In this document: positions 1-64,000 of the stretch, piece by piece
How the letters are laid out: every line of letters starts with the position of its first letter
How positions within the stretch are numbered: the first letter of the stretch is position 1
From: Verrucomicrobiia bacterium
Lineage (GTDB): Bacteria; Verrucomicrobiota; Verrucomicrobiia; Limisphaerales; CAIMTB01
Assembly: GCA_019634625.1 (NCBI GenBank)
Contig: JAHCBA010000010.1
Span: 1-64,000 of the forward strand
Direction of reading: 5' to 3'
Length of the DNA: 64,000 nucleotides
Notes under the pieces: generated by a model
What the model saw: the letters and a program-made list of their open reading frames with translations, nothing else
Told to the model about the DNA's origin: nothing
The model's database searches: none
Program-made: the position numbers and the translations under genes

Positions 1-50
1 ACCTCCCCCCCTTTCCACTCCACGCCACTCCCCGCCCCATCCCCTCCCCG

Positions 51-96
51 AAATGGACGGTACCTCCGTGCATACGCACGCCGTTTCCGTCCATTT
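51..96. other. nested inverted repeat (hairpin) in leader region
   Basis: A 10-bp perfect inverted repeat (AAATGGACGG at 51-60, CCGTCCATTT at 87-96) encloses a second 5-bp hairpin (CGTGC at 67-71, GCACG at 76-80, loop ATAC). The rest of 1-260 holds no gene that I can see. An 18-nt direct repeat (tttccactccacgccact) occurs at 12-29 and 149-166. The hairpin lacks a T-run, so it is not a typical intrinsic terminator; it could be an RNA structure or the end of a gene cut off by the window edge. Confidence 0.35.
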
Positions 97-260
97 GCCC
101 AACCCTTCCGCCCAGCTTCCCTACCCTCCCGGCATTTCGCCCCCCCCTTTTCCACTCCACGCCACTTCAGGAGAATCCCTCGCTCAGGATTCAGGCCCAA
201 CGTGACCGGGACTCGCCGAACCCTCCCCTCCCGGGCCATCGTTCCCACGGTCGCCATCCC

Positions 261-971
261 ATGACCTCCGTTGCCACCTCCACTTCGTTGCCCCCGCTCC
301 TGATCCTCTCCACCGGCCCCGGGGAACCGGCCTGGAACATGGCTCTCGACGAGGCTCTCCTCGTCACCGCCGCCCCACGCCAGAGCCCGCTGCTGCGCTT
401 CTACGGCTGGACCGGGCCAGCCGCCACCTTCGGCTACTCCCAGCGCCTGGCCGACATCGAACGCCAAACCTTGCTCCGCCCACTCCTCCGCCGTCCCACT
501 GGCGGCGGACTGGTCCCCCACGACTGCGATTGGACCTACAGCTTCACCGTGCCGCCCGCCCATCCCTGGTACGAACTGTCGGCCCTCGAAAGCTACCGCT
601 CCGTCCACGCCTGGATCGTCGAGGCCCTCGGCACCTTGGGAGTCTCCGCCGAACTCGCCCAGGTCGCCCGATGCGTCGCCCCCGGACAGTGCTTCGCCGG
701 TCACGAACGCTTCGATGTCCTTTGGGGCGGACGCAAGATCGCCGGAGCCGCCCAGCGACGGAACCGCCTCGGCCTCCTCATCCAGGGTTCTCTCCAGCCG
801 CCACCCCGCCTCGATCGCGCGGACTGGGAATCTGCCATGACCCACACCGCCCCGCCGGCCTTCTTCCCATCCACCGCCCCGGCTCCAGCCACGCCACCCG
901 AAGCGGCAGCCCTCGCCTCCGAACTGGTCGCCGGGAAATACGCCCAGGCCGCCTACCACGCCCGCCGTTGA
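261..971 (+). CDS. lipoate-protein ligase A-like protein (BPL/LPL catalytic fold)
   Basis: A 236-residue protein of the biotin/lipoyl protein ligase superfamily. Visible family features are the N-terminal NMALDEALL block (about residues 26-34), RFYGW.GP..TFGYSQ (about 46-61), the RRPTGGG loop (about 77-83) and G.RKIAGAAQRR (about 156-166), which carries the lysine expected to contact the acyl-adenylate. Known members attach or transfer lipoate or octanoate to E2 and GcvH subunits in the cytoplasm. No pyruvate dehydrogenase, lipA or gcvH gene lies next to it, so the substrate is not set by context. The length is shorter than full LplA (about 330 residues) and nearer to the LipM/LplJ-like or orphan single-domain proteins. 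It is transcribed alone on this strand and is convergent with rsfS. Confidence 0.8.
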   Translation: MTSVATSTSLPPLLILSTGPGEPAWNMALDEALLVTAAPRQSPLLRFYGWTGPAATFGYSQRLADIERQTLLRPLLRRPTGGGLVPHDCDWTYSFTVPPAHPWYELSALESYRSVHAWIVEALGTLGVSAELAQVARCVAPGQCFAGHERFDVLWGGRKIAGAAQRRNRLGLLIQGSLQPPPRLDRADWESAMTHTAPPAFFPSTAPAPATPPEAAALASELVAGKYAQAAYHARR

Positions 972-1134
972 TCTCGATGCCCTGCAAATGCCCGGGCCGC
1001 GGCACGGAGCGCAGACGGTCACGCCCGCGAGGACCCCAACCAGACACCACGCGGACAGGGATGTCGGCGCTCCGAACAAACCCGCACCTACCGTCTTCCG
1101 CCCCGGAAGTGCGGGCCGTTCCCGGGAACTCGCG

Positions 1135-1551
1135 TCACGCCGCCTTCTTCTTCGTCGCCCGCGGGGTCGCCTTCTTCGCCGGGACCTTCTTCACCGCCGC
1201 CTTCCGCGCCGTCACCCGGACCCGGGGCGCGTCATTCCAAAGCCCCTCGAGGTCGTAATGTTCCCGCACATCCGGCTTCATCACGTGCACCATCACGTCC
1301 ACGTAATCCAGCACCACCCACCCGCTGTGCCAGGTCCCGTCCACCGCCAGCGGGCAGAGCCCCTCGTCCCGCTTGAGCTTCAGCTCGACCTCCTCCACCA
1401 CCGCGCGCAGGTGCGGCTCACTGGTCCCCGAACCGATTACCATGTAGTCCGTCACCCCCGGCAGCTTCCGGAGATCCAGAATCACCAGGTTCTCCGCCTT
1501 CTTGTCGTCCGCCAACTCCCGGCACCGCAGCGCCAACGCCTTCGAATCCAT
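1135..1551 (-). CDS. rsfS: ribosome silencing factor RsfS (YbeB/Iojap family)
   Basis: A protein of about 138 residues that matches the RsfS/YbeB/Iojap family across the usual 100-110 residues: ALALRCRELADDKKAENLVILDL, DYMVIGSGTS, W..LDY.DVMVHVM. and the YDLEGLW end. The family binds ribosomal protein uL14 and blocks subunit joining when nutrients are short. The ATG at 1551 is chosen over an upstream TTG (1584) because the core starts there. Unusual is a Lys/Ala/Pro-rich tail of about 25 residues (KKVPAKKATPRATKKKAA), which is histone-H1-like and could add nucleic-acid affinity. It lies 58 bp downstream of the coiled-coil gene on the same strand. Confidence 0.92.
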   Translation of the reverse strand: MDSKALALRCRELADDKKAENLVILDLRKLPGVTDYMVIGSGTSEPHLRAVVEEVELKLKRDEGLCPLAVDGTWHSGWVVLDYVDVMVHVMKPDVREHYDLEGLWNDAPRVRVTARKAAVKKVPAKKATPRATKKKAA

Positions 1552-1609
1552 GTTTTCCCGCAAGGTGTGAAACCCGGCCCCCAAGGGGAAGCCGATTCTA
1601 CGGCCCCTT

Positions 1610-3151
1610 TCACTTCAACGCCCCCGGCAACCGTTCCACCACCGCCTGCGCGGCCCGCAGCACCGCCGTGTTGGCCGCCGGGTCCAACCGTTCGCCGCAT
1701 CGGAACTCCGGCAGCGTCTCCCAGGCGCCCGGAAGCAGGCAGTGATCCCCGTTCACCAGAATCCCCAGGAACAACCCCGTCCGCGTGAACGCCAGGTCCC
1801 CTTTCCGCGGCGCGAAGTCCCCCATCCAGCGCCGAAACGTCGAGCGCTCCATCTGCACGTAACCCGGCGAATTCGGCACCAATCGGAACTGGCACTCCCC
1901 GTAATTCGTCCCCCCGCCCCCGATCACCACCGCCTCGCCGAATTCTGACGGGTCCCCCACCGCCTCGTACACCCGCACGCCGAGCGCCGCTGGCACCGCC
2001 GGATCCACCGGGATCATCACAATCCGCGGATCCCTCGCCAACAGGGCGAACCCGGGCAACCCCGCAACGGCCCCGCCCCGTGTCACCTCGGCCGAGAATC
2101 CCGTCCAGGTCGCCTCCGGAGGCCAGAGCCGCAGCGGAATCGCATCGACATGCACCAGCCCGTACACCCGCTCCCCCTCCCGCACGAACACCATCCCCGT
2201 CTCGCGCCGCCTCACCACCTCCTGCCCGAACCCGCCCCGGGTGGTGCCCGCCACCGCCAGTTCCACGCGGTTGGACAGGAACTCGCCATAGATGGCGTTG
2301 GCCGGCAGACGGACCTGCCGCTCGATCTGTTCCCGCAGGGCCCCCGCCTGCTCGGTGTGCCGCTCGATCTCCGTCCGGATCGCGCTCGACTGCTCGCTGA
2401 TGACCGTGATGTTGGTCGCCAGCCTCGATGTGGTCTCCAGCAGCTCCGCCCTTTCACGCCCCACCGTGGCCAGTTGCTCGTTCAGGTTGGTCGCCAGCAT
2501 CCGCGCCGCGCGCGCCTCGACCTCGGTCTGCCGCAACTCCATTGCCAGCGCCCGCTTCTCCTCGTTCAACGCCTCCCGCGTCTCGTCCAGCACCGCCATC
2601 CGCCTCCGCATCGCCTCCGCCTCCTGCCGCTGCCGCGCCAGATCCTCCTCCATCGTCCGCAGCCGCGCCGTCGCCTCGGCAGCCTCCCGGGTCGAATCCG
2701 TCAGCCGCTCCCGGAGCGTGTCCGTGTTGCGCTGCGTCACCTCGAACGCCTGGTGCAACGCCTGCACGCTCGCCAGGGCCTCGCTCTGCCGCTGCTCCAG
2801 CCGCAGCCGCTCCTCCGCCAGTCGCCGCGCCTCCGTCTCCGATGCCTCCAGCCGCCCCCGCACCTCCGACAGGTTCCGCTCCCGCTCCTCGATCACCTTC
2901 CGGCGCTGCTCCAGCTCCGCCTGCGTCGCCGTCAACGCCTGGCTCAACACCCCCCGACGCTCCCGCTCCGACTCCAGGGCCATCTCGAGCGTCGTCAGCA
3001 TGTTGCTCATCGCCGGCGCCGACACCGCCGGCCGCGTTTCCCCCGGCGCTGCCGCAGCACCCGCCACCGGGGCCGGGGCATCGAACTCCACAAACGACAG
3101 CAGCGTCAGGATCAGGAAGTCGCAGATGACCAGCAGCACCGACCGGTTCAT
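1610..3151 (-). CDS. MotB/ExbD-like membrane-anchored coiled-coil protein
   Basis: A 513-residue protein with a very short N-terminus and one transmembrane segment, SVLLVICDFLILTLLSF, at residues 4-20. It carries a single Asp (residue 11) in the membrane, as in the ion-channel helix of MotB, ExbD and TolR. A long coiled coil follows (about 50-290, rich in E/R/L/A/Q heptads). The C-terminal globular domain (about 300-505) is mostly beta in character, with GTNYGECQFRLV and GDLAFTRTGLFLGILVN. No OmpA-like peptidoglycan domain is seen. Its start overlaps the stop of the MotA/ExbB-like gene by 4 bp (ATGA), so the two are probably translationally coupled. I infer the B subunit of an ion-driven stator; the load is unknown. 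Confidence 0.6.
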   Translation of the reverse strand: MNRSVLLVICDFLILTLLSFVEFDAPAPVAGAAAAPGETRPAVSAPAMSNMLTTLEMALESERERRGVLSQALTATQAELEQRRKVIEERERNLSEVRGRLEASETEARRLAEERLRLEQRQSEALASVQALHQAFEVTQRNTDTLRERLTDSTREAAEATARLRTMEEDLARQRQEAEAMRRRMAVLDETREALNEEKRALAMELRQTEVEARAARMLATNLNEQLATVGRERAELLETTSRLATNITVISEQSSAIRTEIERHTEQAGALREQIERQVRLPANAIYGEFLSNRVELAVAGTTRGGFGQEVVRRRETGMVFVREGERVYGLVHVDAIPLRLWPPEATWTGFSAEVTRGGAVAGLPGFALLARDPRIVMIPVDPAVPAALGVRVYEAVGDPSEFGEAVVIGGGGTNYGECQFRLVPNSPGYVQMERSTFRRWMGDFAPRKGDLAFTRTGLFLGILVNGDHCLLPGAWETLPEFRCGERLDPAANTAVLRAAQAVVERLPGALK

Positions 3152-4866
3152 GGATCCTTCCTCTCCGCCGACTCGAGAATCAGTTGCTGCCGGTACGGCC
3201 GTACATGCATCACCTTCAAAACGAAACAGAAGAGGATCCCGAACAGCGTGGAGGAGTACGACGCCATCAGGCTGATCTCGTCCATTCCCGTCAGCCGCAT
3301 CACCAGCGCCAGCACGCTCCCCCCGATCCCGATGTACAGCGGCGCATCGAACATCGCCTCCTCGTTGTCCAGCAGCCGCAACTTCGTCCCACCCTCCTCC
3401 AACCGCCGCCGGATATGCCGCAACCGCCCCAGCGCCACAAAATAAATGGCAAGCTGGATCACGAAGAACGCCACCAGCATCGCAAGCACCTTCTCGTTCA
3501 TGACGGCTGTCGTGACCTGGGGGATGTCGAGCCGCAACCGGGCCTGGAAGACGGGCGCCACGGACGATGCCCCAGGTTCCAACGGCACCGATTTCAGCAC
3601 GAGCAACCCCTCGCTCGCGAGGAAAAGCAGCACCGCCCCCGCCCCCGTCACCGCCAGCAGCCGCCCGATGGCCGGACGCGGCTCAAACTGACGGCTCGCC
3701 TCGTTCAACCCCAGCCGCCGCCCATGCCACAGGCCAAGCACCAGCAAGAACAACCCGTCCAGCCAGAGCAGATACTTGGCGGCCAGCGAGAAGCCTGGCG
3801 CCCGCAGCGCCGACCTTCCAAGCCATTCTGAAACCCCTTCCAACCGCAGCGCCTTCAGCACCCGACCCCGCATCCCCGCCTCGCGCACCCGTTGCTCCCG
3901 CTCCAGCAGCGCCCCCAGTGCCCCACGCCCCAGTGCCACCGCCTGCCCAAGATCCGACAACCCTGCCGCTCCGTGCCGGTCCAGATACGACGCCACCGCC
4001 CGTGCCCCGCCCTCCAGCACCACCGCCGAAAACAACCGGCCCCATGCCGGCCCGTCGTGCCCCGCCACCCCGACCAGCACGCCCAGACTCCGCAGATCTT
4101 CACAACGCTCCATCAACGTTGCCAACCGCTCCCAATCCATCATCCGCGCCGCGGCCAGCAACTCCAGCATCCCCGCCTCGATCCGCACGCTGTCCCCCCG
4201 GCGCAACGCCGCCATCGCCTCCCGCTCCAGTTCCAGCATCAGCACCGGGTGAATCCGGCCCGACTCCACCAGCACCCCCGCCATCAGCAGCGCCGCCTCG
4301 AACGGCTGGCCCGAAGCCGAATGCACCGGGGGCAGCAACCGGGTCTCCTCCAATCCCCGGCAGGCCAGCAACGCGCCGGTCACCGGATGCGCACTTGCGC
4401 CCAGCGCGTGCCGCAGCACCTCCCGGATCTCCTCCGGCACCAGCCAGTCCAACACCGTCGGCGCACGCCCCTGTCCCCCCGCCACCCTGTCGCCCACCGT
4501 CCCGTCCAGCCATGAGTTCGGTCCGCCCCACCGCGCCAGCCGTGAATCCCCATCGAAGCGCCATCCCACCACCGCCAATCGCGCCTCCACCTCCGCCGAC
4601 GGCCCGGCCGCCTCATACATCCACCGCGCCGGTCCCAGACGCCCCGCCGCCATCGCCCGGTCCGCCTCCTCGATCAGCGTCGGCGTCCCCCGGCTCGCCG
4701 CCACCAGAACGTCCCGATCCACCGTCCGCACCTGCACCGGAATCAGCGCCCCCAACGCCAGCAACAGGCATCCGGCCGCCAGCATCCCCGCCGCCTTCCA
4801 CCGATCATTCCCCGTGGCCGCTGCCGACCGACCGCGGAGAAACGGATTCTTCATCCACTCATGCAT
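3148..4866 (-). CDS. MotA/ExbB/TolQ-like multi-pass membrane protein with long N-terminal domain
   Basis: About 572 residues. One membrane segment lies near the N-terminus (MLAAGCLLLALGALIPVQV), followed by a soluble, helical Ala/Leu/Arg-rich region of some 300 residues. At least four more membrane segments follow. The last two helices (YIGIGGSVLALVMRLTG and YSSTLFGILFCFVLKVM) match the pattern of the pore-lining helices in MotA/TolQ/ExbB, including the Gly-rich turn and the small-residue ST motif. The region between them and the previous helix (RHIRRRLEEGGTKLRLLDNEE) is charged and cytoplasmic-looking. The ATG at 4866 is preferred over a TTG at 4902; a start at 4854 is also possible. It overlaps the downstream coiled-coil gene by 4 bp. 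I do not know a named family for the N-terminal part. Confidence 0.55.
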   Translation of the reverse strand: MHEWMKNPFLRGRSAAATGNDRWKAAGMLAAGCLLLALGALIPVQVRTVDRDVLVAASRGTPTLIEEADRAMAAGRLGPARWMYEAAGPSAEVEARLAVVGWRFDGDSRLARWGGPNSWLDGTVGDRVAGGQGRAPTVLDWLVPEEIREVLRHALGASAHPVTGALLACRGLEETRLLPPVHSASGQPFEAALLMAGVLVESGRIHPVLMLELEREAMAALRRGDSVRIEAGMLELLAAARMMDWERLATLMERCEDLRSLGVLVGVAGHDGPAWGRLFSAVVLEGGARAVASYLDRHGAAGLSDLGQAVALGRGALGALLEREQRVREAGMRGRVLKALRLEGVSEWLGRSALRAPGFSLAAKYLLWLDGLFLLVLGLWHGRRLGLNEASRQFEPRPAIGRLLAVTGAGAVLLFLASEGLLVLKSVPLEPGASSVAPVFQARLRLDIPQVTTAVMNEKVLAMLVAFFVIQLAIYFVALGRLRHIRRRLEEGGTKLRLLDNEEAMFDAPLYIGIGGSVLALVMRLTGMDEISLMASYSSTLFGILFCFVLKVMHVRPYRQQLILESAERKDP

Positions 4867-4956
4867 CGATGCGCCGCAGGACAGACTTCCGCCATGCCCC
4901 AACGCGGTGCCCCATCCTCCCCATTCCCATCCCCCGGCTCAACAAGCATCACCACC

Positions 4957-5004
4957 CGCCCTCCGCCCTCAGCCCTCCGCCCTCAGCCCTCCGCCCTCAC
5001 GCCC
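4957..5004. repeat. short CT-rich tandem repeat (CCCTC-CGC/AGC units)
   Basis: The stretch repeats CGCCCTC-CGCCCTC-AGCCCTC with 7-nt periodicity between two genes of the minus strand, ending directly at the stop codon of the next gene. A similar run reappears inside the coding linker of the fused oxidoreductase at about 27810-27890. Confidence 0.7.
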
Positions 5005-5832
5005 TCACGGCCCGCCCAGCCACAGCGTCGGAGTCTCCCCGTACCGGGCCAGTTCCTCCTCGCTCTCCACCGCCAGTTCGTCCGGGAAATACACTTTCAC
5101 CGCGGTGAACCGGTCCTCCCGCCAGTGGTCCTCTCTCAACAACCAGTTCCTCACATACCCCGCCACCGACTGACGGCACGCCTCCCGGACCAGCGCAATA
5201 TGGAGCGGGTCGCCCGCCCGCTCCGACAGCGTCGCCGTCAGTTCGCGCTCCAAGGCCTCGAGGTGGCCGCTCTTGTCGAATCGTGCCCAACCGCTCTCGG
5301 CCCGCTTCTCCATGCCGTCGGTATGGATCGCGGGCGGAAGACTCGGCCGGATCGGCGGTGCCAGCACCACGCACACCTGGTCCCGTACCGCCAGCTTCCA
5401 CGGATCCGATAGCCTCACATGATACCGGAACGTCACCGGAACCCGGATCTCCGCCAGCGTGGTCCCGAGATACACCCAGTCCCATGCCACCCGGCGCGCG
5501 TCCCGTCGCGTGATCGTCTCCTCGCTCCGTGACGTCGCCAGCTCGAGTATGTCCCCCTGATTGCGGCTGACCTCCGGGATCCCCTTCCGGAACGTGTGTG
5601 TGATCGTCCCCGTCTGGAACCGCTCGGCAATCCCCGGCGCGTTCGTCACCACATACCGCACCAGGTCCACGCCCCCGTCCGCCACCTGCCGCGCCTCCGA
5701 CAACGTCCGCAAATACGCCACCAGCGCCAGACATCCCAGCGCGATCGCCGTCGCCGCAAGAAGCGCCACCACCCAGGGAAAGCGCGGATGGGCAGGCTCG
5801 ATGCGGCTTCGGATCGGGACCGGAGGTTCCAT
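5005..5832 (-). CDS. single-pass membrane protein of unknown function, upstream partner of the stator-like pair
   Basis: A 275-residue protein with a membrane segment at about residues 18-40 (FPWVVALLAATAIALGCLAL). A soluble domain follows with RYVVTNAPGIAERFQTG, VAWDWVYLGTTLAEIRVPV and a C-terminal EELARYGETPTLWLGGP. No family was recognised. The open frame extends upstream to 6057, but that part only translates an intergenic repeat, so the ATG at 5832 is used. It is the first gene of a minus-strand group and lies 138 bp from the MotA/ExbB-like gene. By position it may be an accessory subunit of that complex; this is inference. Confidence 0.6.
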   Translation of the reverse strand: MEPPVPIRSRIEPAHPRFPWVVALLAATAIALGCLALVAYLRTLSEARQVADGGVDLVRYVVTNAPGIAERFQTGTITHTFRKGIPEVSRNQGDILELATSRSEETITRRDARRVAWDWVYLGTTLAEIRVPVTFRYHVRLSDPWKLAVRDQVCVVLAPPIRPSLPPAIHTDGMEKRAESGWARFDKSGHLEALERELTATLSERAGDPLHIALVREACRQSVAGYVRNWLLREDHWREDRFTAVKVYFPDELAVESEEELARYGETPTLWLGGP

Positions 5833-5911
5833 GACTCGGATGACGAACGCTGGACCGTACCGGGCAACCCCCATCTCCGCAATCGCCCGCAAGCCGGGAA
5901 GCCGGGAAGCA

Positions 5912-6070
5912 GTGCATCCCGGAGTTGTCGGTAGAGGTGCGAATTCCGCCAGGAGGCGCTTCGGAGGGCCGGGTTCCACGAGGCCGCAACGGTGTGGAGC
6001 GCTGGATTGAGGACTCGCGGAGCTCGTCCCTCCGATTCGCTGCATCCTCACCCACAACTCCGGGATGCGC
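5912..6070. repeat. repeat element A, full-length copy A1
   Basis: This is a complete copy of a dispersed intergenic element with two nested inverted repeats. The outer ends are GTGCATCCCGGAGTTG (5913 on) and its reverse complement near 6050-6068. The inner pair is CGGAGGGCCGGGTTCCACGAG (5962 on) against GAGGACTCGCGGAGCTCG..CCCTCCG (to 6034). The core reads GCCGCAACGGTGTGGAGCG. The element could fold into a long hairpin and has no open reading frame of its own. It lies upstream of the 5005-5832 gene. Confidence 0.8.
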
Positions 6071-6240
6071 CCCCCCGATTCCCACCTTTACCCCCTCGTC
6101 GCGGCAAGCGACGCTGCCGCAACGAAGCCCACAACGTGGATGGTTCCTCCCGCGAGGTTCCGTGCCCTGCCAGGCATCCCCGTCACGACCTTCCTTCCCT
6201 GCCAAAACCATGATTCTCCTTCCGGTCCCTCCTCCCACGA

Positions 6241-6570
6241 CGTCATGAGTGCGGCAATCTGCTGGTCTGCTGTGCGGTCTCCTCCTCCCACATCGCCTAC
6301 GGTTCCGTCCGCATGGAACCCGTCTTCATGATCCTTGGCCAGTCCGCCGCCACCGCCGCCCTCCTCGCCCTCTCCCACCAGGTGCCCTTGCACGACCTGA
6401 ACCCCGGCGTGCTGCGATCCCGCCTCGAAGCGGACGGACAACGATTATCCATCGATCTCGACCGGTTCCCGCCCCGCCCCGCACTGCCTGGCACGCCGCT
6501 CTTCCGGGACCGACACGAGTCGGAACCCCTCATCGAGCCCCCAGCGCGAGCGGCCGCGCATCGGCCCTGA
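6241..6570 (+). pseudogene. C-terminal relic of a FAD-dependent oxidoreductase (PF12831 type)
   Basis: The frame ending at the TGA at 6568-6570 encodes [20 protein letters not shown] (6250 on) followed by [20 protein letters not shown]. This is the characteristic end of the FAD_oxidored/xanthan-lyase-like family common in Verrucomicrobiota and Planctomycetota, normally 500-900 residues long. Only about the last 100 residues remain. Upstream of 6241 the family pattern disappears, and no start or FAD-binding GxGxxG is present. The remnant is therefore a decayed gene; an internal ATG at 6313 gives only 85 residues. Confidence 0.7.
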
Positions 6571-6588
6571 ATTCGCACCTCACTGCTC

Positions 6589-6639
6589 TAAGAGCCTGTC
6601 TGAAAACTGGAAGGGGCCCTGTTTTCAGACAGGCTCTAA
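6589..6639. mobile_element. MITE-like 45-bp element with 16-bp perfect TIRs and TAA target duplication
   Basis: GAGCCTGTCTGAAAAC (6592-6607) is a perfect inverted repeat of GTTTTCAGACAGGCTC (6621-6636), with a 13-nt centre. TAA flanks it on both sides (6589-6591 and 6637-6639). Ends of the GAGCCT...GAAAA type and 3-bp TNA duplications are known for IS5-group (IS1031-like) elements. The element contains no transposase and ends inside the stop codon of the giant secreted protein gene. It could also act as a transcription-blocking hairpin, but it has no T-tract. Confidence 0.6.
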
Positions 6640-9600
6640 GGCCCGCCCAGTCCAACCACCCGGTAAAACCGGCCTGCCACCAGCCCTTCCGGATCGATCC
6701 ACGAGGCCGACGACCCGGTGGCGGTCACCGGGCTTCCCAGATTGCTCCACGCCCCTCCCAGCGACGCCGCAAACTGCACCTGGTAAACGCCCCCGGCCCG
6801 TGCGCTCCACTCGATCCGCACCCCAGCCGTTCCCGCGTCGATCGCCGTGAAGCGGATGGTCTCAACCGCCCCACCGGCATTGAGCCGGCCCGGGGTCGGC
6901 TGGTTGAAACGGACCACCGAGCCCACCGCGCCGTCCGGCATCAACCCCTCGCTGACGTCCCGCTCCTGGGGCCCGAAATCGACATGGTCAATCAGCGTCC
7001 CCCCCGGCGAGTACAACGACAGGCTTTCACCGTCCCCGCTCAAAGCGAAGTCCACGTGGAGATCCCGTCCGGGCGCGTTCTGCTCCGGCTGCCCGTCCGC
7101 CCAGACCAGCATCACCGCACCCGGCGCCAGGATGAACCCGGGCGGAATCACCGACTTGGTCGGGTTGTTCGGGTTGTCGGTGACCGAGTAGCCCGTCAGG
7201 TCCACCGGCGCGCTCCCGGCATTGTAGAGTTCGAACCAGTCGTCGAACGCCCCGTCGGCGGGGTCGGCAATCGTGCTGCTGTTGCGCGCCATCCACTCGT
7301 TGAACACCACCCGCACGGGCAGCGAAGTGGGATCGTTCGGCGCCCCCGGCGTCGGGATCTCGAACACCCGCCGCTCCGACCACGCACCATCCGGGAATGA
7401 TCCGACGGACCGTCCCGCCCCCACTCCCGCGTAGTGAACGAAATCCACCGCCGCCGGAAGCCCGTTGTGACTCCGCGACAGCACCACCGAACCCGCGCCC
7501 GGCGTCAGCGCAAACGACGCGCGCCAGCCGGCAGGTCCCGTCGCCTGGCCGTCCGCCCACACCACCCGGAATTCCCCGGCTCCCAGACTGGCCCCCGCCG
7601 GAAACGCCCAGCGCCCCGGAGCCGTGGGATCGTTCGAGAGGAACCATCCCGCGAGACTCACCGCCTCGGCCCCCGCATTGTAAATCTCGATCCAGGGAGA
7701 ACTCCCGGTTCCAGCCACCGGCTGCGGCAACACCTCGTTGATCCACACCTCCGGAAACGGCGGCAGCGTCGCCGCCATCGAACTGGGCGCTCCAGGGGTC
7801 GCAAACGCAATGGGCCGTTCCCGCGCATCGACCACCGTCTGCACCCCGCCTCCGTCCAGCCGGACGGTCAGATCCCCACCATCCCGACCCGCCAGATACC
7901 AGAAGCTCAGCGTGTAGAACTGCCCCTCCACCACCGGCACTGCCAGGGTCTGTCGCACCGACGCCGCGGCATTGAAACCGTCCGCCCCCGCCACCAACCG
8001 CAGGCTCGACCCGCCCGATCGACTCACGCCCGTGTCGATGAACGACCCCGCCACCGCCGGATCGGCCGACCAATGCGGCGCCAGGGCCTCCTCGAAGCCG
8101 CCGTTCGTCACCAGCTCCGTTCCCACCCGCGGCACCATTCCCGCCACCAGCGAAAGATCATCCACATGCACCGCTCCGGGGCTGCCCATCGAGATCCGCA
8201 CTTCAGAGGAGCGCGCCCGGTCGGTCACAGAAACAAACCGCCACACCGCATGCCCGTGCCCGTCGGCGTCCACCGCCCCCCAGTTCGACGGCCTGCGATT
8301 GTCCTGGGCGGGATCGATGACCTGCAGCGATCCACCCATTCCCCGGGCCCGGAACGGCCACGGAAGGCGGTTCCCATAGGTCACCTCATCGACCAGGATC
8401 CACGGATTCGCCGGAGTCCCCGGCCGCAGCAGCCGCAGCGTTTCGCCCGCATTGTCCAGCCTCCCCGGAAACGCCCCCAGCACCGGCACGGCGTTCCCAT
8501 GTTCCCGCACGAAAATCGTCGGGTCCTTGACCAGCACCCGGTAGGCCCCCGGCGGCAGCGCCGTCCCGCCCGGGAACGTGTAGTTCACCCCGTCGAGAAA
8601 CCACCCCGACAGGTCAAAGGTGGTCCGCTCGGAGCGGTTCAGAATCTCGACAAACTCGGCGTCGGGATCCAGCGGCTCGTACATGATCTCGGTGATCCGC
8701 ACAAAGTCCTCCGGCGCCTCGTCCGCCCCCGTGAACTCGACATCCACCGCCTCCAACGCCCCGCTCACCCGCTGCCCGTGGCGGTTCAGCCCTTCGAGCA
8801 CCAGACGGTTCGCCCCCGCCCGCAGCGGAACACTCAACGTCCAGTTCGTCCGCGTCGTCCACACCGGCTGATACGCCGCGCCGTTCACCGAAATGGTCCG
8901 CACTTCGATCGGGGCGGTGCCTGTCAGGGTCAGGACATTGCTGTCCGAGGTGACTGTTCCCTCGCCGTCGATGGACCACGGCGCCGTGTTGGTGGCCAGC
9001 ACGCCGGCGAGATAGAGCCTGCGATTGGCGATCCACGACTTCACCGGCGCCGGCGAGGCGGCGTCCAGCCCGTGCGCCTGGAGGGCCTCGTGGTTGGCGT
9101 CCATCAGCGGGTCCGCCACCCCCGATGCCAGGGCGCCCCGCACCGCCTCCGCAAACAACTGCAGATACACGCGGCCAAAATGCGGATGACGGTACAGCCG
9201 CGTCATCACCGGATCGTCGGCCACGAAGATCTCCGTCGTCTCCCCGTCGCTCCCTCCCCCCAGGGAGAAGTCCAGATCCCACAACAGCAGGTTCCAACGC
9301 CCGCCCGGCGGGAGATACGCGAAGGTGTTCTTCCCACGCCGGTACCCGTAACCGTCCCAGTCCCCGACCACCCGGCGGGTCACAATCGGCCCAAGCCACC
9401 CGTCGAGGTCCAGCGTCTCCTCCACCCGGCGGTCATACCCCTCGCCATCCGGAAGGTTCAGCACCTCGACCAGGTTGAGGAAACTCGAGTAGTCGTCGTC
9501 GAGGCCCCGGTTCGACTTGCGTTCCCAGTTCCACCGGTACCGGGTCTGGGTGAGTTCGCCCTGCCGCGTCGGATACGCCTCGAGCCGGGCGTCCCGGTTG

Positions 9601-12600
9601 AACTCGCGCTCCACCGCCGTGTTGAACTCGAACCAGTCGTCGATCTTGTAGATCTCCCCGCGGTCGGCCTCCGGAAACCAGCTCGACATGTACTCGCCGT
9701 TGGGCTGCTGCGAATCGGTGTACACCAGCCCCCGCCGGACGCCGTTCACATAGACCTGGATGTAGCGCGTGTGGCTGAACGGCACCCCGAGCTGCTCCCC
9801 AATCCAGAACGACATCCTCTCCCGCTGGAGGGTCGGGTCCCGACCCGGCTGTTCGAGCCAGTCCAGATTGAACTCATCGGATCCCAGCAACCGGTCATCC
9901 GAGGGCGTGGTCCAGATGTACCCGCACAACGATCCCATCGGGCCCGTGTAGTTCGGCCGGATGAACGGACTGCCCCGGTACCGCGCCCCGGCGTTGTAAA
10001 TGGCCCGGTGGTTCCCGTACACGATCGTCCCGTCCAACGCCTCGTTGCTCATGTATTCCCGCTGCGCCCAGGTGTCCGTGTTCGCCTGGGTCATCCACAA
10101 ACGGTACGTCCCGAAACTCCCCGCCGGCGTGGCGTCCCCAAACCGTACCAGGCACGCCCCCGCCTGCGGGTCCGCCGGAAAGGTCGCCGTCGCCGCCAGC
10201 GTGGCGCCATCCGTCGCTTCCACCCAGAACGCCACCAGCACCCCCTCCGCCTGCCCCGGAATCGTCGCCGTATAGATGCCGTCCCCGGCCACCCGGTCCC
10301 CGTTCCGCCCGTCGTCCCGCATCGGCAGTTCCTGCACGCTCACCGACGGATCGAACCGATACCGCAGACGCACCGAACCGACGCCGTCCGGATCGTGCAC
10401 CCGCGCCGTCACCCGCACCGGTTCCATCGCCGCGGGCAGCACCGGGGCGTGAGCCACCTCGTACACCGCCGGTCCGGCGTTGCTCACCCGACGGCTGTTG
10501 GGCTCCCCCGGCGTGCCCAGGTGACGCGGGATCGGCAGCTCGACCACGCCCTCGAGGTAGTTCCCCTTCAATCGCATCAGCAGCTCGGGATGCCCCCGCA
10601 GCCAGCGCACGTCGGCCCGGATCCGGGCCGTGCTGTTCTCGGTCAGGGAACTGCCCCGCAGCACCGTCTTGATCCGGTTCGCCCCGTTGTCGCCGCCCGC
10701 GCTCGCCCGCAGATGCAGGCTTCGCGGACTCTGGTATCCGCCCGTCCCCAGGCCCGAGGCGACATGATTGCCCTGGGAAATCCATCCGTTGAGACCGCCC
10801 TCGAAGCCCGGATTCACCACCAGGTTCGCCCCGCCGGGGTCCACCACCTGCACGTTGTCGATCAGACACTCCCCGGCCCGCAACAGCATGATCTGCAGTT
10901 CCGACGGCACCCCGACGCCCAGCTCCAGCACCCCCGTGACATCCAGCGTCGTCCACTCGCTCTTGCCCGTCTCGTCGCTGTCCGCCCAGTTGGCCGCCAG
11001 CCGGCTGTCCGCACGCAGATCGATCAGCTCCATGCTGCTCCCCCCGCCGTCCGACCACCGCCCCCATCGCCCTCCGTCGCGGTACGTCACCTCCTCCACG
11101 ACAACGTACAGAAAGTTGGTCACCACCGCCCCGCTGGCATCGGTCCCAAGTACCGGCTCCGGTCGCGCCAACGCCACCCGCTCACCCCGGTTGCTCAGGT
11201 TGCCCCCGAAATTCCCGGTCACCCGGTCCGCCGGCAGATCCGGATACGCCTCCCGCATGTACGACACATCCTTCGCCACCACGAAATACCCCCCCGGTGG
11301 CACCACCGCATCCTCCTGAAACACAAACGAAATCCCGTCCACGAACCGCCAGTCCCGAAGATTCACCGGCTCGCTCCCCCGGTTGTGCAACTCCACATAC
11401 TGTCCCGGCTCCCCGACCGGCGGATGGTACATGAACTCGCTGAACACAATCGGCCCGAGCCACGCCGGCGCGTTGCCCGCCCCCGGTGTCGGTCGCTCCA
11501 GGGGTCGCCAGACGTCCGCCCCATCCGGGGCCCTGCCGCTCGACAGGCCGCGCATCTGCGCCCCGAACCGCACCGCGTCCACCACCCGCGCCCCGTCCGG
11601 CCGGATCAGAAACAGATCCTCCCCCGCCGACGTCAGCCCGAACCCCAGCGCCGCCCGGTCCCACGCCACCACCCCGCCCGGCTCGAGGATCGTCCCTGCC
11701 GGAATCACAAACCGCGCCCGCGCCGGATCGTCGGTCAGAATGCCCCCCGACAGGTCCACCGGCACCTCGCCCCGATGGTACAGCTCGATGAAGTCCACCA
11801 TGTCCTCCCCCGGATGTGCCAGCGCCTCGTTGATCACCACGCCGCGCCACGGATCCCGCCCGATGAACTCCCGAGCCCCCGGCGATCCACCCCGAAACTC
11901 GCTCGGCCCCCAGGCCCGCGCATCGCCCTCCCCGTAACTCGGCCGCGCCAGCACCAGCGAATGCCCAGCCCCGTCCGCCTCCACCGGCCACGGCGGCTGA
12001 TCGGAATACCCGACATTCAGCAGCAGCGCCCCCGCTCGATTCCGCAATTGCACCGTCCCCGAATCCCGCGGCAACCGCCCGCTCCACGGCCCCAACACCC
12101 CTTCCAGCCCGTACTCCGCCGCCACGTCCCCGGGCGCCTGTGCCACCACCAGAAAGTCCCCCGCACCCAGTCGCGTCCCCGGCGGAAACGCATACCGCAC
12201 CGAACCCTCGATCCGGAATCCCCCAAGGTCCGCAAACACCGAGTCCGCATTGAACACCTCCACGTACTCCAGCACCCGCCCGTCCTCCCGCGCCGCCGGA
12301 TGATACATGATCTCGCTGATCACCAGTCCCGTCGAACGGCTCGATGGACCCAGCGGCTCGATCCTCCCCGGCAAGGCCCCCTCAGGCGTCCCCTCCTCCA
12401 CATCCCCAAGATCCCGGAACGACGCCCGTGCCACCGCCTGCGTTGAACGGCTCCCCACAAACACCCCGAGATACACCGCGTTCGACATCCCGATCCCCAC
12501 CCGACCCAGGGAACTCCAATCCAGCCCGTCGTAACTGGCATACCCCGTGAAGTTCGTCCCCTGACGCCGCAACCGCAGCCACGTCTCCGGATAGTTCACC

Positions 12601-14084
12601 GGGAAGGCACCGCTCGCCTGCACCACCGCCCCCGTCATGCCCCGCCACGCAAACTGGCTGCCCGCCAGGCTCGGCGTGGACAGCGCCGCCGCAAACGGAC
12701 TGTTGGTCGCCAGACTCTGCCGCACCATCAACCCCGCCTGACTGAACAGCGTCGTCAGCTCCAGCGATTCGATCCGCACCCGCACGTCGAAATCCCCCGT
12801 CCGCACCTGCTGGCTGAAATGGACGTGATCGTTCGTGCCCCACAACCCCGCCCCGTCGGCTGCAATGTTCAATCCGCCCGGCACCGGCTCGATCATCGTC
12901 GGCAAGGCCAGCCGCCCAATGGTCACCGGCGACAACCGCAATACGGTGAACGCCAGCCGGGTGTCCGGCGCAATCGCGTTGGGCGTCGCCGCCCGGTCCG
13001 TCACGCCGTTGACGGTCAACGTGTACGTCGCGTCCGCCTCCAGCGGGGACGTCGTCAGAATCACCTCGTCGTCCCCGCTCCCCCATCGCACCGCACTCAC
13101 CACCGCTCCCCCGTCGAGCGCGTAGTTCCCGCCGACCAGCGCCGTCGCTTCCCGCACCGGTTCGCTGAAGCGCACCACCACCTCGGTGGACGACGCATTG
13201 TACACCGTGACCAGCGTCGGCGGCGTCGTGTCGGCCGTCACCCTCAGCACCGCCTCCTCCGAAACCAGAAAACCCAGCGCGTTCACCAGCGTCACCCGGT
13301 ACCGCGCCCCGTCATCCGTCATGGCCACCCGCCCCAGCGTCAGGGCCGGCCCCGTCCCACCCGGCACGGGCGTCCCGTTGCGCTGCCACTGGTACCCCAG
13401 CGGATCCGTGTTGCGCACCTCGACCCGGAACGTCGCCGGACTCCCCTCGGCCACCGTCAGGCTGGCCGGCTGGCGCGTGATCTCGGGCGGATACAGCGGC
13501 GTTTCGAAGGGCACGAAGTTCACCGCCGGAATCGGCTCCTCGATCCCACCCAGCGGAAGCTGCCAACGGACCGAGAGATGATCCGACCCGCCCCCCTCCT
13601 TCATCAGCGCTTCAATGTAGTAGTTCCGACCCGCCTCCAGCCGCACCGGCGCCGATTGCTGGCCCGGCTGGCTGAACCATGCCCGGAACCCCGTGGCCGC
13701 GTTCACCCGCGCAATCACCCGCTTGCCCGAGGGATGTTCGTCCGGACTCAGGTACAGCACCGAATGATCGTCGCTCGCAATCCAGAACACGTAGTCCCCG
13801 CTCTGCGGCGGCCGCACAAAACCCCGGATCCGCTGCCCGTAGTTGTCCCCGATGTTCTGCCCCGTCTCGAACGCCACCGTCAGCACGTCCCGAAAGGTCG
13901 GCCGGTCCGGAAAATTCGGCGAACCCGTCAGGTCCGCCACGCTGTTGCCCGGGATCCCCGAGTAAAACTCGCGAGACAACCCCGTCGCTTGCGCGTGCAC
14001 CGTCGGGGAACCCGCGGCCAGGGCTGTCAGGGCGAGAATCCACACTCCCAATCGGAGCGGGCGGACGTTGAAAAAGGGCTTCAT
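6636..14084 (-). CDS. giant secreted PA14 / Ig-like / lamin-tail / CotH multidomain protein
   Basis: 2482 residues with a signal peptide (MKPFFNVRPLRLGVWILALT, cleavage near AHA-Q at residue 31). Domains in order: a PA14-like module (about 33-195); an Ig-like domain (196-285, ending DDGARYRVTLVNALG); an SbsA/Big-type domain (290-385); a DUF1349/concanavalin-like domain (390-560). Three lamin-tail domains follow, each opening with (V/I)(I/F)(S/N)E (about 591, 750, 880). Next come a jelly-roll-like piece and a CotH-kinase-like region (about 1350-1700, with YKIDDWFEF and LLLWDLDFSLGGG). Three more LTDs start near 1798, 2113 and 2261. The C-terminal block ends FYRVVGLGGP. The frame extends to 15464, but the ATG at 14084 gives the signal peptide. 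The role is probably cell-surface or extracellular adhesion or carbohydrate interaction; this is inferred. Confidence 0.85.
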   Translation of the reverse strand: MKPFFNVRPLRLGVWILALTALAAGSPTVHAQATGLSREFYSGIPGNSVADLTGSPNFPDRPTFRDVLTVAFETGQNIGDNYGQRIRGFVRPPQSGDYVFWIASDDHSVLYLSPDEHPSGKRVIARVNAATGFRAWFSQPGQQSAPVRLEAGRNYYIEALMKEGGGSDHLSVRWQLPLGGIEEPIPAVNFVPFETPLYPPEITRQPASLTVAEGSPATFRVEVRNTDPLGYQWQRNGTPVPGGTGPALTLGRVAMTDDGARYRVTLVNALGFLVSEEAVLRVTADTTPPTLVTVYNASSTEVVVRFSEPVREATALVGGNYALDGGAVVSAVRWGSGDDEVILTTSPLEADATYTLTVNGVTDRAATPNAIAPDTRLAFTVLRLSPVTIGRLALPTMIEPVPGGLNIAADGAGLWGTNDHVHFSQQVRTGDFDVRVRIESLELTTLFSQAGLMVRQSLATNSPFAAALSTPSLAGSQFAWRGMTGAVVQASGAFPVNYPETWLRLRRQGTNFTGYASYDGLDWSSLGRVGIGMSNAVYLGVFVGSRSTQAVARASFRDLGDVEEGTPEGALPGRIEPLGPSSRSTGLVISEIMYHPAAREDGRVLEYVEVFNADSVFADLGGFRIEGSVRYAFPPGTRLGAGDFLVVAQAPGDVAAEYGLEGVLGPWSGRLPRDSGTVQLRNRAGALLLNVGYSDQPPWPVEADGAGHSLVLARPSYGEGDARAWGPSEFRGGSPGAREFIGRDPWRGVVINEALAHPGEDMVDFIELYHRGEVPVDLSGGILTDDPARARFVIPAGTILEPGGVVAWDRAALGFGLTSAGEDLFLIRPDGARVVDAVRFGAQMRGLSSGRAPDGADVWRPLERPTPGAGNAPAWLGPIVFSEFMYHPPVGEPGQYVELHNRGSEPVNLRDWRFVDGISFVFQEDAVVPPGGYFVVAKDVSYMREAYPDLPADRVTGNFGGNLSNRGERVALARPEPVLGTDASGAVVTNFLYVVVEEVTYRDGGRWGRWSDGGGSSMELIDLRADSRLAANWADSDETGKSEWTTLDVTGVLELGVGVPSELQIMLLRAGECLIDNVQVVDPGGANLVVNPGFEGGLNGWISQGNHVASGLGTGGYQSPRSLHLRASAGGDNGANRIKTVLRGSSLTENSTARIRADVRWLRGHPELLMRLKGNYLEGVVELPIPRHLGTPGEPNSRRVSNAGPAVYEVAHAPVLPAAMEPVRVTARVHDPDGVGSVRLRYRFDPSVSVQELPMRDDGRNGDRVAGDGIYTATIPGQAEGVLVAFWVEATDGATLAATATFPADPQAGACLVRFGDATPAGSFGTYRLWMTQANTDTWAQREYMSNEALDGTIVYGNHRAIYNAGARYRGSPFIRPNYTGPMGSLCGYIWTTPSDDRLLGSDEFNLDWLEQPGRDPTLQRERMSFWIGEQLGVPFSHTRYIQVYVNGVRRGLVYTDSQQPNGEYMSSWFPEADRGEIYKIDDWFEFNTAVEREFNRDARLEAYPTRQGELTQTRYRWNWERKSNRGLDDDYSSFLNLVEVLNLPDGEGYDRRVEETLDLDGWLGPIVTRRVVGDWDGYGYRRGKNTFAYLPPGGRWNLLLWDLDFSLGGGSDGETTEIFVADDPVMTRLYRHPHFGRVYLQLFAEAVRGALASGVADPLMDANHEALQAHGLDAASPAPVKSWIANRRLYLAGVLATNTAPWSIDGEGTVTSDSNVLTLTGTAPIEVRTISVNGAAYQPVWTTRTNWTLSVPLRAGANRLVLEGLNRHGQRVSGALEAVDVEFTGADEAPEDFVRITEIMYEPLDPDAEFVEILNRSERTTFDLSGWFLDGVNYTFPGGTALPPGAYRVLVKDPTIFVREHGNAVPVLGAFPGRLDNAGETLRLLRPGTPANPWILVDEVTYGNRLPWPFRARGMGGSLQVIDPAQDNRRPSNWGAVDADGHGHAVWRFVSVTDRARSSEVRISMGSPGAVHVDDLSLVAGMVPRVGTELVTNGGFEEALAPHWSADPAVAGSFIDTGVSRSGGSSLRLVAGADGFNAAASVRQTLAVPVVEGQFYTLSFWYLAGRDGGDLTVRLDGGGVQTVVDARERPIAFATPGAPSSMAATLPPFPEVWINEVLPQPVAGTGSSPWIEIYNAGAEAVSLAGWFLSNDPTAPGRWAFPAGASLGAGEFRVVWADGQATGPAGWRASFALTPGAGSVVLSRSHNGLPAAVDFVHYAGVGAGRSVGSFPDGAWSERRVFEIPTPGAPNDPTSLPVRVVFNEWMARNSSTIADPADGAFDDWFELYNAGSAPVDLTGYSVTDNPNNPTKSVIPPGFILAPGAVMLVWADGQPEQNAPGRDLHVDFALSGDGESLSLYSPGGTLIDHVDFGPQERDVSEGLMPDGAVGSVVRFNQPTPGRLNAGGAVETIRFTAIDAGTAGVRIEWSARAGGVYQVQFAASLGGAWSNLGSPVTATGSSASWIDPEGLVAGRFYRVVGLGGP

Positions 14085-14237
14085 CACGGGTCCAAGGTTG
14101 ATGCCGTCGCGCGCCATCGCGTCGTCGGGGAATCGCGGCCAACGTGCCAGCGCCGGCAGATCGATGAAAGCCAAAAGACCACAGTTGCGGGCCATTTGGG
14201 GTTGTTCGATTCCGCCGCCTCCCCTAAGGTCCCCCCC

Positions 14238-16616
14238 ATGCTGACCCTCCGGCGACTTCTTGCGGGCTCCCTTTTGCTTGGCGCCGCCGCCCTCGCACCC
14301 GCCCAGGAAATCCCCCCGGACCCCACCAACACCCTCCAGTTCGAGTACTCCGTCGCGCCCACCAACAACGCGATCCTCATCACCGAGACCACCAACCGCA
14401 TCTCGGTCACCATCAGCAACTGGATCGACTTCACCAACATCGTCATCACCGGCCAGCTCGGCACCAACCAGTTCTCCTTCAACCCGGGCGATGACGATGG
14501 CGTCTTCGTCGGCGAACTCCTCACGCCGCTGGTCATGGAACGAACCCCGATCACGATCGCCATCCAGCTCATCGGCGTCGAACTCGCCACCGCCATCACC
14601 GAACCCCCCGCCGATCCCCTGGTCGTCATCAGCAATCGCACCGAGAGGACCTACATCGTCGTCCCCCGCCCCCCCAACGATCGCTTCACCAACGCCTTCA
14701 AACTCCTCAGCGCCGGCGAAACCACCCTCGGCACCAATCAGTACGCCTCCCTCGAACGCGGCGAACCCAGCCACGCCAGCGTCCCCGGCCACGACCGCAG
14801 CATCTGGTGGACCTGGTCCGCCCCCGCCAGCGGCAATGTCCTCTTCGACCTCGCCGGCACCGAGTTCCCCGCCATCCTCTCCGTCTATCGCGGCGACCGA
14901 CTCACCAACCTCGTCAGCGTCGCCTCCTCCACCAACGACACCGCCAATCGCCTCCCCCCCAACGTAGTCTTCAACGCCTCCCAGGGCCTCACCTATCGCA
15001 TCGCCGTCTCCGGCCTCGACTCCAACAGCTTCGGCCGCGTCCGCCTCCGCGTCGCCCCCGGCGGCACGCCCGATACCCGCCCCCCCGTCGTCGCCATCCT
15101 CACGCCCGCCCAGGACTCGCTCGTCACCGACGAACTCCTCGCCGTGACCGGTTCCGCCCGCGAACCCTTCCCCCTCGACTCCGGCGTCAGCAATGTCGTC
15201 CTGCGCCTGAACGGCCAGGTCGTCACCAACGCCGTCGGCACCGACGCCTGGTCCGCCGTCATCGCCCTCCCCCCAGGCACCAACATCGTCAGCGCCGTCG
15301 CCCACGACTTCGCCGGCAATGCCAGTCAGGCCGACAGCGTCGTCGTCCGCTTCCTCAATCCCACCAACACCTACTTCGCCCTCGCCTCCCAGCTCCCCGG
15401 CACCGGCGGCTTCGTCGCCGCCCACAACCGCCAGGCCATCAAGGAATCCGGCGAACCCTTCCACGCCGGCAACGAGGGCGGCCGCTCGGTCTGGTACTGG
15501 TGGCGCGCCCCGTCCGACGGCCGCCTCGATCTCACCACCTCCGGTTCCCCCCTCGACACCCTCCTCGCCGTGTACATCGGCAACGCGCTGACCAACCTCA
15601 CCGAACTCGTCAGCAACGATGACGCCTTCCCCGGCGTCGCCTGGAGCGAAACCTCCCTCCTCGTCAGCAGCAATACCGTCTATCGCATCGCCGTGGACGC
15701 CTTCGGCGCCGCCGTCGGCGAGTTCGGGCTCCAGTACGTCTTCACCCCCCTCCAGGCCGGCACCTTCTTCAATCTCACCGTCTCCCCCGCCAACGGCGGC
15801 GCCGTCTCACCCCCGGGCGGCGCCTTCCCGTCCGGCGCCCGCGTCACCCTCACCGCCGTCCCCCAGCCCGACTTCGCCTTTGTCGGCTGGGAAGGCGATG
15901 TCGCCTCCACCCAGAACCCCATCGACATCGCCATCAACCGCAACCTCCGCGTCACCCCGCGCTTCCGCACCGTGCGCTTCACCGACGACTTCGAAACCGG
16001 CGACCTCTCGCGCATCCCCTGGACCCAGGGCGACCCGCCCTGGATCGTCCAGACCAACGTCGTCGCCGCCGGTTCCTTCGCCCTGCGCACCCCCCCCATC
16101 GACCACCGCCAGACCGCCGTCCTCTCCCTCACCACCAACACCGGCTCCGGCACCGCCTCGTTCGATGTCCGCGTCAGCACCGAACCGGCCTGGGACTTCT
16201 TCGAGTTCCTCATCGATGACACCGTCGTCCGTCGCTGGTCCGGCGAGGTCCCCTGGCAGACCGTCACCTTCAACGTCAGCGCCGGCACCCACACCTTCAC
16301 CTGGCGCTACACCAAGGATCCAAATTTCCAGAGCGGCCTCGACGCCGCCTTCCTCGACAACCTCTACCTCCCCCCGCCCTCCGGCTCCGGCTCCGGCGGA
16401 CAGCAACCCACCCTCACCCTCACCCTCTTCTCCGAGGGCGGACAACTCACCCTCCAGGGCGAACCCGGCGTCACCTACGACTTCGAAGCCGCCCCCTCCC
16501 TCGCCGGCCCCTGGTCCGTCATCGGCTCCCAAAGCTCCTCCAGCGGCATCATCAACCTCCTCGACCTCGAAGCCGTCGGCCAATCCCGCCGCTTCTACCG
16601 CGCCCGCACCCGCTGA
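14238..16616 (+). CDS. large secreted protein with pre-peptidase-like, InlB B-repeat-like and MAM-like domains
   Basis: 792 residues. The signal peptide is MLTLRRLLAGSLLLGAAALA, with cleavage near APA-Q. Two copies of a module reading GEP.H......S.W(Y/W)(W/T)W.AP..G lie at about 140-290 and 375-510; this is the jelly-roll-like, pre-peptidase-C-like repeat frequent in this phylum. Between them is an Ig-like module (about 275-365). About 525-595 resembles the divergent InlB B-repeat (GGAVSPPGGAFPSGARVTL, FVGWEGD). About 600-700 is a concanavalin/MAM-like domain (DDFETGD). A GSGSGG linker leads to a C-terminal block ending RRFYRARTR. The frame is open from 12819, but the ATG at 14238, 9 bp after an AGGT, gives the signal peptide. 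It is divergent from the giant protein with a 153-bp gap. Confidence 0.85.
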   Translation: MLTLRRLLAGSLLLGAAALAPAQEIPPDPTNTLQFEYSVAPTNNAILITETTNRISVTISNWIDFTNIVITGQLGTNQFSFNPGDDDGVFVGELLTPLVMERTPITIAIQLIGVELATAITEPPADPLVVISNRTERTYIVVPRPPNDRFTNAFKLLSAGETTLGTNQYASLERGEPSHASVPGHDRSIWWTWSAPASGNVLFDLAGTEFPAILSVYRGDRLTNLVSVASSTNDTANRLPPNVVFNASQGLTYRIAVSGLDSNSFGRVRLRVAPGGTPDTRPPVVAILTPAQDSLVTDELLAVTGSAREPFPLDSGVSNVVLRLNGQVVTNAVGTDAWSAVIALPPGTNIVSAVAHDFAGNASQADSVVVRFLNPTNTYFALASQLPGTGGFVAAHNRQAIKESGEPFHAGNEGGRSVWYWWRAPSDGRLDLTTSGSPLDTLLAVYIGNALTNLTELVSNDDAFPGVAWSETSLLVSSNTVYRIAVDAFGAAVGEFGLQYVFTPLQAGTFFNLTVSPANGGAVSPPGGAFPSGARVTLTAVPQPDFAFVGWEGDVASTQNPIDIAINRNLRVTPRFRTVRFTDDFETGDLSRIPWTQGDPPWIVQTNVVAAGSFALRTPPIDHRQTAVLSLTTNTGSGTASFDVRVSTEPAWDFFEFLIDDTVVRRWSGEVPWQTVTFNVSAGTHTFTWRYTKDPNFQSGLDAAFLDNLYLPPPSGSGSGGQQPTLTLTLFSEGGQLTLQGEPGVTYDFEAAPSLAGPWSVIGSQSSSSGIINLLDLEAVGQSRRFYRARTR

Positions 16617-16631
16617 CGCACCCCCCGCCTC

Positions 16632-16704
16632 AGAATCGAAATCGAAATCGAAATCGAAATCGAAATCGAAATCGGAGTCGAAGTCGGAGTCGGAGTCGGA
16701 ATAC
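16632..16704. repeat. hexanucleotide array H1 (GAAATC/GGAGTC)
   Basis: About twelve 6-nt units: ATCGAA repeated, shading into GTCGGA variants, followed by the tail TACGACGCCTGCTGCAACAA. That tail recurs after arrays H3 and H9. It starts 15 bp after the stop of the preceding gene. The opposite strand has an open frame here with a run of Asp-Phe/Asp-Ser, which is a shadow. Confidence 0.9.
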
Positions 16705-16770
16705 GACGCCTGCTGCAACAAAAGGGGCATCTCCCAGCCCTTTCTAAACCGCCCAATCCCTCCCTTGTAG

Positions 16771-16819
16771 ATTCTCGTACTCAGCCCGAAGGGCGGTCCC
16801 CGTCCTCGTCCTCGCCTCG
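16771..16819. repeat. repeat element B, copy B1
   Basis: CTCGTACTCAGCCCGAAGGG begins the unit: a 4-bp GCCC/GGGC hairpin with a GAA loop, flanked by degenerate GTACTC/GTCCTC hexamers. The same unit occurs near 31100, 31665, 45935 and 54050. Confidence 0.75.
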
Positions 16820-16912
16820 AACCGACAGGCTCACCCTCTTGCGTTGTCGCCTTTGAACGGACCCGGTCCGATTCGATCCTGCTCCGCCCTGCAATTCCTC
16901 ATGTGAACTGGG

Positions 16913-16951
16913 GATTAGGATTAAGATTAAGATTAAGATTAAGATTAAGAT
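16913..16951. repeat. hexanucleotide array H2 (ATTAAG)
   Basis: About six units of ATTAAG (first unit ATTAGG) between two other repeat modules. It is the reverse complement of the CTTAAT arrays near 45760 and 53600. Confidence 0.9.
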
Positions 16952-16976
16952 CACGTCCTGAGGGATCTGCTCTGAG

Positions 16977-17107
16977 GCTCTTGGACAGGATCAACAGGAT
17001 GGACCGGAGCAACAGACTTGTGTGGAGCTCCCGACCCACCGCGAACCCCGCCAGCCAGACCGCCCTTCTGTATCCTGTTAATCCTGCAATTCCTGTCCGA
17101 AAATCCT
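16977..17107. repeat. inverted pair of TCCTGT-rich repeat units
   Basis: TTGGACAGGATCAACAGGAT (16981 on) faces ATCCTGTTAATCCTGCAATT (17071 on), which is followed by CCTGTCCGAAAATCC. The same motif stands alone at 21490-21513. Units of this kind are widely scattered between genes in several phyla. No coding capacity is evident. Confidence 0.6.
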
Positions 17108-17167
17108 CGGTTCATCCTTGGGGACTAGGAAGCGCCACAAGCTCACAAGCTCACTCACACCACCCGT

Positions 17168-17278
17168 CGAAACCCGCAGGGTTTCCAGAGATTAGCCGGG
17201 GGTCGAACCCGGCTTCGCGGGTTCCACCCCCGGAAGTGGATCCCCTTCCCCGGTCACGACCCCGCACGGGGTCGCAGC
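17168..17278. repeat. repeat element C, copy C1 (three hairpins)
   Basis: Three consecutive palindromes: GAAACCC-gca-GGGTTTC, then CCGGGGGTCGAACCCG paired with a degenerate CGGGTTC(C)ACCCCCGG, then CGACCCC..GGGGTCG. Other copies are at 31401, 31745 and 55660. In this copy the second stem has a mismatch. Confidence 0.85.
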
Positions 17279-17342
17279 CCCTCGCTGCAAGAATCGAGCA
17301 GGCGATGCGTCCGGCGCGAAGCAGTGACCAGGATCAAGACCC

Positions 17343-17580
17343 GTGCACCCCGGAGTCATGGGGAAGTTCCCGAATCTCGCGACCCGTCGCCTCGGAGGAC
17401 CGGCTTCCACGAGGCCGCAACGGCGTCGAGCCTTGGCTTGAACCCCAACAAGCTCGCCCCTTCGAAAGGTGAAGCGGAGTGATCAAATCGCAGGGCCGAG
17501 TTCCACGAGGCCGCAAGGGTGTGGAGCAATGGGCTGAGACCCCACGAAACTCGCCCCACCCCTTCGCTGCCTCCCCACCC
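17343..17580. repeat. two degenerate copies of element A in tandem (A2)
   Basis: An outer end (GTGCACCCCGGAGT) at 17343 is followed by an inner core from 17392 (CTCGGAGGACCGGCTTCCAC) and a second core from 17492 (CAGGGCCGAGTTCCACGAGG). The whole 16617-17727 interval is made of repeats, and no gene was recognised in it. Confidence 0.75.
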
Positions 17581-17727
17581 CCAAACCCCATCACCCTCCC
17601 CGTCCTTCCCTCAGCCTCTGCTTCATGGATCGCCCACTTTGCAGCCTGGCTACCCAACCCAATCCATCGTTGACAATCAAGAACCCATTTCACCAACCTC
17701 TTGGCAGTCTAATCAACGTTGGACCGC

Positions 17728-18348
17728 ATGTGCAGTTGCCTACAACCGATGGCGTTGCTTGTCGCGATTACGTTCCTCTTCAGTGGATGCATGACCACAA
17801 ATCACGAAGCCTCCAATCCAACCGTGCCGAAGCAAGACCTAGGCATCAACGCGCCTCACTCGACGGACCACCTTCCGATCTCGGACAAGTTGCGGCAGCT
17901 TTTCCAGGATATGGAGACCGACTTGCGTCATCCAGATGCTCGCAAAGCGAATCCTGCGGTCCATCAGAAAGGCAAGGCGACACTTCTCGGCATGTACCCC
18001 GTCCGAGCGCGGGAGAAATGCCACCTGATTGAGATGATGATCTCGGGCCTGGAATCTACTTTTGATTTTGGGGCGATCACTCAACCCAAAGAAGGAGTTG
18101 GACGTTCGTTCTGGCAGGTTCCCTGGATGGAGGCATTGCTGAGTGCGGACGGCACGAAGATTGTGGCTCGAAGTTCTGAGCTTTCTAAGCGTCCGGAGTT
18201 TTTCCGCGGCGATGTTCGAGTCGCATTCTTCATGCACGCACTCGATTTAAATCGCCCCTTGGAGACCCCGTTTGGGAGCCTAGATATTCCGGCACCTTCG
18301 AGAAAGCCCAACAGGCTGCGTGCGTTGAGATACGAGAAGCCAGATTGA
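17728..18348 (+). CDS. putative lipoprotein, probably frameshifted near its 3' end
   Basis: A lipoprotein signal (MCSCLQPMALLVAITFLFSG-C) with lipobox LFSG-C is followed by a soluble domain of unknown function of about 180 residues. It shows KATLLGMYPVRAREKCHLIE and WMEALLSADGTKIVARSSEL. The frame ends at 18348. The next frame from about 18258 to the TAA at 18494 reads LGDPVWEPRYSGTFEKAQQA followed by an Arg/Glu-rich helical stretch, and looks like the true C-terminus. I infer a frameshift near 18250-18270, by mutation or sequencing error. The start could also be 17749. GC content drops here compared with its neighbours, which suggests acquired DNA. Confidence 0.6.
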   Translation: MCSCLQPMALLVAITFLFSGCMTTNHEASNPTVPKQDLGINAPHSTDHLPISDKLRQLFQDMETDLRHPDARKANPAVHQKGKATLLGMYPVRAREKCHLIEMMISGLESTFDFGAITQPKEGVGRSFWQVPWMEALLSADGTKIVARSSELSKRPEFFRGDVRVAFFMHALDLNRPLETPFGSLDIPAPSRKPNRLRALRYEKPD

Positions 18349-18514
18349 AACGTGAATGGTTCAACCAGACGGTCGAGCGAATCGCTGCCCGCCGTGCACC
18401 TTGTCTGGCGAGTGAAGAGGGTTGGCCCTTGACTCGCGGCTGGACTGGGTTCCCCGGCACCGATCCCTCACCTCGACATTGGGCCAAACAATAACTCCCA
18501 GGACTATACAATAT

Positions 18515-18985
18515 ATGAACACGAACAACAGAAGTGTCCCGCTACTCCTGCCATTGGCCCTCCTCGCCAGTGTCGCACTGTGTCTTCTGCCATCCGGCTG
18601 TTCTCGCGATCCGGCAGGCAATGTGGAGATTCAACACGCCAGTTCTTACGACAAACCAGTGATTCACCGTCCGGTGGATTCCTCCGCGCCAGTTTATTGG
18701 GAAAATCCGACAATCCTTACGGCAATGAAAGTGGATTTCCCGGCGTGGGCTCAGGCGCGAGCCCCGATTGGGTATATGATGCGCCTGTATGTGGACGAGG
18801 CTGGGGAGACTGGAGACGTTGAGATCATCAGCAGCCAGGGGGCTGCTACCAGCAGCGAGGTCAGCGAGCGGCTCACGAAGTTTACGTTGGAGACTGTTAA
18901 GAGATTCAGGTTTGAGAGACTGGTGCAAGACGGCGAGCCCCGACCTTATACGACTGTCGTTACGGTGGTGTACCGTTCCACATGA
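18515..18985 (+). CDS. lipoprotein with TonB C-terminal-like domain
   Basis: 156 residues with a lipoprotein signal (LLLPLALLASVALCLLPSG-C, lipobox LPSG-C at about 28-31). The C-terminal half reads IGYMMRLYVDEAGETGDVEI, then S..LTKFTLETVKRFRFERLV and YTTVVTVVYRS. This follows the TonB/energy-transducing C-terminal pattern (V.v.Gkv..v.v..ssg...ld.aal.a...wrF.Pa...G.pv...v...v.F). TonB proteins normally carry an N-terminal membrane helix, and this one is lipidated instead. It may be a stand-alone periplasmic domain. It sits 20 bp after the probable true end of the preceding lipoprotein frame, so the two may form one unit. Confidence 0.6.
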   Translation: MNTNNRSVPLLLPLALLASVALCLLPSGCSRDPAGNVEIQHASSYDKPVIHRPVDSSAPVYWENPTILTAMKVDFPAWAQARAPIGYMMRLYVDEAGETGDVEIISSQGAATSSEVSERLTKFTLETVKRFRFERLVQDGEPRPYTTVVTVVYRST

Positions 18986-19132
18986 ATGAGTCGGTACACT
19001 GATGCCGCATGTCATATCGGAATATATCATGTCCCGGATGATCCCATTTTAGTAGCGCTCGATGCAGATCTTCAGATCGTCGAGCAAATTGCAGCCTCTT
19101 GCTCCTCCGAGTATCGGATCGTAAACGAATGA
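18986..19132 (+). CDS. small hypothetical protein (48 aa)
   Basis: The ATG follows the previous stop codon without a gap and the frame runs 48 residues (MSRYTDAACHIGIYHVPDDP...EYRIVNE). The composition is acidic and not biased as in GC-rich shadow frames, and the immediate junction suggests coupling. No family was recognised. It may also be the end piece of a decayed longer gene. Confidence 0.35.
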   Translation: MSRYTDAACHIGIYHVPDDPILVALDADLQIVEQIAASCSSEYRIVNE

Positions 19133-19268
19133 GGACCGAACAAATCGCTCATGCGAACGCCGGGAGCGTCAGCGGTTCATAGGCTTGGCCGTTCGGTCGG
19201 CGTCGCATAGCTTGTCGTTGGCTGCATGGAGGTCTGGACAGCGGCGGTCGGTGACGTAGTCTTGCGCC

Positions 19269-19502
19269 ATGAGTACGGCACTGGAGAAGGTCACGAGGGA
19301 TGCGGTTGATCTGCCTCGTCATCAACGCTTTGCGCTGGTGAGGTTCCTCATTGAGATGGACGAACCAGCCGCTCACGAGGACGGACAACGGGCTTGGGAT
19401 GCGGAGCTCTCCGAGCGGGTTCATGCGGTGCAGGAAGGCCGCACCGAAGGGATACCCTACGAGCAGGTGCTCGCCCGGGTGGACCGGCGACTGGGGCCAT
19501 GA
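19269..19502 (+). CDS. antitoxin of a RelE/ParE-type addiction module
   Basis: 77 residues with the pattern of the short putative addiction-module component family (PF09720/TIGR02574): LPRHQRFALVRFLIEMDEP in the first helix pair, then AWDAELSERVHAVQEGRTEGIPYEQVLARV. In that family the last motif (G...(I/V)PW(E)EV.A) is near the C-terminus, as here. Its stop overlaps the start of the toxin remnant by 4 bp (ATGA). Confidence 0.8.
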   Translation: MSTALEKVTRDAVDLPRHQRFALVRFLIEMDEPAAHEDGQRAWDAELSERVHAVQEGRTEGIPYEQVLARVDRRLGP

Positions 19503-19720
19503 GGATCGTCGTCCTGCCCGAGGCAGCTCATGAGTTCGAGGATGCGGCTGATTACTACGACGAGCAAGAAGCGGGCTTGGGACTGCGTTATCGCGACGAG
19601 GTGGACCGGCATATCCGCTGGATCGCCATGCACCCCGCCGGTCTCACACCTCGACGTTCGGCGGGAGAACCTCATTCTTGCCAGAGGACTCCTCAATCGC
19701 AGCGAAACGACGCACCCCAT
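19499..19720 (+). pseudogene. truncated RelE/ParE-family toxin
   Basis: The N-terminal half is typical: MRIVVLPEAAHEFEDAADYY, then GLGLRYRDEVDRHIRWIAMHP. After about residue 48 the expected RRF.Y.I.Y strands are missing, and the frame continues as PAGLTPRRSAGEPHSCQRTP, which is unlike the family. The reading frame runs on without a stop into the next small membrane protein, so an in-frame chimera could be made. I read it as a toxin gene whose 3' part was lost by deletion. It overlaps the antitoxin as an intact pair would. Confidence 0.65.
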
Positions 19721-19987
19721 ATGAACCGCACAGAAATTTATGAACGGCGCCATGTCGCAGATCGCATGGAAGTCCTCGCTCTTGTCGCGAGTATTATCGG
19801 ATTGGTGGCCTCAGTTTTCATGATCCTTACCTACGGTTGGCTCATTGGAATACCCTGTCTGCTACTGACTTTTGTCTGCCATGCGCTTTCCAGGATTTTC
19901 AATCTGTTGTCCGGTCTATTCGCCGGCATGCACTCCGGGTCACCCTCGGGTGGGAAGCCTGTCAGCGGGTCGCACACTCAGCTATGA
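19721..19987 (+). CDS. small two-helix membrane protein
   Basis: 88 residues; two membrane segments (VLALVASIIGLVASVFMILT and LIGIPCLLLTFVCHALSRIF) after a short charged N-terminus. No family recognised. Its stop overlaps the start of the next small membrane protein by 4 bp (ATGA), so the two are likely coupled. The ATG at 19721 is chosen because the upstream in-frame sequence belongs to the toxin remnant. Confidence 0.55.
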   Translation: MNRTEIYERRHVADRMEVLALVASIIGLVASVFMILTYGWLIGIPCLLLTFVCHALSRIFNLLSGLFAGMHSGSPSGGKPVSGSHTQL

Positions 19988-20208
19988 ATCCAAGAGACAT
20001 ATTCAAACTGGCAGTCCGGGTTCTTGGACTGATTTTTCTTTATCGCGGCTTGTCATTCTTCCCGATGCTGTTCACTGGCATATTTGGCAGTGCACAGAAT
20101 GCGTTTGCGATGATTGTCACGTGCATTTGGCCGTTGCTCGCTGCTTTTTGCCTGTTGAAGTACGCGGCTTGGATGACACAATTCTTCTATCCGGAATCAG
20201 AGTCATGA
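19984..20208 (+). CDS. small two-helix membrane protein
   Basis: 74 residues with two predicted membrane helices (VLGLIFLYRGLSFFPMLFTG and AFAMIVTCIWPLLAAFCLLK). Unknown function. It overlaps the preceding small membrane protein by 4 bp, and its 3' end overlaps an antisense integrase relic. The lower GC content matches the rest of the 17.7-20.2 kb patch. Confidence 0.55.
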   Translation: MNPRDIFKLAVRVLGLIFLYRGLSFFPMLFTGIFGSAQNAFAMIVTCIWPLLAAFCLLKYAAWMTQFFYPESES

Positions 20209-20390
20209 TTGCGACCAGCCCTGAAGGAATGTGGAGAATGCGGGGGGCGGAGCGGGTCGGGAGACCGGCCGAAGTGTTCGGCGAGCTGTCGGACGCAGGC
20301 CCAATAGGAGCGCTGACTGCGGGGTTGGAGCGGCAGCAGCGCCAGATCGTCGGCGAAGCGCTTCAGGATTGCATGGGGAGAGGACTTTTT
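20187..20390 (-). pseudogene. tyrosine recombinase (integrase) N-terminal SAM-like domain remnant
   Basis: The minus-strand frame reads HAILKRFADDLALLPLQPRS followed by QRSYWACVRQLAEHFGRSPD. This matches the core-binding SAM-like domain at the start of phage-type integrases, whose usual pattern is ..M...L.lRGlSp.TqesYl.avr.La.ymgksPd.l. There is no ATG, and the frame becomes unrelated after PDPL. The catalytic R-H-R-Y domain is absent. It marks a past mobile element next to broken toxin-antitoxin genes. Confidence 0.65.
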
Positions 20391-20479
20391 TTATGCATGG
20401 GAACCATGGTTGAGGTTGCACAGACATCCCGTGGCGGACCGCCCCGGGAACCCCGCCACGGTGAACTTTCAGGCGCCCG

Positions 20480-20641
20480 ATGACATCTAAGCGAGAGGAG
20501 GATCAGACGAAGTTGGAGACGGCAGCGTATACCGGCTACATCAGGTCTTCAGACATGGTCGAGGTCCTGGCCCGCGAATGCCTGCGACTACGGATGGAGA
20601 TCTCCGAACTCCGCCAGATGATGCGCGATCCCGTCGAATAG
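20480..20641 (+). CDS. small hypothetical helical protein (53 aa)
   Basis: A 53-residue frame (MTSKREEDQTKLETAAYTGY...LRQMMRDPVE) with a strongly helical, charged composition (MEISELRQMM) and no GC-driven bias. A purine-rich stretch precedes it only weakly. No family recognised. It lies between the integrase relic and the broken antitoxin and may be a leftover of the same element. Confidence 0.35.
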   Translation: MTSKREEDQTKLETAAYTGYIRSSDMVEVLARECLRLRMEISELRQMMRDPVE

Positions 20642-20714
20642 GCGCAGAAGTCCGAACCAGTCGGTGGACGGATTCCGCCCCTGCCCCACCCCTCGAACAC
20701 CGTACGATTCTCCC

Positions 20715-20910
20715 ATGACAGTGGCAGTTGCCGAGATTCTTCAGGAATTCGAGCGTTCGTCTGATTCCGAACGCCAGGAATTGCGCCGCGAGATCATGGA
20801 GGGTGTTCCAATGTCGGAGGACCTCACCGACGTCGGAGGACCTCACCGACGACGATTTCGCTTCCCTTGCCTCGGCATCGTTCCGCGACCTGGACAACGA
20901 GGAGGCTTGA
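20715..20910 (+). pseudogene. antitoxin gene broken by a 19-bp tandem duplication
   Basis: From the ATG at 20715 the frame reads MTVAVAEILQEFERSSDSER, then REIMEGVPMSEDLTD. A perfect 19-bp direct duplication (20814-20832 and 20833-20851, TCGGAGGACCTCACCGACG) then shifts the frame. Removing one copy restores SEDLTDDDFASLASASFRDL and then DNEEA with a stop at 20910, directly before the toxin start. The shape (short, acidic, upstream of a MazF-like frame) fits an antitoxin. Confidence 0.65.
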
Positions 20911-20911
20911 G

Positions 20912-21016
20912 GTGCCGGAGCGATGGGAGGTTTGGCAGGTGGACTTCGGAGTCACGCAGAAGGTTCGGACGGCTCTGGTGATGAGTATTCCTTACGGCGA
21001 ACAAGACAGGCTCTGA
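20912..21016 (+). pseudogene. truncated MazF/PemK-family toxin
   Basis: GTG at 20912 opens VPERWEVWQVDFGVTQKVRT, then ALVMSIPYGEQDRL and a stop. This matches the first 30 or so residues of MazF/PemK-like RNases (GEVWlVDfG...K.RPalVlS....D). The rest of the roughly 110-residue fold is missing. With its antitoxin frameshifted and the toxin truncated, the module is dead. Confidence 0.65.
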
Positions 21017-21019
21017 ACT

Positions 21020-21271
21020 ATGACCACTCGAAGACTCGCGGACGGCATCGTCCATAGGCTGCCACCGGATTTCCGGGAAGCCATCGAGGTCGATGCTGCT
21101 GCCAGGAGCCTCTGGGCCGATCTCACCCCACTGGCGCGTAACGAGTGGATTTGCTGGGTGACTTCGGCCAGGCAGGAAGCCACCAGAAGGCGCCGCATCG
21201 AGGTTGGCATCGACAAGATGCGTGGAGGGATGCGCAGGCCGTGCTGTTGGCCGGGATGCCCGCACCGTTGA
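21020..21271 (+). CDS. YdeI/OmpD-associated family protein, small form
   Basis: 83 residues. LPPDFREAIEVDAAARSLWADLTPLARNEWICWVTSARQ and the ending RRPCCWPGCPHR are the hallmark of the C-terminal YdeI/OmpD-associated (bacteriocin-protection-like, PF13376) segment, here nearly by itself. The exact biochemical role of this family is not known. The ATG follows the truncated toxin stop by 3 bp. Confidence 0.75.
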   Translation: MTTRRLADGIVHRLPPDFREAIEVDAAARSLWADLTPLARNEWICWVTSARQEATRRRRIEVGIDKMRGGMRRPCCWPGCPHR

Positions 21272-21617
21272 CGTCTGCCCATCACGCTCTGCTCACACCG
21301 AATGCCAAGGAGCCAGACGCCCGGCGGACGAGGAATGAGGCGATCGTCCCAATGGGGTGCATGCCGTTTCGAGGGTCGGGGTCGGTATCCGTATCGAGTG
21401 GAGCAGGGAGGCTACAGGATGCAGACGAGGCGCCTGCCTGCCGGGTTTCGCGGTGGGTCGAGAGCTCCCTGTCGGTTGCTCCGCTCCATCCTGTTCATCC
21501 TGTCCAAGAACCTCGGACCAATCCCCTCAGGACTGGGTCAATCGTCCTGCCCGCCCCTGCGACGGGGTCCATTTTCCCATTGCCTGACCCTGCCCCGGCC
21601 CGCGAGCTTCTCGGGCC
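21272..21617. other. intergenic region, no gene recognised
   Basis: Open frames here have no recognisable protein features. It contains a short GGGTCGGGGTCGGTATC hexamer stretch near 21373-21396 and one TCCTGTTCATCCTGTCC unit near 21491. Both belong to repeat families found elsewhere in the window. Confidence 0.6.
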
Positions 21618-22643
21618 ATGCTTCGCCTGCCCTCCATCGGCGCCGCCGCCCTGGCGATCGCCCTCGTTCTGCCTCACGCCGCCCGCGCCCACGCTCCGGC
21701 CACGGAGATGGCCGAGGCGGCCCGGGCCTTCCTCGCCGCCCTCGACTCCGCCCAGCGGGAGCGGGCCACCTACAGCCTCGAGGATCCTGAACGGTTCAAC
21801 TGGCACTTCATCCCCCGCGGCCGGAAGGGCGTCTCCTGGAAGGACCTCGGCGCCGCCCAACGCCACCTGGCCACCGCCCTCCTCGCCTCCGGCATGAGCC
21901 AGCGCGGCTTCGTCAAGGCGACCACCATCATGAGCCTCGAACAGATCCTCCTCGATCTCGAACAGGGCCGGGGTCCGAACCGCGATCCCGAGGACTATTA
22001 CTGGACGATCTTCGGCCAGCCCACTGCGACCGGCACCTGGGGCTGGCGCGTTGAAGGCCACCACCTCTCGGTCAATTTCACCCTCATCAAGGGGCACCAC
22101 GTCGCCTCCACCCCGTCCTTCTTCGGCACCAACCCGGCCGAAGTCCGATCCGGCCCCCGGGCTGGCCTCCGCGTCCTCGCCGCCGAAGAGGATCTTGGCC
22201 GCCAGCTCATCCTTCTCCTCCCCCCCGAACGCCGAAGTGTGGCCGTCTTCTCCGGGACCGCCCCGCCGGACATTCTCACCGGCGCCCAGCGCAAGGCCAC
22301 CCCGCTTTCCCCCAATGGCCTCGCCGCCGCCCGGATGAACGACGAGGAGAAGAAGCTCCTCCGGTCCCTGATCGAGGAGTTCGTCCGCCGGTCCCGACAG
22401 GAAGTCGCCGACGCGGATCTCGCCCGCATCGACGAGGCGGGCTTCGACCAGATCCATTTCGCCTGGGCCGGTTCCGTCCTTCCCGGCCAGGGCCACTACT
22501 ACCGCGTGCAGGGTCCGACCTTCCTCCTCGAGTACGACAACACCCAGAACAACGCGAATCACATCCACGCGGTCTGGCGCGACTTCAACGGGGACTTCGG
22601 CGAGGACATCCTCGCCCGCCACTACGAGGAAACCCCTCACTGA
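21618..22643 (+). CDS. exported DUF3500 domain protein
   Basis: 341 residues, starting with a signal peptide (LPSIGAAALAIALVLPHAAR, cleavage near ARA-H). The body matches DUF3500: RFNWHFIPRGRKGVSWKDL, YYWTIFGQPT..GTWGWR.EGHH.S.NFT, GTNPAEV.SGPRAGLRVLA.EED, HFAWAGS, GHYYRVQGPTFL.EYDNTQNNANH.H.VWRDF.GDFGED.L. The family is widespread in bacteria with uncertain function. It is followed after 3 bp by plsY, but a functional link is not obvious. Confidence 0.9.
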   Translation: MLRLPSIGAAALAIALVLPHAARAHAPATEMAEAARAFLAALDSAQRERATYSLEDPERFNWHFIPRGRKGVSWKDLGAAQRHLATALLASGMSQRGFVKATTIMSLEQILLDLEQGRGPNRDPEDYYWTIFGQPTATGTWGWRVEGHHLSVNFTLIKGHHVASTPSFFGTNPAEVRSGPRAGLRVLAAEEDLGRQLILLLPPERRSVAVFSGTAPPDILTGAQRKATPLSPNGLAAARMNDEEKKLLRSLIEEFVRRSRQEVADADLARIDEAGFDQIHFAWAGSVLPGQGHYYRVQGPTFLLEYDNTQNNANHIHAVWRDFNGDFGEDILARHYEETPH

Positions 22644-22646
22644 CCT

Positions 22647-23323
<677 letters not shown>

Positions 23324-23327
<4 letters not shown>

Positions 23328-24304
23328 ACGTCACCGTGCTCGGCGCCGGAGCCTGGGGCACCGCCCTCGCGCTCGTCCTCGACCAGAACGGACATCAGCT
23401 CACCCTCTGGGGTCACGACGCCGCCCACCTCGAAGGGATGGCCCGCACCGGCCGAAACGACGCCTATCTCCCGGGGCTCGACCTCCCGCGCTCCTGGCGT
23501 TTCGAACCCGATCCTCAAGCCGCCATCTGCGGGACCGACCTGGTCCTGATGGTCGTTCCCTCGAAGGCCTTCCGCGACGTCGCTTCCGAACTCCGCGACC
23601 TCCGCTGCCCGGTGGTCACCGCCACCAAGGGCATCGAACTCGCCTCCGGCCTCACCATGGGCGGCATCCTCCGCGAACTCGCCCCCCATGCCCCCGTCGC
23701 CGCTCTCTCAGGTCCCAGCCTGGCTCCCGAGGTCGCCCGGGGTGTCCCCACCGCCGTCGTCGTCGCCTCCGAAGACCCCGCCATCGCCGAACTCGTCCAG
23801 GCCGCCTTCCATCGCCCCGCCTTCCGGGTCTATCGAAGCCCCGACCGCCTCGGGGTCGAACTCGGCGGCGCCCTCAAGAACGTCATCGCCATCGCCGCCG
23901 GCATCGGCGATGGCCTCGGTTTCGGCGACAACGCCAAGGCCGCCCTCATCACCCGCGGCCAGTCCGAGATCCGCCGGCTCGGCGTCGCCTGCGGCGCACT
24001 CCCGGACACCTTCTCCGGCCTCAGCGGCCTCGGCGATCTCACGGTCACCTGCTTCTCCAAAATCAGCCGCAACCGGTCCCTCGGCGAACGCCTGGGCCAC
24101 GGCCAGTCCCTCGAACAGGCCACCGCCGCCACGACGTCCATCGCCGAAGGCGTCCCCACCACCCGTTCCGCCCTCCGCCTCGCCCACCACCACCAGGTCG
24201 ATGTCCCGATCGTAACCGAAGTCCATGCCATGCTCTTCGAAGGCAAGAGCGTCCAGGATGGCGTCCGCGATCTCCTCCACCGCGACCTCAAGGCCGAGGA
24301 CTGA
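23324..24304 (+). CDS. gpsA: glycerol-3-phosphate dehydrogenase [NAD(P)+]
   Basis: 326 residues. The N-terminal Rossmann fold has GAGAWGTALALVL (GxGxxG); KGIE, SGPSLAPEVARG.P, and LGGALKNVIAIAAGIGDGLG with the catalytic lysine (about residue 185) follow. The C-terminal domain has GLSGLGDLTVTCFS.SRNR. It reduces dihydroxyacetone phosphate to sn-glycerol-3-phosphate for phospholipid synthesis in the cytoplasm. It overlaps plsY by 4 bp and precedes thrB by 49 bp on the same strand. Confidence 0.97.
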
Positions 24305-24353
24305 GTCCGACCCCGACCGCCTTCCCCGACCCTATTCCCACCCCCCGCCCCGC

Positions 24354-25271
24354 ATGCCCACCCCGTCCGTCACCGTCCGCGTCCCCGCCAGCACCGCCAA
24401 TCTGGGCCCAGGCTTCGACACCCTCGGCATCGCCCTCCAACTCCACAACCACGTCCGCGTCACCCGGATCCCAACCGCCGGCGTCACCCTCAGCTCCCCC
24501 ATCGCCGGGGACGCCCGCTCCGGCGCCCTGGCGGTGATCGAGGAGGCGGCCGCCCTCTACTTCCGCCAAACCCGTCAACGCCCGTTCGGCTTCGACATCC
24601 ATCTCTCCGGTGAGGTCCCCATCGCCCGCGGCCTCGGCTCCTCGGTGACCGTCCGTCTCGGCGTGGTCGCCGCCCTCGATGCCCTGGCCGAAACCGGCCT
24701 CTCCCGTCAGGACCTTTTCCAGCAGGTCACCGAACTCGAAGGACACCCCGACAACGCAGCCCCCGCCACCTTCGGCGGATTCACCGCCGCAACCCTGGTG
24801 GGCCGCGAGGCGCGCTGCCTGCGCCTTCCGGTCGATCCCCGCCTCACCTTCGTCACCCTCATCCCCCCCTTCGAGGTGTCCACCAAGGCCGCCCGCGAAC
24901 GCGTCCCCGATGCCTTCTCCAAGGCCGATGCCGTTCACAACCTGACCCGCGTCAGCCTCATCACCGCCGCCTTCGCCCTGCGGGCCCACGATTCCCTGCG
25001 CGGCCTCTTCGACGACCGCCTCCATCAACCCTACCGCGAACCGCTCATCCCCCAGCTCCCACGAGTCCTTCGCGCCGGCGAAAAGGCCGGTGCCCTCGGC
25101 GGATGGCTCAGCGGCTCCGGTTCCACCATCATCTGCCTCACCCTCGATCATCCCGAGGCCGTCGCCCGCGCCATGGCCCGCCAGATCCCCGGCTCCACCT
25201 CCCGCCTCCTCAAGGCCGATCCCCGCGGCTACCTTGTGAGTCGCGCCCGACGCAGTTCTCGCGCACGGTGA
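24354..25271 (+). CDS. thrB: homoserine kinase
   Basis: 305 residues of the GHMP kinase family: VPASTANLGPGFDTLGIAL at the N-terminus, the ATP-binding GLGSSVTVRLG (about residues 92-102), GHPDNAAPATFGGF, and GGWLSGSGST near the end. It phosphorylates L-homoserine in threonine synthesis. The ATG at 24354 is chosen because the family starts here; the frame upstream is an overlap of gpsA. It is probably cotranscribed with plsY-gpsA. Confidence 0.95.
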   Translation: MPTPSVTVRVPASTANLGPGFDTLGIALQLHNHVRVTRIPTAGVTLSSPIAGDARSGALAVIEEAAALYFRQTRQRPFGFDIHLSGEVPIARGLGSSVTVRLGVVAALDALAETGLSRQDLFQQVTELEGHPDNAAPATFGGFTAATLVGREARCLRLPVDPRLTFVTLIPPFEVSTKAARERVPDAFSKADAVHNLTRVSLITAAFALRAHDSLRGLFDDRLHQPYREPLIPQLPRVLRAGEKAGALGGWLSGSGSTIICLTLDHPEAVARAMARQIPGSTSRLLKADPRGYLVSRARRSSRAR

Positions 25272-25281
25272 GACCCTTCCC

Positions 25282-26685
25282 ATGAGTCTCGAAGATCGCC
25301 TCTACCCGCTGCTCTCCCTCTACGAACGCCTCCCCGACGGCCTCAAGCGCGCGGCGGGCTGGTCCTATCGTCAACTCCCGTCCCGCTGGCGCTGGGGCGC
25401 ACGCTACCCGGAGTTCCAGCGCCTGGCCCGCGAGTGTGTGTCGTGGGATTCCGACACCCTCGCCGAATACCAGTTCCGCCAGCTCCGGCAGGTCCTCATT
25501 CAGGCAGGCAATTATTCGCCCCTCTACCAGCGCCGCTTCGCCGAGGCCCGCTTCCAACCGGAACTCATGCGGTCCCGCGAAGACCTCGCGGGCTGTCCCT
25601 TTACCGGGAAGGCCGACCTCCAACAGCACCTCGCCGGGATGCCTTCCTCCGCCGTCCCCGCCAAACGGCGCCTCTACGTCACCACCGGCGGTTCCACCGG
25701 CGTGCCGGTCGGCTTCTATCTCCAGAAGGGCGTCAGCCGCCCGAAGGAACAGGCCTTCCTCGAAGCGCAATGGGCCCGCGCCGGCTACACCCCCGGCGCC
25801 CGGCTCGCGGTCATCCGCGGACACGTCACCACCGACCGCGCCGACGGCCGCATCGCCACCCACGACGCCACCCGCGACTGGCTGCTGCTCTCGAGTTCGC
25901 ACCTCACCGAGGCCCGGCTCCCCGACTACCTCGAGGCGATCGAACGGTTCCGTCCCGACATCCTCCACGCCTACCCTTCCACCGCCCTCCAGCTCGCCGG
26001 GTTCCTCGAACGTTCCGGTCAATCCTGGCGGGTCCCCCTGCGCTGCGTCCTCGCCGGATCGGAACGCCTCAACCTCCCCCAAAAACGCCTCCTTGAACGG
26101 GTCTTCGGCTGCCGCATCTACCGCTGGTACGGCCACGCCGAACGCGTCGTCCTCGCCGCGGAGGGTCACCACTCCGAACTCTTCTACTTCTGGCCCGCCT
26201 ATGGCTATGTCGAGTTCGGCCCACCGGACGCCGACGGCTTCTGCGAGGTGATCGGCACGTCCTTTCACAACCTCGCCATGCCCCTCATCCGCTACCGCAC
26301 CGGCGATTACGTCCGCCTCGCCAATCCCCTCACCGACGGCGACCTCGAGTTTCCATGGCCCGCCGCCGCCGAAATCGCCGGACGCGAACAGGAGTTCCTC
26401 GTCAGTCGCTCCGGCCGCCGCATCTCCCTCACCGCCTTCAACATGCACGACGCCCTCTTCGACGGGCTCTATGCCGTGCAGTTCTTCCAGGAGGAACCCG
26501 GCATCGCCGAGTTCCGCTACGTGCCGTCCCCCGCCTTCCATGCCTCCCGGCTCGACCTCATCCGGGACGGCATCCAACGCAAACTCGGCGACGACTTCGA
26601 AGTCACGTGCCGCGCCGTCCCCGATACCGAGAAGACCGCCCGCGGCAAACACCGCTGGCTGGTCAGCCGCCTCGCCCAGCCCTGA
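25282..26685 (+). CDS. phenylacetate-CoA ligase-like adenylating enzyme (CapK/PaaK family)
   Basis: 467 residues. The phosphate-binding loop TTGGSTGVPVGFY lies at about residues 134-146. It is followed by SSSHLTEARLPDYLEAIERF.PDILHAYPS, CVLAGSERLNLPQKRLLERVFGCRIYRWYGHAE, and the RYRTGDYV adenylate motif at about 339. The C-terminal subdomain ends RGKHRWLVSRL. Family members activate carboxylates as adenylates; CapK-type ones occur in surface polysaccharide clusters. Together with the following fused dehydrogenase/oxidoreductase (8-bp gap), a role in surface glycan or glycolipid modification is inferred. Confidence 0.85.
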   Translation: MSLEDRLYPLLSLYERLPDGLKRAAGWSYRQLPSRWRWGARYPEFQRLARECVSWDSDTLAEYQFRQLRQVLIQAGNYSPLYQRRFAEARFQPELMRSREDLAGCPFTGKADLQQHLAGMPSSAVPAKRRLYVTTGGSTGVPVGFYLQKGVSRPKEQAFLEAQWARAGYTPGARLAVIRGHVTTDRADGRIATHDATRDWLLLSSSHLTEARLPDYLEAIERFRPDILHAYPSTALQLAGFLERSGQSWRVPLRCVLAGSERLNLPQKRLLERVFGCRIYRWYGHAERVVLAAEGHHSELFYFWPAYGYVEFGPPDADGFCEVIGTSFHNLAMPLIRYRTGDYVRLANPLTDGDLEFPWPAAAEIAGREQEFLVSRSGRRISLTAFNMHDALFDGLYAVQFFQEEPGIAEFRYVPSPAFHASRLDLIRDGIQRKLGDDFEVTCRAVPDTEKTARGKHRWLVSRLAQP

Positions 26686-26693
26686 TTCCCCGC

Positions 26694-28871
26694 ATGAAGC
26701 AACTCGCCCAGTACCAGGACGGCCGCCTCGAACTCCAGGAAGTCCCCCTCCCCACCCCGCCCCCGGGCGGCCTCCGCGTCCGCCTCGCCCACTCGGTCAT
26801 CAGCGCCGGCACCGAGCGCATGAAGGTCGAACAGGCCCGGATGAACCTCCTCCAAAAAGCCCGCGCCCGCCCCGACCAGGTCCGCAAAGTCCTCGATACC
26901 GCCCGCAATCTCGGCTGGCGCGCCGCCCTCGACAAAGTCCGTAACCGCCTCGAATCCCCTTCCCCCCTCGGTTACAGCGCCGCCGGCATCGTCGATGCCG
27001 TCGATCCCGGTCACTCCCGCTTCCGCGTCGGCGACCGCGTGGCCTGCGGCGGCGCCGAATGCGCCTTCCACGCGGAATACGTCGCCATCCCCGATCTCCT
27101 CGCCGCCCGCATCCCCGACGGCGTCGAAACCTGGCAGGCGGCCTACACCACCATCGCCTCCATCGCCCTCCAGACCGTCCGCCAGCTCGAACCCCGCCTC
27201 GGCGACCGCGTCCTCGTCATCGGCCAGGGCCTGGTCGGCCTCCTCGTCACCAATCTCCTCGCCGCCAATGGCTGCCGCGTCATGGCCGTCGATGTCGCCG
27301 AAGCCCGCCGCCCCGTCGCCACCGATCTCGGCGCCGAACAGGTCGTCATCCTCGGATCCCAATCCCTCCCCGATGCCGTGCGCGCCTGGACCGAAGGCTT
27401 CGGTGTGGACGCCGTCGTCCTGGCCACCGCCACCTCCACCAACACGCCGACCGAACAGGCCATCGACGCCGCCCGCGACCGCGCCCGCCTCGTCGTGGTG
27501 GGCAACACCCACGTCGAGCTGCCGTGGAAAACCACCTACGAGAAGGAACTCGAGGTCCGCTATTCCCGCAGCTACGGACCCGGCCGCTACGATCCCGCCT
27601 ACGAATGGGGCGGCGCCGACTACCCCGTCGGTTACGTCCGCTGGACCGAGCAGCGCAACTTCGATGCCTGCCTCCACCTGATGAAAACCGGGGCCCTCCG
27701 CCTCGACCGCATCACCACCCGTCGAGTCCCCTTCACCGATTGCCTCGAGGTCTATCGCCAGCTCGCCGATGGCGCCCCCGACATCGGCGTCGTCCTCGAA
27801 TACCCCCTCCCCTCCTCCGCCCCCCACCCTCCGCCCTCCGCCTTCCGTCCTCCGTCCTCCGCCCCCTGTCCTCCGCCCCCCGCCCCCCGCCGTTCCCGCC
27901 CCATCCGCCACCTGGATGTCATCGGGGCCGGCAATTTCGCGCGGACCATGCTCCTGCCCCATCTCGCCGGGAAACTCCCGCTGGGCACCGTGGTCAACCA
28001 GACCCCGCTCAGCGCGAACCACGTGAAGTCCAAGTTCGGCTTCCCCCGCGCCGCGACTGATGCCAACGCCGTGCTCGCCGAACCCGGCGACGACACCGCC
28101 GTCCTCATCGCCACCCGCCATCATCTCCATGCCCCGATGGTCCTCAAGGCGCTGGCCCACGGACGCGAAATCTTCGTCGAGAAACCGCTCTGTCTCACCG
28201 AGGACGAACTCGCACGCATCGCCGCCGCCCACGCCGCCCGCCCGGTCGGTCTTCACGTCGGTTTCAACCGCCGCTTCGCCCCCGCCAGTGCCGCCCTCAA
28301 GGCCGTCCTCCGCTCCGCGCCCGGCCCCAGGACGGTCAGCTTCCGCGTCATGGCCGGACGCCTCGACCCCGCCCACTGGTACGCGAATCCCGATGAAAGC
28401 GGCGGACGTGTCCTGGGCGAGGCCTGCCATTTCCTCGACTACTTCTGCTTCCTTCTCGAAGCCGACCCGGTCCGCGTCGCTGCACAAACGGTCTGGCCCG
28501 CCTCGGGCCGGTTGCCCTATGCCGACAGCGTGACGGCGCAGGTGGCATTCGCCGACGGTTCCAGCGCGCAGCTCGTGTACACCGCCGAAGGCGATCCCAC
28601 CTGGCCCAAGGAAGTCTGCACCGTGTTCGGGGCCGGCTTCGTCGCCGAGATCGAGAACTTCCAGCGCCTCACGATTCATCGCGGACGAAAACCCGTCCGC
28701 CAGACCTTCGCCGGCAAGGGCCACGCCGAACAGATGGCCGCCTGGACCGCCTACCTCCGCGCCGAAGCCGGCGCCCCGCTGTCCTTCGCGGAATCCCACC
28801 GCAGCATGCGCCTCACCTTCGCCACCCTCGAAGCCATCCGCACCGGCTGCACCATCGAGTTGCTCCCGTAG
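26694..28871 (+). CDS. bi-domain oxidoreductase: zinc-type alcohol dehydrogenase fused to Gfo/Idh/MocA dehydrogenase
   Basis: 725 residues. Residues 1-365 are an MDR/threonine-dehydrogenase-like domain (SVISAGTERMKVEQARMNLL, PLGYSAAGIV, VLVIGQGLVGLL). Residues 400-725 are a Gfo/Idh/MocA domain (HLDVIGAGNFARTMLLPHLA, EIFVEKPLCLT, HVGFNRRFAP). Such two-domain enzymes are a known family, often in polysaccharide clusters. The linker (about 370-400) is a Pro/Ser-rich run whose DNA is a CCGCCCTCCGCC-type simple repeat like the intergenic one at 4957-5004. It follows the CapK-like gene closely. The ATG at 26694 fits the family start. Confidence 0.9.
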   Translation: MKQLAQYQDGRLELQEVPLPTPPPGGLRVRLAHSVISAGTERMKVEQARMNLLQKARARPDQVRKVLDTARNLGWRAALDKVRNRLESPSPLGYSAAGIVDAVDPGHSRFRVGDRVACGGAECAFHAEYVAIPDLLAARIPDGVETWQAAYTTIASIALQTVRQLEPRLGDRVLVIGQGLVGLLVTNLLAANGCRVMAVDVAEARRPVATDLGAEQVVILGSQSLPDAVRAWTEGFGVDAVVLATATSTNTPTEQAIDAARDRARLVVVGNTHVELPWKTTYEKELEVRYSRSYGPGRYDPAYEWGGADYPVGYVRWTEQRNFDACLHLMKTGALRLDRITTRRVPFTDCLEVYRQLADGAPDIGVVLEYPLPSSAPHPPPSAFRPPSSAPCPPPPAPRRSRPIRHLDVIGAGNFARTMLLPHLAGKLPLGTVVNQTPLSANHVKSKFGFPRAATDANAVLAEPGDDTAVLIATRHHLHAPMVLKALAHGREIFVEKPLCLTEDELARIAAAHAARPVGLHVGFNRRFAPASAALKAVLRSAPGPRTVSFRVMAGRLDPAHWYANPDESGGRVLGEACHFLDYFCFLLEADPVRVAAQTVWPASGRLPYADSVTAQVAFADGSSAQLVYTAEGDPTWPKEVCTVFGAGFVAEIENFQRLTIHRGRKPVRQTFAGKGHAEQMAAWTAYLRAEAGAPLSFAESHRSMRLTFATLEAIRTGCTIELLP

Positions 28872-28911
28872 GCAGGGGCGGATGGCCATTCAGCCATTCC
28901 CCTCCCCCGCC

Positions 28912-29604
28912 TCACTCCCGATCGTAAACCCGGATGAACGCATTGCGGATCTCCACGTGCCCGTCGTCCCGGCTCAACTCCTGGAACCCCAGGTGTCCCC
29001 GTCGCGGTCGATCCCGGATCGGCGGTGCCCCGGTGCCGTCATGACGCAGGATGGGTTGGATCTCCCCGGACAAATCCACGTCGTGGATCAGCACCCCGTT
29101 GAGCCGCGCCACCAGCCGCGTTCCCCGCAGCGAAACGCGGTAATGATTCCACTCGGTCGGGCGATACACCTGCTGCCTCGGCGCAATCGCCCGATAGATG
29201 CCCCCGGTCAGTTCGCTCGGAGCCGCCTGCGGGTTGTATCGATAGTCCGCCATCTGAAGTTCCATCCCGTCGAATGCCGGGTCGCCCGCCATCGGCGCCC
29301 GCAGGGCCAGCCCGCTGTTTCCCCGTTCTCCCAGCCGGAACTCGTATTCCAACTCGAAATCCCCGTACTCCCGCTCGCTCATCAGCCAGTTCCCCCGTGC
29401 GCCCCCGCTTCGCAGCACCCCGTTCTCCACCCGCCACACCGACGCCGCCGGCCCGGGCTTTGAAACGTCGTTCCAGGCGCGCACCGTCCACCCCTGCGGC
29501 ACACCCTCCTCCGGAAAGAGCGGTTCCCAGGCCCAACGCGACAGCGTCGTCGAGCAACCCGTCCCGAGAACCAACGCCGGAATCAAGACCCAGAAAATGC
29601 GCAT
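28912..29604 (-). CDS. DUF1080 lipoprotein (3-keto-disaccharide hydrolase-like)
   Basis: 230 residues; lipoprotein signal with lipobox LGTG-C (residue 17). The body is DUF1080, a concanavalin-like fold: WRVENGVLRSGGARGNWLMS, EYGDFELEYEFRLGERGNSGLALR, GMELQM, YRPTEWNHYRVSLRGTRLVARLNG and GHLGFQ. This domain has been named 3-keto-disaccharide hydrolase and is very common in Planctomycetota and Verrucomicrobiota. It is the second of two DUF1080 genes in a row, convergent with the oxidoreductase gene. Confidence 0.88.
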   Translation of the reverse strand: MRIFWVLIPALVLGTGCSTTLSRWAWEPLFPEEGVPQGWTVRAWNDVSKPGPAASVWRVENGVLRSGGARGNWLMSEREYGDFELEYEFRLGERGNSGLALRAPMAGDPAFDGMELQMADYRYNPQAAPSELTGGIYRAIAPRQQVYRPTEWNHYRVSLRGTRLVARLNGVLIHDVDLSGEIQPILRHDGTGAPPIRDRPRRGHLGFQELSRDDGHVEIRNAFIRVYDRE

Positions 29605-29688
29605 GCCCGGTTCTAGCCCTTTCCAGCCCCGAAATGCCAGCCGCCGGATCGGAACGAACGCCTTCCTCGGAATCCCCCGTCGTCCCCC

Positions 29689-30300
29689 TCACCCCTCGCC
29701 GCCGGCCCCATCCAGTTCCCGCACGCGCAGACTGCGGAAATCGAAGACCCGATCCTCCGCCTGGATGCCAAGGTAGCCCCGTTCCCGGTCGATCCCGTCG
29801 AACTCCCACACCCGTTTGCCATCCACCTCCAGCGTCGCCTTTCGTCCCCGCACCTCGATCCGGAACTTCGACCACGGCTCCTCCTCGTCCACATCCGGCC
29901 CCTCGACGGGCGACCGCAGCACCGTCCGGTAACCCTGGATCAGCGCCCCCCAAAGATCCCGGCGCAGATTGATCTGCCACCCATCCGTCGGCCACGGCTT
30001 CCCCTCCAGTCCCACCCGGAAAAACAACCCGCTGTCGTATCGCTCGACCAGCGGACGCAACTCCACCTCGAGCACGAAATCCCCGTACTCCTTCTCCGTC
30101 CGCAGCCAGCCCATTCCGCGCACCAGACGCAACCGCCCATCGTGCACCTCGAACCGGACGTCATGCACCGGCACCCAACCCGCCAGGTCCCGCCCGTTGA
30201 ACAGCGATTGCCACTCGGCTCCCGAAGCCGCCGGGCCCATCGCCAACGCCCCCAATACCGCCATGGCCCAACGCGCCGCGCGCCGCATTGTCGTCGTCAT
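29689..30300 (-). CDS. exported DUF1080 protein
   Basis: 203 residues with a signal peptide (RAARWAMAVLGALAMGPAAS, cleavage near SGA-E). DUF1080 pattern: WQSLFNGRDLAGWV, DGRLRLVRGMGWLRTEKEYG, FVLEVELRPL.....SGLFFRV, W.KFRIEVRGRKATLEVDG, GYLGIQAED. Unlike its neighbour it is not lipidated. It is 84 bp upstream of the second DUF1080 gene and probably in the same transcript. Confidence 0.88.
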   Translation of the reverse strand: MTTTMRRAARWAMAVLGALAMGPAASGAEWQSLFNGRDLAGWVPVHDVRFEVHDGRLRLVRGMGWLRTEKEYGDFVLEVELRPLVERYDSGLFFRVGLEGKPWPTDGWQINLRRDLWGALIQGYRTVLRSPVEGPDVDEEEPWSKFRIEVRGRKATLEVDGKRVWEFDGIDRERGYLGIQAEDRVFDFRSLRVRELDGAGGEG

Positions 30301-30355
30301 GAAGGCACTGTGCTCCCGCCCCCCGCCGTCCCGTCAAGCGCTCCGGGTCCGGATC

Positions 30356-30937
30356 TCACCCCATCCCCGCGTATTCCTCGTCCACGCGCAGATCGAGGTC
30401 CATCAGGATGTAATCGTGCGGATTGCCCTGCATGTCCTCCACGTACTCGGGAAGTTCCAGCCGCTTGCTGAACCCGAGCAGCGCGAAGACCTTCATCGCC
30501 GCCTCCTGCTCGCCAATGAACTCGGCCTCCACCTTCTTCAGGCTCACACCGCGCGCCAGTTCGACCGTCTCCGAGACCAGTCCCCGCGCCAGACCCCGGC
30601 CGCGCAACTCCGGATGCACCAGCACGCTCACCCGCCCAATGTGCCGCTTCCAGCCGCCCAGTTGCTGGTGAAGCGTCGCCGCCGCCACAATCCGGTCCCC
30701 GGCCAGCGCCAGCAGCGGCAGGTTGCGGCCGTAATCGATGTTCGCGCACCAACCCCGGATCACCCCGGGATCCGTGACCCGGTGCTTGATGAACATCCGT
30801 TCCCTCTCCGGCACCGCCAGAAAGAACGCATGGAACGCCGATTCGTCCGACGCTTCCAGCGGACGTACCTGGCACACCGTGCCGCCTTTGATCGTGATCT
30901 CCTTCGGATACTCGTCGAGCAGGGCTTCGAGTGACAT
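30356..30937 (-). CDS. GNAT-family N-acetyltransferase
   Basis: 193 residues. The acetyl-CoA-binding motif A is seen as VSVLVHPELRGRGLARGLV (about 107-125), with ADGRIVAAATLH-like strands before it (LLALAGDRIVAAATLHQQLG) and GFSKRLELPEYV after it. The substrate is unknown. The ATG at 30937 is preceded by a good Shine-Dalgarno (GGAGG, 8-9 nt upstream); the longer frame to 31030 only translates flanking repeat. Confidence 0.85.
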   Translation of the reverse strand: MSLEALLDEYPKEITIKGGTVCQVRPLEASDESAFHAFFLAVPERERMFIKHRVTDPGVIRGWCANIDYGRNLPLLALAGDRIVAAATLHQQLGGWKRHIGRVSVLVHPELRGRGLARGLVSETVELARGVSLKKVEAEFIGEQEAAMKVFALLGFSKRLELPEYVEDMQGNPHDYILMDLDLRVDEEYAGMG

Positions 30938-31034
30938 GCCATCGCCTCCGGGTTGAGGGCCTCGTTGGAAGACGCCCGCAGCGTGCCGATCCCCGTCGCC
31001 TCCACGCAAGGCGGGATTCCATCCCTCCAAAATC

Positions 31035-31160
31035 CCCGGTGGGACGAGCTCCGCGAGTCCTCAACCCCTTGCTCCACACCCTTGCTCCCTCCTCAATCCT
31101 CGTACTCAGCCCGAAGGGCGGTACTCGTACTCGTCCTCGATCCCACAAGCGCACCTCTTC
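31035..31160. repeat. repeat block: element A arm (A3) plus element B (B2)
   Basis: The inverted A arm GGGACGAGCTCCGCGAGTCC (31040 on) is followed by the A core and by element B (CTCGTACTCAGCCCGAAGGG, then GTACTC hexamers). The same A-B order repeats about 560 bp downstream. The interval 30938-31939 holds only repeats. Confidence 0.8.
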
Positions 31161-31250
31161 GAGCCTCGCCTTACCGATGTCCCGATGGATTCAGACTTGC
31201 CCGGACCTCCCATTCCATATGGAAACCGGGGAGGGCGAAGGGGAAGGGCG

Positions 31251-31276
31251 ATTACGAGTACGAGTACGAGTACGAG
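31251..31276. repeat. hexanucleotide array H3 (GAGTAC)
   Basis: About four GAGTAC units ending in TACGAGGCCTGATGCAAGAA, the same kind of tail found after arrays H1 and H9. Confidence 0.85.
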
Positions 31277-31400
31277 GCCTGATGCAAGAACCTGGGGTGC
31301 ACCCTCTCGAAGGAGGTCTGATGAAGCGCACCAAAACGGGTCACCGCGGAGCTCCCAGTGATCACAGAGATCCTGGGAGCATCACCTTCGATCGGGTTCC

Positions 31401-31520
31401 AGAAACCCGGAGGGTTTCCAGAGATTAGCCGGGGGTCGAGCCCGGCTCCGCGGGTTCGACCCCCGGTCAGAAGTCCCACCTTGCTCACGACCCCGCCAGG
31501 GGTCGCAGATCCCATCCCCC
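31401..31520. repeat. repeat element C, copy C2
   Basis: Contains the GAAACCC/GGGTTTC hairpin, a 16-bp perfect stem CCGGGGGTCGAGCCCG / CGGGTTCGACCCCCGG-type (with one G-T change) around a 6-nt loop, and the CGACCCC/GGGGTCG hairpin. Confidence 0.85.
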
Positions 31521-31594
31521 GATCCCGCAGGCACACCCTTTCGAGCGTCCCCTTTAGGCCCGGTGCATACCCAGGTTATCGGTGAGAAGCCAGC

Positions 31595-31720
31595 GAATCG
31601 GAGGGACGAGCCCCGCGAGTCCTCAACCCCTTGCTCCACTCCCCTTGCTCCCTCCTCAATGCTCGTACTCAGCCCGAAGGGCGGTACTCGTACTCGTCCT
31701 CGAACCCACAAGCGCACCCC
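31595..31720. repeat. repeat block: element A arm (A4) plus element B (B3)
   Basis: CGGAGGGACGAGCCCCGCGA (31609 on) followed by the A core and B with GTACTC hexamers. Its order and sequence are nearly the same as in the block at 31035-31160. Confidence 0.8.
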
Positions 31721-31744
31721 TTCCAGCACCCTCGATCGGGTCCC

Positions 31745-31861
31745 AGAAACCCGCAGGGTTTCCAGAGATTAGCCGGGGGTCGAGCCCGGCTCCGCGGGTT
31801 CGACCCCCGGTCAGAAGTCCCACCTTGCTCACGACCCCGCCAGGGGTCGCAGATCCCATCC
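31745..31861. repeat. repeat element C, copy C3
   Basis: Almost identical to C2 (31401-31520). The two A-B(-H)-C blocks together form an imperfect large tandem duplication. Confidence 0.85.
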
Positions 31862-31939
31862 CTCGAACCCACAGGCGCACCCATTCCAGCCTCGCCTTTC
31901 CGCCAACCCGGTTCGCCCTCTGCTCCGCCCCCGCCCCCG

Positions 31940-33049
31940 CTATCGCAGCCGGTCCGGATTCAATCCGCGCAAATCCGAAGGCAGGAACAACCCGTCCTTC
32001 CGGATCAACTCCCCGTCGAGCCACACCTCGCCACCGCCCCACTCCGGCCGCTGGATCAGCACCATATCCCAGTGCACCGCCGACCGGTTCCCGTTGTCGC
32101 ACTCCTCGTAGGCCTGGCCCGGGGTCAGGTGCAGCGATCCGGCGATCTTCTCGTCGAACAGGATGTCGCACATCGGATTCAGGATGTGCGGATTGAAACC
32201 CAGGCTGAATTCCCCCGTGTACCGCGCCCCCGGGTCCGTATCGAGAATCTCATTGAGCCGCGCCGTGTTGCTCGAGGTCGCCTCGACCACCTTCCCGCCC
32301 CGGAACACCAACCGCACATCGTCGAACCGCGTCCCGGCGTACAACGTCGGGGTGTTGAACTGGATCATCCCTTCGATCGAATCCCGGACCGGGCAGGTGA
32401 ACACCTCGCCATCGGGGATGTTCCGGTCGCCCTTGCACATCTGCGCCCCGATCCCGGCGATGCTGAAACGGAGGTCGGTGCCGGGCCCCTTGATCTCCAC
32501 CTGGTCACCCTGTCCCAGCCGCCGGTGCAACGGCTCCATGGCCCTGGCCATCCGCCGGTAGTCCATCGTGCAAACCTGGAAATAAAGATCCTCGAACGCC
32601 TCGGTGCTCATTCCCGCCGCCTGGGCCATGCTCGGCGTCGGCCAGCGCAACACACACCAGCGCGTCTTCTTCACCCGGTGATCGATCACCGGCCGGAGCG
32701 TCTTCGAATACAGCCGCAGCCGGTCGGTCGGCACATCCGAGGCCTCGTTCGCATTGGCACTCCCCCGCACCGCGATGTACGCCTGCACCCGCCGCATCCG
32801 GTGCATCTCCAGATCCTTCAGCAGCCGCGCATGCTTCTCGTCCGTCTCCCGCATGATCTCCCGGCTCACCCGCGTGTGCCGCACCTCGATCAACGGCGTC
32901 CCCCCCGCCGCCCGCACCGACCGCATCAACTCGACCGAGAACTCGTCCGGCACATCGATCATGTCCAGCAACACCACGTCGCCGGCCTGCACGGCCGTCG
33001 AGTATTCCACCAGCAGTTTGGCCAGCCTCGAATAACGGGGGTCCGTCAT
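31940..33049 (-). CDS. M29-family (thermophilic type) aminopeptidase
   Basis: 369 residues. The family is recognised from YSRLAKLLVEYSTAVQAGDV at the N-terminus, MAQAAGMSTEAFEDLYFQVC in the middle, KGPGTDLRFSIAG, NIPDGEVFTCPV, GGKVV, FSLGFNPHI and the C-terminal S.VHWDMVLIQRP.WGGGEV..DGELI..DG.F. Members are cobalt- or zinc-dependent leucyl aminopeptidases (aminopeptidase T, S and PepS). The enzyme is cytoplasmic, with no signal peptide. The ATG at 33049 is used because the frame beyond it translates repeat DNA. Confidence 0.9.
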   Translation of the reverse strand: MTDPRYSRLAKLLVEYSTAVQAGDVVLLDMIDVPDEFSVELMRSVRAAGGTPLIEVRHTRVSREIMRETDEKHARLLKDLEMHRMRRVQAYIAVRGSANANEASDVPTDRLRLYSKTLRPVIDHRVKKTRWCVLRWPTPSMAQAAGMSTEAFEDLYFQVCTMDYRRMARAMEPLHRRLGQGDQVEIKGPGTDLRFSIAGIGAQMCKGDRNIPDGEVFTCPVRDSIEGMIQFNTPTLYAGTRFDDVRLVFRGGKVVEATSSNTARLNEILDTDPGARYTGEFSLGFNPHILNPMCDILFDEKIAGSLHLTPGQAYEECDNGNRSAVHWDMVLIQRPEWGGGEVWLDGELIRKDGLFLPSDLRGLNPDRLR

Positions 33050-33102
33050 GCCCCAAACCCTACCCGGAACCGCCCCCGCACTTCCAGCCCCCCCGTTTCC
33101 CT

Positions 33103-33337
33103 TCGGAGGGACGAGCTCCGCGAGTCCCCATCCCATCGCTCCACTCCCTTGCGGCCTCGTGGAACTCGGCCCTCCGATTTCACCTCCCCGCTTCACCTTT
33201 CGGAGGGACGAGCTCCGCGAGTCCTCATCCCATCGCTCCACTCCCCTTGCGGCCTCGTGGAACTCGGCCCTCCGATTTCACCTCCATGCTTCACCCTTCG
33301 GAGGGACGAGCTCCGCGAGTCCTCATCCCATCGCCAA
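33103..33337. repeat. element A core in tandem (2.4 copies, 97-99 bp period)
   Basis: Copies start at 33103, 33200 and 33299 (CGGAGGGACGAGCTCCGCGA each). The first two run through CTCGTGGAACTCGGCCCTCC; the third is cut off. They fill the gap between the divergent aminopeptidase and DUF748 genes, so they sit where both promoters should be. Confidence 0.9.
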
Positions 33338-33375
33338 GGATGGCGCCTCCCCCGGCCGGACCCTATCCTCCTCCC

Positions 33376-36300
33376 ATGTCCGTGAAACCGGCCCCCGTCT
33401 CCCGGCGCCTCGTCCGCTGGTCCACGTTCGCCGCCGCCGCCTTCATCCTCTATGCCCTCCTTGCCGGCCTCCTGCTGCCGCGCATCGTCCGTTCCCAGGC
33501 CGAACAACGCCTCTCCGCACTCACCGGCGGCCCCGTCCGTCTGGAACAGGTCCGCTTCCATCCCTTCGCACTCCGCGCCACCCTCAGCGGCCTCTCGGTC
33601 TCCGATCCCCAGTCCGTCCCCCTGATGGGCTGGAGCAACCTGGTCGCCGACGTCCAGATCGCCTCCATCTGGCGCGGCGAACTGCACCTCCGCGAAGTCG
33701 TCCTGGATCATCCATGGGTCCACCTCCACCGTGACGCCGAAGGCCGGATCAACCTCCTTGAACTCCTCGACCGGGTGCAATCCCACTTCCCTCCCGCCGA
33801 CCCGCCCCCGCCCCCGGCCGATCCCTTTCCCCTTTCCCTCGCCCTCCTCCAAATCACCAACGCCACCCTCCATTGGCGTGACGCCGCCACTCCCGTCCCC
33901 TTCGAAACCCGCTGGACGCCCCTGCTCCTCGAAGCCCGGCAGCTCGCCACCCGACGCGATCGCCCGGCCGCTCCCTGGTCCCTTGTCGCCCAAGGCAATT
34001 CCGGGGAACGCCTCGAAGCCCGCGGCACCCTCGCCGTCACCCCGCTCGCCGCCCAAGGCACCCTGGCACTCTCGGACCTGCCCCTCCCCAAACACGATCC
34101 CTACGCCGCCGCCGTCTCGCCCCTCCAGCTTGAGTCCGGGCGCCTTTCCCTCGAAATCCCCTTCCGACTGGCCTGGTCCTCCGACGGACCGGCGGCCCAC
34201 CTCGACCATGCCGGCATCGCCCTGCGGGACCTCGCGCTCACCGAACGCACCAACGGCCTCCCCTTCGCCGCCGTATCCATTCTGGACCTGCGCGGCCTGA
34301 ACGCCTCCCTCGAGGCCCGAACCGCGTCGTTGACCGAAATGCGGCTCCAGGGCGGTTCCCTCCAACTCCGCCGCACCCCGTCCGAACCTTCCAATGTCAA
34401 GGGTCTCCTCCGCCCGGAGGTGATCGATGAACTGGTCCGCGACTTCACCGACTGGCAGGCCACCCTCGAAGCCCTCCAGATCGAGGGGTTCACCGTCGCC
34501 CATTCCGACACCACCTTCGAACCCGCCGCCGCCGCCCTGCTCGGGCCCATGACCCTTTCCCTCCGCAATCTGTCCAACCGCTCCAACGCACCACCCGCCA
34601 CCCTCGACTGGACCGCCCCCTGGTCGCCGGCCGGCACCCTCCGCGTCGAGGCCGAGGCCACCGTGCTGCCCACCCGCGCCACCGCCACGGTCTCCCTCGA
34701 AGACCTCGCCGTGGATCCCTTCCACCCCTACCTCGCCCGCCTCGCCCACCTCGATCTCCAGCGCGGACACCTCGTCGCATCACTCCGCGCCACCTACGGC
34801 CATGGCGCCGCCGCAGATCCCCTCGTCCAGGTCACCGGCAACCTCGCCCTCCGCAACGTCGCCGCCCTCGATTCCCTCAACAGCACCGACTTCATCCGCT
34901 GGGACGCAGTCGAACTCAACGGCCTCGACCTCGCCCTCGAACCCCACCGCATCGCCCTCGATGAACTCGCCGTCCGCCACCTCCAGACCAGCCTCATCGT
35001 CTCCTCCAACGGCCAGCTCAATGTCCTCGAACTCATCCGCGAAACCGAAGAACTCACCCGCTCCTCCCCCGAATCCCCGGAACCCGCCCCTTCTCCTTCA
35101 CCCGCCGAAGCCTCTCCGCCCGCCGATGCCGATGCCGATGCTGATGCTGATGCTGATGCTGATACTGATGCTGCCGATCCCGGCACCCGCGTCGCCGGTT
35201 CCGCCCCCGCCCTGCCCTGGCCCGTCGCCCTGGGCGCCCTTCGCCTCGAAGGACTCTCCCTCATCGCCGCCGACCGCTTCTACGCCGATGGCTTCCGCAC
35301 CCAGGTCGAATCCATCGACGGCGAAATCCGCAGCCTCTCCCATCCCTACCGCCAACCGACCGAGATCGACCTGGCAGGGCGCCTCGATGCCCTCTCCGGA
35401 TTCACCCTCAAAGGCCAGGTCCGCCTCGACCCCGAAGCCTTCGGCACCGACCTCGCCCTCACCACCCAGCGCGCCGATCTCACCCGCTTCACCCCCTACG
35501 CCATCCGTTTCGCCGGCTACCCCATCACCGCCGGAGTCCTCGATGCCCAGGTCCGCTATCGCGTCGAGGGCGACCAGCTCGAGGCCGACAACCGCCTCCG
35601 CCTCGACCGCTTCACCCTCGGACCCCGCACCAACAGCCCCGACGCCATCAACCTTCCCCTCAAGCTCGGTCTCGCCCTCCTCAAGGACCGCGACGGTCGC
35701 ATCGAACTGGACCTGCCCCTCTCCGGCAGCCTCGCCAACCCCGAGTTCCGCGTCGCTCCCATCCTCTGGCAGGCCTTCCGCAACGCCATCCTCAAGGTCG
35801 CCACCGCCCCCTTCGCCATGCTCGGCTCCCTCTTCGGCAGCCGTGACACCCTCGAATTCGTCGAGTTCTTTCCCGGCTCCGCCGAACTCGCCCCCGCCCA
35901 GACCAACCGCGTCGCCGTCCTCGCCCGCGCCCTTCGCAATCGTCCCGCCCTCACCCTCGAATTCCTCCCGTCCTTCGATCCCGCCTCCGACCGTCAGGCC
36001 CTCGCCCGCCGCCGCGTCGAGGATTCCCTCCGCGAACTCCTCGCCGCGGAACTCGGACCCGACACCCCGCCCCCGCCCCCAGGCCAGCTCCTCGCCCCGG
36101 ACGTCCGCCAACGCCTCGTCGGACTCCTCCACGCCCGCGAGTTCGGTGCCGCCACCCCATCCCCGAATCCCACCGATGCCCCGGCTCCCGTCGCTGCCGC
36201 GTCCCCCCCGGCTCCCACCCTCTCCGCCGACCAGATGGAACAGCGCCTCGTCGAAATCGCCCGCATCGAACCCGCCGACCTTCAGGACCTCGCCCTGCGC

Positions 36301-36444
36301 CGTGCCCAGGCCGTCCTCGATCTCCTCCAGCGTGCCCCCGACCCCGACGCACCCGCCATCGAGCCCGAACGCCTTCAAATCGTTCCGGACGATCCCGACA
36401 ACCCCGGATTGGGACAGCGCCGCGTCACCTTCCGCCTCCAGTGA
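33376..36444 (+). CDS. AsmA-like DUF748 envelope protein
   Basis: 1022 residues. An N-terminal membrane anchor (STFAAAAFILYALLAGLLLP) is followed by the DUF748/AsmA pattern: L..LTGGPVRLEQVRFHPFALRATLSGLSVSDP near 50-80, LREVVLDHPWVHLHRDAEGRINLLELL near 110-135, repeats of the same kind later, and FLPSFDPASDR near 860. The family is related to AsmA/TamB-like proteins that bridge the periplasm; inner-membrane anchoring with lipid transport or envelope biogenesis is likely. About residues 583-600 are an (Asp-Ala) run from a GATGCC/GATGCT hexamer tract, within a linker. The ATG at 33376 is used because upstream is repeat. Confidence 0.85.
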   Translation: MSVKPAPVSRRLVRWSTFAAAAFILYALLAGLLLPRIVRSQAEQRLSALTGGPVRLEQVRFHPFALRATLSGLSVSDPQSVPLMGWSNLVADVQIASIWRGELHLREVVLDHPWVHLHRDAEGRINLLELLDRVQSHFPPADPPPPPADPFPLSLALLQITNATLHWRDAATPVPFETRWTPLLLEARQLATRRDRPAAPWSLVAQGNSGERLEARGTLAVTPLAAQGTLALSDLPLPKHDPYAAAVSPLQLESGRLSLEIPFRLAWSSDGPAAHLDHAGIALRDLALTERTNGLPFAAVSILDLRGLNASLEARTASLTEMRLQGGSLQLRRTPSEPSNVKGLLRPEVIDELVRDFTDWQATLEALQIEGFTVAHSDTTFEPAAAALLGPMTLSLRNLSNRSNAPPATLDWTAPWSPAGTLRVEAEATVLPTRATATVSLEDLAVDPFHPYLARLAHLDLQRGHLVASLRATYGHGAAADPLVQVTGNLALRNVAALDSLNSTDFIRWDAVELNGLDLALEPHRIALDELAVRHLQTSLIVSSNGQLNVLELIRETEELTRSSPESPEPAPSPSPAEASPPADADADADADADADTDAADPGTRVAGSAPALPWPVALGALRLEGLSLIAADRFYADGFRTQVESIDGEIRSLSHPYRQPTEIDLAGRLDALSGFTLKGQVRLDPEAFGTDLALTTQRADLTRFTPYAIRFAGYPITAGVLDAQVRYRVEGDQLEADNRLRLDRFTLGPRTNSPDAINLPLKLGLALLKDRDGRIELDLPLSGSLANPEFRVAPILWQAFRNAILKVATAPFAMLGSLFGSRDTLEFVEFFPGSAELAPAQTNRVAVLARALRNRPALTLEFLPSFDPASDRQALARRRVEDSLRELLAAELGPDTPPPPPGQLLAPDVRQRLVGLLHAREFGAATPSPNPTDAPAPVAAASPPAPTLSADQMEQRLVEIARIEPADLQDLALRRAQAVLDLLQRAPDPDAPAIEPERLQIVPDDPDNPGLGQRRVTFRLQ

Positions 36445-36463
36445 AATCCCATCGGCCCGCCCT

Positions 36464-37198
36464 CTATCGCAACACACCGTCCCGCAATTCCGGCACTCGC
36501 ACCGTGGTATCCTGACGCAGGCACCACGCCACATCCCCGGCCAGCGCCTCGCGCCCCAGCAATCGACGCGCATTCCCCGCCCGTCGCACCCCCCGGTCCG
36601 GTTCCCCAACCCCCATCCGCCACGCTGCCAGCGCCAGCCACGCTCCGTCCTCAAACTCCACCTCCCCCTCCAGCAACCCGCACAACGCCCCCGCCACCAG
36701 CACATCCTCGTACGCCACTCGTTCCCCCGTCCCGCTGCACACCGCCAGCACCCGCGCCATCCCCGAACCCCGGATCGCCCCGGCCACCGCACCGAGATTC
36801 AGGAACGCCCCCGCCAGCACCCGTTCCGCCCCCGCGCACGCCCGCAACGCCCGCGTCCCGTTGGTCGTCGTCAGGACAATCCGCCGCCCCGCCACCCGCT
36901 CCCGCGTGAACTCCCGCGGCGAATTCCCAAGGTCGAACCCCGTTCCCCCCGTCCATTCCGGCCCAATCCGCCATCCGTCCCGCTCCCCCGCCAGCAAACA
37001 GTCCCCGTCCCGACGCCGCGCCTCCAGCGCCTCCTCGATCGTCACCACCGGCACCACCCCCGACGCCCCGTTGTCCAACGCCGTAATCGCCGTGCTCGTC
37101 GCCCGCAACACATCGAAGACCACGCACACCGTCCCCGGCTGCCCCTCCCCCGACAACGTCCCGAACTCCGCCGGCGTGAAATAAACGTCCATCCGCAT
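36464..37198 (-). CDS. comB: 2-phosphosulfolactate phosphatase-like protein (ComB family)
   Basis: 244 residues. ComB features: VCVVFDVLRATSTAITALDNGA near the start, PVVTIEEA, GE..GWRI....GNSPREF, IVLTTTNGTRAL and LAVCSGTGERVAYEDVLVAGAL. In archaea ComB makes sulfolactate for coenzyme M; in bacteria the family's role is less clear. It is the last gene of an arsR-ogg-comB series and lies 13 bp after the glycosylase. The ATG at 37198 or 37192 could be the start. Confidence 0.85.
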   Translation of the reverse strand: MRMDVYFTPAEFGTLSGEGQPGTVCVVFDVLRATSTAITALDNGASGVVPVVTIEEALEARRRDGDCLLAGERDGWRIGPEWTGGTGFDLGNSPREFTRERVAGRRIVLTTTNGTRALRACAGAERVLAGAFLNLGAVAGAIRGSGMARVLAVCSGTGERVAYEDVLVAGALCGLLEGEVEFEDGAWLALAAWRMGVGEPDRGVRRAGNARRLLGREALAGDVAWCLRQDTTVRVPELRDGVLR

Positions 37199-37211
37199 CG
37201 CGCCCCCATCC

Positions 37212-38102
37212 TCACACGAGGCCCGCCACCGGCGCCACCCTCCCCGCCCGCTTCCGGATTCCGTGAAACAGATACTGCTGCGCCCAGCCGCCGTACGGAC
37301 CGAAATGCCCCTCCGCCAGGGCCATGATCTCCGCCGCCCGTACCGTCCGTCCCGGAAAATACCATTCCCCCAGCGCCCGCCGCACCCAGACATCCACCGG
37401 AAATGCCGCGTCGAAGCCGCCCGCAAACAGCAGCACACAGTCCGCGATCTTCCGCCCCACGCCCGGCAACCCCTCCAGACGTGCCCGGGCTTCATTCAGG
37501 GAAAGGGCCTTCAACCCCTCCAGATCCAGGTTCCCAGACGCCACCGCCCCCGCCGCCGCCCGCAGAGAAGCCGCCCGGAATCCCATCCGACATTCCCGCA
37601 ATTCGCTCTCCGACACCTTCGCCAGCACCCCGGCCTCGGGAAATGCATGGAACATCGGCCCCCCCTCCGACCCCCGCACCGGCTTCCCCCAACGCTCGCA
37701 CAGCAAGCCCACCACCTGCCGGATCTGCGGGATCTGCTTCGTGGACGACATCAGGAACGACGCCAGACACTCCCACGGATCCTGTCGCAACAGGCGCAAT
37801 CCCCGACACGACCGCACCGCCTCCGCCAGCACCGCATCCGGCGGAAACGTCGCCAGCACGGCCTCCAGGTCCACCGACACCCGCAGATACTCGCGCAACC
37901 ATTCCCAGTTCCCCGGATCCACCCCCGACTCCGCCCGGATCACGCCCTCCCCGCTCGACAACCGCACCCAGCGCCCGCCCACCACCCCTTCCCACGCCCC
38001 GTCCCGAAACACCCACCGGAACGCCTGGCCCGAATCCAGCGTCGCCCCCAGATCGTAGTCGCGCACCCGGAACTCCCGAACCCATCGCCGCCCGCTGCTC
38101 AC
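37212..38102 (-). CDS. ogg: 8-oxoguanine DNA glycosylase / AP lyase (Ogg1-like, HhH-GPD)
   Basis: 296 residues. An N-terminal OGG domain (LGATLDSGQAFRW) is followed by LMSSTKQIPQIRQVV, where the Lys is expected to be the Schiff-base nucleophile (about 135), and the HhH-GPD motif LEGLPGVGRKIADCVLLFAG..AAFPVDVWVRR with its catalytic Asp. It removes oxidised guanine opposite cytosine. The GTG start at 38102 overlaps the stop of the ArsR gene by 4 bp (GTGA), so the pair is coupled. Confidence 0.9.
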   Translation of the reverse strand: MSSGRRWVREFRVRDYDLGATLDSGQAFRWVFRDGAWEGVVGGRWVRLSSGEGVIRAESGVDPGNWEWLREYLRVSVDLEAVLATFPPDAVLAEAVRSCRGLRLLRQDPWECLASFLMSSTKQIPQIRQVVGLLCERWGKPVRGSEGGPMFHAFPEAGVLAKVSESELRECRMGFRAASLRAAAGAVASGNLDLEGLKALSLNEARARLEGLPGVGRKIADCVLLFAGGFDAAFPVDVWVRRALGEWYFPGRTVRAAEIMALAEGHFGPYGGWAQQYLFHGIRKRAGRVAPVAGLV

Positions 38103-38416
38103 CCCGCCGGCTCCTTCATCGGCCGGTCGAACCGGAACACGCAACAGCCCAGGTCGAGTTGCGTCTCGGCCCGCGTCAGCCGCTGCCGAAATGCCGGCAG
38201 CACCTGGCACTCCACGTGGCTCCCCGTCTTCTCCGTCACCACAATCCCCGCTTCCCGCAGGATCCGCAGATGCTTCGACACGTTGTACTGCGGCGCCCCC
38301 ACCCGCTCGGTCAGCTCGTTCACCGTCATCGGCCGACCCAGCAGTTCCCGGACAATCCGCCACCGCGTCTCGTCCCCCAACGCCTTCAGCATCTTGATGC
38401 AGACTTCGGAACCCAT
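38099..38416 (-). CDS. ArsR-family winged-helix transcriptional regulator
   Basis: 105 residues. The winged helix reads MLKALGDETRWRIVRELLGR, MTVNELTERVGAPQYNVSKHLRILREAGIV and EKTGSHVEC near residues 9-75. A Cys-Cys pair (LDLGCCVFRF) lies near the C-terminus and could bind a metal or sense redox, unlike the classical CxC site. It is the first gene of the arsR-ogg-comB operon, and autoregulation is likely. The ATG at 38416 is chosen over a TTG or ATG further upstream. Confidence 0.85.
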   Translation of the reverse strand: MGSEVCIKMLKALGDETRWRIVRELLGRPMTVNELTERVGAPQYNVSKHLRILREAGIVVTEKTGSHVECQVLPAFRQRLTRAETQLDLGCCVFRFDRPMKEPAG

Positions 38417-38511
38417 CCCGGTCCCGCACCCTATGGACCCCCGCCCCCACCGACAAGCCGCCAACTCGGCGTTTGCCTCCCGGCCCCGCCCGGCATGAAA
38501 TCCCCCGCGCC

Positions 38512-39690
38512 ATGTCCGCCAACCCGACCCGCCCCACCCAACCCCATCCCCCCACCCTGGGCCTCGTCGGCGGCGGTCAACTCGCTAGGATGACCGCCCA
38601 GGCCGTCGCCCAACTCGGCGGCCGCGTTGCCATCCTCGAACGGCGCGAACATTCCCCCGCCAGCGGCCTCGCCGACCACTCCCTCATCGGCGACTGGGAC
38701 AACCCCGACGATCTCCTCCGCCTGGCCCGCCTCTGCGATGTCCTGACCCTCGAAAACGAATTCGTCGATGCCGAAGCCCTCGCCGTGGTCGAACGCCATG
38801 GTCATCCCCTCCACCCCGGCTCCGGCACGGTCAAGATCGTCCAGGACAAGCTCTGGCAGAAACAGGCGCTCGCCTCCGACGCCATCCCCCTCCCCCGCTT
38901 CGCCGACACCCCCACCCGCGACGACGCCCTCCGCTTCGCCACCGAAACCGGCTGGCCCGTGGTCCTCAAAAAGCGACGCAACGGCTACGACGGCAAAGGC
39001 AATGCCACAGTCCGCTCCCCGGCCGAACTCGAAGCCGCCTGGTGCGCCCTCGACGGCGACCGCCACGCCCTCATGGCCGAAGCCTGGTTCGCCTTCGAAC
39101 GCGAACTCGCCGTCATGATCACCCGCTCGCCGTCCGGTTCCGCCGTCATCTATCCCGTCGTGGAAACCCACCAGCGCAACCACATCTGCCACGTCGTCCA
39201 CGCCCCCGCCCCCATCCCCGAACCGCTCGCCCATCAAGCCGCCGATCTCGCCCGCCGCGCCGTCGCCGCCGTCGGCGGCATCGGCACCTTCGGCGTCGAA
39301 ATGTTCCTCGCCGCCGACGGTTCCATCGCCCTCAACGAACTCGCCCCCCGCGTCCACAACTCCGGCCACTACACCATCGAGGCCTGCGCCTGTTCCCAGT
39401 TCGAAAACCATGTCCGCGCCGTCCTCGGCTGGCCCCTCGGCTCCCCACGCATGCGCGCCCCCGCCGCCGTCATGGTCAACCTCCTCGGCGCCGCCTCCGG
39501 CCCCGGCTGGCCCCACGGTCTCGACATCGCCCTCGCCATTCCCGGCGTCGCCGTCCACCTCTACGGCAAAGCCACCAGCGCTCCCGGCCGCAAAATGGGC
39601 CACGTCACCGCCCTCGCCGATTCCCTCGACGAAGCCCGGCGCCTCGCCTCCCAGGCCGCCAGCGCCCTCCGCTTCGGCGGCCCGACTTGA
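38512..39690 (+). CDS. purK: N5-carboxyaminoimidazole ribonucleotide synthase
   Basis: 392 residues, an ATP-grasp enzyme. LGLVGGGQLARMTAQAVAQLG at residues 15-36, then LTLENEFVDAEAL, VKIVQDKLWQKQ, KKRRNGYDGKGN (ATP-grasp loop), NELAPRVHNSGHYTIEAC and the C-terminal LYGKA...GRKMGHV. It carboxylates aminoimidazole ribonucleotide with ATP and bicarbonate in purine synthesis. The usual partner purE is not in the window. The start at 38512 follows an ArsR promoter region divergently. Confidence 0.95.
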   Translation: MSANPTRPTQPHPPTLGLVGGGQLARMTAQAVAQLGGRVAILERREHSPASGLADHSLIGDWDNPDDLLRLARLCDVLTLENEFVDAEALAVVERHGHPLHPGSGTVKIVQDKLWQKQALASDAIPLPRFADTPTRDDALRFATETGWPVVLKKRRNGYDGKGNATVRSPAELEAAWCALDGDRHALMAEAWFAFERELAVMITRSPSGSAVIYPVVETHQRNHICHVVHAPAPIPEPLAHQAADLARRAVAAVGGIGTFGVEMFLAADGSIALNELAPRVHNSGHYTIEACACSQFENHVRAVLGWPLGSPRMRAPAAVMVNLLGAASGPGWPHGLDIALAIPGVAVHLYGKATSAPGRKMGHVTALADSLDEARRLASQAASALRFGGPT

Positions 39691-39752
39691 CCCCCTTCCC
39701 ACATTCCGCTTCCCCCACCGCCCCGCCCCAACCTAGCGTGCCGGTCAGTTCC

Positions 39753-40418
39753 ATGGAAAAGCCGCGCATCCTCATCGTCGAGGACGATGACCTCCAGGCG
39801 GAGATCTACGAGGACGCCCTCGCCGATCTCGAACTCTACCGCGCCCGCTCGGGGCGGGAGGCGCTCACCGTGCTCGCCAAGACCGCGCCCCATCTCATCA
39901 TCCTCGATCACATCCTCGACGACGGCGATCTCGGCCTCGACTACCTCCCCGAACTGAAGGAAGCCATGCCCCACGTCCCCGTCGTCGTCATCAGCGGCGC
40001 CATGGACGTCCATGAGCAGATCGAAGCCCTCCAGGGACCCCGCCGCGCCCATTACTGCCTGTCCAAGCCGGTGGACCTCGAAGAACTCCGCCGCACCATC
40101 GACACCGCCCTCCGCGAATGCGGCGAAATGGAGATTGTCCGCACCTTCGAATCCCTCGAACGCTCCCGCCGCGCCGACATCCAGGAACTCCTCAGCCGCT
40201 CCACCGACCGCCTCAGCCGCCAGAACGAAATCCTCCGCCTCGTCAAGGACATCGCCACCCGGCCCAACATCTCCGCCCTCGCCCGCCAGTTCCAGGTCGC
40301 CCGCCGCACCATCATCCGTGATCTCCACGAACTCATCCGCCGTGGCCAGCTTCCCCCGGAAGTCTATCCCCGCTGGGAATCCGAATCCGACGACGAGCTG
40401 CACCCTCCCTCGTCCTGA
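39753..40418 (+). CDS. response regulator with C-terminal helix-turn-helix
   Basis: 221 residues. The receiver domain has the acidic pair EDDD (about 10-13), phospho-acceptor Asp in LIILDHILDDGD (about 51-56), VVISGA for the Thr/Ser and SKPVD for the Lys. A helical linker leads to a helix-turn-helix (ISALARQFQVARRTIIRDLH at about 176-195) and a short acidic tail. No kinase gene is adjacent. The position between purK and era on the same strand gives no hint about the target. Confidence 0.85.
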   Translation: MEKPRILIVEDDDLQAEIYEDALADLELYRARSGREALTVLAKTAPHLIILDHILDDGDLGLDYLPELKEAMPHVPVVVISGAMDVHEQIEALQGPRRAHYCLSKPVDLEELRRTIDTALRECGEMEIVRTFESLERSRRADIQELLSRSTDRLSRQNEILRLVKDIATRPNISALARQFQVARRTIIRDLHELIRRGQLPPEVYPRWESESDDELHPPSS

Positions 40419-40425
40419 CCCCTCC

Positions 40426-41304
40426 ATGTCGTCCTCCCCCAACGCCGCCTTCCGCGCCGGCCTCGCCGCGCTGATAGGCCGCACCAACGTCGGCAAGTCC
40501 ACCCTCCTCAACGCCCTCGTGGACTCCAAGATCGCAATCGTCTCCCCCAAACCCCAGACCACCCGCCACCCCGTCCACGGCGTCGTCCACCGGCCCCAGG
40601 GCCAGCTCGTCCTCGTGGACACCCCGGGCTTCTTCAAGACCCACGCCAGTGCCCTCGTGGACCGACTCCACCATCGCGCCCGCACCGCCCTCGACGGCAT
40701 CGACCTCGTGATCCACGTCGTCGATCCCTCCCGCCCTCCCGGTCCCGAGGAAACCATGGTCCTCGACACCCTCGCCCACTGCCCCCAACCCCGCGTCCTC
40801 TGTCTCAACAAGTCCGACCTGCGCGAACGTCCCCACCGCGACGCCTGGATCGCCCGCGCCGGCGAGTACTCCGCCCTCGCCGAAGTCTCCGCCATCGCCC
40901 GCCGCGGCATCGAACCCCTCATCGACACCCTCCTCGCCCTCCTCCCGCCCGGCGAACCCCTCTACCCCCCGTCCGATCTCACCAACGCCCATCGCGACTT
41001 CCGCATCGCCGAGTGCATCCGCGAAAAAATCTACCTCCTCACCGGCGAGGAAGTCCCCTATCGCACCGCCGTCCGCCTCGATGCCACCGACACCGAGCAG
41101 CGCGAGCCCCCCGCCAAACCCCGCACCCGCATCACCGCCACCATCCTGGTCGCCAACGACCGCTACAAGGCCATGCTCATCGGAGCCGGCGGCCAGATGG
41201 TCAAAAAGATCCGCGCCGCCGCCCGCGGCGATCTCCAACGACTGATCGGCACCCCCGTCGCCCTCGATCTCAACGTCCGCACCGACGCCCATCTGCCCGA
41301 GTAG
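40426..41304 (+). CDS. era: GTPase Era
   Basis: 292 residues. G1 is GRTNVGKST (Thr in place of the common Pro), the switch region is IVSPKPQTTRHPVHGVV, G3 is DTPGF, G4 is NKSD and G5 is SAI. The C-terminal KH domain has AMLIGAGGQMVKKIRAAARG. Era binds the 3' end of 16S rRNA and helps 30S maturation. It starts 7 bp after the response regulator stop, and is probably cotranscribed with it. Confidence 0.93.
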   Translation: MSSSPNAAFRAGLAALIGRTNVGKSTLLNALVDSKIAIVSPKPQTTRHPVHGVVHRPQGQLVLVDTPGFFKTHASALVDRLHHRARTALDGIDLVIHVVDPSRPPGPEETMVLDTLAHCPQPRVLCLNKSDLRERPHRDAWIARAGEYSALAEVSAIARRGIEPLIDTLLALLPPGEPLYPPSDLTNAHRDFRIAECIREKIYLLTGEEVPYRTAVRLDATDTEQREPPAKPRTRITATILVANDRYKAMLIGAGGQMVKKIRAAARGDLQRLIGTPVALDLNVRTDAHLPE

Positions 41305-41330
41305 GCTCACTCATCCAAGGCGGGCTCCTT

Positions 41331-41439
41331 CGGAGGGCCGGGTTCCACGAGGCCGCAACGGTGGGGAGCGTTGGGTTGAGGACTCGCGGAGCTCGTCCCT
41401 CCGATTCGCAGCCTCCTCACCCGCAACCCCGGGATGCAC
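41331..41439. repeat. element A copy A6, lacking one outer end
   Basis: Inner repeats from CGGAGGGCCGGGTTCCACGA (41331) to CTCGTCCCTCCG (to 41403), then the outer end CCTCACCCGCAACCCCGGGATGCACC. The left outer end is missing. It lies between era and the NHL-repeat gene. Confidence 0.8.
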
Positions 41440-41527
41440 CGCACGGAGGGTCCCTTCATTATCCCCGCTCGACACCGCCCCCGGGGCCGCATAGAAGCTC
41501 GCCCATCCACTGCACCCAGCAGACTCC

Positions 41528-42607
41528 ATGAACCGTCGCGCCTTCCTCCGGTCCGCCGCCACCGCCGCCATCGCCTGCCCCGCCATCCTCCGTGCCGCCG
41601 ACAAAGCCGGCAGCCGGCCCGCCGTCGTCGGCCAGGGCGAACACACCTACGAATGCCACCACGCCTGGGGCGAGGTCCCCACCCACATCCGATGGGGCGA
41701 AACCCACGGCGTCGCCGTCGATGCCGAAGGCCTCATCTACATCAAGAACAACACCGGCCCGTCCGGACGCCGCCACCAGGATTGCATCGTCGTCTTCGAT
41801 TCCGCCGGCCGGTTCGTCCGCAGCTTCGGCGACGAATACAGCGCCCATAACATCCACACCGTCGGCCACGGCATCGACATCCGGAAGGAAGGCTCCACCG
41901 AGTACCTCTACCTCACCCACACCTGGGCCAACCTCGTCACCAAGACCACCCTCCAGGGCGAAATCGTCTGGGCCCTCAGCACCCCCTGGGAATCCGGCGC
42001 CTATAAGGACCGCAAGGAATTCATCCCCACCAACGTCGCCTTCCATCCCTCCGACGGCTCCTTCTACGTCGCCGACGGCTATGGCTCCGGCCATATCCAT
42101 CGCTACAGCGCCGACGGACGTTACCTCGCCAGCTTCGGCGGCAAGGGCGGACGCGATCAGCACGGCCGCTTCGCCACCCCCCACGGCCTCTGGGTGGACA
42201 CCCGGCCCGGCCGCGAACCCCAGCTCTGCATCTGCGACCGCGCCAACGCCCGCCTCGAATACTTCTCCCTCGACGGCCAGTACCTCTCGACCCTCGAAGA
42301 CCTCAGCTTCCCCGCCCACCTCGACACCCGCGGCGATCTCCTGCTCTGCCCCGATCTCCACGCCCGCGTGACCCTCTTCAACCGGGACAACACGGTCATC
42401 GCCCACCTCGGCTACGACCAGGCCTGGACCGATCGCGTCCTCAACAAGGGCGGCCAGGGCGGTCTCCTCATGCGCACCCGCCCCGACACCTGGGAGAACG
42501 GCCGTTTCATCCATCCCCACGACGCCTGCTTCGACCACGACGGCAACATCTACGTCGTCGAGTGGGTCTCCGTCGGGCGCGTCACCAAACTGACCCGCCG
42601 CACCTGA
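41528..42607 (+). CDS. Tat-exported NHL-repeat beta-propeller protein
   Basis: 359 residues. A Tat-type signal, MNRRAFLRSAATAAIACPAI (twin Arg), leads into a six-bladed propeller with NHL-like blades: ETHGVAVDAEGLIYI, HTVGHGIDIRKEG, NVAFHPSDGSFYVADGYGSG, GRFATPHGLWVDTR, LDTRGDLL.C and FIHPHDACFDHDGNIYVVEW. His and Asp residues recur at blade ends, as in peptidylglycine-lyase-like propellers. A binding or lyase role is possible, but I cannot tell which. Confidence 0.8.
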   Translation: MNRRAFLRSAATAAIACPAILRAADKAGSRPAVVGQGEHTYECHHAWGEVPTHIRWGETHGVAVDAEGLIYIKNNTGPSGRRHQDCIVVFDSAGRFVRSFGDEYSAHNIHTVGHGIDIRKEGSTEYLYLTHTWANLVTKTTLQGEIVWALSTPWESGAYKDRKEFIPTNVAFHPSDGSFYVADGYGSGHIHRYSADGRYLASFGGKGGRDQHGRFATPHGLWVDTRPGREPQLCICDRANARLEYFSLDGQYLSTLEDLSFPAHLDTRGDLLLCPDLHARVTLFNRDNTVIAHLGYDQAWTDRVLNKGGQGGLLMRTRPDTWENGRFIHPHDACFDHDGNIYVVEWVSVGRVTKLTRRT

Positions 42608-42646
42608 ACGGACTCCCCAGCCTGGATGCCGGCGAATCGCGATCCC

Positions 42647-42673
42647 CCATTCGCCATTCGCCATTCGCCATTC
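42647..42673. repeat. 7-bp tandem repeat (CCATTCG)x4
   Basis: Four adjacent CCATTCG units, the last ending in C. A shorter similar run (CCATTCCCCATTCGCCA) occurs near 62409-62425. It lies in the 141-bp gap before the zinc-ribbon gene. Confidence 0.75.
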
Positions 42674-42748
42674 CCAATAAGTCCGAAGTCGTATCCTCCC
42701 CGCACCCCACGCGGTGCTACCCATGATCGCGGCGCCTGACGCCCGACC

Positions 42749-42967
42749 ATGGAACCCCACCACCCTCCGCCCCACCCAGGTCCGGAACGCGACTGGCCCG
42801 ATTGTGATGTGTTCTGCATCACGGGCTACGCCGGCACCGAGACCCCGTGCGGCTGGCGCGGACGCTTCCATGAGACCGAATGGGACGACGCCTCAGGCAC
42901 CCGCCGCTGTCCCCGCTGCCATCGCACCAGCCTGCTCGGCGTCGATCCCCTGGACGCCGAATCCTGA
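42749..42967 (+). CDS. small zinc-ribbon-like protein
   Basis: 72 residues. Cysteines lie in DCDVFC, TPCGW and RCPRCH, compatible with a C-x(3)-C / C-x(2)-C treble clef. The rest is acidic. No family name is offered. It could be a DNA- or RNA-binding or a regulatory peptide. The composition is not that of a shadow frame, and it sits between two same-strand genes. Confidence 0.5.
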   Translation: MEPHHPPPHPGPERDWPDCDVFCITGYAGTETPCGWRGRFHETEWDDASGTRRCPRCHRTSLLGVDPLDAES

Positions 42968-43012
42968 TCGACGGCGACCCTTCCGGTTCTTCCCACAGCC
43001 CACAACCCTCCC

Positions 43013-45664
43013 ATGACGTTCCGGTACGCCGTTGCCCTCCCTCTGCTCGTTGTCGTCTCCTCCCTGGCCACGGTGCATCCCGGAGTTGCGGGTGAGGAGG
43101 GAACTCCGCTGAGCGGCGCTTCGGAGGGCCGAGTTCCACGAGGCCGCAACGGTGTGAAACGTTGGGTTGAGGACTCGCAGAGCTCGTCCCTCCGATTCGC
43201 TGCCGTCTCACCCACAACTCCGGGACGCACGGCCCTGCCCGCGCCTCACCCGTTCGAACTCGCCACCGCTGCGATTCCATGGTGCGGCAGTTCCGACGCC
43301 CATCCCGGCCCCAGGGACGCCCTCGCCACAGCCCAGTCCGCCCCGACCGCCCGGCTCGCCGTCCCGGCCATCGGCACGCTCCGCGTCCTCTTTCTTCGGG
43401 TCCGGTGCGCCGGCGACATCGCCCCCCCCGTCACCGTCGCCGAGGCCGGGACGGTCATGGAGGCCGTGGATCGCCATTTCCAGGCGCTGTCCTACGGGAA
43501 ACTCCGGTTCGAGTGGACCGTCTCGCCCGACCTGCCCCTGCCCCTCACCCGCGACGAATACGCTCCACTCGGCACGTCCCGGATCCTCGACGACGCCCGG
43601 GCCGCTGCGCTGGAACAAGGACTCGACTTCGAGGACTTCGACCTCGAACTGGTCCGGCATCATCCCATCCCCGGTTGGGCCGGCGGCTACGGACGCCTCG
43701 GCCAGCGCGGCGCCTGGGCCCAGATCGACGGCCCGGCCATCCTCGTCCACGAGTTCGGCCATAACCTCGGCCTCCCCCACGCCAATTACTGGACCACCGC
43801 CGGGCCGCTCCACGAACCCCGCGTCTCCCCGCCCTTCCCCACCCCCCTCCACGGCCTGCCCGTCACGTCGGAGTTCGACCCCGCCAGCCGCATCGGACAC
43901 GACAGCATCATCGGCCTCGGACGCAGCGACGAGTACGGGGATGTCTTCGATCTCATGGGGGCCGGCGGTGAAGGCGGCACCGCCGCCCAGATCAACGCCA
44001 TCTACAAGCGCGCCCTCCTCTGGCTGGAACCCGCCCACACCGCCGTCGTGGCCACCTCCCAGACCGTGCGACTGCGCCCGTTCGATGCCGGGGAACTGGC
44101 CCCCGATGCCCTCTACCTTGTTCAAATCGACCGCCCCACCGTTCGCCAGGGCAGGGAACAGCGTTACCACCTCCAGTTGCGCCAGGAACTTCCCGGCAGC
44201 CCCTCCGCACTCCCCGCCCTCCTCGTTCACTGGTCCCCCGTCGAGCGATCCGGGATTCCTTCCTCCCTCCTCCTCGACATGACCCCCGGCACCCCCTGGC
44301 GTCAGCGCGATGCGGCCCTGCCCCAGGGTCGTTCCTTCTCCGATCCCCTCGCCGGTCTCACGCTCACCTGCCTCGCCGTGGGATCCGACGATGCCGGTCC
44401 CTGGGCCGATGTCGCCATCGTCCTCGATCCGCCCCCCGGCAACCATCCCCCCTCCCTCGCCCTGACTGCCAGCGCCGCCCAGGTCGATCCCGGCGTCGCC
44501 GTGGACCTGACCGCCTCGGCTTCCGATCCCGATGGCGACCCGTTGACCTACTTCTGGGACTTCGACGACGACTCCCCCTCGATCCCGTCCCCACAGGTCG
44601 CCAAGGCCTGGCCGGAACCCGGCCACTATTCCGTCCGCTGCGAAGTCAGTGACGGACAGGGCGGCGTCGCCAGCCGTCACATGGTCATCACCGTCGGCCC
44701 ACCCGCCCACACCGTTGCCGTCTCCGGCCGCGTCCTTGATCCACAGGGCCAACCCGTCCAGGGCGTCCGAGTCCACAACGGCCGCCTCTACCGCAACCCC
44801 ACCGGCCACACCCATCGCCGGACCTTCACCGACTCGGACGGCGCCTACACCCTCACCGGCCTCGCCCCCGGCTCCTACACCAACGCCGCCCATCACCCGG
44901 ACCACCGCCTCCTGCCCGTCGGATGGACACCCCCTGTCGTGGTGGAATCCGGACCGATCGGAAACCTCGATTTCCTCGCCGAACCCCTCCCGGAAATCCG
45001 GGTGTCCCTGTCGCAACCCGAAACGGTCGAAGGCGCCGGCCCCGTCACGGTGCGCTTTGAGCGGACGGGTCCGACCGACGCTCCGCTCGAAGTACCGTTC
45101 ACCCTCACCGGCACGGCCACCCCGGGAATCGACTACGACGATCTTCCCGCCCGCGAGGTGGTGTTCCTTCCGGGTGCCAGTGTCGCAACCCTCGACCTGC
45201 TCACCCGCCTCGACGGCACCGAAGAAGGACCCGAAACGTTGACCCTCACGGTCCGCCTTCCCGCCGAGGCCATCCGCGAAGGGACCGACGGTGGCCCGCC
45301 GTTCACCGTGTACTTCCCCGGTTGGGAACCAGGCCCCACCACCGACGGCCCGGCGTGGTTCCTGACCGAACCGCCCTGGTCCATTGGCGCCGCCTCATCG
45401 GTCACCCTCACCATCCGGGATTCAGCCCAGGGCCCCCTGCCGCACGGCTGGCTCCAACTGAAACCTCCCTCCGGCTCAACCGCCGCCTGGGAGGTCCACC
45501 TCAACGGTGCCCCCGGCATCGCCTACGTCCTGGAATCCTCCTCCGACCTCACCCACTGGCAACCGCTCCGGACCAACCGCCTCTTCGCCAATCCCCTCAT
45601 CTTCCCCGTCCCCGCACCCAGTTCCTCAACCCCTTCCTTCTTCCGCGCCCGATCCCAACAGTAG
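43013..45664 (+). CDS. secreted zinc metalloprotease with PKD, carboxypeptidase-regulatory-like and Calx-beta domains
   Basis: 883 residues. The signal peptide is AVALPLLVVVSSLA. Next, residues 20-73 are encoded by a complete repeat element A. The metalloprotease domain (about 120-430) carries HEFGHNLGLPHANYW at about residue 246 (HExxHxxxxxH, zinc ligands His, His, His; M6-type context). A PKD domain follows (about 485-565, DPDGDPLTYFWDFDDD), then a CarboxypepD-reg-like domain (567-650), Calx-beta (about 665-790) and a C-terminal verrucomicrobial block (VLESSSDLTHWQPL). It is likely a cell-surface or secreted protease. The element in the frame is described separately. Confidence 0.85.
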   Translation: MTFRYAVALPLLVVVSSLATVHPGVAGEEGTPLSGASEGRVPRGRNGVKRWVEDSQSSSLRFAAVSPTTPGRTALPAPHPFELATAAIPWCGSSDAHPGPRDALATAQSAPTARLAVPAIGTLRVLFLRVRCAGDIAPPVTVAEAGTVMEAVDRHFQALSYGKLRFEWTVSPDLPLPLTRDEYAPLGTSRILDDARAAALEQGLDFEDFDLELVRHHPIPGWAGGYGRLGQRGAWAQIDGPAILVHEFGHNLGLPHANYWTTAGPLHEPRVSPPFPTPLHGLPVTSEFDPASRIGHDSIIGLGRSDEYGDVFDLMGAGGEGGTAAQINAIYKRALLWLEPAHTAVVATSQTVRLRPFDAGELAPDALYLVQIDRPTVRQGREQRYHLQLRQELPGSPSALPALLVHWSPVERSGIPSSLLLDMTPGTPWRQRDAALPQGRSFSDPLAGLTLTCLAVGSDDAGPWADVAIVLDPPPGNHPPSLALTASAAQVDPGVAVDLTASASDPDGDPLTYFWDFDDDSPSIPSPQVAKAWPEPGHYSVRCEVSDGQGGVASRHMVITVGPPAHTVAVSGRVLDPQGQPVQGVRVHNGRLYRNPTGHTHRRTFTDSDGAYTLTGLAPGSYTNAAHHPDHRLLPVGWTPPVVVESGPIGNLDFLAEPLPEIRVSLSQPETVEGAGPVTVRFERTGPTDAPLEVPFTLTGTATPGIDYDDLPAREVVFLPGASVATLDLLTRLDGTEEGPETLTLTVRLPAEAIREGTDGGPPFTVYFPGWEPGPTTDGPAWFLTEPPWSIGAASSVTLTIRDSAQGPLPHGWLQLKPPSGSTAAWEVHLNGAPGIAYVLESSSDLTHWQPLRTNRLFANPLIFPVPAPSSSTPSFFRARSQQ
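43073..43230. repeat. element A, full-length copy A7, inside the metalloprotease reading frame
   Basis: Outer ends GTGCATCCCGGAGTTGCGGG and its inverted partner ending ..CCGGGACGCAC; inner ends CGGAGGGCCGAGTTCCACGA and ..AGCTCGTCCCTCCG. It is 158 bp, like A1 at 5912-6070, and translates without a stop into SEGRVPRGRNGVKRWVEDSQ and flanking residues. Confidence 0.85.
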
Positions 45665-45749
45665 GGGGGTGCATCGGCAGGTTGTCAGAAGGCACAACAG
45701 GATCAGTTTCTTTCAGAAGTCCTTGTCCTCGGATTCTTAAACGAGGCCG

Positions 45750-46055
45750 TAATCTCAGTCTTAATCTTAATCTTAATCTTAATCTCAATCCCCCACCCCA
45801 GTTCCCACACGGTACGGGAGGTCCAAACACGATCGAACCCATCGGGCCCAGCCCAGAGCCTGGCCCTCGAAAAGGTGTGCCGGCCGGTTCGAGGACGAGC
45901 ACGAGCACGAGCACGAACACGAGGACCGACCCTTCGGGCTGAGTCCGTGTCCCATCGCGGGCGCATCTCCATGGTGTCGGAGATGCGATCGGTCGAGGGA
46001 TACGACGAGGGGACCTTCGGCGTCGGGGTCGGTATCGGAATCGGAATCGAACCGG
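45750..46055. repeat. repeat cluster: hexamer arrays H4-H6 and element B copy B4
   Basis: CTTAAT units at 45751-45790, GAGCAC units at 45891-45928, an inverted B unit (CCGACCCTTCGGGCTGAGTC) near 45926-45945 and GTATCG/GGAATC units at 46022-46055. The interval 45665-46192 before the 2467-residue gene contains no recognisable gene. Confidence 0.8.
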
Positions 46056-46192
46056 AACGATTTCCGGGGACGCGCGAAGCTCCATAATGGCGTCTTCGCT
46101 GTTGCTGGATTACACGGAGAGGCACAATCTGCCCGCCATCGATTGAGCGATCCCCTCCGGCACGCTGTCGAAATCGCCATCCCCCTCCTCCC

Positions 46193-49100
46193 ATGCGCGA
46201 CGCCGTCCTCTGCCTCCTTGTCCTGTCCGCCCTTGTCTCCACCCCGGCCGGCGCCCAGACGCTGATCAACCTCGACTTCGGCGTCGGCTCAAAAAGCGCC
46301 AAGTCGGGCTTCGCCGCCTCCGGCCAGCGGACCAATGACTTCTGGAACCTCTACCGCCATTACGATCCCCGTTACATCCCCGGCCAGCCCCTGGTCCACG
46401 ACGGCCGCCTCGATTCCATCCTCCACGCCGACGGCTCCCCATCCCCCGTCTCCGTCCGCGTCACCAATGCCCCCGGCGTCTGGGGCAACAATGCGGGCGA
46501 CCCGATGTGGGACACCTACCTCCACGCCCCCAACGGATCGAACCTGGTCCTCTCCGTCTCCGGACTCCCCGCCGGCCGGTACCACCTCTTCGCCTACGGC
46601 CACGCCGAGGCCGATGTCGCCCCCGAACAGAACAGCCGCTTCACCCTCGTCGCCGGTCCCCGCTCGTTCGGACCCCTCGTCGCCAGCGGCGGCGAACCCT
46701 GGCGCGCCGGGACCCCCATGCGCGAACACGTCCACTACACGGTCTTCCGCGACATCGAGGTTCCCCCCGATTCCCCCCTCACCCTCGTCGTCGCCCCCGG
46801 ACCCAACGGCATCGCCGTCCTCAATGGCCTCCAGATCCTCTCCCGCGGCACCAGCCCGCCCCTGCTCACGCCCGTCGTCGTCCCAACCCCGCCCGCCTTC
46901 ACCAACCTTCTCTTCCGCGAAATCCATTACCAGGCGTCCCTGTCCCCCCACGAAGCCCGGTTTGCCGTCCGCCTCACCGTCGAAGCCCCGCCCGCCACCA
47001 ACCCCGTCGCCGCCCCGCTCTTCCTCGGCAACGTCGCCGTCCTCTCCCCCTCCCTGCCCCAAGGCTGGACCCTCAGCCGTCAAGGTCCCCGCATCGACCT
47101 CGTCGCCACCACCCCGGGCCTTCATTCCCTCACCCTCGAGGTCATCGGCGCCCGCCTCCGGGACGAACCCTGGCACCAGACCGCCTTCGAAGGCCCTGCC
47201 GCCGCCATCGCCACCCTCGCCGCCACCGCCGCCGATCCCGAGATCGAAATCGAATTGCTCGCCGGCACCCCCGTGGACGGTCCACGCCGCGGCCCCGGCG
47301 TCCGCGGCGTCCTCGGCGCCGACCGCCGGGTGGCCCTGCGCTGGCAAAGCCGCACCGACACCATCGCCCGCACGGCCCTCGTCACCGTCGAAACCCACGC
47401 CACGGTCTTCCTCTCCCCCGCCGCCGTCCGCCACACCACCCGCCTCCGGTACGACATCCTCCAGGCTCCCCTCGACGGCGTTCGCATCGAACTCCCCGCC
47501 GGACATTCCCTCACCCGCATCGAAGGCGCCCCCATCCGCGACTGGCGCGTCGCACCCTCACCCGACGATGGCCGCGACCAGCTCTCGATCGTCTTCCTCG
47601 AACCGGTCGAGGCCACCGCGGAACTGACGATCCACACCGAACAACCGGTTCCCGACCTGCCCGGCACCCTCCCGCTCACCCCCCCCCGACCCCTCGATGT
47701 CCAGCGCGAGACGGGTTCCCTGCGGCTCCTCGCCGAGGATCTCCTGGTCCGTGTCGAGGACGCTCCAGGCCTTCGCCAGGTCAATGCCCAGGCCGATGAA
47801 GTCGCCTCCTTCCGGTTCGTCGCCCGCCCCGCTTCCGCCCGGCTCCAGCTCGACCGCTGGCAACCCGAAGTCGCCGTCGCCTCCCGCCTTCACGTCCGCC
47901 TTGACGAATCCCGTCTCGTCGCCCGGCACGATCTCGATCTCACCGTCACCCGCGCCGGCATCTACTCGCTCGACCTCTCCGTCCCCGAGGCCTGGCGCGT
48001 CACCGGCGTGGTCTCCGACGACCTCGACGACTGGAAGCTCTCCGACGCCGGACTCCACCTCACCTACCTCCGCCGCGTCCTCGGACCCAAAACCGTCCAG
48101 ATCACCTTCGAGCGCGCCCTGCCCTCCGACCTCACCACCCTCCCCCTCCGGCCCGTCCGCGTCCGTGAAGCCGCCTCCGAGACCACCCGCATCGGCATCG
48201 CATCCGCCGCCGGGTTCCGTGCCCGCACCCGCGCCCTCGAAGGCCTGCGTGAAATCCCCGTCACCCCCGGAGCCGATGAACTCCTCGCCTACCGCGCCAC
48301 CCGTGGCGACTGGAGCCTCGACCTCGACCTGGAACGTCTCAGCCCCCGCGTCGTGGCCGAGGCGTTCCATCTGGTCACCCTCGGCGAAGGGCTTCTCAGC
48401 GGCGCCGCCACCCTCCGTTACAGCATCTTTCACCAGGGCATCCAGCAGCTCCGCCTCCGCGTGCCCGGACACTGGCGCAACATCGAGTTCACCGGCCCCG
48501 GCATCCGCCGCCAGGATCGCCAGGGCAACGACTGGACCCTCACCCTCCAGGAAAAGGCCTGGGGCGCCTACACCCTCGTCCTGACCTACGATCACCCGGT
48601 CAATCCCCGCGGCGATACCGTCGTCGTCGCCGCCGCCCAACCCCTCGATACCGAACGCGTCACCGGCCACCTCGCGATCGCCAATGCCACCCCCGCCCAG
48701 GTCGAACCCGGTGCCCTCCCCGGCACCCTCCGCCCCATCGACCCCTCCGAACTTCCGTCCGCCGACCGCGCCCTCGTCGCCCGCCCCATCCTCCTCGCCT
48801 GGCGTGCCACCGACGCGGACTTCCAAGTGCCCCTCACCCTCATCCGCCACGACGAATCGCCCACGCTCGACGCCGTCACCGACCGCACCCAGCTCACCAC
48901 GGTCCTCACCGACGCCGGCGAACTCCTCACCCAGGCCGGGTTCATGGTCAAAAACAACGACCGCCAGTATCAGCGCTTCCACCTCCCCCGCGGCGCCGAA
49001 CTCTGGGGCGCCTACGTCAATGGCGACCCGGTCAAGGCCGAACGCGACGGCGACTGGCTCCTCGTCGCCCTTCCCCGCCGGCCCGACCGCGACGAACCCT

Positions 49101-52100
49101 TCGCCGTGGACCTGAAATACGCCGAGTCCATCGCCGCACCCGGCCGGTTCTTCCCCCAACGCCTCCGCCTCGCCGCCCCGGGCACCGATGTCCCCAGCAC
49201 CTACGCCGAGTGGGAACTGTTCGTCCCCGATTCCCGACGGCTCTCCCGCTTCGCCGGCAGCATGACCCCCGTCCAGGGCACCACCTACACCGTCCGTGAC
49301 GCCTGGGACCAGTTCCTTCACGTGTATCGCAACCTCTGGCTCAATTACGCCGCCCCGATCCTCTTCGTCACCGGCGGCCTCGCCGCCCTTGTCGCCCTCA
49401 TCGTCGCCGCCCGTCGCAGCGGTTTCCCCGGCATGACCGGCGCCCTCGTGGTCATCGCGCTCCTCGCCGTCCTCCTCAGCATGCTCCTCCCCGCCCTCAG
49501 CAAGGCCAAGGCCAAGGCCAGCACCATCAAGTCCGTCAATAACCTCAAACAATTCGCCCTCGCCGCCCGCCTCGCATCCGACGAAACCTCCGGTCGCCTC
49601 CCCGATTCCATCGCCGCCATCACCCCCCACCTCGGTTCCCCCAACGTCCTCGTCAATCCCGATACCGGCCGCCCCTACACCTACCTCGGCGCCGGCCGCC
49701 TCGAATCCGATCCCGACGCCGTCCTCGCCTATGGCGAAATGGCCGACGGCCGCTACGCCGTGGCCCTCGTGGACGGCAGCGTCCAGATCGTCCCGCCAAC
49801 GCGCTTCACCGAATTGCTGGCCCGCCTCGGCGAGACCGCCGCCCCCGCCCGGCCCTCCGGTCCCCCCGCCCCTTCGTCGCCACCGTCCGACCGCGCCCAA
49901 GCCGGTGTGCCGGTCATGCCCGCGGAACGCTTCGGCATCGGCACCCTGGAATCGGAAGGCGTCGCGCCGGCCGCACCCACCCACGCCGGCATGCGCTCGA
50001 TCCGCGTGGAAATCCCCAGGGCCGGACAGGCCTACCGGTTCACCAAGATTCTCAATGTCCGGGGCGAACCGTTCACCATCGAGGCCCGCATGGTCCCCCA
50101 CCGCGCCGCCGTCGCCACCCGCATGGTCCTCGAACTGGCCGCCTTCCTCACCGGCCTCGTCCTCGTCGCCTGGCAATGGCGCCGCCCCGAACCCCGCGCC
50201 CGCTGGCTCGCCTTCGGCGCCCTCCTGGTCGTCCTCTCCACCACCAGCCTCTTCCTCGCCTGGCGCGCCCTGCACCTGGTCCTCATCTTCGGCGCTCCCC
50301 TCGTCCTCATCCTCGTCGCCGGCAATCTCCTCTCCGCCTGGCGCCGACGTCGCTCCACCACCCCCTCCCAGCCGCCTCCCCCTTCCCTCACCGCCACCCA
50401 GGGTCCGGCCATCACCCTGCTCGTCGCCGCCTGCGCCTGGCTCAACCCCGCCCCCGCCCCCGCTGCCCCCGACGATGAAGCCTCCCGCCCCATCGCCGTG
50501 ACCGCCGCCACCTACACCGGCCGGGTCGCCGATGGCATCGCCCGCTTCGAAGCCCGCCTCGATCTCCACACCTCGTCCACCAACCGCTCCCTCCCGCTCT
50601 TCGGACCGGAAGTCGCCATCCACGCCCTCTCCGTCACCGAAGGCTCCGCCGTCCTCTGGCGGGACCGCGATCACGTCGGCATCCGCCTCCCCGATGGCGG
50701 CTCCGCCACAATCGAACTCGACTTCGTCCTGCCCGTCGCCGGCAACGCCTCCCAGCGGCAACTGGCCTTCCGCCTTCCCCCGGCCTGGGCCTCCGAGTTC
50801 ATCCTGACCCTCGACGAACCCGATGCCGTGGTCGCGTTCCCTTCCGCGGTCGCCTACCGGAGCGCCACCGAAAACGACCGGACCGTCGTCCGCGGCATCG
50901 TCGGCGCCAGTGACCGCCTCGCGCTGTCGTGGACCCCCAGGGTCCGCCGCGCCTCGGAGGTCGAGGCGTCCGTCCTCGTCGATCAAATCGCCCGCGCCAC
51001 CGTCGGCCCCGCCTCCCTCAACCTCCGGTCCACCCTCGATTTCCAGATCACCCAGGGCGAGGTCGCCCTCTGGCGCGTCCGCCTCCCCGCCCAGCACCGA
51101 CTCCTTCGCGTCCATGGCCAGGCCATCCGCACCTGGGACCTCACCGACGACGGCTCGGAACTCCGCGTCGAACTCCTCCAGCCCGTCACGGATCGCTACG
51201 CCCTCGCCCTCGAGACGGAACGCCCCATCGATTCCCCCCCCGCTTCCCTCCGCGTCGAACTTCCCCAGGCCCTCGACGTCCGACGCCAGTCCGGCGTCCT
51301 CGGCCTCCTCGCCACGGACGACGTGTCCCTCGTCGTGGAACGTGCCGCCCACCTCCAGCGCATCGATCCCGCCACCTTCCCGCCCCCGCCCACCAACACC
51401 CCCGCCGCCGTCCCACCCACCGCCTACCGATTCGTCCGCCCCGAATTCGACCTCGCCCTCCGTGTCGAAACCATCCGCCCCGACATCGAAGCCGCCATCC
51501 GTCATGCCATCACCGTCGGACCTGACCGCACCGCAGCCGTGGTCCACCTCGATTACACCATCCGGCGCCTCGGCGTGTTCACGCTCCAGCTTGCCCTCCC
51601 GGACGGCTACGACCTCGAGGAGGTCCGCGGCGACACCCTCCGGCAATCGTCGGAGCGCACCCTCGACGGCACCCGCCTCCTCGAACTCGCCCTCCGCCAG
51701 CGCACCCTCGGCAAGGCGACCTTCCAACTCCGCCTCCAGCAGTCCCGCGACACCCTCCCCGCCGAACTGTCCGTCGGCGCCGTCCATCCCATCGACGCCT
51801 CCAAAATCACCCTCTCCCTCGCCGTTGGCGTCGAGCCCGGTGTCGCGGTGAAAACCGCCTCGCTCACCGACCTGTCCGAGGTCCCCGTCGCCGCCCTCCC
51901 CCAGGAACCCCAGCCCGAAGGCGGCGCCCTGCTCGCCTACCGGCACCTCGCCGCCACCCCATCGCCCCTCGCCCCCTGGTCCCTCAGCCTCACCACCGAA
52001 GCCATTCCCGCCTGGGTCCGCGCCGAGTCCATCCACGTCGCGTCCTTCACCGAGGCCCTCGTCACCGGCCGTTCCCAGATCCGCTTCCAGATCCAGAACG

Positions 52101-53596
52101 CCCCGGTCCAAACCCTGCGCCTCGCCGTCCCCGACTCCTGGCGCAACGTCGAAATCCTCGGCCCCAACCTCCGCCGACGCGACCGCTCGGACTCCGAATG
52201 GACCCTCGAACTCCAGGCCCGCACCCTGGGCACCTACGATCTCACCCTCCTCTGGGAGGAACTCCGCCCCACCCCCACCAACGCCTGGTCCTTCCGGGGC
52301 TTCACCGTGCGCGATGTCGAACGCGAAACCGGATTCCTCGCCCTCTCCGCCCGTTCCCCCCTCCAGGTGGTGCCCCCGCCGGATTCCCCCGACTTCACCC
52401 GCGCCGACACCGCCGACTGGCCCGCCTGGGCCGCCGCCTCCCTTCCCGACTCCGCCACCGCCCCCCTCGTCTGGCGTTTCCTCGGCACCAACGCCGTCTT
52501 CAACGCCGCCCTCCAGCGCTTCTCCGACGCCGAAGTCCTCCAGGCCCTCATCGACCGCGTCCACCTCACCACCGTCATGGCCGAGGACGGCCAGGCCATG
52601 ACCCAGCTCCAGCTCGCCATCCGCAACAACGGACGCCAGCACCTCGAAGTTCAGCTCCCCGCCGGCGCTGTCGTCTGGTCCGCCTTCGTCGCCGACCAAC
52701 CCGTCCGCCCCCGCCAGCGCGACGGACGCCTCCTCCTCCCCATCGACCCCCTCGGCGACCCCGACGCCCTCGTTGAACTCCAGCTCACCTACGTCCAGTC
52801 CGCCCGTTTCCCCCGCCATCGCGGTCGTGTCCGCCTCGACGCCCCCCGCCTCGACCTGCCCCTCAAGGACGCCCGCTGGGATTTCTACCTTCCCCCCGAC
52901 TACGAGTACGGCGCCTTCGGTGGCTCCATGCAGCATGCGGTCGCCGAACTCCAGCCCCTCGCCCAGGACTTCACCCTCGCCGAATACCGCCGCCAGGAAG
53001 TCGCCCGCAAGGAAGCCTCCCTCGACCAGGTCCGCCAGATCGTCACCCGCGCCCGCGACAACCTCGCCGCCGGCCGTTACGGACAGGTCTCCGAAGCCCT
53101 TGAACTGGCCCGCGGTCGGGCCGCCCAGGATGCCGAAGCCGAACAGGCCGTCCGCCTTCTCGAAGACCAGGTCCTCGCCGGCCAGGGAAGCAACCTCATC
53201 CGGGCCCAGAACGAAGCCTTCCTCCTCAACTCCGCCCGGTTCGATGCCGGGGCCGGAAGCAAGCTCGCCGAACCCGCCGACGCCCGCCTCACCCGCGCCC
53301 TTGCCGTCGCCGCAGGCCGCCAGGCCCAGGTCATCCAGCGCGTCCAGGCCGTCGCCACCCCTCGCCTCCAACCCCTTCGCATCACCCTCCCCACCCGCGG
53401 CCTCCGCCACTCCTTCACCCAGGTCCTCCAGACCGAAATCGGCAAACCCCTCACCGTCGAGTTCAAGGCCACCCACGCCCGTCGATCAAGCTCCCTCACC
53501 CGCTTCACCCTCGCCATCCTCGGCTTCCTCACCCTCTGGCTCGCCGCCGCAGTCTGCCTCCTCTTCCGCACCACCCCCTCGCAATCCCAGTCTTAA
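46193..53596 (+). CDS. 2467-residue internally duplicated membrane/exported protein with a prepilin-like middle
   Basis: The signal peptide (VLCLLVLSALVSTPAGA) precedes a carbohydrate-binding-like domain (about 25-215). Two homologous halves follow (about 300-1040 and 1430-2260), both containing LRL.VP..WRN(I/V)E..GP..RR.DR....WTL.L and FYLPPDY/ELFVPDS-type ends. Between them are membrane helices at about 1050-1070 and 1083-1102. After these come a type II secretion/prepilin-like tail (SMLLPALSKAKAKASTIKSV) and a YAVALVDGSVQI end (H-X9-DG-like). Further helices lie at about 1305-1385. A coiled coil lies near 2265-2345 and a last helix at 2442-2462. Function unknown; a surface assembly factor is one possibility. 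The stop codon lies in a hexamer array. Confidence 0.8.
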   Translation: MRDAVLCLLVLSALVSTPAGAQTLINLDFGVGSKSAKSGFAASGQRTNDFWNLYRHYDPRYIPGQPLVHDGRLDSILHADGSPSPVSVRVTNAPGVWGNNAGDPMWDTYLHAPNGSNLVLSVSGLPAGRYHLFAYGHAEADVAPEQNSRFTLVAGPRSFGPLVASGGEPWRAGTPMREHVHYTVFRDIEVPPDSPLTLVVAPGPNGIAVLNGLQILSRGTSPPLLTPVVVPTPPAFTNLLFREIHYQASLSPHEARFAVRLTVEAPPATNPVAAPLFLGNVAVLSPSLPQGWTLSRQGPRIDLVATTPGLHSLTLEVIGARLRDEPWHQTAFEGPAAAIATLAATAADPEIEIELLAGTPVDGPRRGPGVRGVLGADRRVALRWQSRTDTIARTALVTVETHATVFLSPAAVRHTTRLRYDILQAPLDGVRIELPAGHSLTRIEGAPIRDWRVAPSPDDGRDQLSIVFLEPVEATAELTIHTEQPVPDLPGTLPLTPPRPLDVQRETGSLRLLAEDLLVRVEDAPGLRQVNAQADEVASFRFVARPASARLQLDRWQPEVAVASRLHVRLDESRLVARHDLDLTVTRAGIYSLDLSVPEAWRVTGVVSDDLDDWKLSDAGLHLTYLRRVLGPKTVQITFERALPSDLTTLPLRPVRVREAASETTRIGIASAAGFRARTRALEGLREIPVTPGADELLAYRATRGDWSLDLDLERLSPRVVAEAFHLVTLGEGLLSGAATLRYSIFHQGIQQLRLRVPGHWRNIEFTGPGIRRQDRQGNDWTLTLQEKAWGAYTLVLTYDHPVNPRGDTVVVAAAQPLDTERVTGHLAIANATPAQVEPGALPGTLRPIDPSELPSADRALVARPILLAWRATDADFQVPLTLIRHDESPTLDAVTDRTQLTTVLTDAGELLTQAGFMVKNNDRQYQRFHLPRGAELWGAYVNGDPVKAERDGDWLLVALPRRPDRDEPFAVDLKYAESIAAPGRFFPQRLRLAAPGTDVPSTYAEWELFVPDSRRLSRFAGSMTPVQGTTYTVRDAWDQFLHVYRNLWLNYAAPILFVTGGLAALVALIVAARRSGFPGMTGALVVIALLAVLLSMLLPALSKAKAKASTIKSVNNLKQFALAARLASDETSGRLPDSIAAITPHLGSPNVLVNPDTGRPYTYLGAGRLESDPDAVLAYGEMADGRYAVALVDGSVQIVPPTRFTELLARLGETAAPARPSGPPAPSSPPSDRAQAGVPVMPAERFGIGTLESEGVAPAAPTHAGMRSIRVEIPRAGQAYRFTKILNVRGEPFTIEARMVPHRAAVATRMVLELAAFLTGLVLVAWQWRRPEPRARWLAFGALLVVLSTTSLFLAWRALHLVLIFGAPLVLILVAGNLLSAWRRRRSTTPSQPPPPSLTATQGPAITLLVAACAWLNPAPAPAAPDDEASRPIAVTAATYTGRVADGIARFEARLDLHTSSTNRSLPLFGPEVAIHALSVTEGSAVLWRDRDHVGIRLPDGGSATIELDFVLPVAGNASQRQLAFRLPPAWASEFILTLDEPDAVVAFPSAVAYRSATENDRTVVRGIVGASDRLALSWTPRVRRASEVEASVLVDQIARATVGPASLNLRSTLDFQITQGEVALWRVRLPAQHRLLRVHGQAIRTWDLTDDGSELRVELLQPVTDRYALALETERPIDSPPASLRVELPQALDVRRQSGVLGLLATDDVSLVVERAAHLQRIDPATFPPPPTNTPAAVPPTAYRFVRPEFDLALRVETIRPDIEAAIRHAITVGPDRTAAVVHLDYTIRRLGVFTLQLALPDGYDLEEVRGDTLRQSSERTLDGTRLLELALRQRTLGKATFQLRLQQSRDTLPAELSVGAVHPIDASKITLSLAVGVEPGVAVKTASLTDLSEVPVAALPQEPQPEGGALLAYRHLAATPSPLAPWSLSLTTEAIPAWVRAESIHVASFTEALVTGRSQIRFQIQNAPVQTLRLAVPDSWRNVEILGPNLRRRDRSDSEWTLELQARTLGTYDLTLLWEELRPTPTNAWSFRGFTVRDVERETGFLALSARSPLQVVPPPDSPDFTRADTADWPAWAAASLPDSATAPLVWRFLGTNAVFNAALQRFSDAEVLQALIDRVHLTTVMAEDGQAMTQLQLAIRNNGRQHLEVQLPAGAVVWSAFVADQPVRPRQRDGRLLLPIDPLGDPDALVELQLTYVQSARFPRHRGRVRLDAPRLDLPLKDARWDFYLPPDYEYGAFGGSMQHAVAELQPLAQDFTLAEYRRQEVARKEASLDQVRQIVTRARDNLAAGRYGQVSEALELARGRAAQDAEAEQAVRLLEDQVLAGQGSNLIRAQNEAFLLNSARFDAGAGSKLAEPADARLTRALAVAAGRQAQVIQRVQAVATPRLQPLRITLPTRGLRHSFTQVLQTEIGKPLTVEFKATHARRSSSLTRFTLAILGFLTLWLAAAVCLLFRTTPSQSQS

Positions 53597-53645
53597 TCTT
53601 AATCTTAATCTTAATCTTAATCTTAATCGTACTCCTAATCGTACT
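53590..53645. repeat. hexanucleotide array H7 (TCTTAA/CGTACT)
   Basis: About seven CTTAAT units, then CGTACTCC-type units. The first unit supplies the TAA stop of the preceding gene. Confidence 0.9.
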
Positions 53646-53700
53646 CACATCGCCTATCCCGCAGCCTTGGGAAACGGCACAACCCTCGCGAAGCCTCCCC

Positions 53701-53835
53701 TCGGAGGGCCGAGTTCCACGAGGCCGCAACCCCGTGGAGCCTTCGTTTGAAGCCCCTTCAACGACACCTCCGCGCGTTGCCCGAAGGCGCAACAGAATCG
53801 GGGTCGGGGTCGCTATCGGAATCGGTATCGACGCA
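53701..53835. repeat. element A copy A8 (partial) plus hexamer array H8
   Basis: TCGGAGGGCCGAGTTCCACG and part of the core, then GGGTCG/GGAATC hexamers at 53806-53835. No gene is present in 53597-54159. Confidence 0.75.
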
Positions 53836-53852
53836 ACCACACCCCCATCCCC

Positions 53853-54075
53853 CCTTCCACCTCAATCGCCATCCATGGGCCATCGACGGTGCATCCCGGA
53901 GTGGTGGGTCAGAACCCCGCGAATCGGAGGGACGCGCTCCGCGAGTCCCCCACCCAACGCTCCACACCCTCGTGGCCTCATGGAACTCGACCCACCGAGG
54001 CGACGCTTCGCGATCAGGATGGATTCCTGCCCTTCGATGACGAGTACCGCCCTTCGGGCTGAGTACGAGAACGAA
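53853..54075. repeat. element A copy A9 with B copy B5; direct repeat flanking the mannosyltransferase gene
   Basis: TTCCACCTCAATCGCCATCC is followed by a reverse A (outer end GGTGCATCCCGGAGTG, arm CGGAGGGACGCGCTCCGCGA) and an inverted B. The first 130 bp recur in the same orientation at 55437-55560, on the other side of the PIG-V-like gene. Confidence 0.8.
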
Positions 54076-54159
54076 GGGTGATCCGGGCGTGCACCCCTCT
54101 CTCCTCCGGAGCGCGGACAGCCCTGTCCGCACCGCTGCAAGCACCGTGAATCCATCAAA

Positions 54160-55371
54160 TCAGCCCGCCCACCGGAAGTTCACGAACCGCCACACCAGCA
54201 CCCCGTGCAACGTCGCGAACACCCCCACCACCCCCACCACCCCCACCACCCCCCACCGCAACCTCCCGTCCCGGCTCCCGATCCGGCTCAGCAACCATGC
54301 CAGCCCCAGGAACACCGGAAACGCGCACCCCGCGAACCGCGTGAACGACACGAACGTACCACTCATCGCCGGAATCACCGCCAACACATACGTCCACACC
54401 ACCATGTCCCAGCCCAACCGCCGGATCGCCGGCAACGCCACCAGCACCAGCAGGAACATCAGCCGGTCCAGCATCGACCCCCGGAAATCATGCCAGCTCG
54501 TCGGGCTGAGGAACCCCTCCAGGAACTTCACCACATCCCACAAGTTCCCCACCGCATGCGCCCCCCAATGCCGCTGTGCCTCCATCCCCGCCAGCGGATT
54601 CCCCGTCCACGCTCCCATCAACACCAGGTACACCCCCCAACCCGCCACCGGCCCCAGCACCAGCCCCAACCCCGTCGCCGCCGACCTCCAACCCAATCCC
54701 CGCAACCCGACCTCCCGTACCCGCACCCCCCAGTGCCACAGCACCGGCAGCACGCAGAACACCCCGACCCCACGCGTCATCGGCAGCAGCAACGCCGCCA
54801 ACCCCGCCCACCCGTACCGCCGCCGCTCCAACCCGTTCCACAACCCCATCAACAACAGCAGGAACAACCCCTCGCTGTAGACGAACCGCTGGAACAACGA
54901 CCCCGGAAACACCAGCAGCAATACCAATCCCAAATCCCCCACCTCCCTCCCGAACCGCCGCGCCGCGATCCCATGGAACAACACCCAGGCCCCGAGCGCG
55001 CACCCGTTCGCCAGCACCATCCCCACCACCACCCCGTCCCACCCCGTCAACGCCGTCCCCCAACCGATCGCCAGCGGCCACAACGGATAAAACGCATTCG
55101 ACTTCACCCCAGGCCCATATCCCGCCTGGCTCAAATACAGGTAATGCTGCGCATCCCACGTCGCGAAATGCCGCGCCAGCCCCGCCGTCCCGTCCGGCCA
55201 GGCCGCCTCGGCCCCCGCCCCAAACCAGTTCGCCCCAATCGCCCGAAAACGCCCCTCGTCGTACTCGCCCCACAGGGACAGCGCCGCCACCAGCACCCCG
55301 AAATACACGATCGTCCCCGCCACCAGCCACGCTGTGACCCGCCCGCGCGGCCGGCCGCCCCCTTCGTTCAT
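54160..55371 (-). CDS. PIG-V-like mannosyltransferase membrane protein
   Basis: 403 residues with around nine to ten membrane helices. PIG-V (GPI mannosyltransferase 2, PF04188) motifs: WDAQHYLYLSQAGYGPG, NAFYPLWPLA, FPGSLFQRFVYSEGLFLLLL and MTRGVG. In eukaryotes PIG-V adds mannose from dolichol-P-mannose. Bacterial homologues use a polyprenyl-phosphate sugar, so an undecaprenyl-phosphate-linked donor is expected. The start at 55371 follows a GGGAGAG Shine-Dalgarno, and 55389 is possible. It lies between two direct repeats. A 37-bp relic of the same gene occurs at 62361. Confidence 0.82.
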   Translation of the reverse strand: MNEGGGRPRGRVTAWLVAGTIVYFGVLVAALSLWGEYDEGRFRAIGANWFGAGAEAAWPDGTAGLARHFATWDAQHYLYLSQAGYGPGVKSNAFYPLWPLAIGWGTALTGWDGVVVGMVLANGCALGAWVLFHGIAARRFGREVGDLGLVLLLVFPGSLFQRFVYSEGLFLLLLMGLWNGLERRRYGWAGLAALLLPMTRGVGVFCVLPVLWHWGVRVREVGLRGLGWRSAATGLGLVLGPVAGWGVYLVLMGAWTGNPLAGMEAQRHWGAHAVGNLWDVVKFLEGFLSPTSWHDFRGSMLDRLMFLLVLVALPAIRRLGWDMVVWTYVLAVIPAMSGTFVSFTRFAGCAFPVFLGLAWLLSRIGSRDGRLRWGVVGVVGVVGVFATLHGVLVWRFVNFRWAG

Positions 55372-55436
55372 GGTCTCTCCCGGTTTCATCCGCGCACGCA
55401 CGCCGCAACCCATCGATCCAACCCCCGCGCCATCCC

Positions 55437-55622
55437 ACCTTCCACCTCAATCGCCATCCATGGGCCATCGACGGTGAATCCCGGAGGGGTGGATCAGAAC
55501 CCAGCGAATCGGAGGGACGGGCTCCGCGAGTCCTCCACCCAACGCTCCACACCGTTCCACGTGGGAACTGCGGAGGGCGATTACGAGTACGAGTACGATT
55601 TCGAATACGATTTCGAGTACGA
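55437..55622. repeat. element A copy A10 plus hexamer array H9
   Basis: The direct repeat of A9 begins TTCCACCTCAATCGCCATCC, then CGGAGGGACGGGCTCCGCGA and the A core. GAGTAC/GATTTC units follow from about 55580 and end in the TACGAGGCCTGCTGCAAACA tail. Confidence 0.85.
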
Positions 55623-55659
55623 GGCCTGCTGCAAACAACTGAGATGCGCCCGGCAATCG

Positions 55660-55769
55660 AGAAACCCGCAGGGTTTCCAGCGATTAGCCGGGGGTCGAAC
55701 CCGGATCCTCGGGTTCGACCCCCGGTAAGAGTGCCCCTCTGGTTCACAACCCCGACAGGGGTCGCACAC
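55660..55769. repeat. repeat element C, copy C4
   Basis: GAAACCC/GGGTTTC, then CCGGGGGTCGAACCCG paired with CGGGTTCGACCCCCGG in a perfect 16-bp stem with a 6-nt loop, then CAACCCC/GGGGTCG with one change. The order A-hexamer-C is the same as in the 31-kb blocks. Confidence 0.85.
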
Positions 55770-55851
55770 GCCCGTCGTTCCGGAGATCGGAAAATCATTG
55801 CACCCCGACCAGGATCGTGAACGGGCGTGCTCCACGAAGGGTGATCCCCCC

Positions 55852-56337
55852 TCACCGCCCCCCAACCCACCCCAGCCTCAGGTTCAGCCAGAAATTCCAC
55901 ACACTCACCACCACGATCGCCAGCAGGTTCGCCAGATACACATTCATCCCCAGCCCGTGCACCTGCGCGTTCAGCAACCCCGCGCTCAGTCCGATCCCCA
56001 GCACGCAGATCAGGTTGAACCGCGCCAATCGTCCCAGCCGCGCCCCCCATCCCCGCCGCGCCCGCGCCAGGTCACCAAACGTCCATGCCTCGTTCCACAC
56101 GAAATTGTTCAACACCGCCACCTCCGCCGCCGCCACCTTGCTCCACGTCAGGTCCCAGCCCAGCCGACCCGGATCCGCCAGCAGATACAGGACCCCCATG
56201 TCCACCACCACCCCGCTCCCGCCCACTACACAGAATCGAAGGTACCGCCCCAGCACACTCCGCTGCCCCGGTACCTCAGCCGGACCTCGAACAGGTCTCG
56301 CCGCACCCGTCCCAGCTACCGGCGCAGGGCCGTTCAT
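55852..56337 (-). CDS. GtrA-family membrane protein (copy 1)
   Basis: 161 residues. Four membrane helices in the GtrA pattern: LGRYLRFCVVGGSGVVVDMG, NNFVWNEAWTF, RLARFNLICVLGIGLSAGLL and NLLAIVVVSVWNFWLNLRLG. GtrA-like proteins move or assist undecaprenyl-phosphate-linked sugars in glycosylation of lipopolysaccharide or teichoic acids. It overlaps the prepilin-like gene by 4 bp (ATGA). The PIG-V-like gene lies downstream on the same strand, so a shared lipid-linked sugar pathway is inferred. Confidence 0.88.
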   Translation of the reverse strand: MNGPAPVAGTGAARPVRGPAEVPGQRSVLGRYLRFCVVGGSGVVVDMGVLYLLADPGRLGWDLTWSKVAAAEVAVLNNFVWNEAWTFGDLARARRGWGARLGRLARFNLICVLGIGLSAGLLNAQVHGLGMNVYLANLLAIVVVSVWNFWLNLRLGWVGGR

Positions 56338-57161
56338 CTCGCCTCCGCCCGTTCCCGCCAGGTCGCCCGGCGCTGCATCCACAACACATCCGCGTTTCCC
56401 GGACTCGCCGCATCGTCCCTGGGCGCATTCACCGTCCGCCGATCCCGCCACTTCCGATGTTCCACATGCCCGTCCGCAAACGTCACGTTCGCCCCGCCCC
56501 CATGCTCCGCCGACGGCTTGTCCCGCAGCACCCATCGACCCGGCTGCTCCTCCTCGAAGTTCCATTGCAATCCGAACGACGCGTCATTGATCGTCTCGAT
56601 CCGCTCGTCCACGAACACCAGCGCCTCCGCCGGACCCGGACGCACAATATCCCCCACACGCAGGTACGTCGTCGCATGCGGCACCTCCACCGGCGAACCC
56701 ATGAACGCATTCAACGACAACGTCCGCACCCGCCCCTGCCGGATCCCGATCACCGTCGGGTCCCGCGGCGCCGGGCACCGCCACAACTCCGGACCCCCAA
56801 GGTACGGACCCACCAGACTCCGCCGGAGAAACAGCGTATTCGTCGCATCCCGCCCCGGCAACCCCAGCCACCCCTCCACCCACATCTCCCTCAGCGGAAT
56901 TCCCTCCCCGTCCCGGTTCGGCAGCACCGCGTCCCCGTGATCGTCCGCATACATCTGAAACGCCAGCGCGAACTGCCGCAGATTCGACTGGCACGCCGCC
57001 GTCTTCGCCCGCCCCTTCGCCACCGACAACGCCGGCAGCAGCATCCCCGTCAGCACCCCGATCACCGCGATGACGACCAGCAGTTCGATGAGGGTGAAAC
57101 CGAGAGTTCTTCTGTGCCTCAAGTTCAATTCCTCCAGTTCACCGTTCTCAACGCCTGCCAT
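56334..57161 (-). CDS. prepilin-like protein with H-X9-DG C-terminal motif (copy 1)
   Basis: 275 residues. A type IV pilin/pseudopilin N-terminus (GFTLIELLVVIAVIGVLTGM) follows a charged 20-residue leader, so prepilin peptidase cleavage after Gly is expected. LLPALS.AKGRAKTAACQSNLRQ is typical of DUF1559-like proteins. The C-terminal part holds EHGGGANVTFADGHVEHRKW, the H-X9-DG motif. Such proteins are abundant in Planctomycetota and Verrucomicrobiota and of unknown role. Its stop overlaps gtrA by 4 bp. Confidence 0.88.
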   Translation of the reverse strand: MAGVENGELEELNLRHRRTLGFTLIELLVVIAVIGVLTGMLLPALSVAKGRAKTAACQSNLRQFALAFQMYADDHGDAVLPNRDGEGIPLREMWVEGWLGLPGRDATNTLFLRRSLVGPYLGGPELWRCPAPRDPTVIGIRQGRVRTLSLNAFMGSPVEVPHATTYLRVGDIVRPGPAEALVFVDERIETINDASFGLQWNFEEEQPGRWVLRDKPSAEHGGGANVTFADGHVEHRKWRDRRTVNAPRDDAASPGNADVLWMQRRATWRERAEAR

Positions 57162-57499
57162 GCACCAACGGAGACCTTCCGTAAACCTAAGAACTCCTGA
57201 TCATAAGCAAAGCCCCCGAACTTGACGAGTCCAGCCAACACTGTAATGACGTTCATCATGGGCCTTCCTCACTCCTCTCCTCAGGCAGGCCTCCACCGGA
57301 ATCGCCGCCGCCCCAGCAATGACCTACCTCCAGATTCAAAGGTGCTGGACGAAGAGCCTATCCCGCCTCAGCCCATTTTCCAAACCAGCATATGCCAAAG
57401 ACTTTCCAAAGATGGCATCGTGCATCCAACCAACATCCGCTCGTCCCTGTTGGCAGGGTGGACCAGTCATCCGTACACGAGCATGCGAGCCCTTGCTCT
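57162..57499. other. intergenic region without a recognisable gene
   Basis: The GC content is clearly lower than in the flanking prepilin gene. Open frames are short and look non-coding. A small stem (CCCTG-TTGG-CAGGG) occurs near 57446 on the 3' side of the MauE-like gene. Confidence 0.5.
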
Positions 57500-57928
57500 T
57501 CACGCCGCTCTTTCAGAGCCTCGATCTCTGACAACACCCACAATTGAAGGTAACAGCATCAGGGCAATCACACCCAGCAGGAAATTGGAAGCGAGTCTTT
57601 CGCTCACCGGCAGCACACCCGTGAGTGCTCCCAGACAGGGACACCTAGTTCCTCCGCCCCCCAGCAACGAAGCCAAGCGGTATGATAGAAATATGGCACC
57701 GGTCGTGGCCGAGAGATATGCCAAGGCCCGCAAGTTTCTGGACCGGAAAAGCACCAGGGCAACAGCTCCTTCGAGTCCAGCTGCCAAAGCGAAAAGGTTG
57801 CGAAATGTCAACCCGGTAACCAAATCCAATGTACCCAAGACCGGATCTGCCGCGACCAGGGATGCGAGCTTTCCAAAGGCCGTGACAACCAACATGCTCC
57901 CAATCCCGCGATAATAGATGGTCATCAT
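57500..57928 (-). CDS. MauE/DoxX-like redox-associated membrane protein
   Basis: 142 residues with about four membrane helices (MLVVTAFGKLASLVAADPVL, LFALAAGLEGAVALVLF, ALAYLSATTGAIFLSYRLAS, LASNFLLGVIALMLLPSIVG) and a CPCLG motif near residue 97. The MauE/DoxX-like family often shows a C.C(F/L)G motif; MauE is needed for disulfide formation in methylamine dehydrogenase. Here it directly follows a Cys-rich exported peptide, which suggests it may form or isomerise disulfides in it. The ATG at 57928 is preferred over an upstream start (57973), since a hairpin lies between. Confidence 0.65.
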   Translation of the reverse strand: MMTIYYRGIGSMLVVTAFGKLASLVAADPVLGTLDLVTGLTFRNLFALAAGLEGAVALVLFRSRNLRALAYLSATTGAIFLSYRLASLLGGGGTRCPCLGALTGVLPVSERLASNFLLGVIALMLLPSIVGVVRDRGSERAA

Positions 57929-57938
57929 ATCGAAGGTA

Positions 57939-57964
57939 AAGGGAGGAGCAGAGCCTCCTCCCTT
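57939..57964 (-). promoter_or_regulatory. 10-bp hairpin between the Cys-rich peptide and MauE-like genes
   Basis: On the coding strand AAGGGAGGAG-GCTCTG-CTCCTCCCTT is a perfect 10-bp stem with a 6-nt loop. It overlaps the position of a Shine-Dalgarno-like GGAGG upstream of the ATG at 57928. Folding could hide this site or act as a weak terminator (it is followed by TTTACC), so that the downstream membrane protein is made less than the peptide. Confidence 0.45.
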
Positions 57965-57991
57965 GGCCGACACGCGCCGAACTCCAAATGC

Positions 57992-58360
57992 TCAGCCGCC
58001 CGTATTGCATGAAGTACCACTGGGTGCTACATGACTACTCCCATTTAAGTCCACGGTTACTGTCTTTCCCTCGCAGTCCGGGCTGATCTTGCAGCCATAC
58101 TTGCAGGTTCCTTGATTGGTGCTGTTGTTCTTGCCGGCGCTCCCGTTCGCATCCTCAATGACGTTGCGGCTTCCGAGAGAGGCTACTGTGCCCTGCTGCG
58201 ACGTTGAACAGTTGGGGGAGGTGGCAGTGCATGCGTCTCCGACCGAGCCCCCGAAACAGTTTACCGGGTCGCCCGCCTTGTAGCATGCGGCGATTGCAGT
58301 GAATGCTGTCATGGCAAGCGCTACCGCGACTATGGTCCGTGGAATTTCGTGTGGTCTCAT
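57992..58360 (-). CDS. exported Cys-rich peptide (8 Cys)
   Basis: 122 residues. The N-terminus (IPRTIVAVALAMTAFTAIAA) is a signal peptide. The mature part of about 95 residues has eight Cys (in AAC, VNC, DAC, PNC, GTCKYGC, PDC and TSC), with Gly/Ser/Asn/Thr-rich spacers. This is typical of a disulfide-stabilised extracellular peptide. No family recognised. It is encoded between a membrane-anchored protein (30 bp upstream) and a MauE-like redox protein. GC content here is lower than in the window average. Confidence 0.65.
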   Translation of the reverse strand: MRPHEIPRTIVAVALAMTAFTAIAACYKAGDPVNCFGGSVGDACTATSPNCSTSQQGTVASLGSRNVIEDANGSAGKNNSTNQGTCKYGCKISPDCEGKTVTVDLNGSSHVAPSGTSCNTGG

Positions 58361-58390
58361 GATCTGTGCTTTGGTGGGTTACCTATTGCA

Positions 58391-59476
58391 TTAGTTGGCT
58401 GCACGGCATCCTCTCCTATAGAAGTAGAGGAAAGTGGCTACTATCAGGATGACGACGGTGAGGACGGGGAAGATGCGCTGGATCGACTTCTGACGGTCGA
58501 GGATTCGGTCGAGGCTGCTCTCGCTCGCCTTATACGCGAGCTGCCCAAGCGCATTCGTGTAAAGCAGCCTTCCCTGGCTTTGGACGGCATATAGAAAACT
58601 GATGTTGGTGCCGAGAATGGCGTGGGGATGAAATGCTTCGGGCGGCAATGGTGCTGCGCTCCGCACTTCAATGAACCTCACCCCCTCCAACTGCTTCCTA
58701 GAACCATCCGGTTTCCGGGCCACGTATTGCATTTCGGCCGGATACACCGGGAAGTCCTCCGGGGCAAGCTCGCCACTGTAAGCGATTTCCCATTGGAACT
58801 CGCGCGGTGTGGAGAACCGATGATCTACAAGCTTGAGAAGCAGATTCGCTCCCTGCAACGTGGTGCCGTCGGACGTCAGGAACGTGCCGGCAACCGTGTG
58901 CCCGTCGCTGCGATTGGCTCCGCTGAAGTCATGCCCCTCAACTTTAATCCCCCCCCTGTCGGCGTAGGTGATGCCGAGGTTAAGAAGATTGTTGATCTCA
59001 AGGAGCGCCAATTGATCTGCTTCGATGGCAGGATTGTTGGTATCCACCTCGATGCCCAAGGCGATTGGATCATAGGAAATGACCGCTCGATCCTCAGGAG
59101 TATAGGTCCACCGAATATGGTCTATCCGCGCTTTGATTTCCGGTTCGCTTCTGCCGGGAATCCAGTGCGGGACTCCGATCGCACCGGAAACCTGGTGACG
59201 GCGCAGAATGTAGTCGTTGGTCTGGAGGTGAAGCTCGAACAATTCCCAAGGGATCGCAGGTTTGTCGGGGTAATATTTGATGTATCTGGCGTGAAGGACG
59301 TTGGGAGGCCGATGGAGATGCTCAACCACCTCAGACAATATCGGCACAGTGCTCGCCGGACAGCAGAAGATTGCCGGCGTGAGGACCAACGCCAAGAGGA
59401 CACCAAGGTGCCGAGATGCTCTTATTGGGAGCCATAGGCTTTTCGTGAACGAGGTGCCTTCCCCCAGGAGCGGCAT
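58391..59476 (-). CDS. exported protein with C-terminal membrane anchor, unknown function
   Basis: About 361 residues. A likely signal or anchor (SRHLGVLLALVLTPAIFCCP) lies near residues 19-38; a long extracytoplasmic region follows, with PPNVLHARYIKYYPDKPAIP, DGHTVAGTFLTSDGTTLQGA and EFQWEIAYSGELAPEDFPVY. A membrane helix near the end (VLTVVILIVATFLYFYRRG) is followed by a basic tail. No domain recognised. The frame is open to 59815; a start at 59608 with a G-rich stretch before it is possible, but 59476 fits the signal peptide. It is the first of three same-strand genes with the Cys-rich peptide and the MauE-like gene. Confidence 0.6.
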   Translation of the reverse strand: MPLLGEGTSFTKSLWLPIRASRHLGVLLALVLTPAIFCCPASTVPILSEVVEHLHRPPNVLHARYIKYYPDKPAIPWELFELHLQTNDYILRRHQVSGAIGVPHWIPGRSEPEIKARIDHIRWTYTPEDRAVISYDPIALGIEVDTNNPAIEADQLALLEINNLLNLGITYADRGGIKVEGHDFSGANRSDGHTVAGTFLTSDGTTLQGANLLLKLVDHRFSTPREFQWEIAYSGELAPEDFPVYPAEMQYVARKPDGSRKQLEGVRFIEVRSAAPLPPEAFHPHAILGTNISFLYAVQSQGRLLYTNALGQLAYKASESSLDRILDRQKSIQRIFPVLTVVILIVATFLYFYRRGCRAAN

Positions 59477-59953
59477 GATCTTGTCAGCGAATCTTCGCAC
59501 CAAGGACTCATGTGCCCTTACGAGCGAATTCACGTTCCACTCGGTAGCCCCATTCAGCCCGGCTGGCAGATTCGCGCGGGTTCCAACACGCAAAGGGGCC
59601 CTCTTCATCCGCCCCCCGTCACTCTCCCATGCCCGGAGGGGGTCCCGGCTTCGATCGCCTCCAAGTCTTGCGGAAGTCAGGCGGGATCGATGCCGAAATC
59701 CCCAAGCGTCGCCGATTCCTGGATTGCAGGAGTGAACGGGCGCGGGGGCGGGGGGGGGGGAGACAGCAAGCAAGGCTCCCAAGGGCGACGACATCTTCGC
59801 CGAACACATCTCCACGAGGCGAGCGATGCCAAATCAAGCGTTGGACTTGCGGTGTCATCAAAAATCTTCGGCGATTGACGGAGTGTGTAGTCGAAATCCG
59901 GAGTCCGTGTCAACCGGTTCCTCGGACATTTTTCACTCCACGCCCTGCTTCGC
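59477..59953. other. intergenic region with an 11-bp G run
   Basis: No gene recognised. A homopolymer of 11 G lies at 59750-59760, preceded by CGCGGGGGC. It could be slippage-prone in replication or a sequencing artefact. Confidence 0.6.
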
Positions 59954-61429
59954 TCAGGGCGATCCCAGGCGTCGATACAGGGTGTTGCCCCATCCAAAGG
60001 GCTGGGCGCGGTAGTCGTTCTCGATGACTTCGTGGAGACCGAAGCGGGCGGTCCAGTCCGGGGGGATCAGGATCAACTCGGGACGATGCCGTTCGAGGGC
60101 GTCCCGGACATCTTCCGGGGAGATCTGACCCGACCAGAGGCGTTTCCAGGGGATGACCGCCAGTTCCGGCGGCACCGCGAGCCCGGCGTGGAATGCCGCA
60201 CTCAGCTCACGGGTGAAGATCCACTCCGCACCTTCGGAGTTGGCGCGCAGTCCCTGAACGTAGGGGTTGTCCGCTGCGGCGGGGGCGGAGCGCAGTCGCC
60301 GCCACTCGAGGTAGAGTTGTTCGCCTCCAAGAGTGAGCGTGATCGAGAGCACGCCGCACCACACGAGAAGGCCCAGGGCGAACACCGTCTTCCGCCAGAA
60401 CGATCCGCGGAGATCGGCGCGGATCAGACAGCGCCAGGCCTCGATGAGCCCCACGCCCCCCAGCCAGGCCATGGGGATGAAAAAGTGGACGCTGTAGTAC
60501 GCCCAGTAAGGCCGATGCCAGGAGTGAACGGCCACGGCCGTGAGCAGCATCACGACGGGAACGAGGACCGCACGATCGCGCCGGACCATGCCCACAAGGA
60601 GCCCCAACCCGCCGGCAGCCGCCAACGCCATCTCATTCGCCAGAGTTCGGGGGCTCCATTGGGAATCCCGCGTTGCCGCCTCGGCCAGGGTGCGTTCCGA
60701 GAAATGGGAGGCCCGGAATTGTTCGATCGTGCCGGGTTGCCAGAAGAGCCATGCCCAGCAGGCGAAGCCGAGCGCAACGCCGGCTCCCAGGGCGAGCAGG
60801 GCATGCCAAGGAATTCGTCGGATCCACGACATACGTTCCCCGGGTCCGGATCGATCCGGCGAGTTCCGCGCCAGAACCACGGTCAGGGCGAGCGCCGGAC
60901 CCACCAGCGCCGCCGTCAGCTTGATCTGGAGCGCGCAGGCAAAGAGGACCCCGGCCAGCATGGCGCGCCGCCAACCGCGGCCCGGTCCAGGCGGATCCGG
61001 TACCGAGGCGACCCAGATCGCGGCCAGCGCCACAGACCAAGCCGGCACTTCCAGCATCACCGACACTCCCAAGCCCAGAAATCCGGACGCCGAGATCAGG
61101 AGCGCCACCGCGAACAGTCCCGCGGGTCGGCCTGACCGGACGCTGACGATCCGATACAAGGCCATCAATCCCAACGCCGTGAACGCAAGACTCAGCCAGC
61201 GCCCGACACCGACCGACGGGCCGGTCACCTGGAACAGTGCCGCCAGGAGCACCGTGTGCAGCGGCGGCTGATCGTTCCAGATCTCCGAGTACAGCGTGTG
61301 ACCCCGGCTCACCAGGAGCGCCTTCATCAGTTCGTAACCCTCGTCGGGCCAAAACTGGAACGTCGCCCCCAGCGGCACGAAGCAGCCCAGCACGAGGATG
61401 AACCCGGCCGGAACGAGCCAGTCCAGCAT
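59954..61429 (-). CDS. GT39/ArnT-like membrane glycosyltransferase
   Basis: 491 residues with about ten membrane helices. The first luminal loop has FQFWPDEGYELMKALLVSRG (the acidic DE motif expected of GT-C transferases) and IWNDQPPLHTVLLAALFQVT (the PPL motif). A C-terminal soluble part (about 390-490) follows. GT39/ArnT-like enzymes use lipid-linked sugars at the periplasmic face. The acceptor is unknown. The ATG at 61429 is chosen over a TTG at 61486. It lies alone between the MauE locus and a toxin-antitoxin pair. Confidence 0.85.
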   Translation of the reverse strand: MLDWLVPAGFILVLGCFVPLGATFQFWPDEGYELMKALLVSRGHTLYSEIWNDQPPLHTVLLAALFQVTGPSVGVGRWLSLAFTALGLMALYRIVSVRSGRPAGLFAVALLISASGFLGLGVSVMLEVPAWSVALAAIWVASVPDPPGPGRGWRRAMLAGVLFACALQIKLTAALVGPALALTVVLARNSPDRSGPGERMSWIRRIPWHALLALGAGVALGFACWAWLFWQPGTIEQFRASHFSERTLAEAATRDSQWSPRTLANEMALAAAGGLGLLVGMVRRDRAVLVPVVMLLTAVAVHSWHRPYWAYYSVHFFIPMAWLGGVGLIEAWRCLIRADLRGSFWRKTVFALGLLVWCGVLSITLTLGGEQLYLEWRRLRSAPAAADNPYVQGLRANSEGAEWIFTRELSAAFHAGLAVPPELAVIPWKRLWSGQISPEDVRDALERHRPELILIPPDWTARFGLHEVIENDYRAQPFGWGNTLYRRLGSP

Positions 61430-61649
61430 GGCGGAAGGTCTCACAAGGACGCCATCAGACTGAAAGGACCCCTGCCGCGCCGTCAATCGCGGCCACGTTC
61501 CAAGTCATCTGGCAATCCGTGACGATGCGATGCGTGCCGTTTCCAGTGCCGAGGGATAGTCCATCCGATCGCAGTCGGAAAGGGCTCTTCGGTAAGTGAG
61601 TCCTCGCGATCGACACGCCCCCCCTGCGTCGACTACGACAGGACACCGA

Positions 61650-62045
61650 TTACAGCACCCGAACCGAGGCCAACTTGCCGGACGCCTTCTCGAAAGTAGC
61701 CATCTCATCGCCAGCACCGCCGTAAGCGCCGTGAATCAATCGGTCCACAAAGCCTGGCTTCGCAGAGGCCAACCCATCCGTCGCCAGCACCTGTGCCGCG
61801 GCCCCCAACGATTCGATTTCACCGTCGGCGAACAATCGCCGCAGGCCCATCAGGGCGTCCCGCTTCGACACGCCGTAATGGTGCTGCAATGCGAAATACG
61901 CCTCCGCCACCACCAGGTCCGAAACCGCGGCGCGACAGCACCCGCGGGACAGTTCGTCCAAAAACGCCACCGCCCGCGCCGCCTGGTCCGCCGGCTGCCC
62001 CAGCAGCAGTCGCAGCACCACCGACGTATCCAATCCAACCCTCAC
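61650..62045 (-). CDS. PIN-domain toxin (VapC-like RNase)
   Basis: 131 residues. The acidic residues of the PIN fold are seen: LDTSVVLRLLLG near the start (Asp 5), SDLVVAEAYFAL (Asp and Glu near 42-47) and LATDGLASAKPGFVDRLIHG (Asp near 88 and 99). The GTG start at 62045 overlaps the antitoxin stop by 4 bp. It is expected to cleave specific RNAs when freed from its antitoxin. Confidence 0.85.
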   Translation of the reverse strand: MRVGLDTSVVLRLLLGQPADQAARAVAFLDELSRGCCRAAVSDLVVAEAYFALQHHYGVSKRDALMGLRRLFADGEIESLGAAAQVLATDGLASAKPGFVDRLIHGAYGGAGDEMATFEKASGKLASVRVL

Positions 62046-62302
62046 GCCGCGCCCTTGCGTCCGGCCGCGATACTCTCGCGGATCGCCGCCATCGAATGAT
62101 CCTTCGCATGGCCGGCGTAGGATCCAAGGCAACCCACCCAGTCGCGGGGGCGTGCCGCCTGGCGTCGCAACACCCAGACTCGCGTTCCCGCTTCGTCACG
62201 AGGCTCCAGCTCGATCGCATCGCCCGGTTTCAGGCCGAGCGCCTCACACGTCTCCTTCGGAAAGGTCGCCTGCCTCTTCGAGGTCAATGTCAGCCTTGGC
62301 AT
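62042..62302 (-). CDS. AbrB/MazE-family antitoxin
   Basis: 86 residues. The swapped-hairpin DNA-binding domain is seen at the N-terminus (LTLTSKRQATFPKETCEALG, LKPGDAIELEPRDEAG). The C-terminal part (about 45-86) should wrap the PIN toxin. It is upstream of and overlaps the toxin gene by 4 bp, and autoregulation is likely. Confidence 0.85.
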   Translation of the reverse strand: MPRLTLTSKRQATFPKETCEALGLKPGDAIELEPRDEAGTRVWVLRRQAARPRDWVGCLGSYAGHAKDHSMAAIRESIAAGRKGAA

Positions 62303-62349
62303 GAGGAGACCCTCCGCAGGGACGCCTTACCCGTCAAGCATACGGTAAG

Positions 62350-62400
62350 GGGCCCTCGCCCGAAGAACACCCCGAACCCCCGCGTCATCGGCACCATCCC
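62350..62400 (-). pseudogene. short relic of a PIG-V-like mannosyltransferase gene
   Basis: The minus strand encodes MVPMTRGFGVFFG (62361-62397). It aligns with LLPMTRGVGVFC of the intact gene at 54753-54789, with 31-32 of 37 bases the same by eye. It lies directly downstream of the second gtrA copy, where the intact locus also carries this gene. Confidence 0.55.
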
Positions 62401-62433
62401 CACCACCACCATTCCCCATTCGCCACTCCCCCC

Positions 62434-62919
62434 TCACCGCCCCCCAACCCACCCCAGCCTCAGGTTCAGCCAGAAGTTCCACACACTCACCACCACGATC
62501 GCCACCAGGTTCGCCAGATACACATTCATCCCCAGCCCGTGCACCTGCGCGTTCAGCAACCCCGCGCTCAGTCCGATCCCCAGCACGCAGATCAAATTGA
62601 ACCGCGCCAATCGACCCAGCCGCGCACCCGCCCCCCGCCGCGCCCGCGCCAGGTCCCCGAACGTCCATGCCTCGTTCCACACGAAATTGTTCAACACCGC
62701 CACCTCCGCCGCCATCACCTTGCTCCACGTCAGGTCCCAACCCAGCCGCCCCGGATCCGCCAGCAGATACAACACCCCCATGTCCACCACCACCCCGCTC
62801 CCGCCCACCACGCAGAACCGCAGGTACCGTCCCAGCACACTCCGCCGCCCGTCCGCCCCATCCCCTCCCCCTCCCAACTCCGCCCCCCTCCTCCCTACAT
62901 CCGCCGCGAGCCGGCTCAT
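62434..62919 (-). CDS. GtrA-family membrane protein (copy 2)
   Basis: 161 residues, almost identical to copy 1 (55852-56337) from SVLGRYLRFCVVGGSGVV to the end, with only three changes seen there (A/M in the second helix, W/A in RRGxGARLG, L/V in the last helix). The first 27 residues differ. It also overlaps its prepilin-like partner by 4 bp. Confidence 0.88.
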   Translation of the reverse strand: MSRLAADVGRRGAELGGGGDGADGRRSVLGRYLRFCVVGGSGVVVDMGVLYLLADPGRLGWDLTWSKVMAAEVAVLNNFVWNEAWTFGDLARARRGAGARLGRLARFNLICVLGIGLSAGLLNAQVHGLGMNVYLANLVAIVVVSVWNFWLNLRLGWVGGR

Positions 62920-63794
62920 CGCCCCTCCGCCCGTTCCCGCCAGGTCGCCCGGCGCTGCATCCACAACACATCCGCATTCCCCGGACTCGCCGCATCGTCC
63001 CGGGGCGCATTCACCGTCCGCCGATCCCGCCACTTCCGATGTTCCACATGCCCGTCCGCAAACGTCACGTTCGCCCCGCCCCCATGCTCCGCCGACGGCT
63101 TGTCCCGCAGCACCCATCGACCCGGCTGCTCCTCCTCGAAGTTCCATTGCAATCCGAACGACGCGTCATTGATCGTCTCGATCCGCTCGTCCACGAACAC
63201 CAGCGCCTCCGCCGGACCCGGACGCACAATATCCCCCACACGCAGGTACGTCGTCGCATGCGGCACCTCCACTGGCGAACCTATGAACGCATTCAACGAC
63301 AACGTCCGCACCCGCCCCTGCCGGATCCCGATCACCGTCGGGTCCCGCGGCGCCGGGCACCGCCACAACTCCGGACCCCCAAGATACGGACCCACCAGAC
63401 TCCGCCGGAGAAACAGCGTGTTCGTCGCATCCCGCCCCGGCAACCCCAGCCACCCCTCCACCCACGTCTCCCCCAGCGGGATCCCCTCCCCGTCCCGGTT
63501 CGGCAGCACCGCGTCCCCGTGATCGTCCGCATACATCTGAAACGCCATCGCGAACTGCCGCAGATTCGACTGGCACGCCGCCGTCTTCGCCCGCCCCTTC
63601 GCCGCCGACAACGCCGGCAGCAGCATCCCCGTCAACACCCCGATCACCGCGATGACGACCAGGAGTTCGATGAGGGTGAAGGCACCATGAGGTCGCGCCA
63701 ACCCCTCCGCAGGATCCCCCACTCGGAGCCCCACGTCCCCCTGAAGGCTTCTTGGATAGGTATTCCTCAAGGTCCACTCTCCCTGCACTCCCAT
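62916..63794 (-). CDS. prepilin-like protein with H-X9-DG motif (copy 2)
   Basis: About 292 residues. From the FTLIELLVVIAVIGVLTGM helix onward it is almost identical to copy 1 (56334-57161), with few substitutions (for example LREMW/LGETW and FMGSP/FIGSP). The N-terminal leader is different and unusually long for a prepilin (about 38 residues before the helix from the ATG at 63794). The frame extends to 63914, so the start is uncertain. Confidence 0.82.
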   Translation of the reverse strand: MGVQGEWTLRNTYPRSLQGDVGLRVGDPAEGLARPHGAFTLIELLVVIAVIGVLTGMLLPALSAAKGRAKTAACQSNLRQFAMAFQMYADDHGDAVLPNRDGEGIPLGETWVEGWLGLPGRDATNTLFLRRSLVGPYLGGPELWRCPAPRDPTVIGIRQGRVRTLSLNAFIGSPVEVPHATTYLRVGDIVRPGPAEALVFVDERIETINDASFGLQWNFEEEQPGRWVLRDKPSAEHGGGANVTFADGHVEHRKWRDRRTVNAPRDDAASPGNADVLWMQRRATWRERAEGR

Positions 63795-64000
63795 ACTCCA
63801 CCCGGATGCTCCTACCCACCGACACAACGGCAATCTCTGCATGGAGACCGTTGGGCATTGCAGGACTACCACTCTATGCTGCCCACTCGCTTCCGTTACC
63901 CGCCGACGCATCAAACCTTGCCCCTCTAGATTTCTCTCATGGCCAGATGAACAACAAGCACCTCCGCAACCGCTTTCTGAACAAACCGTGTCTTGGCGTT

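Follow-up and report, generated by a model that had tools for sequence, protein, structure and literature searches.

What kind of machine, if any, is encoded by the adjacent minus-strand genes lying close to the start of a contig (JAHCBA010000010.1) of a Verrucomicrobiia bacterium? The window analyzed here, a stretch of 64,000 nucleotides of that contig, derives from a 6.7-Mb genome in 88 contigs (G000), and a first-pass annotation made from its letters alone had predicted a three-gene, ion-driven stator of no known type. Two of these genes are considered here as a potential motor pair, viz., gene A (3148..4866, minus strand, 572 aa), delineated from its ORF, homologs and AF2 model and predicted as the pore or wheel subunit in the MotA/ExbB/TolQ-like position, and gene B (1610..3151, minus strand, 513 aa), delineated from its ORF, its adjacency to A and its AF2 model and predicted as the axle subunit in the MotB/ExbD/TolR-like position. 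The third ORF, coding for a single-pass protein of 275 aa (5005-5832, minus strand), shares their strand and sits upstream of A at a distance of 139 bp.

The pair is flanked downstream by rsfS (1135-1584, with a Pfam RsfS match). A GC-rich 14-bp tandem repeat of 3.4 copies (4956-5006) lies between A and the single-pass gene. Upstream of the latter, Pfam identifies a CotH/lamin-tail protein of 2942 aa (6636-15464, minus strand), a large, secreted surface protein that combines six lamin-tail domains with CotH kinase, PA14 and Ig-like domains.

A and B constitute a two-gene island

The stop of A and the start of B overlap by 4 bp (ATGA, 3148..3151, minus strand). This arrangement recurs in 180 of 275 loci with the gene order conserved, bearing out the initial contention that the overlap fixes the pair. 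Homologs of A and B are adjacent at every usable locus retrieved from the order, in 20/20 loci of other classes, and in 73 of the 80 loci from another contig collection spanning all phyla (the best 80 of 407 matches); the remaining seven are devoid of a callable B, and several of those contigs stop near A. In two genomes, G531 (L338, L318) and G537 (L339, L308), the genes are unlinked, lying on different contigs or about 70 kb apart, with both retained and the Asp11 of B, discussed below, intact. Hence, the case for their partnership goes beyond gene order alone.

Across 286 genomes of the class, A is found in 74 and the B end domain in 68, and a comparison of the two genome lists by eye indicates that every B-positive genome is also A-positive. 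Six genomes show A without a match to B, of which five belong to a single divergent family (f144). In the four loci fetched from this family B adjoins A and begins with 'MKTSILIVMLDFLV', Asp11 included; the fifth genome, G611, one of the 74 A-positives, was left out of this by-hand check. The sixth, G505, has just a remnant of A in broken pieces with several stops (L340) and no B anywhere in the genome, and its same-genus relatives retain both genes, i.e., it represents a recent joint loss of A and B. Thus, G611 aside, an intact A never occurs without B, nor B without A, in these 286 genomes: the two genes form an island in which B is always the partner of A.

No other gene belongs to this island. 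A is present as a single copy in its genome, and in the 16-kb neighborhoods of 40 relatives A and B alone are recurrent, the remaining shared families being either frames antisense to A/B or genes scattered over few loci. No conserved neighbors were recovered at Limisphaerales or Opitutales loci. Flagellar, TonB or Zorya genes were likewise not found among the neighbors at A/B loci, in agreement with what had been noted for the window itself.

Homologs of A are present in 81/196 genomes of the order and in 126/388 genomes of the phylum. Among the best 80 of 407 matches in the other collection, the named relatives are from Limisphaerales (Pedosphaera-type) and Opitutales. Many genomes of the class lack the pair, among them the well-sampled f64/g109 group, and no relatives were detected in the viral contigs and plasmids searched. 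Two contigs titled Acidobacteria and Akkermansia muciniphila (L097, L127) have A genes that closely resemble the Limisphaerales ones and are probably misnamed metagenome bins.

The membrane module of A

The AF2 model of A (pLDDT 87.5) displays a first transmembrane helix (TM1, about 19-41), an all-helical domain, TM2 and TM3, and three conserved helices spanning 458-487, 508-525 and 533-570. In line with the large N-terminal domain described earlier for A, an extensive helical region follows TM1 and precedes a group of transmembrane helices at the C-terminus. The helical domain (residues 46-357; 3796..4731, minus strand), lying between TM1 and TM2, is solenoid-like and is predicted to be periplasmic from the model, hydropathy and charges. 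Full-length A is a feature of the source's class; most other classes instead possess a compact A of 170-220 aa and 4 helices, which lacks this domain and has a single helix followed by some 40 periplasmic residues and the three conserved helices. The B proteins of classes with a compact A are still 530-630 residues long.

The last three helices (residues 458-572; 3151..3495, minus strand) thus constitute the conserved module of A, as defined by the columns of 211 unique sequences, alignments and hhalign. Its first helix bears a glutamine, Q471, in 211/211 sequences. The second combines a D (210 of 211) with a Y, two glycines (G513/G516) and a hydroxylated residue, each present in all 211, the last being S517 here and T in most, to give an always-hydroxylated G-x-x-G-(T/S) motif. 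The third is marked by A-Y-S-S-(T/N)-x-x-G (Y537-S-S-T540-x-x-G543 in the window), with A in 204, Y in 210, S in 206, T/N in 210 and G in 211 of the 211. Both predicted pore-lining helices hence carry conserved hydroxylated residues. Hydropathy and positive-inside charges predict that the C-terminus is inside in both the window A and the compact forms, such that the last three helices would run out-in, in-out, out-in, the order seen in ExbB/TolQ; in compact A, positive-inside charges predict the in/out order of MotA. The TM4-TM5 loop of about 25 residues in the model falls far below that of ExbB, and a sizeable cytoplasmic domain at this point, as in PF01618 proteins, is absent from A.

Homology searches with A returned nothing significant in Pfam, NCBIfam, PADLOC or PDB-sequence scans, and PF01618 matched neither A nor 20 diverse homologs at E-values up to 10. 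A hit to NCBIfam Mul1B (13 bits versus a cut-off of 75, over 25 residues, with no recurrence in other members) is attributable to chance. Foldseek and VIA searches with the whole 572-residue chain as query produced no clear match and no MotA or ExbB chains. A profile of the module was aligned by hhalign with 26 ExbB/TolQ/MotA proteins from within Verrucomicrobiota, giving in local mode a P of 0.0047, or 0.013 against 150 hydropathy-preserving shuffles, which were taken as the control because 8-column block shuffles keep the motif. The alignment with ExbB/TolQ is co-linear over 93 columns and places the G-x-x-G-T and YSST of A on the two pore-threonine motifs of ExbB/TolQ, GLLGT and ALxTT, respectively, with the significance coming mostly from one motif; the global mode gave no signal, and full-length profiles yielded a weak one. 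We accordingly read the module as weakly resembling the ExbB/TolQ pore helices in sequence, a lead and not a proof of homology. Of the stator signature claimed at the outset, the Asp-bearing helix holds, and A adds to it a predicted stator-like topology and two hydroxylated motifs; the sequence evidence for a MotA/ExbB fold of A is weak (hhalign P of 0.005).

B combines an Asp-bearing helix, a coiled coil and a trypsin-like head

The architecture originally described for B, with a short N-terminus, one helix with a single Asp, a long coiled coil and a beta-rich end, is reproduced in its AF2 model (pLDDT 82.8) and alignments. The N-terminus follows the pattern M-N-(R/K)-(S/T)-(I/L)-L-(I/L)-(V/I)-I-C-D-F-L, and hydropathy delineates the transmembrane helix at residues 5-23 (3083..3139, minus strand), with Asp11 (3119..3121, minus strand) in its middle. 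The first-pass annotation had staked its prediction on the conservation of this residue. In a motif-free count, in which simply the frame following A was called at 275 loci, residue 11 is Asp in 265, the ten others being wrong frames, wrong starts or unlinked genomes, and all of the roughly 270 true B proteins examined across the phylum have Asp11; the positions around it vary. The prediction withstood this check.

The coiled coil (residues 51-279; 2315..3001, minus strand) spans about 230 residues, in the model as helices 51-208 and 226-279, and shows strong heptads, with 69 percent hydrophobic residues at a/d versus about 20 elsewhere; it would measure about 31 nm if extended. Matches of B to SMC, MukB/JetC, myosin and tropomyosin are coiled-coil artefacts.

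The C-terminal domain (residues 281-513; 1613..2311, minus strand), earlier held to be unlike known ones, can now be recognized as a trypsin-like (HtrA) domain devoid of the catalytic Ser motif, based on Foldseek, VIA and alignments. The trypsin-like fold extends over residues 281-503. Foldseek matches the AlphaFold model to DegP (E 3.4e-6, probability 1.00), and VIA recovers DegP, Deg9, HtrA1 and the S1C domain of RsgI9 at Z 11-12 over about 170 residues. The link to HtrA is by fold only, since HtrA was not among the PDB sequences recovered by an HMM of the domain; Pfam detects neither PF02472 (ExbD) nor an OmpA-like peptidoglycan-binding domain here. The invariant residues are His334, DPR (374-376) and GD (451-452). 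Placed by eye, His334 falls in the region of the HtrA His, DPR before the catalytic Asp and GD in the Ser-holding loop, where, as judged by eye and not by structure superposition, the G-N-S-G-G site of HtrA is replaced by S-x-G-D-L-V with its G and D invariant. Given this replacement, the domain should be proteolytically inactive, i.e., an HtrA fold that has lost its Ser motif.

Comparison with known motors

The MotA/MotB, ExbB/ExbD and TolQ/TolR pairs share with A/B the adjacent genes with the multi-pass protein preceding the single-pass one, an invariant Asp in the B-type helix together with two hydroxylated helix motifs in the A-type protein, and a B-type subunit with a short cytoplasmic and a long periplasmic part. 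Unlike them, A/B lack PF01618 and PF02472 matches, A couples a very small cytoplasmic loop to a large helical domain, and B terminates in a long coiled coil with an HtrA-like head and not in an OmpA/peptidoglycan-binding or ExbD-type end. Non-flagellar stators are structurally diverse (PMC12505986).

GldL/GldM, which functions in type IX secretion and gliding, is likewise a motor pair that shows no evident sequence resemblance to MotAB, and GldM, as does B, extends at its end into a long periplasmic shaft (PMC9389320, PMC8986121). That shaft is built of globular domains, whereas B has a coiled coil with a trypsin-like head; further, unlike GldLM, the A/B loci have no conserved T9SS genes, and the NCBIfam and Pfam scans list no Gld family for either protein. 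The TPH-vWA proteins of Verrucomicrobia have a predicted Asp pore helix fused directly to a non-canonical periplasmic domain (PMC12204202), paralleling B in that an Asp-bearing helix carries a foreign end domain. They differ in having a vWA end, absent from B with its trypsin-like end, and in often forming heterologous pairs with a recognizable TolQ partner, whereas A is unrecognizable as such. ZorA/ZorB resemble A/B as a stator-type pair tied to a long helical extension; PADLOC returned no ZorA/ZorB match for A, B or the third protein, and there are no ZorC/D/E neighbors. The end of B shares with HtrA/DegP/DegS and the RsgI9 S1C domain the fold, the His at the place of the catalytic His and the DPR motif. 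Unlike in HtrA/DegP/DegS, it is without G-N-S-G-G and a PDZ domain and is linked through a coiled coil to a stator-like helix. A limited search of the literature returned no description of the A/B pair.

A candidate ion-driven motor and its alternatives

Taken together, the co-occurrence of A and B, their conserved order and overlap, the invariant Asp11, the motifs of the A module, the predicted topology, the hhalign register and the HtrA fold point to an ion-driven motor in the membrane, with A and B as its two subunits, comparable to MotA/MotB, ExbB/ExbD and GldL/GldM, a reading to which we assign a probability of roughly two in three. By the searches performed, neither protein is a member of PF01618 or PF02472, and the stator-like working is proposed by analogy; GldLM, which lack detectable homology (PMC9389320), and the TPH-vWA proteins with their foreign end domain (PMC12204202) offer precedents. 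Counted against it are the missing profile matches, the short TM4-TM5 loop, the dependence of the hhalign signal on one motif with its null in global mode, and the kinase link considered below.

In such a motor, a ring of several A modules would encircle the helices of two paired B subunits, perhaps in the 5:2 stoichiometry suggested by analogy (PMC9389320). Protons or sodium ions would cross by way of Asp11 and the hydroxylated positions in the last two helices of A, and the arrival of ions at Asp11 in mid-membrane would drive a stepwise relative rotation. This flow would turn or pull the coiled coil of B, at about 31 nm long enough to cross the periplasm, and the pseudo-HtrA head may pass the force on by gripping a polypeptide or a partner located at the outer membrane or cell wall. 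The helical domain of A could serve as a holding or recruiting platform. The data thus show the partnership, the Asp, the motifs and the domain folds, and we infer the stoichiometry, the ion, the rotation and the cargo.

Of the alternatives, we consider it unlikely, though worth weighing seriously, that A/B constitute a transmembrane sensor or signaling complex, in which the pseudo-HtrA domain would sense a periplasmic ligand, the coiled coil relay the state and A signal inside, with Asp11 acting in packing or assembly. This would accommodate the fact that one of the best fold matches of B is the trypsin-like S1C domain of an anti-sigma factor, RsgI9, and the presence, at 6/20 other-class loci, of a Ser/Thr kinase with an FGE-sulfatase-like end after B. 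The genes for this kinase with its C-terminal FGE-sulfatase-like domain (L196, 9534-11840; L203, 1858-4422; L208, 8457-11048) lie close behind B in the loci inspected and leave room for a signaling role. However, the kinase occurs in just one or two families and is missing at the other 14 loci as well as at those of Limisphaerales, and ion binding accounts better than packing for a lone ionizable residue kept in the middle of a helix and facing an invariant hydroxylated position.

That A/B are a diverged but ordinary ExbBD/TolQR member energizing a known Ton or Tol system appears improbable. Such an origin would account for the ExbB motif register, the topology and the gene order. Yet the genome is already rich in motors of the ExbBD/TolQR type, and the models that recover them miss the pair: PF01618 at E-values up to 1 matched ten other genes and not A, and PF02472 nine other genes and not B. 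Further, no conserved tonB, tolA, pal or receptor gene is found nearby, and the end domain of B is HtrA-like.

A three-gene unit that includes the single-pass protein, as the first-pass annotation had it, is more doubtful still. The shared strand and the gap of 139 bp to A are compatible with it, and A and B indeed form the adjacent minus-strand pair within the proposed trio. However, the single-pass gene is absent from every A/B locus of the relatives examined, same genus included. Its homologs occur in 11/40 relatives unlinked to A/B, lying on a contig other than that of A in G020, G026 and G069 and being present in G001, G005 and G014, genomes without A, and the 14-bp tandem repeat stands between it and A. 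The protein has no Pfam match, and it belongs to a separate family outside the A/B unit.

The least credible proposal, in which the start of B is a lipoprotein or secretion signal with an acylated Cys10 and Asp11 as a '+2' inner-membrane retention signal, and A is an unrelated membrane protein, draws on the Cys10-Asp11 dyad of most B sequences and falls, unless acylation be shown, because Cys10 varies (present in 188/211 unique sequences, with I, V, L, A or T in its place in the other 23) while Asp11 is never replaced, the residue preceding the Cys is I, L or M and not G, A or S, and the hydrophobic stretch runs on past Asp11.

Implications

Returning to the ion-driven motor, a more specific form of it, which we offer tentatively and hold at rather less than even odds, is that A/B represent a separate, ancient rotary-motor lineage of Verrucomicrobiota, invisible to current profiles, whose coiled-coil shaft and pseudo-HtrA grip would handle periplasmic or outer-membrane polypeptides and which would be coupled to a kinase in one group. 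If the motor reading is true, many Limisphaerales, Opitutales and other Verrucomicrobiota genomes would possess a motor so far overlooked because standard profiles miss both of its subunits. The naturally minimal A of 190 residues would then be a simple system for defining the minimum needs of a 5:2 motor, and the genomes with split genes or co-loss make a test of function by gene deletion straightforward. A pseudo-protease as the force-bearing end would suggest, again if the reading is true, a possible role for motors of this kind in pulling on or remodeling polypeptides.
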